Part shown: positions 1-45,771 of the stretch, piece by piece
Position numbering within the stretch: position 1 is the first letter of the stretch
Layout: every line of letters starts with the position of its first letter
DNA from: Candidatus Polarisedimenticolia bacterium
Lineage (GTDB): Bacteria > Acidobacteriota > Polarisedimenticolia > Gp22-AA2 > AA152
Assembly: GCA_036004685.1 (NCBI GenBank)
Contig: DASYRE010000026.1
Coordinates: 1-45,771 of the forward strand
Reading direction: 5' to 3'
DNA: 45,771 bases
The notes under the pieces: model-generated
Database searches by the model: none
Told to the model about the DNA's origin: nothing
What the model saw: only the letters and a program-made list of their open reading frames with translations
Program-made: the position numbers and the translations under genes

Positions 1-2
1 CA

Positions 3-332
3 GACCGCGGGGTGAAGCTGCGCGACAGTCTTGCCTTCCTGGAGAAGGCGGTGGAGCTGGAGCCGGACAATTTCGCCTACCTCGACAGCCTGGGATGGGC
101 TCATTTCCGTTTGGGCCGGCTCGAGTCGGCGGAGACCCTCCTGGGAAAGGCCGCCGGGTCTTCCCGAAATGACGCGACCGTCCTGGATCACCTCGGAGAC
201 GTGCTCGCGGCGCGCGGGAAGTCGGCTGAAGCGGTCTCGGCCTATCGGACCGCGCTGCAGCACGGCCCTGAAAAGCCGGAAGAGATTCGTAAGAAGATCC
301 GCAAGCTCGGAAGCAACCCGGACGAGCCGTGA
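3..332 (+). CDS. TPR-repeat protein, C-terminal fragment
   Basis: This frame is open from the window edge, so the gene starts outside and only the last 109 codons are visible. The residues form tetratricopeptide repeats: a helix pair around ALELEP-like sequence (VELEPDN), then YLDSLGWAHFRLGRL, then LDHLGDVLAARGKSAEAV. The LDSLGWAHFRLG and LDHLGD signatures are typical of the last repeats of long bacterial TPR proteins that act as protein-binding scaffolds, often in the periplasm. The tail is basic and short (IRKKIRKLG). Its stop overlaps the GTG start of the next lipoprotein gene (GTGA), so the two are probably translated together. The specific partner or function cannot be read from this fragment. 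Confidence 0.85.
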   Translation, partial: DRGVKLRDSLAFLEKAVELEPDNFAYLDSLGWAHFRLGRLESAETLLGKAAGSSRNDATVLDHLGDVLAARGKSAEAVSAYRTALQHGPEKPEEIRKKIRKLGSNPDEP

Positions 333-1078
333 CCGGGGCGAGTCGAGCCCTCCTGATCCTGATTCCGACCCTCTTGGCCGTTCTTTCCCCGGGCTGCGCC
401 GGAAGAATCCGCCCTTCCGCGCTTCCCCCCGCAGGGGGCAGAACCGAGGGGTTCCGGGCCCAATACCGCCTGCAAGCCTCGGGGGAAAGCCGCGTCCGAA
501 GGGCCCGTCTGATCGTCGCCTATCTTCCTTCGCGGCGGCTGCGGCTGGAGATCCTGGATCCCCTGGGAGGGAGCCGGTCGGTGCTCGTCTCGACCGACCA
601 AGGGGCGCTCCTGATGGATCCCGTGGCGCGCGAGTACCGCCTCTTCTCGGGCGGCGAGGAGGCCTTCGCCGCGCTGGCGGGCGCTTCGCTCGACCCCGAT
701 CTCCTCCCGGCGCTTCTTCTCGCCGACCCCTCGCTGGCGCCCGGCCTCCGGTGCCAGCCGCCGCGCCTTCCCCGGGAGCCGCTCACCTGCGGGGACGGCG
801 AGGGGAGCGCCGTCCTCCACGTCCGCAAAGGGGGAGAAGAGTGGGAGATTCTCGTGCCGCCGGGGGCCGCGCTCCATGCCCGCCTGAGATGGGAGCCGGG
901 AAACCGGACCGGGCCGCCCCGGGAGATTCGCCTGCGCGGAGACCGGCCGAAATTCCGGGCCGATCTCGTCCTGCTCGACATGCTGCCCGGGGCCCCTCCC
1001 GAGGATCTCTTCCCGCTCCGGCCGCCCGAGTCGTTCCGCTTGGCGACCGAATCATCCCTTGCGAGACCGCGCCGATGA
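329..1078 (+). CDS. LolB/DUF4292-like outer-membrane lipoprotein
   Basis: A 249-residue protein starting at GTG inside the previous stop. It begins with a hydrophobic leader (ALLILIPTLLAVL) ending in SPGC, a plausible lipobox with Cys23 as the lipidated residue. The following part (YRLQASGESRVRRARLIVAYLPS, then LRLEILDPLG and a GALLMDPVAREYRLF stretch) has the alternating-strand pattern of the LolA/LolB half-barrel, as in LolB and DUF4292 proteins, which accept or bind lipoproteins at the outer membrane. Position supports this: lolB-ispE-prs is the order known in gammaproteobacteria. Overlap with ispE is ATGA. Family assignment rests on fold-like pattern and synteny, not on a strong motif, so the exact role is uncertain. 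Confidence 0.6.
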   Translation: MTGASRALLILIPTLLAVLSPGCAGRIRPSALPPAGGRTEGFRAQYRLQASGESRVRRARLIVAYLPSRRLRLEILDPLGGSRSVLVSTDQGALLMDPVAREYRLFSGGEEAFAALAGASLDPDLLPALLLADPSLAPGLRCQPPRLPREPLTCGDGEGSAVLHVRKGGEEWEILVPPGAALHARLRWEPGNRTGPPREIRLRGDRPKFRADLVLLDMLPGAPPEDLFPLRPPESFRLATESSLARPRR

Positions 1079-1980
1079 GACCTCCCGGGCGTCTCACCCT
1101 GCGGCCGCACGCCAAGATCAACCTTGGTCTTCGAGTCCTGGGGACCCGGAGCGACGGCTACCATGAGATTCGCACGCGGTTCCAGACGATCGATCTGGCC
1201 GACGAGCTGGAGATCGAAGCGTCGTCGAACGACGTCGAGCTGGCGGTGGAAGGCGAGGCGCTCGCGGCCGATCGGACGAATCTCGTCTGGCGCGCCGCGG
1301 AGCTGATCCGGTCCAGGAGATCCGGGCTTCCCGGGGCGCGCCTCCGGCTGAAGAAGTCGATCCCCATCGCCGCCGGACTGGGGGGAGGAAGCAGCGACGC
1401 CGCCGCCACGCTGCTCGCCCTGAACCGCCTCTGGGGATTCCCCCTGGAGCGCCATGAGCTCGTCGAGCTGGCGATCCGCCTGGGTGCCGACGTACCCTTC
1501 TTCCTGCACGGCGGACTCGCCCTCGGCACGGGGAAAGGAGATGATTTGGAGCCCCTGCCTGATCGGGATCCTTTCCCGGTCTGCCTGATTCTCCCCCCTT
1601 ACGGATCCCCCACCGAGGAAGTCTACCGTCTGTGGGATCGGCGCCGGCCCGCTGCGATCGAGACAGTCGGGGCCGAAGCCGCTGTCGTGAGCGAAGACAC
1701 CCGCAGCGTCCACAACGATCTGCAGGAAACCGTCTTCTCGCTTCATCCGGAGCTTGGCGCGATTCACGAGCTGCTGTACCGCGCGGGGGCTTTCGCCGCC
1801 TCCCTTTCGGGAAGCGGCTCGTCGCTCTACGGGCTTTTCCGGTCGCCCGAGGAGATCCGCGCTTTGCGAGAGTCGCGCGATTGGGGCGCCTTCAAGGTCT
1901 TGACGTGCCGGACCGTCTCCCGCCCGGAATACTGCCGCGCTCTCGGAGCCCAAGATCCCTTCGAGCCAGGGAGTTCTTGA
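1075..1980 (+). CDS. ispE: 4-diphosphocytidyl-2-C-methyl-D-erythritol kinase
   Basis: IspE phosphorylates the 2-hydroxyl of CDP-methylerythritol with ATP in the MEP pathway of isoprenoid precursor synthesis in the cytoplasm. The 301-residue product has the GHMP-kinase layout: N-terminal AKINLGLRVLG with the substrate-binding Lys and Asn, DGYHEIRT, the ATP-binding glycine-rich loop GLGGGSSDAA near residue 100, LGADVPFF, and the C-terminal SLSGSGSSLYGLF. Length fits the family (about 280-310). The ATG overlaps the stop of the LolB-like gene by 4 nt. A predicted promoter overlaps its stop codon. Confidence 0.96.
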   Translation: MRPPGRLTLRPHAKINLGLRVLGTRSDGYHEIRTRFQTIDLADELEIEASSNDVELAVEGEALAADRTNLVWRAAELIRSRRSGLPGARLRLKKSIPIAAGLGGGSSDAAATLLALNRLWGFPLERHELVELAIRLGADVPFFLHGGLALGTGKGDDLEPLPDRDPFPVCLILPPYGSPTEEVYRLWDRRRPAAIETVGAEAAVVSEDTRSVHNDLQETVFSLHPELGAIHELLYRAGAFAASLSGSGSSLYGLFRSPEEIRALRESRDWGAFKVLTCRTVSRPEYCRALGAQDPFEPGSS

Positions 1981-2006
1981 CAGAAAACTTCCGAAGATGC
2001 TACGGT
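1977..2006 (+). promoter_or_regulatory. Predicted sigma-70 promoter before the tRNA-Gln/prs leader
   Basis: A perfect -35 hexamer TTGACA (1977-1982) lies over the ispE stop codon. With an 18-nt spacer, TACGGT (2001-2006) is a partial -10 match. It would start a transcript near 2013, about 200 nt upstream of the tRNA. The -10 is weak, so this is moderate evidence. Confidence 0.5.
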
Positions 2007-2212
2007 ATACGGCCGCTTCGACAGGGTCAGTGCGCGCGATGATCCCGTCCCGGCGCAGGGACATTCCGACCGGGCAGGGTCCGACCTCGGCCCGGCGTGC
2101 CCCCTGAGAAGTAATCCATCCTCCTGATTCCGACCGGACGGCAGGCCCGCAGGGCGGGCCGGCGGGAAATGTCCCGCGCCGCCGGCGCCGGTTAAGGAGG
2201 CCATCGGGCTAC
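2007..2212 (+). other. Non-coding leader with several GC hairpins
   Basis: About 200 nt with no supported gene between ispE and tRNA-Gln. It contains inverted repeats: GTCCC 2047-2051 with GGGAC 2058-2062; GGCCCGC 2144-2150 with GCGGGCC 2154-2160 (7 bp, loop 3); and GCGGGA 2162-2167 with TCCCGC 2172-2177 (loop 4). No T-run follows, so they are not obvious intrinsic terminators. They may be processing or attenuation structures in a leader, but no known riboswitch class was recognised. Confidence 0.4.
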
Positions 2213-2287
2213 TGGGGCGTCGTCAAGCGGTAAGACACTGGACTTTGGATCCAGCATTCGGAGGTTCGAATCCTCCCGCCCCAGCCA
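2213..2287 (+). tRNA. tRNA-Gln (anticodon TTG)
   Basis: A full cloverleaf can be drawn. The acceptor stem pairs TGGGGCG (2213-2219) with CGCCCCA (2277-2283), followed by discriminator G2284 and an encoded CCA (2285-2287). The anticodon stem CTGGA/TCCAG encloses loop CTTTGGA with anticodon TTG at 2245-2247, reading CAA/CAG. The T arm is GGAGG-TTCGAAT-CCTCC. The gene sits 63 nt upstream of prs on the same strand and may share its transcript. Confidence 0.97.
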
Positions 2288-2350
2288 TCCGCCGGGCCGC
2301 CGTCAGGCCGGCGATTTCGCCGCCGCTCAGGACGCGACTCAGGACATGAG

Positions 2351-3313
2351 ATGAAGAACCGAGACATGTCGATCGAAGGGGCCATCAAGATTTTCTCCGG
2401 CAGCGCCCATCCCGAGCTGGCGCAGGAAATCTCTGAGTATCTCAAGATCCCCCTGGGATCGATCAACTTGACCCGGTTCAGCGACGGCGAGTCCTACTGC
2501 CAGGTCCTCGAGAACGTGCGGGGCGCGGACGTCTTCGTGATCCAGCCGGCGTCCCCTCCGGTGAACGAGAACCTCATGGAGCTGCTGATCATCATGGACG
2601 CGCTGAAACGCTCGTCGGCCCAGCGGATCACGGCCGTCCTTCCGTACTACGGCTATGCCCGGCAGGATCGCAAGGACAAGCCGCGCGTGCCGATCTCCGC
2701 GAAGCTCGTGGCCGATCTCATCAGCGCCGCCGGAGCCGATCGGGTGCTGGCCATCGACCTGCACGCCCCGGCGATCCAGGGCTTCTTCAACATTCCGGTC
2801 GATCATCTGTTCGCCGCGCCGGTCCTGATCGAGAACGTCGCGCGCCTGAAGATCCCGAACCTCGTGATCGTGTCGCCCGACGCGGGCGGCGTCGAGCGGG
2901 CCCGGGCCTACGCGAAGCGGCTGCAGGCCTCCCTGGCGATCATCGACAAGCGGCGCACCGAGAAGAACGTCGCGGAGATCCTCCACGTCATCGGCGAGGT
3001 GCGGGGGATGAACGCGTTGATCGTGGACGACATCGTGGACACGGCGGGAACCCTGACCGGGACCGTCAAGGCACTGAAGCAGGAGGGTGTCGACAAGATC
3101 TACGGCTGCTTCACCCACGCCGTCCTGTCGGGCCCCGCCATCGAGCGGCTCCGCGCCTCGGAGCTCGAGCAGGTTTTCGTCACCAACACGATTCTCGTCG
3201 ATCCGCGGAAGCAGACCGAAGGGCGCTTGAAAGTCCTGTCCATCGCCAGCCTGCTCGGGGAAGCGATCCAGCGGATCCACACCAATTCGTCCGTCTCCTC
3301 CCTTTTCGTCTAG
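2351..3313 (+). CDS. prs: Ribose-phosphate pyrophosphokinase (PRPP synthetase)
   Basis: Prs transfers pyrophosphate from ATP to ribose 5-phosphate to give PRPP, the precursor of nucleotides, histidine, tryptophan and NAD. The 320-residue product matches class I enzymes in length and motifs: FSDGE with the ATP loop, YYGYARQDRKD, the metal-site DLHAPAIQGFF, the flexible catalytic KRRTEKN loop, and the PRPP-binding DDIVDTAGT. ATG 2351 was chosen; an in-frame ATG at 2366 is an alternative, and neither has a strong Shine-Dalgarno. Gene order ispE-tRNA-prs-rplY-pth resembles the conserved ispE-prs-pth arrangement of many bacteria. Confidence 0.97.
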   Translation: MKNRDMSIEGAIKIFSGSAHPELAQEISEYLKIPLGSINLTRFSDGESYCQVLENVRGADVFVIQPASPPVNENLMELLIIMDALKRSSAQRITAVLPYYGYARQDRKDKPRVPISAKLVADLISAAGADRVLAIDLHAPAIQGFFNIPVDHLFAAPVLIENVARLKIPNLVIVSPDAGGVERARAYAKRLQASLAIIDKRRTEKNVAEILHVIGEVRGMNALIVDDIVDTAGTLTGTVKALKQEGVDKIYGCFTHAVLSGPAIERLRASELEQVFVTNTILVDPRKQTEGRLKVLSIASLLGEAIQRIHTNSSVSSLFV

Positions 3314-3365
3314 GGGAGCCGGGCGGCGGGCGCGGCAGCGTCCCGGGCTGAAAGGAGGAAGTCGC

Positions 3366-4079
3366 ATGGCCGAAGTGATGATCGACGTCTCGCCCCGTAC
3401 GGAGTTCGGGAAGAACCCCTCCCGCCGGCTGCGGCGCGCCGGCATGATTCCCGGAATCGTCTACGGCTCGAACAAGCCGCCGGTCCCGATCTCCGTGGAT
3501 CCGAAGCAAGTCGAGAAGATCCTCCGCTCCGAGAGCGGCGCGAACAGCATCTTCATGCTGAACCTGGTGGGCAAGGATCAGCGCCGCTACGCGATGATCA
3601 AGGCTTTCCAGACCGATCCGGTGTCGAACCGCCTCCAGCACACCGATTTCATCCGCATCCAGATGGACGAGGTCGTCCAGGTGAACGTTCCCATCCAGAC
3701 CGTGGGAGAAGCCCCGGGCGTCAAGCTCGACCTGGGGATCCTGGACATCCCGCTCAGGGAGATACGCATCGAGTCCCTCCCCGCGGACATCCCCGACGCC
3801 TTCAAGGTGGACATCTCGTCCCTGAAAATCGGCGATACGATCCGCGTCGCCGATCTGAATATCCCTCCCAAAGTGAAGATCCTGACCGATCCGAACCAGA
3901 CGGTGGCGGTCGTGGCGCCTCCCGCCAAGGAAGAAGAGGTGGGCGCGCCGGTGGTGGCCGAAGTGACGGAGCCGGAAGTCATCAAGAAAGGGAAGGCCGC
4001 GTCCGAGGAGGGCGGGGAAGCCGAAGAAGCCTCCAAGGAAACGAAGCCGGAGAAGAGGGACTCCAAGAAGGAGGGTTGA
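3366..4079 (+). CDS. rplY: 50S ribosomal protein L25, CTC/TL5 type
   Basis: L25 binds 5S rRNA in the central protuberance of the large subunit. This is the long two-domain form (237 residues): an N-terminal L25 beta-barrel (EFGKNPSRRLRRAGMIPGIVYG is the signature region, shown here in part) and a C-terminal TL5-like domain (DIPLREIRIESLP, ADIPDAFKVDIS), then an acidic and Lys-rich tail. AAAGGAGG lies just upstream of the ATG. It is directly followed by pth, the usual neighbour of rplY/ctc. Confidence 0.95.
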   Translation: MAEVMIDVSPRTEFGKNPSRRLRRAGMIPGIVYGSNKPPVPISVDPKQVEKILRSESGANSIFMLNLVGKDQRRYAMIKAFQTDPVSNRLQHTDFIRIQMDEVVQVNVPIQTVGEAPGVKLDLGILDIPLREIRIESLPADIPDAFKVDISSLKIGDTIRVADLNIPPKVKILTDPNQTVAVVAPPAKEEEVGAPVVAEVTEPEVIKKGKAASEEGGEAEEASKETKPEKRDSKKEG

Positions 4080-4099
4080 GGCCGCGGAGCTGCTTCCTC

Positions 4100-4687
4100 T
4101 TGAAAGTAGTGGTCGGACTGGGGAATCCGGGGCGGCGTTACGCGGAGACGCGGCACAACCTCGGATTCAAGGCGGTGGAAGAGTTCTGCCGCCGAGAGCG
4201 TCTCGTCTGGGACGGGGAAGAGTGCCGTTCGCGGATCGCCCGCGGCGCCATGGCCGGCGAGGACGTCGTGGTGGCCGAGCCGCAGACCTATATGAACCGG
4301 AGCGGCGAAGCGGTGGAATGCCTCCTCCGGGCCAGCGGCGGTGGGCCTTCCGACCTGCTGGTGGTCTGCGACGATGCGGCGATCGATCTCGGCGCCGTGC
4401 GCGTGCGCCGGTCGGGGAGCGCCGGCGGACACCGGGGGCTCGAGTCGATCATCGCCGCGCTGGGCACCGAGGATTTTCCGCGCCTCCGGATCGGCATCCG
4501 GACCGCTCCGGTCCTGAGCGGCGATCTCGCCGAGCGCGTCCTGGCTCCCTTCTCCCGGGAGGAGAGCGAGGAAGCGGGGCGGCAGGCCGCCCGGGCGGCC
4601 GAGTGTATCCGGACCGTGCTGGAGCAGGGCGTCGCCGCGGCCATGAACCGTTTCAATCGCAGGCAGCCGAATGAACCGTCGGCTTGA
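4100..4687 (+). CDS. pth: Peptidyl-tRNA hydrolase
   Basis: Pth cleaves the ester bond of peptidyl-tRNAs released from stalled ribosomes and recycles tRNA. With TTG 4100 as start the product is 195 residues, the usual length, and begins directly with KVVVGLGNPG like its relatives. Catalytic His19 lies in TRHNLGF, Asn9 in GLGNPG, and the conserved Asp in CDDAAID. YMNRSG and SAGGHRGLESI, RIGI are the other family motifs. A longer frame starts at TTG 4076 inside the rplY stop (TTGA), which would add eight residues; GGAG at 4086-4089 favours the inner start. The upstream gene overlap suggests coupling to rplY either way. Confidence 0.93.
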   Translation: MKVVVGLGNPGRRYAETRHNLGFKAVEEFCRRERLVWDGEECRSRIARGAMAGEDVVVAEPQTYMNRSGEAVECLLRASGGGPSDLLVVCDDAAIDLGAVRVRRSGSAGGHRGLESIIAALGTEDFPRLRIGIRTAPVLSGDLAERVLAPFSREESEEAGRQAARAAECIRTVLEQGVAAAMNRFNRRQPNEPSA

Positions 4688-4747
4688 GTCGTCGATCCGA
4701 TTCTCGAAATGGCCCGGGCTCCGGCCCGAAGGCCGGAGGAAAACTCG

Positions 4748-5110
4748 ATGGTAAAATACGAATCCATTTTCATCACGGAGCCGGGCGCGACCGACGACGA
4801 GGTGGCGGCGCTCATCAAGGGATTCGAGGACACCGTCACCACCGGAAGCGGGAAGGTCCTCAAGGTGGAGCGCTGGGGAAAGCGAAGGCTGGCCTACCGG
4901 GTGGGGCGGCACGAGGACGGCAACTACACCCTCTTCTACCTGGAATGCCCGCCGGCGGCGGCCCGCGAGCTGGAGAGGCGCTACCGCATGAACGATCGCA
5001 TCATCAAATACCTCACGGTCCGGATGGATCGCAGCATTCCGGAAGATCAGCCCGCGCGCGCGGGCGACTCCCCCGAGGTTCGGGGACCGGAGCCCGTGGA
5101 AGCGGAATGA
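4748..5110 (+). CDS. rpsF: 30S ribosomal protein S6
   Basis: S6 binds 16S rRNA with S18 on the small-subunit platform. The 120-residue product has the S6 signatures YESIFIT, KVERWGKRRLAYRV and NYTLFYLEC, and the ferredoxin-like fold length. ATG 4748 follows GGAGGA with seven-nucleotide spacing. The C-terminal tail is acidic (GPEPVEAE), the kind of tail that RimK extends with glutamates in E. coli; a rimK gene lies about 17 kb downstream. It heads rpsF-rpsR-rplI; no ssb or priB gene is inserted. Confidence 0.96.
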   Translation: MVKYESIFITEPGATDDEVAALIKGFEDTVTTGSGKVLKVERWGKRRLAYRVGRHEDGNYTLFYLECPPAAARELERRYRMNDRIIKYLTVRMDRSIPEDQPARAGDSPEVRGPEPVEAE

Positions 5111-5149
5111 GGCCCGCCCGCCGGGGCCGCGCGGAGGACGATCACGATC

Positions 5150-5416
<267 letters not shown>

Positions 5417-5429
5417 GGAGGAGGGAACG

Positions 5430-5873
5430 ATGAGGATCGTGCTCCGGACCGACGTGGAGAACGTGGGCCGGCGAGGCGAGGTCATCAAGGTCGCCGACGG
5501 CTTCGCCCGCAACTTTCTGCTTCCCAAGAAGCTCGCCCTCGAGGCGACGCCGGGAAACATGAAGCGGATCGACCAGGAGCGCAAGGTCCAGGAGGTCCAC
5601 GAGGCGAAGGAGAAGCAGGAAGCCGAGGTCCTGGCGGGCAGGATCGCGCAGCTTTCGTGCACGGCCGTCCGCAAGGTGGGGGAGAACGAAGTCCTCTACG
5701 GCTCCGTGACGACCGCCGACATCGCCGAGCTCCTGGAGAAGGAAGGGTACTCGCTGGACAAGAGGAAGATTCTCCTCGACGAGCCGATCAAGGCGCTGGG
5801 AATCTACGAGGTCCCCGTCAAGATCCACCCGCAGGTCACCGCCAGCCTCAAGGTGTGGGTGGTGAAGGAGTAG
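5430..5873 (+). CDS. rplI: 50S ribosomal protein L9
   Basis: L9 is the elongated protein at the L1 stalk base that helps reading-frame maintenance. The 147-residue product shows the N-terminal signature (GRRGEVIKVADGFARNFLLP), a long charged connecting helix (EVHEAKEKQEAEVLAGRI), and the C-terminal domain with GSVTTADIAELL and HPQVTASLKV. GAGGAGG stands seven nucleotides before the ATG. It ends the rpsF-rpsR-rplI block; the next gene starts 7 nt on. Confidence 0.97.
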   Translation: MRIVLRTDVENVGRRGEVIKVADGFARNFLLPKKLALEATPGNMKRIDQERKVQEVHEAKEKQEAEVLAGRIAQLSCTAVRKVGENEVLYGSVTTADIAELLEKEGYSLDKRKILLDEPIKALGIYEVPVKIHPQVTASLKVWVVKE

Positions 5874-5880
5874 CTCTCGA

Positions 5881-6324
5881 ATGCCGTCGAAGGGAGTCTC
5901 CACCACCGTCGCCTGCCTGGCGGCCTGGATCGTGCCCGGCGGCGGGCATTATTACCTCGGAAAGCGCAAGCGGGGCCTGCTGTTCTTCGGCGTGGTCCTG
6001 GCCACATTCTTTCTGGGCCTCCTGAACGAAGGCCGCTCCTACCTCGTGGACCGGGAGCAGCCCCTTTCCTATCTCGGGACGTTCGCCAACGTCGCCCTCG
6101 GCCCCCTGGAGCTCCTCAGCCGGCAGTTCACCTTCGGACAGATCGCCTACGCGCTTCCCGCCGATCCGAACGACGCGCAAGGGATCCGGCTCCTCGCCGC
6201 CATGCGGCGCAAAGTGATGAGCGTCACCGACGAGTACGGCACCACCTACATCCTCGCGGCCGGGTTGATGAACATCCTTCTCGTCCTCGACGCCTTCGAC
6301 ATCTCCATCGGAAGAAAGGCCTGA
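5881..6324 (+). CDS. DUF6677-like small membrane protein
   Basis: A 147-residue membrane protein. The first helix pair holds PGGGHYYLGKRKRGL, a motif shared by TM2/DUF6677-type small membrane proteins (proline-glycine turn, aromatic-Leu-Gly, basic cluster). A second hydrophobic stretch (LLFFGVVLATFFLGLL) follows directly, and a third segment (YILAAGLMNILLVLDAFD) closes the protein. The middle part is likely exposed (SRQFTFGQIAY, then AAMRRKVMSVTDEYGTTY). It starts 7 nt after rplI and is followed after 1 nt by another membrane gene, so it belongs to the same transcript. Function is unknown. Confidence 0.7.
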   Translation: MPSKGVSTTVACLAAWIVPGGGHYYLGKRKRGLLFFGVVLATFFLGLLNEGRSYLVDREQPLSYLGTFANVALGPLELLSRQFTFGQIAYALPADPNDAQGIRLLAAMRRKVMSVTDEYGTTYILAAGLMNILLVLDAFDISIGRKA

Positions 6325-6325
6325 G

Positions 6326-6508
6326 ATGATCCGGTCCCACTTCCTGAACATGGTGATCTTCTCCGCCTTGGTCTCGGTGTTCTTCGCCTTCCTGACCCAG
6401 AGCGATCGCCGGGAACGGCTCAAGGTGATAGCGATTCTCTGCCTCTCGATGATCGTCCTCTCCTTGATCGTGGCCTACGCCATGTACTTCTTTCCCAGCT
6501 CTCGGTGA
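6326..6508 (+). CDS. Small two-helix membrane protein, unknown
   Basis: A 60-residue product with two hydrophobic helices: HFLNMVIFSALVSVFFAFL and, after a charged turn (QSDRRERLK), VIAILCLSMIVLSLIVAYAMYFF. The ATG is one nucleotide after the DUF6677 stop (TGAGATG), and its stop overlaps the GTG of the VanZ-glutaredoxin gene (GTGA). This packing between two membrane-protein genes is the main reason to accept it as real. I do not recognise the family. Confidence 0.7.
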   Translation: MIRSHFLNMVIFSALVSVFFAFLTQSDRRERLKVIAILCLSMIVLSLIVAYAMYFFPSSR

Positions 6509-7143
6509 AGCGGACCCTTCATCTCGGCGCGCTCTGGCTTCCCGTCATCCTCTACGGAGGCCTGGTCTACTACTTCTCCTCCCTGCCGCAGGCGGCGGTC
6601 GCGGGGAGGTTCCCCGACTATTTGCTCCATCCGATCGAATACGCGGGCTTCACGCTCCTGATCCTCCGCGCCTTGAACGGAGGCCTCCGCGCGCCTTTCC
6701 CTGGACGGGCGCAGCTGGTCGCCCTCGTCCTGGCGTCGCTGTACGCGATCTCGGACGAGTTTCACCAGCTCCACGTCCCGAATCGGAACGCCAGCCTCAA
6801 GGACGTTCTGAGCGACACGCTGGGAGCGCTTTTCGCCGTCGGCGCGGCGGAGATCCTCCAGCGCGGGCTCTCCCGCCGGCGGTCGCGCCCGCTTCCCGTC
6901 AAGCTCTACGTGCGGTCCGGCTGCCATCTCTGCCACGAAGCCCGGGACGTCCTGCAGCGCGTCGGCGCGGCGATTCCGCTGTCGATCGCCGAGGTGGACG
7001 TGGACTCCGATCCCGATCTCGCCCGGCGGTTCGGCCCGGAGGTCCCGGTCATCACTGTCGGGGCCGACAAGATCTCCAAGCTCCGTCCCCGCGAAGCGGC
7101 GATCCGGCGGCGGCTCGAGCGGATCGCCGCGCGCGCCTCCTGA
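6505..7143 (+). CDS. VanZ-like domain fused to glutaredoxin-like domain
   Basis: A 212-residue fusion. Residues 1-120 are a VanZ-like membrane domain: helices at 7-24, 47-57, 71-82 and 103-118, with SDEFHQLHVPNRNASLKDVLSD (Asp84-Glu85-His87-Gln88) carrying the polar VanZ signature. Residues about 130-212 are a glutaredoxin/thioredoxin-fold domain (DUF836 type): KLYVRSGCHLC with Cys140-x2-Cys143, then VDVDSDPDLARRFG and the cis-Pro loop VPVITV. VanZ domains are linked to antibiotic resistance and envelope enzymes; the Grx part suggests thiol chemistry on the cytoplasmic face. GTG start inside the previous stop. No role can be assigned with confidence. Confidence 0.85.
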   Translation: MKRTLHLGALWLPVILYGGLVYYFSSLPQAAVAGRFPDYLLHPIEYAGFTLLILRALNGGLRAPFPGRAQLVALVLASLYAISDEFHQLHVPNRNASLKDVLSDTLGALFAVGAAEILQRGLSRRRSRPLPVKLYVRSGCHLCHEARDVLQRVGAAIPLSIAEVDVDSDPDLARRFGPEVPVITVGADKISKLRPREAAIRRRLERIAARAS

Positions 7144-7159
7144 CGGCGATCGCGCCGCG

Positions 7160-7189
7160 TTGCGGGGTCTGCGCTCCTTGGGCTAGACT
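7160..7189 (+). promoter_or_regulatory. Predicted promoter of the dehydrogenase gene
   Basis: TTGCGG (7160-7165), an 18-nt spacer and TAGACT (7184-7189) lie in the short gap before the dehydrogenase; a start near 7196 leaves a 45-nt leader before ATG 7241 but would exclude the longer frame from ATG 7199. Confidence 0.45.
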
Positions 7190-7240
7190 CGGCCCCCCAT
7201 GCCGCCCGCGAGGGCGGCCGCAGAGTCGGGAGAGCGCTCC

Positions 7241-8305
7241 ATGAAGCGAATCGCCGTCATCCCTGGAGACGGAATCGGCATCGACGTCACCCGCGAAGCG
7301 GTGCGCGCCCTGGAGACTGTGTCAGGATGGTCGGGGGCCGGATTGCGGCTGGATTCCTTCGATTACGGGGCGGAGCGCTACCTGCGCACGGGGGAGACCC
7401 TTCCCGCCGGAGCGATGGAGCGCCTCGCGGAGTACGACGCCATCCTCCTGGGCGCCCTGGGCGACCCGCGCATCCCCGACATGAAGCACGCCGCGGACAT
7501 CCTGCTCGGGCTCCGCTTCGGCCTCGATCTCTACGTCAACTATCGCCCCATCCGCCTGCTGGACGAGCGGCTGTGTCCGTTGAAGGGACGCGCCCCGGAG
7601 GAGGTCGATTTCGCGGTGTTTCGGGAGAACACCGAAGGGCTCTACGTCGGGATGGGAGGGATTTTCAAGAAGGGAACTGCCGATGAAATCGCCGTCCAGG
7701 AGGACGTGAACACCCGGAAGGGGGTCGAGCGCATCATCCGCCACGCCTTCGAGTTCGCGCGGGCGAGAGGCAGGAGCCGGGTCGTGATGAGCGACAAGTC
7801 CAACGTCCTGACTTACGGCCACGATCTCTGGCAGCGCGTCTTCGCGGCCGTGGCGTCCGAGTACCCGGGGATCGAAGCCCGTCACCTTTACGTGGACGCG
7901 CTCGCCATGCAGATGGTGAAGGACCCGTCCCAGTTCCAGGTGATCGTCACGTGCAACATGTTCGGGGACATCCTCACCGACCTGGGGGCGCAGCTGCAGG
8001 GGGGGCTCGGCATGGCCGCCTCGGCGAACATCCACCCCGGGCGCGTCTCGCTGTTCGAGCCGGTCCATGGCTCGGCGCCCAAGTACGCCGGGAAGAACGT
8101 CGCCAACCCGTTCGGCGCCATCCTCACCGCCGCGCTTCTCCTGGAGCACCTCGGGCTCCTGGAGGAGGCGCGGCGCATCGAGTCGGCCGTGGTCGCCCTC
8201 ATCCGGACGCATCGGACGGCCCAGGAGCTCGGCGGCCGCCTCGGAACGCGCGAGGTGGGAGAGGCCCTCTGCGAGGAGATCCTGAGGCCCTCCCCTCCGG
8301 CGTGA
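7241..8305 (+). CDS. Isopropylmalate/tartrate-type beta-decarboxylating dehydrogenase
   Basis: A 354-residue NAD(P)-dependent dehydrogenase that oxidises and decarboxylates a 2-hydroxy dicarboxylic acid. Seen: N-terminal IAVIPGDGIGIDVTREAV, GALGDPRIPD, LRFGLDLYVNYRPIRLL, FRENTEGLYVG, the catalytic Lys in SDKSNVLT, Asp metal ligands in YVDALAMQMV and NMFGDILTDLGAQLQGG (in part), and the cofactor region FEPVHGSAPKYAGKNVANP. RENTEG rather than REL-T-GG resembles tartrate/D-malate and archaeal enzymes more than E. coli LeuB, so substrate is open: 3-isopropylmalate, isocitrate, D-malate or tartrate. No leuA, leuC or leuD lies nearby. ATG 7241 is preferred over ATG 7199, whose extra 14 residues look unlike the family. 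Confidence 0.85.
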   Translation: MKRIAVIPGDGIGIDVTREAVRALETVSGWSGAGLRLDSFDYGAERYLRTGETLPAGAMERLAEYDAILLGALGDPRIPDMKHAADILLGLRFGLDLYVNYRPIRLLDERLCPLKGRAPEEVDFAVFRENTEGLYVGMGGIFKKGTADEIAVQEDVNTRKGVERIIRHAFEFARARGRSRVVMSDKSNVLTYGHDLWQRVFAAVASEYPGIEARHLYVDALAMQMVKDPSQFQVIVTCNMFGDILTDLGAQLQGGLGMAASANIHPGRVSLFEPVHGSAPKYAGKNVANPFGAILTAALLLEHLGLLEEARRIESAVVALIRTHRTAQELGGRLGTREVGEALCEEILRPSPPA

Positions 8306-8343
8306 TCGGCACCGATCCCGAAACCTCAGCGCGCGGCCGGAGG
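8282..8343. repeat. Inverted repeats between convergent genes
   Basis: The 20-nt gap between the dehydrogenase and the minus-strand propeller gene holds GATCGG-CA-CCGATC (8304-8317). Flanking it are CTGAGG 8282-8287 with CCTCAG 8324-8329 and CCTCCGG 8294-8300 with CCGGAGG 8337-8343. These pairs cross and would be alternatives. They could end transcription from both sides, but there is no T-run. Confidence 0.3.
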
Positions 8344-9513
8344 CTCCGTCTCCTTCTCCTGGCGCAGCGCCAGGATCCTGCCCTCGTACCGGCCGTAGCC
8401 CACCAGAAGCTTCTCTCCGGCGCGGACCGGCGGGGTCGTGAACCATTCCCCCTCCAGATCGAGACGGTATTCGCCGAGGAGCTGCAGCTCGGGCAGAGAG
8501 AGCGCGATGAGCCGGCCGGACGTGTAGGGCGAGAGGAACAGCCTCTCGCCGATCACCAGCGCCTCGTCCGCCAGGCGGTGGCTCATTCTCACCCGCAGAA
8601 CCAGATGCCCCGAACCCGCCTTGAGGGCGTAGACGTAGTTGTCGTAGGAAAGGAAGTAGACGCGGCGCTCCAGGCCGAAGGGAATCGCGCGGACCAGTCC
8701 ACCGACCTTGTAGCTCCAGCGGCGCCTCCCGCTGTACCGCAGGGCCCGCAGCCGGTTGTCCTCGGTCCCGAAATAGATGCTTCCCCGGTAGCAGAGGAAC
8801 GGGGAGCGAACCGCCGAGCCGGTCTCGCTGATCCACAGACGGCGCCCGGTCTGGCGGTCGAAGGCCTCCACCGTTCCCGCCTCCGTCCCCGCCACGATCA
8901 AGCCGCGGCAGGCCTGCACGGGCGTCGAGGGCGCTCCCCGGAGATCGACGCGAAACCGCTCGCGCCCTCCGGTGTCCAAGGCGACGATTTTTCCCGCGCT
9001 CAGGGCGACCAGCAGATAGTCGCCGGCGGCGGTGGGCTGGACGGCGATCTCCCCCCCCGCCTGCACCGTCCAGAGCGTTTCCCCCGCGGCCGCCTGCAGG
9101 GCGACGATTTTTCCCGAAGCGGTCGCCTGGACGATCGAGCCCGCTACCTGGACGGGCCCCCCTGCCGGCTTCTCCGCCAGATCCTGCCGCCAGAGGAAAT
9201 GCCCGTCGGCCGCCGAGAAGGCCTGCACCATGCCGCTTTCCACGGCGGCGACGACCTTGTCCTCCAGGGCCAGCAGCGGCCCCGCGAGGGGTGAGCCGAG
9301 GGGAATCCTCCACTCCTCGACCAGGCGGATCCGCTGCTCGGGGGACGGCGGGGGCGCGGGAATCTCCTCGAATCCTCGGCGGTTCTTCTTGTCCTGGGTC
9401 GCGAGCGGATCCTGGATCGCCTTCTGAGGGGCGACCATCGACAGCCCTGCTCCCATCGTCAGGAGCAGCAGGCAGGCTGCGCTCCGTTTCGCCAGCGCCC
9501 CGCGGGATAGCAC
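8326..9513 (-). CDS. PQQ-type beta-propeller protein, BamB-like, exported
   Basis: A 395-residue protein made of repeating PQQ/BamB blades: the pattern GxVxALDxxTGxxxW recurs, e.g. GMVQAFSAADGHFLW, GKIVALQAAAGETLW, GKIVALDTGGRERF, GTVEAFDRQTGRRLW and NRLRALRYSGRRRW. GTG at 9511-9513 was chosen because GAGGAGG lies eight nucleotides upstream; it gives a basic N-terminus and a hydrophobic segment (SAACLLLLTMGAGLSMVA), a signal peptide. BamB scaffolds beta-barrel assembly in the outer membrane; other PQQ propellers have other roles, and no bam gene is adjacent. A TATACT -10 (9542-9547, minus strand) with a poor -35 may drive it, divergent from hisS. Confidence 0.75.
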   Translation of the reverse strand: MLSRGALAKRSAACLLLLTMGAGLSMVAPQKAIQDPLATQDKKNRRGFEEIPAPPPSPEQRIRLVEEWRIPLGSPLAGPLLALEDKVVAAVESGMVQAFSAADGHFLWRQDLAEKPAGGPVQVAGSIVQATASGKIVALQAAAGETLWTVQAGGEIAVQPTAAGDYLLVALSAGKIVALDTGGRERFRVDLRGAPSTPVQACRGLIVAGTEAGTVEAFDRQTGRRLWISETGSAVRSPFLCYRGSIYFGTEDNRLRALRYSGRRRWSYKVGGLVRAIPFGLERRVYFLSYDNYVYALKAGSGHLVLRVRMSHRLADEALVIGERLFLSPYTSGRLIALSLPELQLLGEYRLDLEGEWFTTPPVRAGEKLLVGYGRYEGRILALRQEKETEPPAAR

Positions 9514-9580
9514 GTCGTCGACCCTCCTCGCCAAGCGGAGCAGTATACCCAGGCCGCCTTCGCGGCGAAAGGATCGCTCA

Positions 9581-9609
9581 TTGCAGCGGGGGGGGCGCTG
9601 TGCTAATCT
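9581..9609 (+). promoter_or_regulatory. Predicted extended -10 promoter of hisS-aspS
   Basis: TTGCAG (9581-9586), a 17-nt spacer and TAATCT (9604-9609) preceded by TGC, an extended -10. A start near 9616 leaves a 26-nt leader before hisS. Confidence 0.6.
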
Positions 9610-9641
9610 CCGACCCTTCCGAGCGCGGAGACACCCCATCC

Positions 9642-10901
9642 ATGATTCAGGCCGTCAAGGGCACCCGGGACATCCTGCCCGCGGAGTCCGGAAAGTGGCA
9701 GTTCGCGGAAGCCGCCGCCCGCCGCGTTTTTCGCCGTTACGGGTTCCGCGAGATTCGCACCCCCGTGTTCGAGTCGACCGAGCTCTTCGCGCGCGGCATC
9801 GGCGAGGGGACCGACATCGTCTCGAAGGAGATGTACACCTTCCGCGATCGCGGCGAGCGCTCCCTGACGCTGCGCCCCGAGAACACCGCCCCCGTCGTCC
9901 GGGCGGCGATCGAGCACGGACTCTTCCAGCGCGCCGATTCGGAGCGCCTCTATTACATCGGCCCCATGTTCCGGTACGAGCGCCCGCAGAAGGGGAGGAT
10001 GAGGCAATTCCACCAGATCGGGGTCGAGGCCTTCGGCAGCGTCGAGCCCGCGGTCGACGCCGAGGTCATCGAGATGTCCACCACCTTCCTGGCGCAGCTC
10101 GGCATCGCCGACTCCGACCTGATCATCAACTCGGTGGGCTGCGCGATCTGCCGTCCCGCCTACAAGGAGCGCCTGCGCGCCTTCCTGCTTCCTCGCGTCG
10201 CGGAGCTTTGCCCCGATTGCCAGCGGCGCCTGCACGACAATCCGCTCAGGATCCTGGACTGCAAGGCCGGCTGCCGCGCGCTTCTGAGCGACGCGCCCAC
10301 GCTCCTGGAGAGCCTCGATGCCGGCTGCCGCGAGCACTTCGACGGCCTCCGGCGCTGCCTCGATCTCCTCGAAGTGCGCCACCGCGTCGATCCCCACCTG
10401 GTGCGCGGCCTCGATTACTACGTCCGCACCACGTTCGAGATCCTCGGAGCCTCCCTGGGCGCGCAGAACGCCCTGCTGGGCGGCGGCCGTTACGATCGGC
10501 TGGTGGAGGATCTGGGCGGGCCCTCGATCCCGGGGGTCGGGTTCGCCTCCGGCCTGGATCGGCTCGTCCTGTCGCTTCCCGCCGGAGCGCCGGCCGCGGC
10601 GGCGGAAGGGCCCGACTTCTTCGTGGCGCTGCAGGGCCGCCTGGCGTTCGATCGCGCCTTCCGGCTGACGCGCGACCTGAGGCGCCTCGACCTCTGGGTC
10701 GAGATGGATCCCCGCTCGGATCCGAGCCTCAAGGCCCAGACGCGGCGGGCCGACCAGCTCGGCGCCCGGCGCATCCTGTTCCTGGGAGACGACGAGATCC
10801 GCCGCGGAGTCGTCGCCATGAAGAAGATGGCGGACGGGTCCCAGAGGGAGCTGCCGCTCGACGACCTGGCGCAGCTCGCGAGGGAGGCGGCGGTTGAGTA
10901 G
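9642..10901 (+). CDS. hisS: Histidine--tRNA ligase
   Basis: HisRS charges tRNA-His in the cytoplasm. The 419-residue class II enzyme shows GTRDILP at the N-terminus, EIRTPVFE (motif 1), [11 protein letters not shown] and FHQIGVE (motif 2), the histidine-specific RGLDYYVRT and GGGRYD, and motif 3 in [12 protein letters not shown] four-cysteine cluster ([20 protein letters not shown]) in the insertion may bind zinc or simply be structural; such cysteines are common in many bacterial HisRS. The C-terminal anticodon-binding domain starts near residue 325. aspS overlaps its end by 8 nt. Confidence 0.97.
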
Positions 10902-12684
10902 CGCCCCGCGCCTGCCGAGAAGGACGCATACCTGCGGCGGCCTGCGGGCCGCGGACGCGGGAGGGCAGGCAGTGCTCACCGGCTGGGTGCACCGGCGGCG
11001 GGATCACGGCAACCTGGTGTTCGTCGATCTGCGCGACCGCTACGGCATCACCCAGGTCGTCTTCAATCCGGAGATCTCCCCGGCGCCGCACGCGCTGGCG
11101 CGGAGTTTCCGTCCCGAGTACGTTCTCGCGATCCGCGGCGCGGTCGTGCGCCGGTCGGCCGAAAATGTGAACCCCACGCTGCCGACGGGCGAGATTGAGG
11201 TGGCGGCCGACGACGCGGAGATCCTGAACGAATCGCAGCCGCTCCCTTTCACCCTGGAGGAGCAGGACCCGGCGGGCGAGGAGCTGCGGCTCAAGCACCG
11301 GTACCTCGATTTGCGCCGGCCGCGGCTCCAGGAGGTGATGGCGACGCGGCACCGGGTGGTCCTTGCGGCGCGGCGCTACCTCGACGCTCAGGGTTTCCTG
11401 GAGATCGAGACGCCGATGCTGACGCGCTCCACCCCGGAAGGATCGCGCGAGTATTTAGTGCCCTCCCGGGTCAATCCGGGACGCTTCTACTCGCTTCCTC
11501 AGTCGCCGCAGATCTTCAAGCAGCTCCTGATGGTCTCCGGCTTCGACAAGTACTTCCAGATCGCCCGGTGCTTCCGCGACGAAGACCTCCGTTCGGATCG
11601 CCAGCCCGAATTCACGCAGATCGACCTGGAGATCTCCTTTCCCGACAAGGAGACCGTCTTCGGACTCGTCGAAGGCCTGGTCGCGGCTCTTTTCGAAGCG
11701 GCCGGGCGCCGCGCCGAGCCGCCCTTTCCCCGGCTGGCCTATCGCGAGGCGATGGATCGGTACGGATCCGACAAGCCCGATACCCGTTTCGCGATGGAGC
11801 TCCGGGACGTGTCCGAGGCGGCGCGGCAGACCTCCTTCCGCGTGCTGACCGAAAGCGTCGCCGCGGGCGGGGTGGTGCGCGGACTGAGCGTGCCCGGCGG
11901 GGCTTCCTGGGCCCGCAAGCCGATCGACGATCTGGTGACCTTCGCGCAAGGGCACGGCGCCAAGGGACTGATCTGGATTCGCCTGGCGCCCGACTCCCTG
12001 ACCTCCTCCAATCTCAAGGCGCTCGGCGAAGAAGGGTGCCGGAGGCTGGCGGCGGCGCTAGGCGCCGAGACGGGGGATCTGGCGCTGCTGGCGGCGGGCG
12101 AAAGAGAGAGAACGAGTCAGCTTCTGGGGGCTCTCCGGGTTCACCTGGCCCGGGCGCTCCGTTTGATTGACGACTCCCGGCCTCATCTTTTGTGGGTCCA
12201 TGACTTCCCGCTCTTCGAAAAGAGCGAGGACGGGAGGTTCGTCTCGTGCCACCATCCGTTCACCTCCCCCCGGACGGAGGATCTCGACCGGCTGGAGAGC
12301 GACCCCGTGTCGGTCCGGGCACAGGCTTACGACCTGGTCCTGGACGGGGAGGAGATCGGCGGCGGAAGCATCCGGATCCACCGCGGCGACGTGCAGGAAC
12401 GCGCCTTCCGCGCCCTCGGCATCGGGTCGGCCGAGGCGGAGCGCCGCTTCGGATTCCTGCTCCAGGCGCTCCGGATGGGGGCGCCGCCCCACGGTGGAAT
12501 CGCGCTGGGGGTGGACCGCCTCGTGGCGATCCTGACAGGCTGTTCGTCCATCCGGGAAGTGATCGCCTTTCCGAAGACCAACAGCGCCGTCGATCTGATG
12601 AGCGGCGCCCCGAGCCTGCCGGAGGAGGCGCAGCTTCGGGAGCTCCACATCCGGGTCGATCCCGCGCTCCCGAAGGAAAGTTGA
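10894..12684 (+). CDS. aspS: Aspartate--tRNA ligase, probably non-discriminating
   Basis: The 596-residue bacterial-type AspRS has the N-terminal OB anticodon domain ([19 protein letters not shown] in part), class II motifs 1-3 ([35 protein letters not shown] in part, [15 protein letters not shown]), and the GAD insertion between them. His38 in RRRDHGN stands where discriminating enzymes such as E. coli's have Leu. In Pseudomonas aeruginosa this His marks a non-discriminating enzyme that also charges tRNA-Asn with Asp for GatCAB; this is an inference. TTG 10894 start after GGGAGG, coupled to hisS. No asnS or gat gene is in the window. Confidence 0.97.
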
Positions 12685-12713
12685 GCCTTCCTGGGGAGAA
12701 TCACGGCAAAAAG

Positions 12714-12742
12714 TTGACAATCCTTCGGGCCGGATGTTAAGT
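12714..12742 (+). promoter_or_regulatory. Predicted sigma-70 promoter of phoH-ybeY-era
   Basis: TTGACA (12714-12719), exact 17-nt spacer and TTAAGT (12737-12742). Transcription would begin near 12749, downstream of the only canonical upstream start codon of phoH (TTG 12742). Confidence 0.6.
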
Positions 12743-13824
12743 TGACGCCCTGGAACGAGCCGTCCGGACGGGTCTTCGCGCACCGGTTTTCAAGGAGTCC
12801 GACCGTCAGCACTCCCGAAGTACGGACCGTCACGATCCCCGAGAAGCTCTCCGCCGAGCTGTTCGGCACCTACGACGAAAACCTCCGCGCTATCGAGAAA
12901 ACCTCCAACGTGCGCATCGCCGCGCGCGGGTCCGAGATCCACGTCAGCGGCGCGCGCGGCGACGTCGAACGGGTGGAGCGCCTGCTGGCGCAGATGGTGG
13001 ATCTTCTGGAGAGCGGGTACTCCTTCCGCAAGGGGGACGTCGAGATCGCCACGCGCCTCCTGAAGGACAACCCCGAAGCGATCCTGACGGAATTCTTCAG
13101 CCAGGGCCGGGTGAAAGCGGCCCCCGGCCGCGCCATCACCCCCAAGACCATCAACCAGCGGATCTACATCGAGGCAATCCGATCCAGCGACCTCGTCTTC
13201 TCGATCGGCCCCGCGGGCACGGGGAAGACGTACCTCGCCGTGGCGATGGCGGTCGCGATCCTCAACGAGAAGCAGGTGAGCCGGATCATCCTGGCCCGTC
13301 CGGCCGTGGAAGCGGGCGAGAAGCTCGGGTTTCTTCCCGGCGACATGAGCGAGAAGGTGGATCCCTATTTCCGCCCGCTGTACGACGCCCTGTTCAGCAT
13401 GATGGAGCGCGAGAAGGCGATCCTGCTCATGGAGAAGGGAATTATCGAGATCGCCCCGCTGGCCTTCATGCGCGGGCGCACCTTGAACGACTGCTTCGTG
13501 ATTCTCGACGAAGCCCAGAACACCACCTCCGAGCAGATGAAGATGTTCCTCACCCGCATGGGCCAGAACACCAAGGTGGTCGTCACCGGGGACATCACCC
13601 AGATCGATCTTCCGCCGGGCAGCATTTCCGGACTCGTCGAGGCGCAGAACGTGGTGGCGGACATCGAGGGAATCCGCTTCGTCTACTTCGACGATCGGGA
13701 CGTGGTGCGCCACCCGCTGGTCCAGTCGATCATCAAGGCGTATGAAAGCTATCGGAACGGGAGCTCGGAGGACGGCGCGGCCCTCAAGGCCTCCCGGCGC
13801 ACGCGCCACGGCGAGCGCCGCTAG
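12742..13824 (+). CDS. PhoH-like ATPase; translation start uncertain
   Basis: A PhoH/YbeZ-family P-loop ATPase, RNA-linked and usually paired with ybeY in ribosome and RNA maintenance. Seen: an N-terminal KH-like segment (NLRAIEKTSNVRIAARGSEI, in part), the conserved ITPKTINQ, Walker A GPAGTGKT, ARPAVEAGEKLGFLPG, and Walker B ILDEAQNTT with TGDITQIDLP. The frame is open from TTG 12742, but that codon lies on the predicted -10 box. The best Shine-Dalgarno, AAGGAG 12792-12797, faces GTC at 12805 (7-nt spacing), giving a product of 339 residues, near family length; no ATG, GTG or TTG stands there. The start may be non-canonical or the base miscalled. Confidence 0.9.
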   Translation: MTPWNEPSGRVFAHRFSRSPTVSTPEVRTVTIPEKLSAELFGTYDENLRAIEKTSNVRIAARGSEIHVSGARGDVERVERLLAQMVDLLESGYSFRKGDVEIATRLLKDNPEAILTEFFSQGRVKAAPGRAITPKTINQRIYIEAIRSSDLVFSIGPAGTGKTYLAVAMAVAILNEKQVSRIILARPAVEAGEKLGFLPGDMSEKVDPYFRPLYDALFSMMEREKAILLMEKGIIEIAPLAFMRGRTLNDCFVILDEAQNTTSEQMKMFLTRMGQNTKVVVTGDITQIDLPPGSISGLVEAQNVVADIEGIRFVYFDDRDVVRHPLVQSIIKAYESYRNGSSEDGAALKASRRTRHGERR

Positions 13825-13873
13825 GCGCTCCCCACCGGCGCGCCCCCCGGACTCCTCCCCGCCGGCCGAGCCC

Positions 13874-14353
13874 TTGCCGTCCCATGGGATCGTCGACGTC
13901 CTGTGCCGTCCCGGATGCCGGAAGCTCCCGCTCCGAGTCGTCCGGGCGGCGGCCCGCGAAGTTCTCCGCTCGCTGCGCTGCCGCCGCGAGCAGATCTCGA
14001 TCCTGCTAACCTCGGATCGGGAGATCCGGGACCTGAACCGCCGTTACCGGAACGTCGACGCCGCCACCGACGTCCTCTCCTTTCCCTCCGGCCCGGCTGG
14101 GCCGGTCGCCGGATCCCTGGGCGACGTCGTCATCTCGGTCGACTCCGCCGCCCGATACGCGCGTCAAGCGGGGTGGAGCTTCTGCGAAGAGGTGCAATTC
14201 CTGGTGGTCCATGGAGTCCTCCACCTCCTCGGCTACGACCATCTGCGGGATCGCGGCGAGATGAACCGGATCCAAGCCCGTCTGGCGCGCCGCCTCCTCG
14301 GCCGCGCCGTTCCTCCGCTGCGCCTCGCCGGCCGCCGGGGCCGGCGCCCTTGA
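13874..14353 (+). CDS. ybeY: Endoribonuclease YbeY
   Basis: YbeY is a metal-dependent endoribonuclease for 16S rRNA 3'-end maturation and ribosome quality control. The zinc motif HGVLHLLGYDH is present near residue 115, with RYRNVDAATDVLSFP and the LGDVVIS segment. From TTG 13874 the product is 159 residues, the family's usual length. This start has no clear Shine-Dalgarno, and the frame is open back to 13742 inside phoH, so translation could begin earlier by coupling. The stop overlaps the TTG of era. phoH-ybeY-era is a widely conserved order. Confidence 0.9.
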   Translation: MPSHGIVDVLCRPGCRKLPLRVVRAAAREVLRSLRCRREQISILLTSDREIRDLNRRYRNVDAATDVLSFPSGPAGPVAGSLGDVVISVDSAARYARQAGWSFCEEVQFLVVHGVLHLLGYDHLRDRGEMNRIQARLARRLLGRAVPPLRLAGRRGRRP

Positions 14354-15291
14354 GCCTGCCCGCGGCGCCCGGAACCGACCGGCAAACTGCCTCGCCCCCC
14401 GGCTTCCGCTCCGGCTTCGTCGCTCTCGCCGGACGGCCGAACGTGGGGAAATCGACCCTGCTCAACCGTCTCATCGGCACGAAGGTCTCGATCGTCTCGC
14501 CGGTGCCCCAGACCACGCGGCTGGTGATCCGCGCCGTGGCGCGCAGCGCCGCGGCGGAAATCGTCTACGTCGACACGCCCGGGATCCACCGGCCACAGCA
14601 CGCCATGAACCGGGAGATGGTCGAGGCGGCCCGCGAGGCGCTGTCCGGCGCCGACCTCATCCTGCAGCTGATCGACGGCGCCGAGGGTTTCGGCCCGGGC
14701 GACGGCTACCTGGTCCGGATTCTCGAGGAGACGCGCCTGCCCGCCTTCCTCGTGATCAACAAGATCGACGCCATGCGGCGGTCGGCCCTGCTTCCCCTGA
14801 TCGACGACGTCCGCCGGCGCTATGCCTGGTCGGAAATCCATCCCTGCTCCGCGCTGACGGGGGAGGGCTGCCAGGAGCTCGAAGACTCCATCCGGGCCCT
14901 CCTGCCCGAGGGGCCGCCTCTCTTTCCGGACGATTTCGTCACCGATCTTCCGACGCGCCTCGCCTTGGCCGAGATCGTCCGCGAGCAGCTCCTTCTGCGG
15001 ACGCGCGACGAGCTCCCGCACGCCACGGCGGTGATCGTCGACGCCGTGGAGCGCTCGGAGACCGGTGAATACCGGATCGCGGCCACCATCTACGTCGATC
15101 GCGATTCCCAGAAAGGGATCGTGATCGGCAAGGCGGGGGCCGGCATCAAGGCCATCGGCGCCACCGCCCGGATGGGGATGGCGGCCTTCCTGGGCGCCCC
15201 CGCCCACTTGTCTCTCTGGGTCAAGGTCAAGAAGGGATGGCGCAACGAGGTGCAGCTTCTCAGGCTCCTCGGGATCTCGGGGAAAGGGTAG
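14350..15291 (+). CDS. era: GTPase Era
   Basis: Era is a GTPase that binds 16S rRNA and assists 30S assembly. The 313-residue product has the G domain (G1 GRPNVGKST, G2 near PQTTR, G3 DTPGIH, G4 NKID, G5 CSALTGEG) and the C-terminal KH domain (QKGIVIGKAGAGIKAIG, then KVKKGWRNE). It starts at TTG 14350 within the ybeY stop (TTGA), giving about 20 residues before the G domain. Coupling with ybeY fits their shared role in small-subunit maturation. Confidence 0.96.
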   Translation: MSLPAAPGTDRQTASPPGFRSGFVALAGRPNVGKSTLLNRLIGTKVSIVSPVPQTTRLVIRAVARSAAAEIVYVDTPGIHRPQHAMNREMVEAAREALSGADLILQLIDGAEGFGPGDGYLVRILEETRLPAFLVINKIDAMRRSALLPLIDDVRRRYAWSEIHPCSALTGEGCQELEDSIRALLPEGPPLFPDDFVTDLPTRLALAEIVREQLLLRTRDELPHATAVIVDAVERSETGEYRIAATIYVDRDSQKGIVIGKAGAGIKAIGATARMGMAAFLGAPAHLSLWVKVKKGWRNEVQLLRLLGISGKG

Positions 15292-15323
15292 CTGCGGCCC
15301 CGGGAGGCCGGGCCCCCTCCTTG

Positions 15324-15332
15324 TGCTAGAAT
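15324..15332 (+). promoter_or_regulatory. Extended -10 element before recO
   Basis: TGC-TAGAAT is an extended -10 box in the 100-nt gap before recO. No -35 match lies at the expected distance, which extended -10 promoters may tolerate. It could start the recO-to-mutL chain. Confidence 0.4.
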
Positions 15333-15391
15333 GACCGCCCCCGAGCTGAACACTGTCGCGAGACTCGCTGCGTCGATCGGGAGATTACCCC

Positions 15392-16153
15392 GTGCCGGTG
15401 ATCCGGGCCGAGGGGTTCGTCCTGAGGGTCTATCCTCTGGGCGAGGCCGACAAGATCGTCACCTTCTTCACCCTGGAGGAGGGCAAGCTTCGCGGGGTGG
15501 CCCGCTCCGCCCGCCGGAGCCGCCGCCGCTTCGGCAGCAGCCTGGAGCTCTGGAGCCGCGTCTCCCTGACGCTGTTCGAGAAGGAAGGGATGGATCTCGC
15601 GCGCGTCGACGGCTGCGATCTCCTCGAGTCGGCGTACCGCCTCCAAGAAGATCTGGAGACCAGCTACCTCCTCGCCTACGTCGCCGAGGTGACCGATCTC
15701 TTCGCGCGCGAGCGTCAGTCGGAGCCGCACTTCTTCCGCCTTCTGCTCTCGGTCCTGGCAGCGCTGCGCTCCGGCCTCGCTCGCCCCCTGGCCGCCCGGT
15801 ATTTCGAGATCTGGACCCTCAAGCTCCACGGTCTGCTTCCCGATCTGGCGCGCTGCGGCTCCTGCGAAGCGGCGCTCGGCCCGGCGGGAGGAGCGTTTCA
15901 AGGCGCCAGCGGCCAGATCCTCTGCCGCCGCTGCCTTCCCCATCCGACCCCCGCCGACTTTCGCGCCGCGGGATCGGAGCTCGGGATTCTCCAGACTCTG
16001 CTCCGCCACCACCCCCGGGATCTCGCAGGCCGCCGTTTCCCCACCGAGGCGCTGGATCGGATCGGCGCCCTCCTGGGCGCCGCCCTCTCCTCCTTCGCCG
16101 AAGCTCCCTTCCGGACCCGCCGCTTCCTGGTCGCGGCCGGGAGGGCCTCGTGA
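15392..16153 (+). CDS. recO: DNA repair protein RecO
   Basis: RecO loads RecA on SSB-covered single-stranded DNA with RecR in recombinational repair. The 253-residue product has the N-terminal OB fold ([21 protein letters not shown] in part, [13 protein letters not shown]) and a helical domain with a zinc finger (CGSC and, about 35 residues on, CRRC). Length is in the family range. GTG start after GGGAG. Its stop overlaps the ATG of glyQ by one nucleotide; recO next to glyQS is also seen in other bacteria. Confidence 0.93.
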
Positions 16154-17040
16154 TGAACTTCCAGCAGCTCGTCCTGGCCCTTTCCGAGTTCTGGGCGGGC
16201 CAGGGGGCGGTGATCCAGCAGCCTTACGATCTGGAGGCCGGCGCCGGGACCATGCATCCCGACACGTTTTTCCGGGTCCTCGGCCCCGAGCCCTGGCGCG
16301 GCGCTTATTGCTCCCCCTCGCGCCGCCCGGTCGACGGCCGTTACGGAGAGAATCCTTTCCGCGTGTACCGTCACTACCAGTTCCAGGTGATCCTCAAGCC
16401 CTCCCCGCCCGACGTCCAGGAGCTCTACCTCGCCTCGCTCGCCGCCTTCGGCGTGAAGGTCTCGGAGCACGACGTCCGGTTCGAGGAGGACAACTGGGAG
16501 TCGCCCACGCTCGGGGCCGCGGGCGTGGGCTGGCAGGTCATGCTCGACGGCATGGAGATCTCCCAGTTCACCTATTTCCAGCAGGCGGGAGGCCTCGAGC
16601 TGTCGCCCGTGTCGGCGGAGCTGACGTACGGATCGGAGCGCATCGCCATGTTCCTCAACGGCGTCGAGAACGTGTTCGATCTCGCCTGGAACGACCGTCT
16701 CTCCTACGGCGAGATACGGCGCGACGAGGAAGTCCAGTTCTCGCGCTTCAACTTCGAGGAGGCCGATCTTGCCCTCCACCGGAGGCTGTTCGACGATTAC
16801 GAGGCCGAGGCGCGCCGGCTGCTCGGGAAGAAGCTCTACCTTCCCGCGTATGATTTCTGTCTCCGCTGCTCCCACACCTTCAACGTCCTCGACGCCCGGG
16901 GCTCGGTGAGCACCACGGAGCGGCCGGCCTACATCGGCCGCGTCCGGAGGCTGGCCTGCGCCTGCGCGGAAGGTTACCTTTCGGCGCGCGCCGAGGCCGG
17001 GTTCCCGCTGCTCCCGCGCCCGGCCGGAGGCGCCCGGTGA
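16153..17040 (+). CDS. glyQ: Glycine--tRNA ligase alpha subunit
   Basis: GlyQ is the catalytic-core subunit of the alpha2beta2 bacterial GlyRS. The 295-residue product has the signature [20 protein letters not shown] (in part), class II motif residues around [33 protein letters not shown] and [14 protein letters not shown]. The start is ATG 16153 (GTG 16150 is also in frame). Overlaps recO by 1 nt and glyS by 4 nt. The presence of glyQ and glyS means this organism uses the heterotetrameric rather than the single-chain enzyme. Confidence 0.97.
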
Positions 17041-19199
17041 GCGACGCCGCCTCTCCGCGGTTCCTGCTCGAAATCGGCTGCGAGGAAATCCCCGACTCGA
17101 TGATCCTCCCCGCGGTGGAGCATCTCCGGCGGGAGCTCGGCGTCCTGATCGCCAAGGAGAGGCTCGGGACGCTGGCGACGCGCAGCCATCCCCTGGGAAC
17201 GCCGCGACGGCTGGCGATCCTCGCCGGAGGCCTCCTTCCCGGACAGGAGGATCGCGAGATCGTGGTGACCGGCCCGAGGGTGGAGGCCGCCTACGATCCG
17301 CAGGGTCGTCCGACGCGCGCCCTCGAGGGGTTTGCGCGCTCCCACGCGGTGAGCCTCGATCGGATCCGCCGGATCGCCACGCCGAAGGGGGAGTGCGTCG
17401 CCGCGACCAAAGCGGAAAAGGGCAGGAGCGCCTCGGAGGTGCTTTCCGGAGCGCTTCCGGGGCTGATCGGATCGATTCCCTTCGCCAAGACGATGCGCTG
17501 GGGTGAAGGAAGCTTCCGCTTCGTGCGGCCGATCCAGTGGGTCGTCTGCCTGCTGGGAGAGGAGGTCGTGCCGTTCCAGGTCGCGGGCGTCGCCGCCGGG
17601 CGGACGACGCGCGGGGCGCGCTTCGAGGGATCTCCCCCGGTCGAGATTCCCCATCCCCGCGATTACCTCGAGCGGCTGCGCGCCGCTTCGGTCTTGGCGG
17701 ACGTCGGGGAGCGCCGGCGGCGAATCTCCGGCTCCCTGCAGGAGGCGGTGTCGCGGCTCGGCCCAGATTTCCGGCCGGAGGAGCATGCCGACCTTCTGGA
17801 ATCGGTGACCCATCTGCTGGAGCATCCCGTGGCCTGCCCCGGGGGCTTCGACGTCGAGTTTCTGAAGCTTCCGGCGGCCGTGCTGACGACCGCCATGATT
17901 CACCATCAGCGCTTCTTCCCCGTTCGGAAATCGGACGGCGGGCTCGCCCCCCATTACGTGGCGGTCCTGAACTGCCGCGACGCGCCCGACGTCGTGGCGA
18001 AGATACGCCGCGGCAACGAGTGGGTCCTTCGGGCGCGGCTGCGGGACGCCGATTTCTTCTGGAAGGAGGATCTCAAGCGTACCCTTTCGGCTCGCCTTCC
18101 CGATCTGGAAAAGATCCTGTTCGAGGCGACGCTGGGAAGCTACCGGAAAAAAGTGGATCGTCTGGTGCCGCTGTCCGGCGCGCTGTGCCGCGCGCTCGAG
18201 AAGCGTGGGAGGCGCCTCGACGCCTCCCACGTGAGCGAGGCGGCGCGCCTTTGCAAGGCCGATCTGACCACCTTGATGGTCCAGGAGTTCCCGGAGCTCC
18301 AGGGAATCATGGGGGGGCTGTACGCCCGGCACGAGAGCCAGCCGGAGCCGGTGTGCCGCGCCATCGAGCAGCAGTACCTCGGGACGGGCGAAGGGGAGGG
18401 CCGGGCCCGCTTCGAAACCGCCGAAGGAGCGGCCCTGACGATCACCGATCGTCTCGACACGCTAGCCGGGTTCTTCCTCCTGAATCGCCCCCCCACCGGG
18501 TCCCGCGATCCGTTCGGCCTGCGCCGCGGCGCCACGGCGCTCGTCCTGGCAACTCTCGATCAACAGATGAGCTATTCCCTGGCGGCGCTCGCCGACCAGG
18601 CGCGGAAGCTGTTCGCCGATCAGGGCGTCGCCGGCGAAGCCTCCGGCATCGCGCCGCTCTCCGCCTTCGTGGCGGAGCGGCTGCGCCACATCTGCCAGGA
18701 GGTGCATCGATTCCGCTACGACGCCGTGAACGCGGCGCTGGCGACGGGCGCCGACGATCTGCTCGACGCCTTCCGGCGGATCCAGGCGCTGCACGGCATC
18801 CGCGGCCAGATAGATTTCGAGGCGGTGGCTCTGTCGTACCGCCGTGTCCGGAACATCCTGGCGGGACAGTCGGCGGGCGAGCTCCGGGAGCGCTCCCTCT
18901 CTTCCGGACCGGAGCGCGAGCTTTTCGACGCCCTGGCGCGGGAGGAAGAGACCGCGGCGCCACTGCTCGCCGCGGGAGACTACGAAGGGGCGCTCAAGCG
19001 GATGGCGGCGCTGCGCCCGCACCTAGACCGCTTCTTCGAGAAGGTGCTGGTCATGGATCCGGAGCCGGCCACGCGGGCCAATCGCCTGGCCCTGCTTTCG
19101 AGGATTTCTTCGTTCTTCCGGAAGGTCGGAGATTTCGCCGAGATGGTCCTGGAAGGCGACGACGTGCAGGAAGCCGCGCGGGAGGCCAGACATGGGTGA
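17037..19199 (+). CDS. glyS: Glycine--tRNA ligase beta subunit
   Basis: GlyS recognises tRNA-Gly and completes the alpha2beta2 enzyme. The 720-residue length is typical. Seen: N-terminal [21 protein letters not shown] and [21 protein letters not shown], the HD-like region around [21 protein letters not shown] and [23 protein letters not shown], and the C-terminal anticodon-binding [19 protein letters not shown] start within the glyQ stop (GTGA). The 3' end overlaps ppdK by 8 nt. Confidence 0.97.
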
Positions 19200-21924
19200 G
19201 TCCGAGGGGTCGCGGCGGATCTATTTCTTCGGGGCGGGAGAATCGGAGGGGCACGCCGGGATGCGCGAGCTCCTCGGCGGCAAGGGGGCCGATCTGGCCG
19301 AGATGACCCGTCTCGGCATCCCCGTCCCTCCCGGATTCACCATCACCACGGAAGCGTGCCGGCAGTACTTCGAAGGAGAAAACCGGCTTCCGGAGCCGCT
19401 CGTCTCGGAGATCGAGGCGGCGCTCGCGCGGCTGGAGAAGGTGACCGGCAAACGCTTCGGCGACGCCCGCAACCCTTTGCTCGTCTCGGTGCGCTCCGGC
19501 TCGCGCGTTTCCATGCCGGGCATGATGGATACGATCCTGAACCTCGGCCTCGACTTCGAGACCACCGCCGGCCTCGCGTCGCTCACCGGCGACGGCCGTT
19601 TCGCCTGGGACTGCTTCCGGCGGCTGATCCAGATGTACGGGAACGTCGTGCTCGGCCTCGGCTCCTCGCTTTTCGAGAAAGCGCTCGAGGAGACCCGCCA
19701 CCGCAGCGGAGCCCCGGAGGACTCCGGCCTTTCCGCGGCGGTCCTGGAGGATCTCACGAGGCGCTACCTGGCCATCGTGCGCGGCGTCGGCGGGGTCGAT
19801 TTTCCCCTCGATTCCCGGCAGCAGCTGCTGGGGGCCGTGGGGGCCGTGTTTCGATCCTGGAGGAACGAGCGGGCCGTCACCTACCGGAAGCTCCACAGGA
19901 TCCCCGAGGACTGGGGGACGGCCGTCAGCATCCAATCGATGGTATTCGGCAACCGGGGAGAGACCTCGGCGACCGGGGTGGCCTTCACCCGGAATCCCGC
20001 GACCGGCGAGCGGCGGCATTACGGGGAGTACCTTCCGAACGCCCAGGGGGAAGACGTGGTCGCGGGGATCCGGACCCCCCGGCCGCTGAGCCGCGGCGGA
20101 GCGTCCTCCCTGCCGTCGCTCGAAGAGACGATGCCCGCCACCCACCGCGATCTGCTGGAGATCTTCGCCAGGCTCGAGCGCCATTACCAGGACATGCTCG
20201 ACATCGAGTTCACCGTCGAGGAGGGCAAGCTCTACATCCTCCAGTCCCGCCGGGGCAAGCGCACCGGATTCGCCTCGGTGCGCTGCGCCGTGGAGATGGT
20301 GGAGGAAGGGCTGATCGATCCGGCCACCGCGGTGGGGCGGGTCGAGCCGGAGCAGCTGACCCAGCTGCTGGCTCCGATCTTCGAGCCCGCCGAGAAGCAG
20401 CGGGCGCTCGAATCGGGAAGAATCCTGGCGCGCGGCCTGAACGCCGGGCCCGGCGCCGCGTCGGGAAAAGCGGCCCTCTCCGCCGAGCGCGTGGTGGAGA
20501 TGGCCTCGAAAGGGGAGAAGGTCATCCTCGTGCGCCTCGAAACGTCTCCCGAGGACATCGCCGGAATGGCCGCGGCCGAGGGGATTCTCACGGCGCGCGG
20601 CGGCATGACCTCGCACGCGGCGGTCGTGGCGCGCGGCATGGGAAAGGTGTGCGTCGTGGGATGCTCCGATCTGGCGGTCGATCCGGAGAATCGGACGCTG
20701 CGCTTCAAGGGCCGGCCGATTCAGGAGGGCCAGCCCCTTTCGATCGACGGCACCACCGGCGAGGTGATCGAGGGATCGCTTCCCACGCTCCCCTCCGAGA
20801 TCATCCAGGTGCTGGTCGACGGCTCGCTTCCGATGGATCGATCGCTGGTGTACCGTCAGTTCCGGCTCCTTCTCGAATGGGCCGACGGCATCCGCGCGCT
20901 GGGAGTCCGCACGAACGCCGACACTCCCACCGACGCCCGGGTGGCTCGCGCTTTCGGCGCCTCGGGGATCGGATTGTGCCGCACCGAGCACATGTTCTTC
21001 GGCAACGATCGGATCCCGACGGTGCGCGAGATGATCCTCTCCGACACCGAGGCGGAGCGGCGGCGCGCCTTGGCGAAGCTCCTGCCGATGCAGCGCCAGG
21101 ACTTCCTCGGGATCTTCAAGGAGATGGAAGGGCTGCCCGTGACGATCCGGCTGCTCGATCCGCCGCTCCACGAGTTCCTTCCCCGCGAGCGCTCCGCCCT
21201 CGAGCAAGTCGCCTCCGAGATGGGGGTGAGCGTCGAGCGGCTGAGGAACAAGGTCGAGAGCCTGCACGAGTTCAATCCCATGCTGGGGCACCGGGGATGC
21301 CGTCTCGGGATCACCTATCCGGAGATTTACGAGGTCCAGGTGAGGGCGATCTTCGAGGCCGGAGGGACGCTGGTCCGCGAGGGAAACAAGGTGCTGCCCG
21401 AGGTCATGATCCCGCTGGTCGGAATCTGCGAGGAATACCGCCGCCTGGCCTCCATGGTCCATCGCGTGGCGGAGCAGGTGATGCGCGAGACGGGAAGCCG
21501 GGTTCCGTATCGCACCGGGACGATGATCGAGATCCCGCGTGCCTGCCTGATGGCGGAGGAAATCGGCCGGCACGCCGAGTTCTTCTCGTTCGGCACCAAC
21601 GACCTGACGCAGCTGGGATTCGGCTTCTCGCGCGACGACGCGGGCGTCTACCTTCCCTCCTACGTGGAGCAGGGAATCCTGCCGCACGATCCGTTCCAGA
21701 GCATCGACCGGGAAGGCATCGGCTCCCTCGTCCGGGTCGCGGTCCAGGGGGGGAGAAAGGGGAGAGCCGATCTGAAGATCGGGATCTGCGGGGAGCACGG
21801 AGGCGATCCCCAGTCGATCGAGTTCTTCCATGAGGCCGGGCTGGATTACGTCAGCTGCTCCCCCTATCGCGTCCCGGTGGCGCGGCTGGCGGCGGCCCGC
21901 GCCGCCCTGTCCCATCCTCGCTGA
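19192..21924 (+). CDS. ppdK: Pyruvate, phosphate dikinase
   Basis: PPDK reversibly converts pyruvate, ATP and phosphate into PEP, AMP and pyrophosphate, serving gluconeogenesis or PPi-driven glycolysis. The 910-residue product has the usual order: ATP-grasp domain (LGGKGADLAEM, RSGSRVSMPGMMDTILNLG), swivelling phosphohistidine domain with catalytic His475 in GGMTSHAAVVARGMGKVCVVG (in part), and the PEP/pyruvate barrel (GLCRTEHMFF, LDPPLHEFLP, SFGTNDLTQ) with catalytic Cys866 in ICGEHGGDP. Gene placement in a chain with glyS and rimK has no obvious metabolic logic. Confidence 0.97.
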   Translation: MGESEGSRRIYFFGAGESEGHAGMRELLGGKGADLAEMTRLGIPVPPGFTITTEACRQYFEGENRLPEPLVSEIEAALARLEKVTGKRFGDARNPLLVSVRSGSRVSMPGMMDTILNLGLDFETTAGLASLTGDGRFAWDCFRRLIQMYGNVVLGLGSSLFEKALEETRHRSGAPEDSGLSAAVLEDLTRRYLAIVRGVGGVDFPLDSRQQLLGAVGAVFRSWRNERAVTYRKLHRIPEDWGTAVSIQSMVFGNRGETSATGVAFTRNPATGERRHYGEYLPNAQGEDVVAGIRTPRPLSRGGASSLPSLEETMPATHRDLLEIFARLERHYQDMLDIEFTVEEGKLYILQSRRGKRTGFASVRCAVEMVEEGLIDPATAVGRVEPEQLTQLLAPIFEPAEKQRALESGRILARGLNAGPGAASGKAALSAERVVEMASKGEKVILVRLETSPEDIAGMAAAEGILTARGGMTSHAAVVARGMGKVCVVGCSDLAVDPENRTLRFKGRPIQEGQPLSIDGTTGEVIEGSLPTLPSEIIQVLVDGSLPMDRSLVYRQFRLLLEWADGIRALGVRTNADTPTDARVARAFGASGIGLCRTEHMFFGNDRIPTVREMILSDTEAERRRALAKLLPMQRQDFLGIFKEMEGLPVTIRLLDPPLHEFLPRERSALEQVASEMGVSVERLRNKVESLHEFNPMLGHRGCRLGITYPEIYEVQVRAIFEAGGTLVREGNKVLPEVMIPLVGICEEYRRLASMVHRVAEQVMRETGSRVPYRTGTMIEIPRACLMAEEIGRHAEFFSFGTNDLTQLGFGFSRDDAGVYLPSYVEQGILPHDPFQSIDREGIGSLVRVAVQGGRKGRADLKIGICGEHGGDPQSIEFFHEAGLDYVSCSPYRVPVARLAAARAALSHPR

Positions 21925-21948
21925 ACGGCCGGAAGGGGAGTCGGCTCG

Positions 21949-22842
21949 TTGAGAATCGCCATCCTGTCGCGCAAGCGCACCCTGTACACCACCCGCCGGC
22001 TCATCGACGCCACCCGGTCCCTCGGCCACGAGCCGGTCGTCCTCGATCCCCTGAAGTGCTTCCTTCTCCTGGGGAGGCGCTCGCCTGAGATCTATTACGC
22101 CGCCGCCGACCGCCCCCTGCCGCGGATGGACCTCGTGATCCCCCGCATCGGCGCCTCCGTCACCGAGCACGGCCTGGCCGTGGTGAACCAGTTTGACATG
22201 ATGGGCGTGCCGATCGTCAACAACTCGCAGCCCATCGCGCGCTCGCGCGACAAGCTCCGCTGCTTCCAGCTCCTGTCGCGGAAGGACATCGACATCCCGC
22301 GCACCGTGGTGGCCCGCGAGCCGCATCAGATCGGCGCCGCGCTCGAGGCGGTCGGCGGCCCTCCCGTCGTCCTCAAGCTGATCCGGGGGACCCAGGGGAT
22401 CGGCGTGATCCTGGCGGAGACGGAACAGGCGGTGCTCTCGGTGCTCGACACTCTCTGGTCGCTGGGCCAGACGATCCTGATCCAGGAGTTCGTGGCCGAG
22501 TCCGAGGGGCGCGACATCCGGGCGCTGGTCGTGGGGAACCGCGTGGTGACGGCCATGCGCCGGCAAGCGCGCTTCGGGGAGTTTCGCTCGAACATCCACC
22601 GCGGCGGCGACGGCGTGGTGGTGGACCTGGACGAGCGCACCCGGCGGACCGCGGTCCACGCGACCCAGGTGATGGGGCTCCAGGTGGCCGGGGTGGACCT
22701 GCTCGAATCCCACGAGGGGCCGAAAGTGATGGAGGTCAACTCCTCGCCCGGCTTCGAGGGGCTCGAAGAGGCCACCGGCCTGGGGATCGCCGAGATCATC
22801 GTCAACTACGCCGTGCGCTTCGCGCGCCGGAGGATCGGATGA
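21949..22842 (+). CDS. rimK: RimK-type ribosomal protein S6 glutamate ligase
   Basis: RimK adds glutamate residues to the C-terminus of ribosomal protein S6 in an ATP-dependent reaction. The 297-residue ATP-grasp protein closely follows E. coli RimK: start IAILSRKRTLYTTRRL, VIPRIGASVTEHG, ARSRDKLRCFQLL, LKLIRGTQGIGVILAET, then GEFRSNIHRGGDG and metal-binding EVNSSPGFEGLE. It starts at TTG 21949 after GGAAGGGGAG. The stop overlaps the next gene's ATG (ATGA). rpsF in this window encodes a candidate substrate with an acidic tail ending EAE; relatives (LysX, CofF) use other acceptors, but similarity favours RimK. Confidence 0.93.
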   Translation: MRIAILSRKRTLYTTRRLIDATRSLGHEPVVLDPLKCFLLLGRRSPEIYYAAADRPLPRMDLVIPRIGASVTEHGLAVVNQFDMMGVPIVNNSQPIARSRDKLRCFQLLSRKDIDIPRTVVAREPHQIGAALEAVGGPPVVLKLIRGTQGIGVILAETEQAVLSVLDTLWSLGQTILIQEFVAESEGRDIRALVVGNRVVTAMRRQARFGEFRSNIHRGGDGVVVDLDERTRRTAVHATQVMGLQVAGVDLLESHEGPKVMEVNSSPGFEGLEEATGLGIAEIIVNYAVRFARRRIG

Positions 22843-23861
22843 GCGACGAGCTGAAGATCGGCGGCAAACCGATCAACCCTGGAGAAACCCAGGAGATTCT
22901 CCTCAAGATCAGCGAGTTCTACACCGCCCAGCCGGTGAACATCCCCGTCACGGTGGTGCGCGGCGCCCAGGAAGGTCCGCGGGTCTTCCTGACGGCGGCC
23001 ATCCACGGCGACGAGCTGAACGGCATCGAGATCGTCCGCCGGATCATGACCGAGCTGGATCCGGCGACGCTGAAGGGGACGGTGCTCTGCACGCCCGTCC
23101 TGAATCGCTGGGGGTTCCTGAGCCACTCCCGCTACCTGCCCGGCCGCCGGGACCTGAACCGCTACTTTCCGGGGAATCCCGAGGGAAACCTCGCGGCGCG
23201 CGTGGCCCACAAGATCTTCACCGAAATCGTCCAGAAGGCCGAATACGGCATCGACATGCACACGGCGGCGGTCGGCCGCACCAACCTGGCCCACATCCGG
23301 GGCGACATGGACCACGATCAGGTCAGAAAAATCGCCCGGGCCTTCGGCACCGAGATCATCATCGACCTGCCGGCCGCCGGAGGGACGCTGCGCTCGGCGG
23401 CGACGCGGGCGGGAATCCCCACCATCATCCTCGAGGCGGGGGAGACCTTCCTGTTCCAGAGGTCGATGGTCACGAAAGGGGTCCTGGGGGTGAAGAACGT
23501 CCTGCGGGAGCTCGGAATGATCGAATGGACTCCCCGCGAGCCCCCGTTCCAGGTGATCGTGAAGGTCTCGGAGTGGGTCCGCGCCGAGCGCGGGGGAATC
23601 CTGGACATTCGCGTGCGACCGGGGGATCTCGTCTACGAGGGGAACGAAATCGCCGTCGTGACGACGCCGTTCGGCCGGGAAGTCACCACGCTTCGCTGCC
23701 CTCTGACGGGTCTGGTGATCGGCATCACGACGATTCCGCTCGTCCAGCCGGGGGACGCGATCTGCAACATCGCCAAGCTGGAGAAGACCCTGCCGACGGT
23801 GGAGAAGTATTGCGCCGAGGATCCTTCCGGGCGGAAACATCTCCCCTTGGAAGAGGAGTAA
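22839..23861 (+). CDS. Succinylglutamate desuccinylase/aspartoacylase-family (M14) hydrolase
   Basis: A 340-residue zinc hydrolase of the AstE/AspA branch of carboxypeptidase family M14. Zinc ligands are visible as His56 and Glu59 in AIHGDELNG and His141 in DMHTAAVG; the probable catalytic Glu lies in ILEAGE. The C-terminal part has a barrel-sandwich-like segment (RVRPGDLVYEGNEIAVV). The family cleaves amide bonds of N-acyl amino acids. Its ATGA overlap with rimK suggests a paired function, perhaps removing glutamates that RimK adds; that is inference. No arginine-degradation (ast) genes are nearby, so a simple AstE role is unlikely. Confidence 0.88.
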   Translation: MSDELKIGGKPINPGETQEILLKISEFYTAQPVNIPVTVVRGAQEGPRVFLTAAIHGDELNGIEIVRRIMTELDPATLKGTVLCTPVLNRWGFLSHSRYLPGRRDLNRYFPGNPEGNLAARVAHKIFTEIVQKAEYGIDMHTAAVGRTNLAHIRGDMDHDQVRKIARAFGTEIIIDLPAAGGTLRSAATRAGIPTIILEAGETFLFQRSMVTKGVLGVKNVLRELGMIEWTPREPPFQVIVKVSEWVRAERGGILDIRVRPGDLVYEGNEIAVVTTPFGREVTTLRCPLTGLVIGITTIPLVQPGDAICNIAKLEKTLPTVEKYCAEDPSGRKHLPLEEE

Positions 23862-23867
23862 ACGTCC

Positions 23868-25613
23868 ATGGGCAAGATCCGGCCTCTCGAAGCGCACACC
23901 GCCAACCAGATCGCCGCCGGGGAGGTGATCGAGAGGCCGGCGTCGGTCGTGAAGGAGCTGATCGAGAATTCCCTCGACGCGGGAGCCGGCGAGATCCGGG
24001 TGCAGGTCTCGCGCGGCGGCGAAGCGGAGATCCGCGTGCTCGACGACGGGGAGGGGATGGACGCCGAGGACCTCCTCCTGTCGCTCGGGCGCCACGCGAC
24101 CTCCAAGCTCGCGAGCCTGGACGAGCTGGCGCGCCTGGAAACGCTCGGCTTCCGCGGCGAGGCGCTTCCCGCCATCGCCTCGGTGTCGCGGATGATTCTC
24201 GAGAGCTGCCCCGACGATTCGGCGCGCGGCTGCCGGCTGCGCGTCGACGGCGGCAAGATCTCCGCCCCCGAGACGGCGGGACACCCGCGCGGCACGAGCG
24301 TGACGGTGCGCTCGCTCTTCTTCAATGCCCCCGCCCGGCGGAAGTTCCTGCGATCGGCCGCCACGGAGTCGGGGCACATCGCCGAGACCCTGCTACGCTT
24401 CGCCCTGGCGCACTTCGATCGGCGGTTCTTCCTGGAGGCCGACGGGAAAATAGTGCTGGACGCGCCTCCGGCTATCCATCGGAGCGAGCGGGCCAGCCAG
24501 GTTTTCGGGGCCGGCCTGACGAAGCGCCTGATCCCCTTCGAGGGGAGCGCCGGGGCCTACCGCGTTTCCGGATTCGCCTCGCGCCCCGATTTCACCCGCT
24601 CCTCCAGCCGGGACGTCTGGCTCTTCGTGAACGGCCGGATCGTCCGCGACCGCGGATTGCTCCACGCCGTCGCCGGCGCCTATCACACGCTTCTCCCCCG
24701 CGGGCGGCACCCTTTCGCGCTGGTCTTCCTCGAGGTTCCACCGGAACGCCTGGACGTGAACGTCCACCCCGCCAAGTGGGAGGTGCGTCTGGCGGAGCCC
24801 GGAGTCGTCCACGAGGCGCTGCGGCAGGCGATCGCCTCCTCGTTGCGGCGGGAAAGACCGGTCACGGCGCTTTCGGGCTTCGCCCCGATCCCCGCTTCCG
24901 AAAACGAAGAGACGGGAAGCTTCCCGGACGCGGGCAGGAAGGCCGGCCGGCCGGGGCCCGCGGCCGCCGACTCCGGAGCCTGGGAATTCGGCCCCGGGCC
25001 CTCCCCGCCGGCGACTCTGTTCGACGCTCCGCCGAGTCCGATCGGCCGGCTCGTCCCCCTGGTCCAGTACCGCGAGAGTTACATCATCGCGGCCGATGGC
25101 GGTGGGCTGGTGATCGTGGACCAGCACGTGGCCCACGAGCGGATTCTGTACGAGCAGCTGCTCGAGGCCTCCGAGACCGAGAAGGTGAGACGGCAGGCCC
25201 TCCTCTTCCCGGTGACGCTGGAGTTGGATCCCCGGCGCCTCCGGAAGCTGGAAGAGGCGAAACCGACCCTGGAGCGCCTCGGGTTCCTCCTGGAGCCCTT
25301 CGGAGAGGGCAGCCTTCTGGTGCGCGAGGTCCCCGAGGTGCTGGGAAGCGGCGACGTGGCGATGCTGCTGGCCGACATGGCGGACGATCTGGAGGGGCGC
25401 GGTGGCCCGGCGGAAAGGATGCGGGACCGTCTCGCGGCCGCCACCGCCTGCCACGCCGCCGTCAAGGTGAACTTTCCCCTCACCTTGGAGAAGATGTCCT
25501 TCCTGCTCAACGAGCTATCCTCGACCCGGAGCCCGATGACCTGCCCCCACGGCCGCCCCATCCTCCTCCGCCTCGCCCAGCGGGACCTCGAAAAAGCCTT
25601 CCACCGGCGCTGA
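23868..25613 (+). CDS. mutL: DNA mismatch repair protein MutL, endonuclease type
   Basis: MutL links MutS mismatch recognition to strand removal. The 581-residue product has the GHKL ATPase (IAAGEVIERPASVVKEL, ENSLDAGA, DDGEGM, LGFRGEALPAI), the transducer domain with VNVHPAKWEVR, a Pro/Gly-rich linker near residues 340-390, and the C-terminal dimer domain. The latter carries DQHVAHERILYE (endonuclease motif DQHA-x2-E-x4-E with Val for Ala), ACHAAVK and CPHGRP, so this is a nicking MutL as in bacteria lacking MutH. It starts 6 nt after the M14 gene and ends the recO-mutL chain. A miaA gene, often next, is absent. Confidence 0.96.
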   Translation: MGKIRPLEAHTANQIAAGEVIERPASVVKELIENSLDAGAGEIRVQVSRGGEAEIRVLDDGEGMDAEDLLLSLGRHATSKLASLDELARLETLGFRGEALPAIASVSRMILESCPDDSARGCRLRVDGGKISAPETAGHPRGTSVTVRSLFFNAPARRKFLRSAATESGHIAETLLRFALAHFDRRFFLEADGKIVLDAPPAIHRSERASQVFGAGLTKRLIPFEGSAGAYRVSGFASRPDFTRSSSRDVWLFVNGRIVRDRGLLHAVAGAYHTLLPRGRHPFALVFLEVPPERLDVNVHPAKWEVRLAEPGVVHEALRQAIASSLRRERPVTALSGFAPIPASENEETGSFPDAGRKAGRPGPAAADSGAWEFGPGPSPPATLFDAPPSPIGRLVPLVQYRESYIIAADGGGLVIVDQHVAHERILYEQLLEASETEKVRRQALLFPVTLELDPRRLRKLEEAKPTLERLGFLLEPFGEGSLLVREVPEVLGSGDVAMLLADMADDLEGRGGPAERMRDRLAAATACHAAVKVNFPLTLEKMSFLLNELSSTRSPMTCPHGRPILLRLAQRDLEKAFHRR

Positions 25614-25619
25614 ATCTCG

Positions 25620-25648
25620 TTGAAAAGCATGCTGGATCGCGGTAAGAT
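25620..25648 (+). promoter_or_regulatory. Predicted sigma-70 promoter of the transglycosylase gene
   Basis: TTGAAA (25620-25625), a 17-nt spacer and TAAGAT (25643-25648), right after the mutL stop. A start near 25655 leaves a 45-nt leader. Confidence 0.65.
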
Positions 25649-25699
25649 TCAAGCACTTGGACGATCAAGCCGGATCGAGCCAAGCCGTCATCATAGGTG

Positions 25700-26419
25700 A
25701 TGAAGATTCGCCGACGAAACTGGGCAGCCTTGCGTCTTTTCCTGCTTCTCACCGGGGCGGTGACGATCGCGTCGCCGGCCCTTGCCGTGCATCGCGTCAC
25801 CCTGGCGAGCGGAAGTCATTTCGACGCCGAAGCTTACCGGATCGAGAAGAACCTGATGGTCTTCTCCCTGACCGGCGGGGGCGAGATCGGCTTTCCGGCC
25901 CAGAACGTCGTCCGGATCGAGGAGCATGCTCTCCCGCCGCAGCCAAGATCGGAGTCGAGGCCGGCCGCCGGGTCTCCGGCAGCGTCGCGGGCCGCGCCGC
26001 CTCCGGCCCCCGCGGCGCGCCCGCACGTCTCGCCCTACGATCCCGAGCCCGGCGTCCGCGCCCTGATCCAGGAAATCGCCAGCCGGCAGGAAGTCGATCC
26101 CAGGCTTCTGGCAGCGATGGTCAAGGTGGAGTCGAACTTCGATCCGTACGCCGTGTCCTACAAGGGGGCCATGGGGTTGATGCAGCTCATGCCGGGCACG
26201 GCGGAGCGCTTTCAGGTGGGAAACACGTTCGATCCCGCCGAGAACCTCGAAGGCGGAACCCGCTACCTCAAGGAGCTGCTTAACCGCTACGGAGAGGTCC
26301 GGCTCGCCTTAGCGGCCTACAACGCCGGTGAAGACGCGGTCGACCGATATCGAGGCGTTCCGCCCTTCCGGGAGACCCAGGCCTACGTCGGCCGTATTCT
26401 TCGGCTCCTCAATCCCTAA
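25700..26419 (+). CDS. Exported lytic transglycosylase (SLT domain)
   Basis: A 239-residue exported enzyme that cleaves the MurNAc-GlcNAc bond of peptidoglycan with 1,6-anhydro ring formation. Residues 1-29 form a signal peptide ([17 protein letters not shown], cleavage after ALA). A small beta-rich segment follows ([35 protein letters not shown]), a Pro/Ala linker near 79-108, then the SLT domain: catalytic Glu144 in [36 protein letters not shown] and [16 protein letters not shown] directly before (25697) is the other possible start. Its last 111 nt overlap the convergent TPR gene. Confidence 0.92.
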
Positions 26420-27964
26420 TCCGAAAATCCTCGGCGGCCAGATTCCCGGATCCTCTCCCTCGGGACCGAGAAGCGCCCGCGCCAGGTCCTTCGACCGGAA
26501 GCCGTCGGTGTCGGCGGCGCGCCCGTAGAGGGATCGCGCTTCCGATCTCCGCCCAAGGGCGAGAAGGCTTCTTCCCAGGTAGAGATCCCGCCATCCGACG
26601 ACCCATCCGGGCGCCGCGCCCCCCCCCGAGGCCGGGATCCCGCGAAGCGCCGTCTCCGCTTCCTTCCACTTCCGCTGCTCGAAGAGGGCCCGTGCCTGGT
26701 GCAGGCGGATTTCGGGCGAGCCGGGATGGAGCTTCGCGGCTTCCCCGAGGAGCCGGAGCGCCCCGTCCCACTGGTTCGTCTCCATCATCTTGAGGGCCGG
26801 ATCGATGCTGCGGGCGACCTCGCCGGAGGATTCCGCCGCGCCATACTGTTTTTTCAGCGCGGCGGCCTCGTCCGTCGTGACGCCCAGCGCGGCGTAGATC
26901 TTCTGCAGGCGGCGCGCGTCCCCGAGGCGCGTCGAGGCCCGCGTGGCCACCGCCAGGGCCCGAGCGCGGAATTCCGGCGGAACCTCTTCTCCATTCAGCG
27001 CCGTTTCCAGCTCGTCCAGCGCCTCCGGGCAGCGCAGCGCCAAGTCGAGGCTGTCGGAGAGCAGGATCCGCGACAGCCGCCCCAATTCCGAGCGATCGCG
27101 ATCGGAGGAGGTGCGGCTGACCCGCACGGCGCGCCTCAGGGTGGCCTGCGCCTCCGGGTAGCGGCCCAGACGGATCTCCAGCTCGCCGAGGCTCATCAGC
27201 ATGACCGGAGAATCGGGATTCAGCGCCAGCGCCGCTCGCAGCTCTTCCAGCGATTTCCGGTACCGGCGTTCGTGACGCCCCTGGTAGATGATGGCGAGGA
27301 GGAGGTGCGCCTCGGTCCGAAAATAGCGCCCGCGGGACGCCACTTCCTGGAGCTGGGCCAGACCCATCTCGCTGTTCCCTCCCGGAAGGAACATCATGGT
27401 CCGCAGGCCCTTGACCAGGGCGTTCACCTTGTCGGCGTAATAGTTGTAGGCCCCCAGCCCGAAGCGCGAATCGATCAGCTCCGGGTTCGATCGCAGCGCC
27501 TCCTCCAGGAGGGACTTCCCCTTCTTCGCTGCGACGGCGGCGCGAAACACCTTCCGTTGGGCGGCGCGGTATTGCGCCAAGAAGATGTAGCTGGTGCCCA
27601 GGTTCGCCAGCGTCTCGGGGTCCCCGGGAGCCTCCTGCAGCTTCTCCTGGGAGAGCCGGATCGCTTCCTGCAGCTGCAGCTCCATCGAGGGGCTCTCGCC
27701 GACGCCGCGGAGCTGCAGCAGCTTCCACCACTCGGCGAAGGCGAGGAAGAGAGGACCGCGGGGATCCTGCGGGGATCGTTCGGCGAACTCGCGGAAGCGG
27801 CTCTGCCCTTCGGTGAAGCGTCCCTGGTGCAGGGCCGAGAGCCCTTCGAGCAGCTGCGCGTCGGGGGGCCCGCCCAGGCCGCCCGCGGCCGCCGGGGACC
27901 CGGTGGCGGAGGCGGCGACGCCGCAGGACAGCCCAAGCAGGATCGATGCAACGAATCGCTTCAT
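26309..27964 (-). CDS. Exported TPR-repeat protein
   Basis: A 551-residue protein with an N-terminal signal peptide ([22 protein letters not shown]; no strict lipobox). Tetratricopeptide-like helix pairs fill the rest: [64 protein letters not shown] (in part), [25 protein letters not shown] (in part), [22 protein letters not shown]. Segment [26 protein letters not shown] is not TPR-like. ATG 27964 is used; GGGAGGA lies 15 nt away, a long spacing. The frame runs 111 nt into the opposite-strand transglycosylase; the last roughly 36 residues (after [12 protein letters not shown]) may be simple read-over. A periplasmic scaffold is likely; the partner is unknown. Confidence 0.85.
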
Positions 27965-28084
27965 GCGATGCTCTTGAATTCCTCCCTGGCGCGACTTTGT
28001 AATATACCATGCGCCCCGCGCCGGGCCGGCGGGTTGACTTCCTTCCGACGCTCCCCCCATCATGGCGGCATTCGCGGAGCGGGA

Positions 28085-28804
28085 ATGCCACCTTTCGACG
28101 CCGTTCTCTTCGATCTCTTCGACACGCTTTGCCATCTCGATGCCGGGCCCTACCTGGAAGGAAAGCGGCGCTCGGCGCGCGCGCTCGGCCTCGACCCCGA
28201 GCGCTACTTTCAGGCCTGGCTGTCGCTCCAGGACCGCTGCCAGGTCGGAGCCCTGCTCGGAGTCGAGGCGCGGATCCGCGAGTCCTGCGCTCTTCTGGGA
28301 CGCGGGATCACCGCCCGCGAGCTCGACGAGATCCGTGGCCTCGAAGAGGAGGCGCTGCGCGCGTCGGCCCGCCTCCACGCCGACGTCGTCCCCACGCTCG
28401 TGTCGATGCGCGCCCGCGCCGGGCTGAAGCTCGCCCTGGTGAGCAACGCGTCGAGCCCGGCCCGCGAGCTCACCCGCCGCCTGGGGCTCGACCCCTTTTT
28501 CGACACCCTCGTCTACTCGTTCGAGATCGGCTCCATGAAGCCGCAGGCCCCGATCTATCTCGCCGCCTGCGACCGCTTGAGCGTCTCCCCGGAGGCCTGC
28601 CTGTTCGTCGGAGACGGCAACGACCGCGAGCTGGAGGGGGCGATCGAGCTGGGGATGACCGCGATCCGGATCGAGCGGCCGGACGCCATGGAGCACTATC
28701 GCCGGCACCCCAGCGACCGCTGGGATCACTCCGTCCGGAATCTCGGGGAGATCGCCCGCCTGCTCGAAGACCGTCAATTCTCCGCCGGAGAGTCCATTTC
28801 CTGA
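28085..28804 (+). CDS. HAD-family hydrolase
   Basis: A 239-residue haloacid dehalogenase-like phosphatase. Motif I is DLFDTL (nucleophile Asp in FDLFDTLCHLD), motif II Ser in LVSNASS, motif III Lys in SMKPQAPIY, motif IV GDGNDREL. The cap is the small helical type after motif I. Such enzymes hydrolyse small phosphate esters; the substrate cannot be told. Transcribed away from the TPR gene across a 120-nt gap, which holds a possible minus-strand -10 (TATATT) but no good -35. Confidence 0.88.
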   Translation: MPPFDAVLFDLFDTLCHLDAGPYLEGKRRSARALGLDPERYFQAWLSLQDRCQVGALLGVEARIRESCALLGRGITARELDEIRGLEEEALRASARLHADVVPTLVSMRARAGLKLALVSNASSPARELTRRLGLDPFFDTLVYSFEIGSMKPQAPIYLAACDRLSVSPEACLFVGDGNDRELEGAIELGMTAIRIERPDAMEHYRRHPSDRWDHSVRNLGEIARLLEDRQFSAGESIS

Positions 28805-28950
28805 CTGGGAAGCGCGGCGGCCTCTCCGTTACATTTCGCGGCGTCCATTTCTTGGCAAGGCCCTCACGGGACCGTAAATCGTCCTTCCTCGAGACGCCTT
28901 CGCATTCCCGGCAAACCACTTAGAAATCCGCGCCGCGAGTGTCCAGACTC
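28805..28950. other. Intergenic region upstream of the sigma-54 promoter
   Basis: No gene is supported between the HAD hydrolase and the NtrC-family regulator (28805-29068). This part would hold upstream activator sites; I saw no clear long inverted repeat here except the 13-bp palindrome TCCAGACTCTGGA at 28942-28954, which runs into the -24 box. Confidence 0.3.
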
Positions 28951-28966
28951 TGGAACACTTCTTGCT
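28951..28966 (+). promoter_or_regulatory. Predicted sigma-54 (-24/-12) promoter
   Basis: TGGAACACTTCTTGCT matches the RpoN consensus (TGGCACG-N4-TTGCW): the GG and GC doublets are exactly 10 nt apart and TTGCT is intact. A start near 28977 would give a 90-nt leader before the NtrC-family activator, hence possible self-activation. The palindrome at 28942-28954 overlaps the -24 element and could be a repressor or activator site. Confidence 0.6.
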
Positions 28967-29068
28967 CAAAACCGCGACAGCCCGGTCCGGTCCCGGGTTC
29001 GGCGCGTTCGGAAATAGAAGCGTTCTCGGCGGAGCTCCGGAGAGGCTCTCCGGAAGAAAGGACTGGAC

Positions 29069-30481
29069 ATGGATTCGAGTCTCGCGGCGCAGGCGAGGAT
29101 TTTGATGATCACCTCGAACGAAGGGCTCGGCAGCGCTCTGTCGGGCGTCCTCACCCGAAGGGGCTGCCAGGTAGCCGTCGCGCCGGGAGGCGCCGAGGGT
29201 TTGAGGAAGGCGGAGTCGCGAGCCTACGATCTCGTCCTGCTCGATCTCTCCCTGAACGATATGGGGCCGCTGGAGCTCCTGTCGCGCACCAAGGAGGCCA
29301 GTCCCCAGAGCCCCGTCTTCATGGTGGCCACGTCGCCCTCGGTGGAGTCGGCGGTGGAAGCCCTGCGGCGCGGCGCCTACGACTACCTGATCTGGCCGGT
29401 GCCCGAAGAGGAGCTCATCCGGAGGGTGGAGAGCGCCCTGCAGGTGCGGCGGCTCGGGGAAGTGAGGCGGCGCACGGCGGAAGAGCTCCAGCACGAGAAG
29501 GTGAGGAATCTCGAGTTGCGGCGCGATCTCCAGGCGCGCTACGGCTTCGCGGCGATTTTGGGGAAGAGCCAGAAGATGAAGCAGATTCACGACCTGGTCC
29601 TGGAGATCACGCGCAGCGATTCCACCGTGCTGATCCAGGGAGAAAGCGGCACCGGCAAGGGGCTCATCTCGCGGATCATCCACTACAACAGCCAGCGCTG
29701 CGACAAGCCGTTCGTGGAGGCGAACTGCGCGATCTATTCGGAGGGAGTTCTGCACAGCGAGCTCTTCGGCCATGAAAAGGGGGCCTTCACCGGGGCGGTG
29801 AAGCAGAAGCGGGGACGCTTCGAGCTCGCCGACGGAGGCACCATCTTCCTGGATGAAATCGCCGAGCTTCCGCCGGCGACGCAGCTCACCCTCCTGCGCT
29901 TCCTGCAGGAGAGGAAGTTCGAGCGCGTGGGCGGAGAGGAGACGCTGCTGGTGGACGTGCGGGTGGTCGCGGCCACCAACAAGAACCTCGCCGAGAACAT
30001 GGAGAAGGGGACCTTTCGAAACGATCTCTACTATCGCCTGAACGTGATTCCGATCTTCATTCCGCCGCTGCGCGAGCGCAGCGAGGACATCCCGCTGCTC
30101 GCGTCGCGCTTCCTGGAGGAATGCGCGCGCAAGATGGGGAAGTCGTTCCAGGGCTTTTCGGACGAGGCGCTCCAGACGTTCATGGACTACAGCTGGCCGG
30201 GGAACGTTCGGGAGATGGAGAACGCGATCGAGCGCTCGGTGGTCCTGGCCAAGGGGGATCTGATCACCCTCGCCGATCTGCCCGCGAACCTCAAGGAGAT
30301 CCGCGAGGAGCGCGGCGACATGAAGCTGTCGCTCTACGAGAACGAGCGTCTCTACATCCTCAAGACGCTGGCGGAGTGCAACTGGAACAAGAAGCTGACC
30401 GCCTCGGTGCTGGGGATCAATCGATCGAGCCTCTACAGCAAGCTGAAGAAATACGGCATCGGGGCCGAGTCCGCCAATTGA
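29069..30481 (+). CDS. NtrC-family sigma-54 activator with degenerate receiver
   Basis: A 470-residue transcription activator in three parts. Residues 10-125 are a receiver fold (YDLVLLDLSLNDM) keeping the phospho-acceptor Asp59, but the acidic pair normally at the strand-1 end is Thr15-Ser16, and the conserved Lys before Pro is Trp109. Residues about 160-395 are the AAA+ domain: Walker A GESGTGKG (191-198), GAFTGA (238-243) that contacts sigma-54, Walker B GGTIFLDEI (256-264), and FRNDLYYRLNV. Residues about 425-465 are a Fis-type helix-turn-helix (LTASVLGINRSSLYSKLKKYGI in part). GAFTGA shows it works with RpoN. The lost residues suggest it is not controlled by ordinary phosphorylation. Two kinase genes follow. 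Confidence 0.95.
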   Translation: MDSSLAAQARILMITSNEGLGSALSGVLTRRGCQVAVAPGGAEGLRKAESRAYDLVLLDLSLNDMGPLELLSRTKEASPQSPVFMVATSPSVESAVEALRRGAYDYLIWPVPEEELIRRVESALQVRRLGEVRRRTAEELQHEKVRNLELRRDLQARYGFAAILGKSQKMKQIHDLVLEITRSDSTVLIQGESGTGKGLISRIIHYNSQRCDKPFVEANCAIYSEGVLHSELFGHEKGAFTGAVKQKRGRFELADGGTIFLDEIAELPPATQLTLLRFLQERKFERVGGEETLLVDVRVVAATNKNLAENMEKGTFRNDLYYRLNVIPIFIPPLRERSEDIPLLASRFLEECARKMGKSFQGFSDEALQTFMDYSWPGNVREMENAIERSVVLAKGDLITLADLPANLKEIREERGDMKLSLYENERLYILKTLAECNWNKKLTASVLGINRSSLYSKLKKYGIGAESAN

Positions 30482-30521
30482 TTCCACCCGCGGGAGCTCC
30501 CTCCGCGCACGGATCGGACCG

Positions 30522-32558
30522 ATGAACCCTCCCAGCGAATCGCCCCCCGACCCCCCGGCCCCGCGAAGCGGCCTGGCGGTCTCCGGCCGGAGCCTCCTCC
30601 TCGGACCGGCGGCCGACCGGCGCCTCGGCCTCTTCCTCGTCGCGGTCGACGGCACGGGACTGCTGCTCGCCGCGCTCTCCCTGTTCCATGGGGGCCTCCT
30701 CCTGACGCCGGAGTTCCTGATCCTGGCCGTGATCACGGCGGTCGTGGCGCCCCAGTCCGTCCGCATCGGCATGCGCATGGAGATGAGCGCGTTCCACCCT
30801 TTCATCCTCACCGCCATGATCCTCCTCGGGCTGAACGCCTCTCTGGTGATCTCCTGCGTCGCGATCGGCTCGATGGGACTGTTCCACCGGCCCCGATGGG
30901 AGCCGTTCCGCTTCCTCTTCAACCTGAGCGCCTTCATGATCACCACCTGGGTCACCTGCCAGGTCTACTTCGCCGCCGGCGGCACGGTGGGACACATGGC
31001 CACCGAGAGCGACCTGCCCGGGCTCATGCTGGCCACGCTGGCGTTCTATCTCATGAACACCGTCCTCGTCGCCGGCGTCGTCGCGGTCTCGTCGCGCCTG
31101 TCGCTGGCGCGGGTGTGGCGGGAGAAGTACCTATGGTCCGCCCCCAGCTACTTCGCCGGAGGGGCGCTGGCGATCCTGATGGGCACCCTGGTCCGCAAGT
31201 ACGGGATCTACAGCCTGGTCCTCTGCCTGCCTTTCTCCGTCCTCATCTATTACTCCTACCGGCTCTACGTGGAGAAGATGGAGGAGAAGCAGCGGCACCT
31301 GGAGGACATCGAGAAGCTGAACCTCGACCTGGAGCGGAAGGTTCGCGAGCGCACCCAGGAGCTGGAGATCCTCAACCAGAAGCTCAAGGAGTCGAACACC
31401 GAGCTGCTGCGCGCCAACAACCTGAAAAGCGAGTTCCTCGCGAACATGTCGCACGAGCTGCGCACCCCGCTGAACGCCGTGATCGGCTTCTCCGAGCTCC
31501 TGCTCGATCCCGGCTACGGCGACCTGAACCAGGATCAGCGCGAGTACGTCGCCGACATCCTCTCCAGCGGGCGCCATCTCCTCGAGCTGATCAACGACAT
31601 CCTGGATCTCTCCAAGATCGAGGCGGGGAAGATGCGTCTCGCCCTGGACGAGTTCGACCTCTCCCTCGCGGCGGAGGAGGCGCTGATGACCCTCCGCGTG
31701 GACGCCGACCGCAAGCAGATCGCCCTGGAGGCGCGGCTCGATCCCGCCGTCCCCTCGGTGCGGGCCGACCGCGGCAAGTTCAAGCAGATCCTGACGAACC
31801 TTCTGTCCAACGCCGTCAAGTTCACCCCGGCTGGAGGGAGAGTCTCTCTGTCCACGGCGCGCGAAGGAAGCGCCCTGCGCGTTTCGGTCGAGGACACGGG
31901 AATCGGGATCCGCCCCGAAGATCAGGCGAGGATCTTCGCCGCCTTCATCCAGGTCGACGGCTCCTACGCGCGCAAGTACCAGGGAACGGGGCTCGGCCTG
32001 ACGCTCGTCAAGCGCTTCGTCGAGATGCACGGCGGAGAGATCGTCGTCACGAGCGAAGTGGGCAAGGGAAGCACGTTCACCTTCCGGCTTCCCCTCGCGC
32101 CGCGGGCCGCCACCGCGGCGATCTCGGCGCCGCCCGCGCTGGCCGCCGTCCCCGCCGCCCGGGAATCGCTGATCGTGTCGGAGGGGCCCGGGGATCTGAT
32201 CCTGGTCGTGGAGGACAACCCGGCCAACCTGAAGCTGGTGCGGGAGGTCCTGAAGGGACGCGGCTACCGCGTCCTCGAGGCCACGAGCGGGGAGGAGGCG
32301 CTCGACGCGCTCAAGTTCATCCATCCCGATCTCATCCTGATGGACATCCAGCTGCCGGGGATGGACGGGCTCACCGTCACGCGCCGGCTGAAACGGGACC
32401 CGGCGACGCGGGACATTCCGACGATCGCCCTGACGGCCCACGCGATGAAGCGCGACGAAGCGAGAGTCCTCGAGGCGGGCTGCGCCGGCTACATCCCGAA
32501 GCCGATCGATACCGTGAACTTCCCGAAGCAGGTCGCCGATTATCTTCGGCGGAACTGA
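30522..32558 (+). CDS. Membrane-bound hybrid histidine kinase
   Basis: A 678-residue hybrid kinase. Residues about 34-250 form a multi-helix membrane sensor (about seven hydrophobic segments, e.g. LGLFLVAVDGTGLLLAALSL, FLILAVITAVV, LMLATLAFYLMNTVLVAGVV, YGIYSLVLCLPFSVLIYYSY) with no periplasmic domain of note. A coiled coil follows (residues about 258-300, DLERKVRERTQELEIL), then HisKA with phospho-acceptor His311 in MSHELRTPLNAVIGFSE, HATPase (ILTNLLSNAVKFT, VEDTGIGI, GTGLGL) and a C-terminal receiver with Asp608 in LMDIQLPGMDG. The gene lies 40 nt after the activator and 9 nt before the next kinase. The signal sensed is unknown. Confidence 0.94.
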   Translation: MNPPSESPPDPPAPRSGLAVSGRSLLLGPAADRRLGLFLVAVDGTGLLLAALSLFHGGLLLTPEFLILAVITAVVAPQSVRIGMRMEMSAFHPFILTAMILLGLNASLVISCVAIGSMGLFHRPRWEPFRFLFNLSAFMITTWVTCQVYFAAGGTVGHMATESDLPGLMLATLAFYLMNTVLVAGVVAVSSRLSLARVWREKYLWSAPSYFAGGALAILMGTLVRKYGIYSLVLCLPFSVLIYYSYRLYVEKMEEKQRHLEDIEKLNLDLERKVRERTQELEILNQKLKESNTELLRANNLKSEFLANMSHELRTPLNAVIGFSELLLDPGYGDLNQDQREYVADILSSGRHLLELINDILDLSKIEAGKMRLALDEFDLSLAAEEALMTLRVDADRKQIALEARLDPAVPSVRADRGKFKQILTNLLSNAVKFTPAGGRVSLSTAREGSALRVSVEDTGIGIRPEDQARIFAAFIQVDGSYARKYQGTGLGLTLVKRFVEMHGGEIVVTSEVGKGSTFTFRLPLAPRAATAAISAPPALAAVPAARESLIVSEGPGDLILVVEDNPANLKLVREVLKGRGYRVLEATSGEEALDALKFIHPDLILMDIQLPGMDGLTVTRRLKRDPATRDIPTIALTAHAMKRDEARVLEAGCAGYIPKPIDTVNFPKQVADYLRRN

Positions 32559-32567
32559 GGAGACGAC

Positions 32568-33749
32568 ATGAGCGAGCCTTCCAAGATTCTCGTGGTGGAC
32601 GACGACGAGCGCAACGTTCGGCTGCTGGAGTCGATCCTCCGGGCCAGCGGCTACCCGGTGATCAAGGCCTACGACGGGCAGGAGGCGCTGGACTTGATCG
32701 CCTCCGAGCGGCCCGATCTCGTCCTGCTGGACGTGATGATGCCGCGCATGAGCGGACTGGAGGTCTGCCAGAAGGTGCGGGGCCAGTACGAGACGAGGCT
32801 CCTGCCCGTGATCATGGTGACCGCCCTCAACGCGCTGGAGGAGAAGGTGCAGGCCCTGGAGATGGGCGCCGACGACTTCCTGTCGAAGCCGATCAACAAG
32901 GTGGAGCTTCTCGCCAAGCTCCGTTCCATGCTCCGCGTGAAGTCGCTGCACGACGAAGTCGAGCGGACCCGGCGGGAGCTGGAGCGCAAGAACGAGGATC
33001 TCCTGAGGATGGAGGAGTTCAAGGAGAAGCTGATCCAGATGGTCGTCCATGACCTGAAGAACCCGCTGGCCGGAATCATGGGGAACCTCCAGCTCCTGAG
33101 GCTCCAGGATCCGGCGCAGGACGCGGGCCACCTGCAGGAGATCGTCGGCCGCACCGAGGAAAGCGCCAAGCAGCTGATGGAGATGATCCTGAACATCCTC
33201 GACCTCGCCCGTCTCGAGGAGGGGAAGCTGGAGATTCGCCGCAAGCCGGTCCATCCGCCGGAGCTGGCCCAGAGCTGCCTGAGGCAGGTAGCGGGGATGG
33301 CGGCCCGCGCCGAGGTCCGGCTGGTCGCCGCGCTCGAGGGCGCGCCCGGCGTCCTCCAGGCCGATCCCGTGCTGCTGTCGCGCATCCTCGGAAATCTCCT
33401 GAGCAACGCGCTCAAGCACACGCCCGCCGGCGGGAAGATCGAGGTGGGAGTCGCCCGCGAGGGCGATACGGCCCGGTTTTGGGTGAAGGACAGCGGGGAG
33501 GGGATTCCGCCCAACCTGCTGCCGCGGATCTTCGACAAGTTCGTCGTGGGAACCGGGGATCACCAAATGCGCCGCGCTTACGACACGGGGCTCGGACTCA
33601 CTTTCTGCAAGATGGCCATCGAGGCTCACGGTGGGAGAATCGGCGTCGAGAGCGAGCCCGGGCGCGGCAGCACGTTCTCCTTCTCCCTGCCCATGACCCT
33701 CCCCGTGGAAGGAGTGAGGCCGCTGAAGCCGGAGGGGCCCGCGCAATGA
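32568..33749 (+). CDS. Receiver-histidine kinase fusion protein
   Basis: A 393-residue soluble protein with an N-terminal receiver and a C-terminal kinase. The receiver is complete: DDD acidic pocket at 11-13, Asp55 in LVLLDVMMPRMSG, Thr85 in IMVTAL, Lys107 in LSKPIN. A coiled-coil link (VERTRRELERKNEDLLRMEE) leads to HisKA with His161 in VHDLKNPLAGI and HATPase motifs NLLSNALKH, DSGEGIPP and TGLGLTFCK. The layout suits a phosphorelay intermediate: a partner kinase, probably the hybrid kinase upstream, phosphorylates Asp55 and alters the kinase part. No DNA-binding domain is present. Confidence 0.94.
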   Translation: MSEPSKILVVDDDERNVRLLESILRASGYPVIKAYDGQEALDLIASERPDLVLLDVMMPRMSGLEVCQKVRGQYETRLLPVIMVTALNALEEKVQALEMGADDFLSKPINKVELLAKLRSMLRVKSLHDEVERTRRELERKNEDLLRMEEFKEKLIQMVVHDLKNPLAGIMGNLQLLRLQDPAQDAGHLQEIVGRTEESAKQLMEMILNILDLARLEEGKLEIRRKPVHPPELAQSCLRQVAGMAARAEVRLVAALEGAPGVLQADPVLLSRILGNLLSNALKHTPAGGKIEVGVAREGDTARFWVKDSGEGIPPNLLPRIFDKFVVGTGDHQMRRAYDTGLGLTFCKMAIEAHGGRIGVESEPGRGSTFSFSLPMTLPVEGVRPLKPEGPAQ

Positions 33750-33770
33750 CTCGACCCGCCGGCGCGCTCG

Positions 33771-33800
33771 TTGACAGTCGAAAAAACTCCGTGCTAGCAT
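33771..33800 (+). promoter_or_regulatory. Predicted extended -10 promoter of the DUF4388 gene
   Basis: Perfect TTGACA (33771-33776), 18-nt spacer, TAGCAT (33795-33800) preceded by TGC. A start near 33807 leaves a 64-nt leader. The gene can thus be expressed apart from the kinases. Confidence 0.65.
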
Positions 33801-33870
33801 CCGCGCCCGGAATGCCTCCTTCTCAGAACCCTCCCGTTCGCGATCGCTTCGTCGGGAAGGCCGGCTGCCG

Positions 33871-35367
33871 ATGAACGGCTCCTTTGTCCCTTCCCGGCTG
33901 GCTGAAGTTCTCCGCGATCTCTTCCTCTCCGAGCGCAGCGGCATCCTCAGCCTGTCCCGCACGGGCGTCCGCAAGCGCATCTACTGGGACCGCGGGATGA
34001 TTTTCTTCGCGGAGTCGACCCTGGAGGACGAGGGTCTGATCGATTTTCTCGTCCACGAGCGCTGCCTCGAAATGGCCGAGGCGGCCCGCGTGCCCGGAGG
34101 AAGGGGAGACGACCTCGCCCTGGCCCGCCGGCTGAAGGAATCGGGCCCGGTCGGCGCCGAGGACCTGGGCCGCGCCGTCCGGCAGCTCATCCTCCAGGTC
34201 GTGGTCTCCCCGTTCCGCTGGGATTCCGGCGAGTTCACCTTCCAGGAAACTCCGCCCGGCGGGGCGGACGTCTTTCCCAGCGACGTCCTCCTGACGTTCG
34301 AGTTCCTGATGCGCGGCATCCGCTCGATGAGCGGCTTCACCCCGATCCGGGACGCGATGCTGCGCCTCGACCGTCCCCTGAAGATGAGCGAGAACCTCTA
34401 CCTGCCGCTGGATCGGCTCGCCCTGCACCCGGTCCAAGGGTTCGCCCTGTCGCGCGTCGACGGATCGACTCGCATTCGCGAGATTGCCTCCCTCATCCCG
34501 CCGTCGGAGGAGGACACGGCGCTGCGCTTCCTGTTCGGCCTGCTGCTGCTGAACATCGTCGAGCTGAACCCCCCGTTCGCTCCGGGAGCCCTGGCGGTCA
34601 ACGATCTGCTCTCCGGCGACCGCGAGCGCAAGGAGCGCTACGAGCGGGAATCGGCGGTGATCAAGGAGATGTACCGGGCCACCTCCTCGAACGTGCCGCT
34701 CGAAATCCTGAGTCTCGGGGCCAACGCGGGCCCGGAAGAGATTCGCAAGGCGTACGAGACCCGCAAGGACGCCTTCCGGCCCGAGCGCTTCCTGAAGAAG
34801 ATTCAGGAAGCCTACCGCGAGGAGCTCCTGCTCATCGAAGGAAAGCTCCTGGAGGCTTATCTGGCCTTGGGACAGAACCAGGTGCGCTCCGCCAGCCAGG
34901 GAGCCTCCCCCGGGGAGACGAAGCTGGACATGGAGGTCGTCGGCAAGCGGAAGGAGCTGTCGAAGACCCAGACCCAGGAGCACGTAGAGGAGCAGATCCG
35001 CCGCGCCGAGCAGTTCTACCTGAAGGCTCGCGAGTACTTCAAATCGAAGGACTACTACAATACCATCCAGTACTGCGAGCAGGCTCTCAAGGGAAACGAC
35101 GCCGACGCGCGGTATCATTTCCTCCTGGGCCAGACTCTCGCCCACAACCCCGACTACCGCTGGCAGAAGCGGGCCGAAAGCTGCCTCCAAAGGGCGGCCG
35201 AGCTGGATCCCTGGAACGCCGACCACTTCGTGCAGCTCGGAAACTTCTATCGAGCCCACAATCTGCTTCGCAAGGCGAAGAAGAACTTCATGAGGGCGGC
35301 CGAAGTGATGCCCTCCCATCCCGAGGCGCGCAAGGCGCTCTCCGAAATGAAGCACATCGAAGCCTGA
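33871..35367 (+). CDS. DUF4388 - J-like - TPR protein
   Basis: A 498-residue protein in three parts. Residues 1-130 resemble DUF4388/PATAN-type domains (LAEVLRDLFLSERSGILSLSR, KRIYWDRGMIFFAEST, DEGLIDFLV), found in many delta-proteobacterial and acidobacterial signalling proteins. Residues about 275-335 look like a J-domain (LEILSLGANAGPEEIRKAYE, then KDAFRPERF) whose HPD tripeptide is RPE, so it may not stimulate a DnaK ATPase. Residues about 370-498 form TPRs (AEQFYLKAREYFKSKDYYNTIQYCEQAL in part, RAAELDPWNADHFVQLGNFYRA in part). ATG 33871 was chosen over upstream alternatives for lack of other motifs. It is likely an adaptor of the neighbouring signalling proteins. Confidence 0.87.
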   Translation: MNGSFVPSRLAEVLRDLFLSERSGILSLSRTGVRKRIYWDRGMIFFAESTLEDEGLIDFLVHERCLEMAEAARVPGGRGDDLALARRLKESGPVGAEDLGRAVRQLILQVVVSPFRWDSGEFTFQETPPGGADVFPSDVLLTFEFLMRGIRSMSGFTPIRDAMLRLDRPLKMSENLYLPLDRLALHPVQGFALSRVDGSTRIREIASLIPPSEEDTALRFLFGLLLLNIVELNPPFAPGALAVNDLLSGDRERKERYERESAVIKEMYRATSSNVPLEILSLGANAGPEEIRKAYETRKDAFRPERFLKKIQEAYREELLLIEGKLLEAYLALGQNQVRSASQGASPGETKLDMEVVGKRKELSKTQTQEHVEEQIRRAEQFYLKAREYFKSKDYYNTIQYCEQALKGNDADARYHFLLGQTLAHNPDYRWQKRAESCLQRAAELDPWNADHFVQLGNFYRAHNLLRKAKKNFMRAAEVMPSHPEARKALSEMKHIEA

Positions 35368-35395
35368 GCCCGCTTTTCCCCAGGTCCCGCCAATC

Positions 35396-35423
35396 TTGAC
35401 AGAGCCGAGCGTCATGCTATAAT
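35396..35423 (+). promoter_or_regulatory. Strong predicted promoter of the yceD-rpmF-plsX-fab operon
   Basis: TTGACA (35396-35401) and TATAAT (35418-35423) are both perfect, with a 16-nt spacer and TGC directly before the -10. It is the closest to consensus in the window. AGAGCC at 35401-35406 and GGCTCT at 35427-35432 form an inverted repeat around the -10, a possible operator. Confidence 0.85.
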
Positions 35424-35445
35424 TCCGGCTCTCGGAGGGGCCCTT

Positions 35446-35973
35446 TTGTTCATTGAAGTCAACAGGATCCCCCCTGAAGGCCTGCGGATTGATCGATCGC
35501 TGAATCTGGATCCCATCGTCCTCGGCGGCGACGTCTCGGCCCCGGTCGGGCCGGCGAGGCTTTCTGGTATGTTCCGCCGCGCGAGGAGGGACGTCGTATT
35601 CAGAGGGACGGTTGAAGCCTCCGTCTCTCTGGCGTGCAGCCGCTGCACCGCCTCCTTCGCACTGCCGGTTTCCGGGAATTGCTACCGCGTCTACCGTCCC
35701 GGTCCCGTGGGTAGGCCCGTCGCCTCCGATCGCGAAATCGACGAAGAGGATCTGGCGGTGACCCCGTACGACGGCGAGCGGATCGACCTCTCCGACATCG
35801 CCCAGGAGCAGATTTACCTGATGATCCCGCTCAAGCCGCTCTGCCGCGACGCCTGCGCCGGGCTCTGCCCGAGCTGCGGCGCCAACCGCAACGTGGCGCC
35901 ATGCGAATGTCCGGATCCCGCCGGTGCGGATCCTTTGACCTTGAAGCTTCCCCTCAAACCTCCGACCCAGTGA
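35446..35973 (+). CDS. yceD: YceD/DUF177-family protein
   Basis: YceD (DUF177) is linked to 23S rRNA metabolism and nearly always precedes rpmF. The 175-residue product shows the family's cysteine motifs: CSRC near residue 65, and [13 protein letters not shown] near 127-140 with a later CEC, which may bind zinc; [19 protein letters not shown] is the conserved core (in part). It starts at TTG 35446 after GGAGGGG, only about 16 nt downstream of the predicted transcription start. Followed by rpmF after 16 nt. Confidence 0.92.
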
Positions 35974-35989
35974 GTGGCAGGACGAAACG

Positions 35990-36172
35990 ATGCCGAACCC
36001 CAAGCGAAGACATTCCAAGGCCCGTAGAGATCGCCGACGCGCCCACGACGGTCTGTCCCGTCCCGCTCTTTCCAAGTGCCCCCAATGCCACGAGGACAAG
36101 ATGCCTCATCGGGTCTGCCCTCATTGCGGCCATTACAAGGGCAGGGAAGTGATCGAGGTCGCGGAAATCTGA
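35990..36172 (+). CDS. rpmF: 50S ribosomal protein L32
   Basis: A 60-residue L32. The basic N-terminus ([19 protein letters not shown]) and zinc ribbon CPQC...CPHC are typical of the four-cysteine form, which needs zinc. It lies between yceD and plsX, the conserved position that links ribosome supply with lipid synthesis. A zinc-free paralogue is not in the window. Confidence 0.97.
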
Positions 36173-36226
36173 TGCGCGGCCTGCCGGCCAGTCTCTCCCT
36201 TCCTTTCCCTCCTACGGGATAGCTCC

Positions 36227-37249
36227 ATGGGAGCCACGATCGCCCTGGACGCCATGGGTGGTGACCACGCGCCGGCCAATCCGGTCGCCGGGGCGATTCT
36301 CGCCGCCCGCGAGCTGGGGAGCCGGGTCATCCTGGTGGGACGCCAGGACGAGATCGAGGCAGAGCTGGCGCGCTTCGGGCCGCGCGACCCCTCCCTCACC
36401 ATCGTCCACGCGAGCGAGGTGGTCGGCATGGACGAGGCGCCGGGACTGGCCCTGAGGCGGAAGAAGGACTCCTCGCTGCGGGTCGCCGCGAACCTGGTGC
36501 AGGAGGGCAAGGCGGACGCCCTCGTCTCGGCGGGCAACTCGGGCGCCGTGATGGCCACGGCCATGATCGTCCTCGGGACCGTGGAAGGGGTCGACCGTCC
36601 CGCTCTCGCCGCGGTGGTCCCCAATCTCCGCGGCTATTCCGTCTGGCTGGACGTCGGCGCCAACGTCGACAGCAAGCCCCAGCACATCCATCAATGGGCC
36701 GTCATGGCCCACATCTACGCCCGCAACATCCTGGGAATCGAGACCCCGCGCGTCGGATTGCTGAGCATCGGCGCGGAGGCGGGGAAGGGGAACGACCTGG
36801 TGAAGGAGACCTTCAAGCTCCTGAAGGACTCCGGGCTGAACTTCATCGGGAACGTCGAGGGTCACGACATCTTCAACGGCAACGCCGACGTCATCGTGTG
36901 CGACGGATTCACCGGCAACGTAGCCCTCAAGGTGATCGAGAGCGCCACGGAAACGCTGTTTCATTTCCTCCGGCAGGAGTTCTCGCGGTCCTGGCGCACC
37001 CGCCTCGGCTACCTGCTCTCCCGCCCCGCGTTCAAAGGATTCAAGAAGCGCATCGACTACGCGGAATTCGGCGGGGTGCCCCTGCTGGGCGTCCGGGGGG
37101 CGACGATCATCAGCCACGGGCGCTCGTCGCCGCGCGCCATCCGGAACGCGCTGCGGGTGGCGGGGGAAGTGGTGGATCACCGGGTGAACCAGCAGATCCA
37201 GGATGAAATCCGCAAGGGGTCGCAAGGGATCCAGTCGGTGACCGGATGA
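36227..37249 (+). CDS. plsX: Phosphate acyltransferase PlsX
   Basis: PlsX makes acyl-phosphate from acyl-ACP, the donor for PlsY in phospholipid synthesis, at the inner face of the membrane. The 340-residue product has IALDAMGGDHAP, AGNSGAVMATA, DVGANVDSKPQHI (in part), LSIGAEAGKGNDLVKE and CDGFTGNVALK, all family signatures. It overlaps fabH by 4 nt (ATGA). plsX-fabH coupling is conserved. Confidence 0.97.
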   Translation: MGATIALDAMGGDHAPANPVAGAILAARELGSRVILVGRQDEIEAELARFGPRDPSLTIVHASEVVGMDEAPGLALRRKKDSSLRVAANLVQEGKADALVSAGNSGAVMATAMIVLGTVEGVDRPALAAVVPNLRGYSVWLDVGANVDSKPQHIHQWAVMAHIYARNILGIETPRVGLLSIGAEAGKGNDLVKETFKLLKDSGLNFIGNVEGHDIFNGNADVIVCDGFTGNVALKVIESATETLFHFLRQEFSRSWRTRLGYLLSRPAFKGFKKRIDYAEFGGVPLLGVRGATIISHGRSSPRAIRNALRVAGEVVDHRVNQQIQDEIRKGSQGIQSVTG

Positions 37250-38265
37250 GCGGATCCGCGGCGCGCTCGGCGCACGGCGAATCCCGCCTCCGGGCGGTGG
37301 TCTCCGGAACGGGGTCCTCCCTGCCGCCGGGCGTGCTCACGAACCGGGACCTCGAGAAGATGGTCGACACGTCGGACGACTGGATCACCACGCGCACGGG
37401 CATCAAGGAGCGGCGCATCGCCGGCGAGGGAGAGTACCTTTCGCAGTACGCGACCGAGGCGGCCCGCAAGGCCCTTGAGATGTCGGGCGTGCCGGCGGAG
37501 GAGATCGACCTCATCATCTGCGCGACCGTGACGCCCGATCGCCAGATCCCATCCACCGCCTGCACGATCCAGGACAATCTCGGGGCCTCCCGCGCGGCCG
37601 CGTTCGACCTGGCGGCCGGATGCTCCGGCTACATCTACGGTCTGGCGGCGGCGGATCGCTTCATCGTCGGCGGCGGCTTCCGGCACGTTCTGGTGATCGG
37701 CGCGGAGCTGCTCAGCAAATACGTCGACTGGAAGGATCGGACCACCTGCATCATCTTCGCCGACGGCGCCGGCGCCACGCTGCTGTCGGCGCGCGAGGGG
37801 ACGTCCGGCGTCCTGGCCACCAGCCTGCGCAGCGACGGCTCCATGGCCGATTTCATCTATCTTCCCGCCGGCGGGACGATGATGCCGACTTCCGAGCAGA
37901 CCGTCCGGGATCGGATGCACTTCATCCGGATGAAGGGGAACGAGACGTTCAAGATCGCCGTCCGGAGCATCGAAGAGGTGAGCCGGGAGGTCATCACCGC
38001 GAGCGGCCTGACGCCTTCGGACATCGATCTCTACATTCCCCATCAGGCCAATCGCCGGATCATCGAGGCGGTCGGGACGCGCCTCGGGCTGCGGCCCGAT
38101 CAGCTCTACATGAACATCGACCGGGTCGGAAACACCTCGTCCGCGTCGATCCCGATCGCCCTCGACGAGGTGGTGCGCGCCGGCAAAGTGCACGCGGGCG
38201 ACACCGTCCTGTTCGCCGCCTTCGGAGCGGGGCTGACCTGGGGAGCGGCGCTCCTCCGCTGGTAG
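37246..38265 (+). CDS. fabH: Beta-ketoacyl-ACP synthase III
   Basis: FabH starts fatty-acid synthesis by condensing acetyl-CoA (or a short acyl-CoA) with malonyl-ACP. The 339-residue product has the active-site triad: Cys126 in AAGCSGYIYG, His in PHQANRRI and Asn in VGNTSSASIP. It carries a short N-terminal extension (about 14 residues) before the core RAVVSGTGSSLP. Whether it prefers straight or branched starters cannot be read from the motifs. Confidence 0.97.
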   Translation: MSGSAARSAHGESRLRAVVSGTGSSLPPGVLTNRDLEKMVDTSDDWITTRTGIKERRIAGEGEYLSQYATEAARKALEMSGVPAEEIDLIICATVTPDRQIPSTACTIQDNLGASRAAAFDLAAGCSGYIYGLAAADRFIVGGGFRHVLVIGAELLSKYVDWKDRTTCIIFADGAGATLLSAREGTSGVLATSLRSDGSMADFIYLPAGGTMMPTSEQTVRDRMHFIRMKGNETFKIAVRSIEEVSREVITASGLTPSDIDLYIPHQANRRIIEAVGTRLGLRPDQLYMNIDRVGNTSSASIPIALDEVVRAGKVHAGDTVLFAAFGAGLTWGAALLRW

Positions 38266-38306
38266 CGGCCCCGCCCTTCGATCCCTCCCCAGACACGGAG
38301 ATCTCG

Positions 38307-39257
38307 ATGGCAGCGCACCAGCCGGCTTTCCTGTTCCCGGGACAGGGCTCCCAGAGCGTCGGGATGGGGCGCGCCATGGCGGCCGCCTACCCGGAGTCCC
38401 GGGCCGTCTTCGACGAAGCCGACGCGGCGCTCGGCTTCTCCCTCTCGTCGCTGTGCTTCGAGGGGCCCGAGGATCGCCTCCGCCTCACCGAGCTGACCCA
38501 GCCGGCGATCCTGGCGACGAGCATCGCCCTGCTTCGCCCTCTCCGCGGGCGGGACGTCGCGCCGGCGTGGGTGGCCGGGCACAGCCTGGGGGAGTACTCC
38601 GCGCTGGTGTGCGCCGGCTCGTTGAGCCTTGCGGACGCCCTTCGCCTGGTGCACCGCCGGGGACGTTACATGCAGGAGGCGGTCCCGGTGGGCCGAGGAG
38701 GGATGGCGGCAATCCTGGGACTTCCTGCCGAGCAGGTCGAGGCGCTGTGCCGCGACGAGGCCCGGGGCGAAGTCCTCTCCGCGGCGAATTACAACTCTCC
38801 GGATCAGATCGTCATCGCCGGCTCCGCGGAAGCGGTCGCCCGCGCCGTGCAGTCGGCGCCCCGGCGCGGGGCGAAGCGGGCGATTCCGCTCCCCGTGAGC
38901 GCCCCTTTCCATTGCGAGCTGATGGCCCCGGCGCGCGACCGGCTCGCCCCCGATCTCGGCGCGGCGCGCTTCGCGGATCCTTCCTGCCCGGTGGTCACGA
39001 ATGTCGACGCCCGGCCAATCTCCCGGGGCGAAGAGGCGCGCGAGGGCCTGGTCCGCCAGGTGACGGCTCCGGTGCGCTGGGAAGCCTCCGTCCGGGAGAT
39101 GGCCCGCCTCGGGGCGCGACTTTTCGTCGAAGTCGGCCCCGGAAGGGTGCTGTCGGGCCTGGTCCGCCGGATCGTCCCCGAAGCCGCCGTTCTGAACGTG
39201 GAGGATCCCGCTTCCCTGGACAAGACCCTGGCGGCTCTTTCGGGAGGAGCCTCATGA
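38307..39257 (+). CDS. fabD: Malonyl-CoA:ACP transacylase
   Basis: FabD transfers malonate from CoA to ACP. The 316-residue product has FPGQGSQSVGMG at the N-terminus, the nucleophile Ser93 in GHSLGEYSAL and the catalytic His202 in APFHCELM, plus YNSPDQIVIAG. It starts at ATG 38307, 41 nt after fabH, and overlaps fabG by 4 nt (ATGA). Confidence 0.96.
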   Translation: MAAHQPAFLFPGQGSQSVGMGRAMAAAYPESRAVFDEADAALGFSLSSLCFEGPEDRLRLTELTQPAILATSIALLRPLRGRDVAPAWVAGHSLGEYSALVCAGSLSLADALRLVHRRGRYMQEAVPVGRGGMAAILGLPAEQVEALCRDEARGEVLSAANYNSPDQIVIAGSAEAVARAVQSAPRRGAKRAIPLPVSAPFHCELMAPARDRLAPDLGAARFADPSCPVVTNVDARPISRGEEAREGLVRQVTAPVRWEASVREMARLGARLFVEVGPGRVLSGLVRRIVPEAAVLNVEDPASLDKTLAALSGGAS

Positions 39258-39997
39258 GCCTGAAAGGAAAGGTCACGCTGGTCACGGGAGCCTCCCGGGG
39301 GATCGGGCGCGAGATCGCCCGGCTCCTGGCCGAGGAGGGCTCCGATCTGCTGCTGGTGGCGCGCCCGTCTCCCGATCTGGAAGAGGTGCGGCGGGAATGC
39401 GCCGAGCGGGGGGTCCGGGCCGAATCGGCCCCCCTCGATCTGGGGGATGTCGATTCCCTGGAGCGCCTGCTGCCGGAAGCGCTCGGCCGTTTTCCGCGAA
39501 TCGATCACCTGGTGAACAACGCCGGCGCGACGCGCGACGGACTCCTGATGCGGATGAAGCGGAAGGATTGGGAGGATGTCCTGGCCGTCAACCTCACCGC
39601 CGCCTACGTGATCACCCGGGCCGTCGTCCCTGCGATGCTCAAGGCGCGCTACGGCCGGATCGTTAACGTCAGCTCGGTGGTCGGCCAGATCGGCAATCCG
39701 GGGCAGGCCAACTATTGCGCCAGCAAAGCCGGCCTCCTCGGATTCACCTTCTCGCTGGCCCGCGAGCTGGCCTCGCGCAACATCACCGTCAACGCCGTCG
39801 CACCCGGGTTCATCGAGACCGCGATGACCGCGCAGCTGCCGCCGCCGGCGCGCGAGGCCCTTCTCGCCCGCATCCCCCTGGGCCGGATGGGCACCTCCCG
39901 GGACGTGGCCGAAGGGGTCCGGTTCCTGATGGGGGAAGGGGCCTCCTACATCACCGGCGCCGTCCTGAACATCAGCGGCGGCCTCCACATGGAGTGA
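39254..39997 (+). CDS. fabG: 3-oxoacyl-ACP reductase
   Basis: FabG reduces 3-oxoacyl-ACP with NADPH in the elongation cycle. The 247-residue short-chain dehydrogenase has TGASRGIGREIA (cofactor loop), NNAGATRDGLLMRM, the triad Ser140, Tyr154 and Lys158 (VNVSSVVGQ, YCASKAG) and NAVAPGFIETAMT. Position between fabD and acpP confirms FabG over other SDRs. Confidence 0.96.
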   Translation: MSLKGKVTLVTGASRGIGREIARLLAEEGSDLLLVARPSPDLEEVRRECAERGVRAESAPLDLGDVDSLERLLPEALGRFPRIDHLVNNAGATRDGLLMRMKRKDWEDVLAVNLTAAYVITRAVVPAMLKARYGRIVNVSSVVGQIGNPGQANYCASKAGLLGFTFSLARELASRNITVNAVAPGFIETAMTAQLPPPAREALLARIPLGRMGTSRDVAEGVRFLMGEGASYITGAVLNISGGLHME

Positions 39998-40034
39998 GCT
40001 CTTCCCCCCCGCCCCGGTTCCACAGGGAAATGGG

Positions 40035-40040
40035 TATAAT
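40035..40040 (+). promoter_or_regulatory. Perfect -10 box before acpP
   Basis: TATAAT in the 100-nt fabG-acpP gap; no good -35 at 16-18 nt. It may give extra acpP transcripts, as seen for acpP in E. coli. A full TAAGGAGG Shine-Dalgarno (40083-40090) stands seven nt before the acpP ATG, the best ribosome site in the window. Confidence 0.45.
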
Positions 40041-40097
40041 ACGCGCCCGCAGGGACGTCGCACCCTGCATGTCGAACCAGCCTAAGGAGGAAACGGG

Positions 40098-40328
40098 ATG
40101 ACAGTCGAGGAGAAGGTCAAGGGAATCATCATGGAGCAGCTCGGGGTGGACGCCGAGGAGGTCACGCCGGAGGCTTCCTTCGTCAACGATCTTGGCGCCG
40201 ACTCGCTGGACACCGTGGAGCTCGTCATGGCGCTGGAAGAGGCGTTCAAGATCGAGATCAGCGACGAGGACGCGGAGAAGATCGCGACCGTCTCCGACGC
40301 CATCAAGTACATCGAGAGCCATGCGTGA
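40098..40328 (+). CDS. acpP: Acyl carrier protein
   Basis: A 76-residue acidic ACP, the carrier of growing acyl chains. Ser36 in [12 protein letters not shown] is the phosphopantetheine attachment site. Helix-loop pattern [25 protein letters not shown] and IPDE-like [12 protein letters not shown] are typical. Its strong Shine-Dalgarno and partial own promoter suit its usual high level. Confidence 0.98.
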
Positions 40329-40358
40329 GAGGAGCTGAATCCCGGAGGGGGTGCCGCG

Positions 40359-41600
40359 TTGGAGCGTAGAGTCGTCATCACGGGGATGGGCATCATCTCG
40401 CCCCTGGGGGTCGGGACCGAGGCCAACTGGTCGGCCATGCTGGCCGGGCGGAGTGGCGTCGGCCCCATCACGCGATTCGACGCGACCGCCTATCCCTCGC
40501 GGATCGCCGGCGAGGTCCGCGACTTCAACCCGGAAGACTTCATCCCCAAGAAGGACGTCAAGAAGATGGACCGGTTCATCCATTACGCCGTGGCGGCCAG
40601 CCAGCTGGCGGTGGACGATTCGGCCCTGGCGATCGACGCGTCGAACGGCGATCGCGTCGGGGTCTACATCGGATCCGGAATCGGCGGCCTGCCGTCGATC
40701 GAGCGGCAGCACGCCTCCCTGCTCGAAACGGGCCCGGATCGGATCTCGCCCTTCTTCATCGTCGGCCTGATCGTCAATCTGGCCTCGGGCCAGGTCTCCA
40801 TCCGCTTCGGCGCGAAAGGGCCGAACCTGGCGGCCTGCACCGCCTGCGCCACCGGCAGCCACAGCATCGGCGACTCGTTCGAGATCATCAAGCGGGGGGA
40901 CGCGGACGCCATGATCTGCGGCGGCACCGAGGCGGTCATCACGCCGCTCGCCGTCGGAGGGTTCTGCGCCATGCGGGCCCTTTCGACCCGGAACGACGAG
41001 CCCGAGAAGGCGAGCCGCCCCTTCGATCTGAAGCGCGACGGCTTCGTCATGGGGGAAGGGGCGGGGATCCTGATTCTCGAGGAGCTGGGCTGCGCCCTGA
41101 AGAGGAACGCCCGCATCTACGCCGAGATGGCCGGCTACGGGCTCACCGGCGACGCCTTCCACGTCTCCGCCCCGTCGGCCGACGGGGACGGACCGGTCCG
41201 GGTCATGGCCGCCGCGTTGAAGGACGCGGGAGTCACTCCCGACGCGGTCGATTACATCAACGCGCACGGCACGTCGACGCCGGCGGGGGACAAGGTCGAG
41301 ACGCTCGCGATCCACCGCGTCTTCGGCGATCGAGCCCGGAGGATCGCGATCAGCTCCACGAAATCGATGACCGGCCATCTCCTCGGCGCGGCGGGCGGTC
41401 TCGAGACGGCCGTCACGGCGCTCGCGGTGGCGCGGGACGTGGTCCCGCCGACGATCAATCTCGAGGTCCCCGACCCGGAGTGCGACCTCGATTACGTCCC
41501 TCTCAAGGCCCGCCCGATGACCGTCCGCTACGCGCTCAACAATTCCTTCGGCTTCGGGGGGACGAACGCCTGCCTTCTCTTGAAGAAGTACGAGGCGTAG
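40359..41600 (+). CDS. fabF: Beta-ketoacyl-ACP synthase II
   Basis: FabF elongates acyl-ACP by condensation with malonyl-ACP. The 413-residue product has VITGMGIISPLG, active-site Cys163 in TACATGSHSI, His residues in NAHGTSTPAGD and SMTGHLLGAAGG, and NNSFGFGGTNA at the C-terminus. The start is TTG 40359 after GGAGGGG. The usual FabA/FabZ and enoyl reductase genes are not in the window. Confidence 0.97.
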   Translation: MERRVVITGMGIISPLGVGTEANWSAMLAGRSGVGPITRFDATAYPSRIAGEVRDFNPEDFIPKKDVKKMDRFIHYAVAASQLAVDDSALAIDASNGDRVGVYIGSGIGGLPSIERQHASLLETGPDRISPFFIVGLIVNLASGQVSIRFGAKGPNLAACTACATGSHSIGDSFEIIKRGDADAMICGGTEAVITPLAVGGFCAMRALSTRNDEPEKASRPFDLKRDGFVMGEGAGILILEELGCALKRNARIYAEMAGYGLTGDAFHVSAPSADGDGPVRVMAAALKDAGVTPDAVDYINAHGTSTPAGDKVETLAIHRVFGDRARRIAISSTKSMTGHLLGAAGGLETAVTALAVARDVVPPTINLEVPDPECDLDYVPLKARPMTVRYALNNSFGFGGTNACLLLKKYEA

Positions 41601-41646
41601 GGCGGCGCCGGGGGCGGCGCGCCACTTCCCGCGAGGACCCGCGACC

Positions 41647-42435
41647 ATGAAGATCGCCGTCTGCGTCAAGCAGGTTCCCGACACCGAGACGAAGATCCGC
41701 ATCCGCGCCGACGGCCGGTCGATCGAGGAGGCCGGTGTCAATTTCGTCGTCAGCCCTTACGACGAATACGCCGTGGAGGAGGCGCTGCGCCTCAAGGAGA
41801 AGCAGGGGGGCGAGGTCGTGGCTTTCACGGTGGGCGACGAGCGGGCCGCCACGGCCTTGAGGACCGTCCTCGCCATGGGCGCCGACCGTGGCGTCCACTT
41901 GAAGGATCCCGCCTTCGAGGGTTCCGATGCCCTGGGAATCTCGCGGATCCTCGCGGCGGCCCTGAAGAAGACGTCTTTCGACCTGATCCTCTTCGGCAAG
42001 CAGGCGGTGGGGACCGATCAGGGTCAGGTGGGACCGAGGGTCGCCGAGCTGCTCGATCTGCCCCACGTCTCGGTCGTGGTTTCCCTGGCCGTGGAGGCGG
42101 GACGCCTCACGGCGGAGCGTGAGATCGAGGGCGCGCTCGAGATCGTCGAGAGCCCCCTGCCGGCCGTGATCACCGCCCAGAAGGGGCTCAACGAGCCGCG
42201 CTATGCCTCGTTGAAAGGCATCCTGGCCGCGAAGAAGAAGGAGATCCTCACGGTGACGCTCGCCGATCTGGGCCTGGAGGCCTCGTCGGTCGGGGCCGCG
42301 GGCGCCCGCGAGATCTGGGAGAAGCTGGAGGTTCCGCCGTCCCGCGGCGCCGGCAAGATTCTCAAGGACATGGAGCCGGCCGCGGCGGCGCGTGAGCTGG
42401 TGCGGCTGCTGCGCGAAGAGGCGAAAGTCCTCTAA
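41647..42435 (+). CDS. etfB: Electron transfer flavoprotein beta subunit
   Basis: EtfB binds AMP/FAD and with EtfA shuttles electrons from acyl-CoA and other flavin dehydrogenases to the membrane quinone pool. The 262-residue product shows KIAVCVKQVPDTE, NPYD-like VVSPYDEYAVEEAL, GKQAVGTDQGQVGP and a VESPLPAVITAQKGLNEPRY block (in part), the beta-subunit signature. It is 17 nt ahead of etfA. No acyl-CoA dehydrogenase is adjacent. Confidence 0.95.
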   Translation: MKIAVCVKQVPDTETKIRIRADGRSIEEAGVNFVVSPYDEYAVEEALRLKEKQGGEVVAFTVGDERAATALRTVLAMGADRGVHLKDPAFEGSDALGISRILAAALKKTSFDLILFGKQAVGTDQGQVGPRVAELLDLPHVSVVVSLAVEAGRLTAEREIEGALEIVESPLPAVITAQKGLNEPRYASLKGILAAKKKEILTVTLADLGLEASSVGAAGAREIWEKLEVPPSRGAGKILKDMEPAAAARELVRLLREEAKVL

Positions 42436-42452
42436 TCCCGAACGAGGAGCCC

Positions 42453-43433
42453 GTGCCGAAGGACGTTCTGGTATTCGTCGAATCGCGCGCCGGCCAGGTG
42501 AAGCGGCCGAGCCTGCAGGCCCTGAGCGAGGGGCGGCGCGTCGCGGACGCGCTCGGCGCGAAGCTGCGGGCGCTGCTGATCGGCTCGCAGGTCGAGGCGC
42601 TCGCCTCCGAGCTCGCCGCGCACGGCCCCGACTCCGTCCTGATCGCCGAGCACCCCTTGCTGGCGCATTACCAGGCCGAGGCCTTCACCGCCGTCCTCGC
42701 GGAAGCGGTGCGGACCACCGCTTCGGAATACGCCTTCCTCTCAGCGACGGCGATGGGCCGGGACCTCGCGGCCCGGGCCGCCGCCCGTCTCGAGGCGGGC
42801 CTCGCTTCCGACTGCACGCACGCCGAAGTCACCGCCGGCGAGCTGCGGGTCAAGCGGCCGGTCTATTCCGGGAAGGCGGTCGCCACTGTGCGCCTGGCGG
42901 GCTCCCCGAGCCTCGCCACGCTTCGGCCGAACGCGTTTCCCCTCGCGGCGGCGCCCCGCACGCCGTCGATCGAGAAGCTCTCTCTCGACCTCCCGGAGTC
43001 CCGGATCCGGGCCCGCACGACGGGGATCAAGGCGAGCGAGGCGGCGGAGATCGACGTGGCCGAAGCGGCGATCGTCGTCTCGGGGGGACGGGCCATGAAG
43101 GGCCCGGAGAATTTCGCGCTGATCCGCTCCCTGGCCGAGGCCCTCGGAGGGGCGATGGGCGCCTCCCGGGCGGCGGTCGACGCCGGCTGGGTGGGGCACC
43201 AGTACCAGGTGGGACAGACGGGCAAAGTGGTCTCGCCGATGCTCTACATCGCCTGCGGCATCTCCGGAGCGATCCAGCACCTGGCCGGAATGTCGACCTC
43301 CAAGGTCATCGTCGCCATCAACAAGGACGCGGAAGCTCCCATCTTCAAGCTGGCCGACTACGGAATCGTGGGTGATCTCTACGAGATCCTTCCGAAGCTC
43401 ACCGAAGAGGTCCGGCGGATGAAGGGCCAGTAG
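42453..43433 (+). CDS. etfA: Electron transfer flavoprotein alpha subunit
   Basis: EtfA carries the FAD cofactor of the ETF heterodimer. The 326-residue product has the N-terminal [18 protein letters not shown], the middle [13 protein letters not shown], and the C-terminal FAD-binding [20 protein letters not shown] (in part), [16 protein letters not shown] and [22 protein letters not shown] (in part). GTG start after GAGGAG. It has no extra ferredoxin domain, so a conventional, non-bifurcating role is more likely, though this was not tested. Confidence 0.95.
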
Positions 43434-43445
43434 CGAGGGGGCAGG

Positions 43446-44504
43446 TTGCCAAGCCAGGGGAAACCCCTCCAGATCCGCGAGAAGCTCGAAGAGATCGAAG
43501 CCAAGACGCTGCATCCCCGCGCCTGTCTGTCCTCCCGCTCGCGGGGCCGCCCCCGTCCCGAGCCTCCCGACGAGATCCGGCCCTGCTTCCAGCGGGACCG
43601 GGATCGCATCATCCACTGCAAGGCTTTCCGCCGCCTGATGCACAAGACCCAGGTCTTCCTCGCCCCCGAAGGGGATCACTATCGGACGCGCCTAACGCAC
43701 ACCCTGGAAGTCGCCCAGATCGCCCGGACCATCGCCAAAGCCCTCTGCCTGAACGAGAGCCTGACGGAGGCGATCGCGATGGCCCACGATCTCGGCCATC
43801 CCCCGTTCGGGCACGCCGGCGAGGCGGTCCTGGATCGAATGGTGCCGGGCGGCTTTTCCCATTACAAGCAGAGCCTGCGCGTCGTGGACCGCCTGGAGAA
43901 CGACGGCAAAGGGCTCAACCTGACGCACGAGGTGCGCGACGGCATCGTCAAGCATTCGAAAGGGGAGGGACAGATTCTTCCGGAGGACGCCCGGCGCCGC
44001 GCCGCCACGCTCGAGGGCCAGGCGGTGCGCGTGGCCGACATCTTCGCTTATTCGAACGCCGATCTGGACGACGCCTTCCGGGCGGGATTGCTCCGCCCGG
44101 ACGACGTGCCGCGAGCCATCCAGAAAGTCCTGGGCCCGACCTCCTCCGAGCGGATCGCGACGCTCGTCAAGGACGTCGTCAGGAGCACGATGCAGTCGGA
44201 TCTCGATCGGATCCGGATGAGCGGGGAGGTCCTGCAGGGATTGAACGATCTGCGCGGATTTCTGTTCGAGCGGGTCTACCGGAACGAGGCGTCGGTCCGC
44301 GAGTTCCGGAAGGCCGAGGAGGTCCTGTCGCGGATTCGCGAGCACGTCCTCCGCCACCCCGGAAAGACGCTGGGTGAGGCGCCGCGCAGCGCTTCCCGCC
44401 GGAACCGGCTGGCGCTCGACTTCATCGCCGGCATGACCGACCGCTACGCCATCGCGCTCTTCAAGGAGATCGCCGTTCCCCGCCCGTGGGTGGGTCTCAC
44501 CTGA
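43446..44504 (+). CDS. dgt: dGTPase-like dNTP triphosphohydrolase
   Basis: Dgt-family enzymes hydrolyse dNTPs to nucleoside and triphosphate. The 352-residue product has the HD metal set: His85 in TRLTHTLEVAQIA, His114-Asp115 in AHDLGHPPFGHAGE and Asp198 in VADIFAYSNADLDDA, with FRRLMHKTQVF before. Usual proteins have AxRIAYxNHDxDDA in the last site; here it is ADIFAYSNADLDDA, with conserved Asp. Length suits the dGTPase-like subclass (about 330-380). TTG start, 12 nt after etfA. Confidence 0.93.
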   Translation: MPSQGKPLQIREKLEEIEAKTLHPRACLSSRSRGRPRPEPPDEIRPCFQRDRDRIIHCKAFRRLMHKTQVFLAPEGDHYRTRLTHTLEVAQIARTIAKALCLNESLTEAIAMAHDLGHPPFGHAGEAVLDRMVPGGFSHYKQSLRVVDRLENDGKGLNLTHEVRDGIVKHSKGEGQILPEDARRRAATLEGQAVRVADIFAYSNADLDDAFRAGLLRPDDVPRAIQKVLGPTSSERIATLVKDVVRSTMQSDLDRIRMSGEVLQGLNDLRGFLFERVYRNEASVREFRKAEEVLSRIREHVLRHPGKTLGEAPRSASRRNRLALDFIAGMTDRYAIALFKEIAVPRPWVGLT

Positions 44505-44517
44505 CGCAGCCGCCCGC

Positions 44518-45591
44518 TCACACCTCGTCGAAGATGAACTGATCGAGGCAGCGGATGTTCTGCTCGAAGCTCTCCGGATAGAGGAACCACGAGGCGACCG
44601 CCACGCTGCTCAGGGTGGAGTTGCCGTCCTGGGGGGTGAAGCAGAAGCCGACGACTTCCGTGCCGTGGTGCACGGCGAGCGTGGAGAGGACCACGACCGT
44701 CTGATTCAGGATGCGGCCGAAGTGGCCGTAATCCCGGCCGAAGGAGAAGACGACGTTGGCGGTGTTCTTGTGCGTCAGGGCGACGCGCTCGTCGGCCGCG
44801 AAGCGCGCCTTGATCGTCTCGACACTGGTCGGCTTGCGCACCCGGATGTTGAACCAGATGGTGTGCATGTACTGGCTGTTGACCTTCATCGCCGAAGAGT
44901 AGAGATTGAAGCGGTGCCCCAGCGTGGCGAACAGGTGGTAGGCGTCGCGCGCGTGGTGGGTGCCGAACTGCGCGTCCTTGTGGCTCCCCACCTGGGGGGA
45001 GGGGACGAACGACCCGTCCTGGCTGATGTCGTTGGCGCGGCGGATGCAGACGAACCGCCCCTCCACGAGATTCTCCGGGCCGCCGTCCTGCAGGGCGATC
45101 ACGTCGACCAGGACGGAGAGGTTGTGGGTGTTGCAGGAGACCACCTGGATGAACTGGTCCTTCCCTTTCTCCAGCGCGCTCTCGTTGATGCCGCGCGCGT
45201 ACATCTTCCCGAACCCGAACTCGCTTCCCTGGGCGATGAAGCCGAGGGTGTGGTCCCGGTATTTCTCGTAGAACTGCGCCTTGTTCTGGAGTCCCACGGA
45301 AGAGGGGGTGCAGTCGACGACCACGGAGGCCTGCCGCAGCGCCTCATGATGCTCGTAGGCGGGCTGGATTCCGATGTCCCGGAAACCCTTGAGGGCCGCT
45401 TCGTCCACCGCCAGGCGCGCGCCGCGCTTCATCAAGTTGGTGACTTTGGAGCGATCCGACAGCAGCGGGGTCCGCTTGTGGAACGTCACCTCGTCGATGC
45501 CGAGCGGCTCCTTCATGCTCGCGAGCAGTCCGATGAGCGGTTCGCCGACGGTGCCGGTCCCGACGACGTGAACCACTTTCTTCCCAGACAT
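44518..45591 (-). CDS. Type II (archaeal-type) glyceraldehyde-3-phosphate dehydrogenase
   Basis: A 357-residue protein of the type II GAPDH family (archaeal Gap, distinct from common bacterial GapA), which oxidises glyceraldehyde 3-phosphate with NAD(P). Seen: Rossmann loop GTGTVGEPL, VVDCTPSSVGLQNK, IAQGSEFGFG, catalytic Cys153 in VSCNTHNLSV (SCNTTGL in archaea), RRANDIS and the substrate/active-site GTHHARDAYHLF. The N-terminal GTGTVG for GYGTIG and THN for TTG are departures. ATG follows GGAGAGGG. A promoter lies about 80 nt upstream. Convergent with dgt across 13 nt. Activity remains to be shown; other functions within the superfamily are possible. Confidence 0.8.
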   Translation of the reverse strand: MSGKKVVHVVGTGTVGEPLIGLLASMKEPLGIDEVTFHKRTPLLSDRSKVTNLMKRGARLAVDEAALKGFRDIGIQPAYEHHEALRQASVVVDCTPSSVGLQNKAQFYEKYRDHTLGFIAQGSEFGFGKMYARGINESALEKGKDQFIQVVSCNTHNLSVLVDVIALQDGGPENLVEGRFVCIRRANDISQDGSFVPSPQVGSHKDAQFGTHHARDAYHLFATLGHRFNLYSSAMKVNSQYMHTIWFNIRVRKPTSVETIKARFAADERVALTHKNTANVVFSFGRDYGHFGRILNQTVVVLSTLAVHHGTEVVGFCFTPQDGNSTLSSVAVASWFLYPESFEQNIRCLDQFIFDEV

Positions 45592-45673
45592 TCCCTCTCC
45601 TTCCGGTGTGGAAAACCGCGCGCCCCGCGCCTTCGACTTCTATCCCACGGATTTTCAACGTGTTCAGGCGAAA

Positions 45674-45702
45674 AATCTACAGTGCGTGGCCGGGCATGTC
45701 AA
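45674..45702 (-). promoter_or_regulatory. Predicted sigma-70 promoter of the type II GAPDH gene
   Basis: On the minus strand TTGACA (45697-45702), a 17-nt spacer and TAGATT (45674-45679). A start near 45667 gives a leader of about 76 nt. Confidence 0.7.
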
Positions 45703-45750
45703 GCCTTTTCCGGCGCCCGTCGCGGCCGGCACGGCGTCCGCCGCCGATTC

Positions 45751-45756
45751 TTGACA
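45751..45756 (+). promoter_or_regulatory. Isolated -35 hexamer at the window edge
   Basis: A perfect TTGACA on the plus strand; a matching -10 would fall at about 45773, outside the window. It may drive a divergent gene beyond the edge. Confidence 0.3.
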
Positions 45757-45771
45757 ATGCCGGAAGCGCTA

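Follow-up and report, generated by a model that had tools for sequence, protein, structure and literature searches.

Is the gene for a sigma-54 activator at this locus itself read from a sigma-54 promoter and, if so, which protein switches it on? The window, by which we mean the whole 45,771-nucleotide stretch of DNA analysed here, carries a candidate sigma-54 promoter core, TGGAACACTTCTTGCT (28951-28966, forward strand), upstream of an activator gene that we call act (29069-30481, forward strand). The original prediction held that this core is an RpoN promoter through which the activator drives its own module, and that a palindrome over the -24 box would let a bound regulator block RpoN. Comparison with related genomes strongly supports the promoter and goes against the palindrome as an operator; the self-activation of the module is plausible, with other activators of the genome as possible rivals.

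Conservation of the promoter core

The -24 GG (28952-28953) and the -12 GC (28964-28965) are separated by ten bases, the GG-N10-GC spacing that had been claimed for this site, and the core agrees with the sigma-54 consensus at 10 of 12 positions, with the TGG and TTGC surroundings present. The activator gene lies downstream as predicted, but the distance given for it, 90 nt, is too short: the ATG at 29069 is 102 nt from the end of the 16-mer and about 92 nt from the predicted transcription start. An exact match to TGGNACN5TTGC occurs once in the window against 0.11 expected, and at least one such match arose in 11 of 100 shuffles. Across the genome (3.84 Mb in 62 contigs), the same pattern matches 29 times, against 16 in a reversed control. 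Because this excess is modest, the consensus match alone is suggestive at most, and conviction comes from conservation.

A core of the form TGGAA(C/T)NNTTCTTGCT precedes the orthologous activators in all four genomes of the family and in all seven genomes of the order that include the upstream region, a count that excludes an eighth order genome (G011), whose stretch contains no act start and no match to the pattern. Two of the seven order loci were assigned to act on other grounds, L106 from a 250-residue match at 56% and L098 by eye at a short contig end. Pairwise comparison of the core gives an identity of 0.97 among family members, 0.91 among order members and 0.91 across the two groups. 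The corresponding values are 0.49, 0.49 and 0.27 for the 60 nt upstream of the core, 0.38, 0.40 and 0.29 for the 100 nt before those, and 0.45, 0.66 and 0.37 for the 24 nt downstream. Thus, in these 11 genomes, the 16-mer is 91-97% identical, whereas its surroundings are 27-66% identical. Since related genomes have kept the core almost letter for letter, the promoter is very likely real, and we consider it highly probable that it drives act. A chance match of TGGAACACTTCTTGCT to the consensus, for which one could cite the 47 of 5,000 random 400-nt window pieces not touching the site that score 10 or more (403 of the 5,000 reach 9) and the modest genome-wide excess, is extremely unlikely; that the aligned core is conserved in 11 genomes whose flanking sequences have diverged speaks strongly against it. 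The genome also came through a check for the absence of rpoN: a single rpoN gene lies on the same contig, outside the window, and encodes the activator-interacting (AID), core-binding (CBD) and DNA-binding (DBD) domains.

Weaker sites, which agree with the consensus at 9-10 of 12 positions, precede the activator in five more distant genomes from three further families; here the best upstream match was taken, and a score of 9 is reached by chance in 8% of 400-nt pieces. Their distance to the first residue of the alignment is 48-68 nt for L041, L043, L045 and L049 and 54 nt for L196; at L041, another upstream match scores equally well. When family, order and distant relatives are taken together, a sigma-54 site is found in 16 of the 19 upstream regions examined. 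No site was found upstream in L197 and L201, and the match in L202 falls only inside coding sequence; L201 and L202 may be non-orthologs of act.

The pattern TGGNAYNNTTCTTGCT, which was drawn from these alignments, finds 15 sites, spread over 11 of the 13 genomes searched, where the reversed control has a single match; it added two act promoters (G008 and G010). Four of the 15 sites are not located before act. One of these, on contig C6 of the window's genome, has no clear gene in its context, and the other three lie at a prepilin-like gene (G001), a gene for a small membrane protein (G003) and a gene for a secreted protein (G008). At L104 (G001, contig C194), a prepilin-like gene lies behind TGGAATGCTTCTTGCT, and GGTGTC and GGACACC, which are similar to elements of the act promoter, occur just upstream.

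Sequence elements around the core

The 13-bp palindrome TCCAGACTCTGGA (28942-28954) does overlap the -24 GG, as originally stated. The proposal that it is an operator, at which a bound regulator would exclude RpoN, can draw on its perfect 6-1-6 symmetry across the GG and on its uniqueness, since the whole genome contains no second copy. That single copy, however, leaves no regulon to be recovered by the genome scan that had been suggested for RpoN sites sharing the palindrome. Such repeats are also common: the window contains 30 perfect 6-1-6 inverted repeats (300 when loops of 0-8 are allowed and nested repeats are counted), and 1.8% of all 16-mers overlap one of the former kind and 14% one of the latter. 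In addition, the symmetry is not conserved, as the three family relatives hold 5, 4 and 4 of the six arm pairs; what remains constant in the family is TCCA within GTGTCCA and TGGA within the promoter. The operator was rejected on these conservation and chance counts and is very unlikely. The palindrome most likely arose by chance, with no role that relatives have kept, and the case illustrates how a comparison of four genomes can dispose of a palindrome that the eye has spotted over a promoter.

Two short elements on either side of the core would be better operator candidates than the palindrome. The first, GTGTCC (28939-28944, forward strand), is located just upstream of the -24 box and extends to GTGTCCA in all four family members. 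Of 10 genus representatives, 8 have GTGTC or GACAC in the 150 nt upstream, against 2.92 expected, a count that none of 400 Markov simulations reached, and all seven order members have TTCTGGACAC at the same place. The second is CGACA (28975-28979, forward strand), an instance of (G/C)GACA placed exactly 8 nt after the core, where the transcription start is predicted at about 28976-28977; a start some 12 nt behind the GC is what a sigma-54 promoter would have. The motif occupies this position in 7 of the 10 genus representatives, the exceptions being L034, L043 and L045. Of the 29 matches to TGGNACN5TTGC in the genome, 28 were used and one was set aside for want of an orientation; among the 28, the motif is present at the act promoter and at none of the 27 others. 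Judged by eye, all seven order genomes have a stretch resembling AGGAGG or GGAGG, together with a start codon, within 19-28 nt after GACA.

PilR binds TGTC repeats, and GlrR binds TGTC-N10-GACA. A regulator may clamp the act promoter by using the upstream GTGTC and the (G/C)GACA at the predicted start as its half-sites, and the exact placement of the downstream motif, the enrichment of the upstream one and the identical position of TTCTGGACAC throughout the order all point in this direction. Yet the spacing from half to half varies and some genomes are without an upstream half near the -24 box (both by eye), three loci are without the downstream motif at its usual place, and the GACA motif may merely be a favoured transcript start. 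We put the clamp forward as a tentative and rather doubtful proposal.

The leader of act contains a 19-bp palindrome, TCCGGAGAG-G-CTCTCCGGA (29036-29054), which is longer than the one at the -24 box. It has perfect 9-bp arms around a 1-nt centre, is predicted to form an 8-bp hairpin, and is located just before AAAGGA (29057-29062, forward strand), by eye the likely ribosome-binding site. As a regulatory element it was rejected, because the whole leader folds no better than shuffled sequences (z -0.17) and no matching perfect palindrome was seen by eye in the relatives.

The activator and its upstream element

The GAFTGA activator that had been predicted downstream of the promoter is borne out by domain matches (receiver, Sigma54_activat and HTH_8) and by alignment. 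Act consists of a degenerate receiver, an AAA+ ATPase and a Fis-type helix-turn-helix (HTH), and the GAFTGA loop of the ATPase together with the HTH identifies it as a sigma-54 enhancer-binding protein. The named genomes with a match to it are five metagenome-assembled ones titled Acidobacteria bacterium, two of them labelled gp22, and a Desulfobacterales one, where only residues 140-464 match, at 54%. On the forward strand behind act, domain matches and synteny identify a hybrid histidine kinase (MASE9, HisKA, HATPase and receiver; 30522-32558), a receiver-histidine kinase (receiver, HisKA and HATPase; 32568-33749) and a DUF4388 protein with weak TPR matches below the cut-off (33871-35367); a yceD-family gene (35446-35973) and plsX (36227-37249) follow downstream of the module. 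This order of genes, from the activator to plsX, is kept in the family and the order as far as the stretches reach, and L041 keeps it up to DUF4388. In L043 and L045, the activator is some kilobases away from the kinases. In L042, L044 and L048, both kinases match, and no activator match above the cut-off was found nearby. On the other side of the promoter, the window has one long frame (26699-28804) with an unassigned amino-terminal part and a HAD hydrolase carboxy-terminal part; L033 and L034 match its first part, and the second part is unmatched in the stretch compared.

The HTH of Act is nearly invariant in 10 aligned proteins, and the ATPase is also well kept. In the receiver (29069-29430; compared with loci L032-L040 of the family and the order), both residues of the acidic pair are replaced and the Lys is changed to W or A in all four family members; the acceptor Asp is kept, and the residue after the acidic pair is acidic in three of the four. 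Among five aligned receivers of the order, the acceptor Asp is lost in three (A, N or A) and the Lys in two, and the receivers of L196 and L198 appear more intact by eye. Act thus lacks the full set of acidic pair, Asp and Lys, which we take to be the key positions, that would mark a phosphorylated response regulator of the NtrC type. The degraded receiver counts against a simple phosphorylation of Act by the adjacent kinases, though phosphorylation could still occur, since the window's protein retains the acceptor Asp. An activator whose receiver has decayed while its ATPase, its DNA-binding domain and its promoter are kept raises the concrete question of what turns it on and off.

About 120 nt upstream of the -24 box lies GTTACATTTC (28828-28837, forward strand), a candidate half-site for an upstream activator. 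Among the 5-mers in the 150 nt upstream, counted in one representative from each of 10 genera, GTTAC/GTAAC exceeds expectation the most (9 of 10 representatives against 1.22 expected, reached by none of 400 Markov simulations), in a test that is uncorrected for the number of 5-mers and in which related sequences are not independent; TGTAA, CGTAA and AAATG were likewise reached by no simulation. The distance from the start of TTAC to the core is 122-123 nt in the family and 128-129 nt in the order, and is different in distant relatives; the base ahead of TTAC is G in all but G007, which has ATTAC, and G008, which has CTTAC and a GTTAC elsewhere. The act element has no good mirror half. When the element and the core are searched for together (TTAC-N103-133-TGGNAYN5TTGCW in 13 genomes), 12 genomes have 1-4 matches each, against three control matches in total, and the matches besides act fall at prepilin genes and a membrane protein. 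The pattern GTTACMNTTTC, which is one base longer than GTTACATTTC and misses the window's own element, gave 9 sites in six genomes against 13 in the control, a count that is therefore uninformative about this element. A reading of the upstream GTTACA as a sigma-70 -10 box was also considered and set aside, as no fitting -35 box was seen in the sequences viewed (by eye only).

The same half-site occurs as a perfect dyad, GTTAC-N5-GTAAC, which was searched for in 10 genomes. It is present once each in six of them and twice in G014 (8 sites against 3 in the control; dyad loci L203 at G000:C21:20034-20048, L204-L208 and L210), and none was found in G001-G003, two of which are under 90% complete. 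Seven of the eight dyads are followed, at a distance of 106-118 nt, by a sigma-54-like site that precedes a prepilin-type gene (106-108 nt in six of the 10 genomes and 118 nt in a seventh); the eighth, in G014, has no sigma-54-like prepilin site after it. The dyad is a candidate enhancer for the control of type IV pilins. The prepilin operon has its own kinase nearby as well as an activator, which in the two order relatives checked is 65% identical to the one on contig C21 of the window's genome. Because of this second conserved activator, GTTAC may be read by the C21 activator, by Act, or by both.

Other sigma-54 sites were seen in the order genomes. In seven of them (L111, L112, L114, L118, L127, L135 and L170), a site (TGGTACGYCCCTTGCT in six and GGGCACGCCCCTTGCT in L170) precedes a gene for a membrane protein of about 264 amino acids with a DUF5683-like part. 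Of the six promoters with TGGTACGYCCCTTGCT, five resemble the act promoter of the family in having GGACAC immediately upstream and TTAC at a distance of 122-123 nt from the core. We claim no common regulon of this gene and act, since its three family-level orthologs have no site scoring at least 9 within 500 nt. In L124, L128, L133 and L136, major-pilin-like genes lie behind TGGCATCNNNCTTGCT sigma-54 sites, and the stretch upstream of these is conserved.

From these features we infer where transcription starts, that the promoter is used, where its enhancer lies, which protein acts there and how far the operon extends. RpoN-polymerase would form a closed complex on the -24 and -12 elements, and this complex would be opened through ATP hydrolysis by an activator that loops over from an upstream site, most likely the GTTAC near 28828. 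Transcription would begin near 28976 and would include act and probably the genes behind it. The activator may be another enhancer-binding protein, such as that of the C21 pilus cluster, in which case the promoter would be a step in a cascade and not a loop. The genome has 26 strong matches to the sigma-54 activator domain (and 4 weak ones), so that besides Act there are 25 others that could serve here, a point against self-activation. The dyad before the prepilin sites with its adjoining kinase and activator, and the GTTAC half that act promoters share at a similar distance, also favour an activator from outside the module. On the other hand, G001-G003 keep the GTTAC of act although they are the genomes in which no perfect dyad was found, and the near invariance of Act's HTH over the aligned set also speaks against an outside activator. 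We rate control by another activator as possible, if somewhat improbable.

Act itself is the most likely activator of its own promoter, because its DNA-binding domain and that promoter have been conserved together, the domain almost without change. Such positive self-control is plausible in view of the conserved upstream element, the near-unchanged HTH and known precedent, and, given the promoter, we lean towards it, although the degraded receiver leaves its switch unexplained. A more elaborate scheme would make the locus a self-reinforcing switch, in which a pseudo-receiver activator sustains itself via the GTTAC enhancer, is clamped by a regulator at GTGTC/GACA and is linked through GTTAC to prepilin operons; this scheme is quite unlikely. 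The locus provides, for a lineage that is probably acidobacterial, a sigma-54 promoter backed by evolution, and it exemplifies well a type of control that is already known. Its three conserved elements lend themselves to direct tests in a reporter strain; the features that merit work at the bench are the pseudo-receiver and GACA/GTGTC.

Comparison with known systems

No paper on this locus was recognised among the matches listed for sigma-54 in Acidobacteria or for DUF4388. A survey of sigma-54 regulons mentions the autoregulation of ZraR, and the term 'Acidobacteri' is absent from its main text (PMC12316311). Response regulators with pseudo-receivers, that is, receivers without the key phosphotransfer residues, are treated in general terms in PMC12632262, and the receiver of Act resembles them in this respect.

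In Myxococcus xanthus, according to two reports (PMC6211767, PMC11841059), the NtrC-like regulator NmpR binds GCGCA-N5-TGCGC upstream of a sigma-54 site, in a putative operon with its own gene, and appears to be autoregulatory; its kinase NmpS, a receiver-histidine kinase, phosphorylates the NmpR receiver. The act module is similar to NmpRSTU in that genes for a receiver-histidine kinase and for another kinase accompany that of an NtrC-like regulator, and the N5 geometry of the NmpR site is the same as that of the GTTAC dyad at the prepilin operons. The differences are that the NmpR receiver is phosphorylated by NmpS, whereas that of Act is without key residues; that the half-site is another one; and that the sensor kinase here has a MASE9 domain, while NmpU has a protoglobin. 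In addition, the named relatives here are Acidobacteria, and the likeness to NmpRSTU considered here is one of domain order.

Nla28, also from M. xanthus, is a sigma-54 activator involved in autoregulation that binds half-sites in its own sigma-54-type promoter (PMC9765219). It is thus self-regulated, as proposed for Act, but through another half-site and in a two-gene operon with one kinase. Self-regulated sigma-54 activators such as NmpR and Nla28 are the closest known counterparts of Act, which would work as they do if it binds GTTAC.
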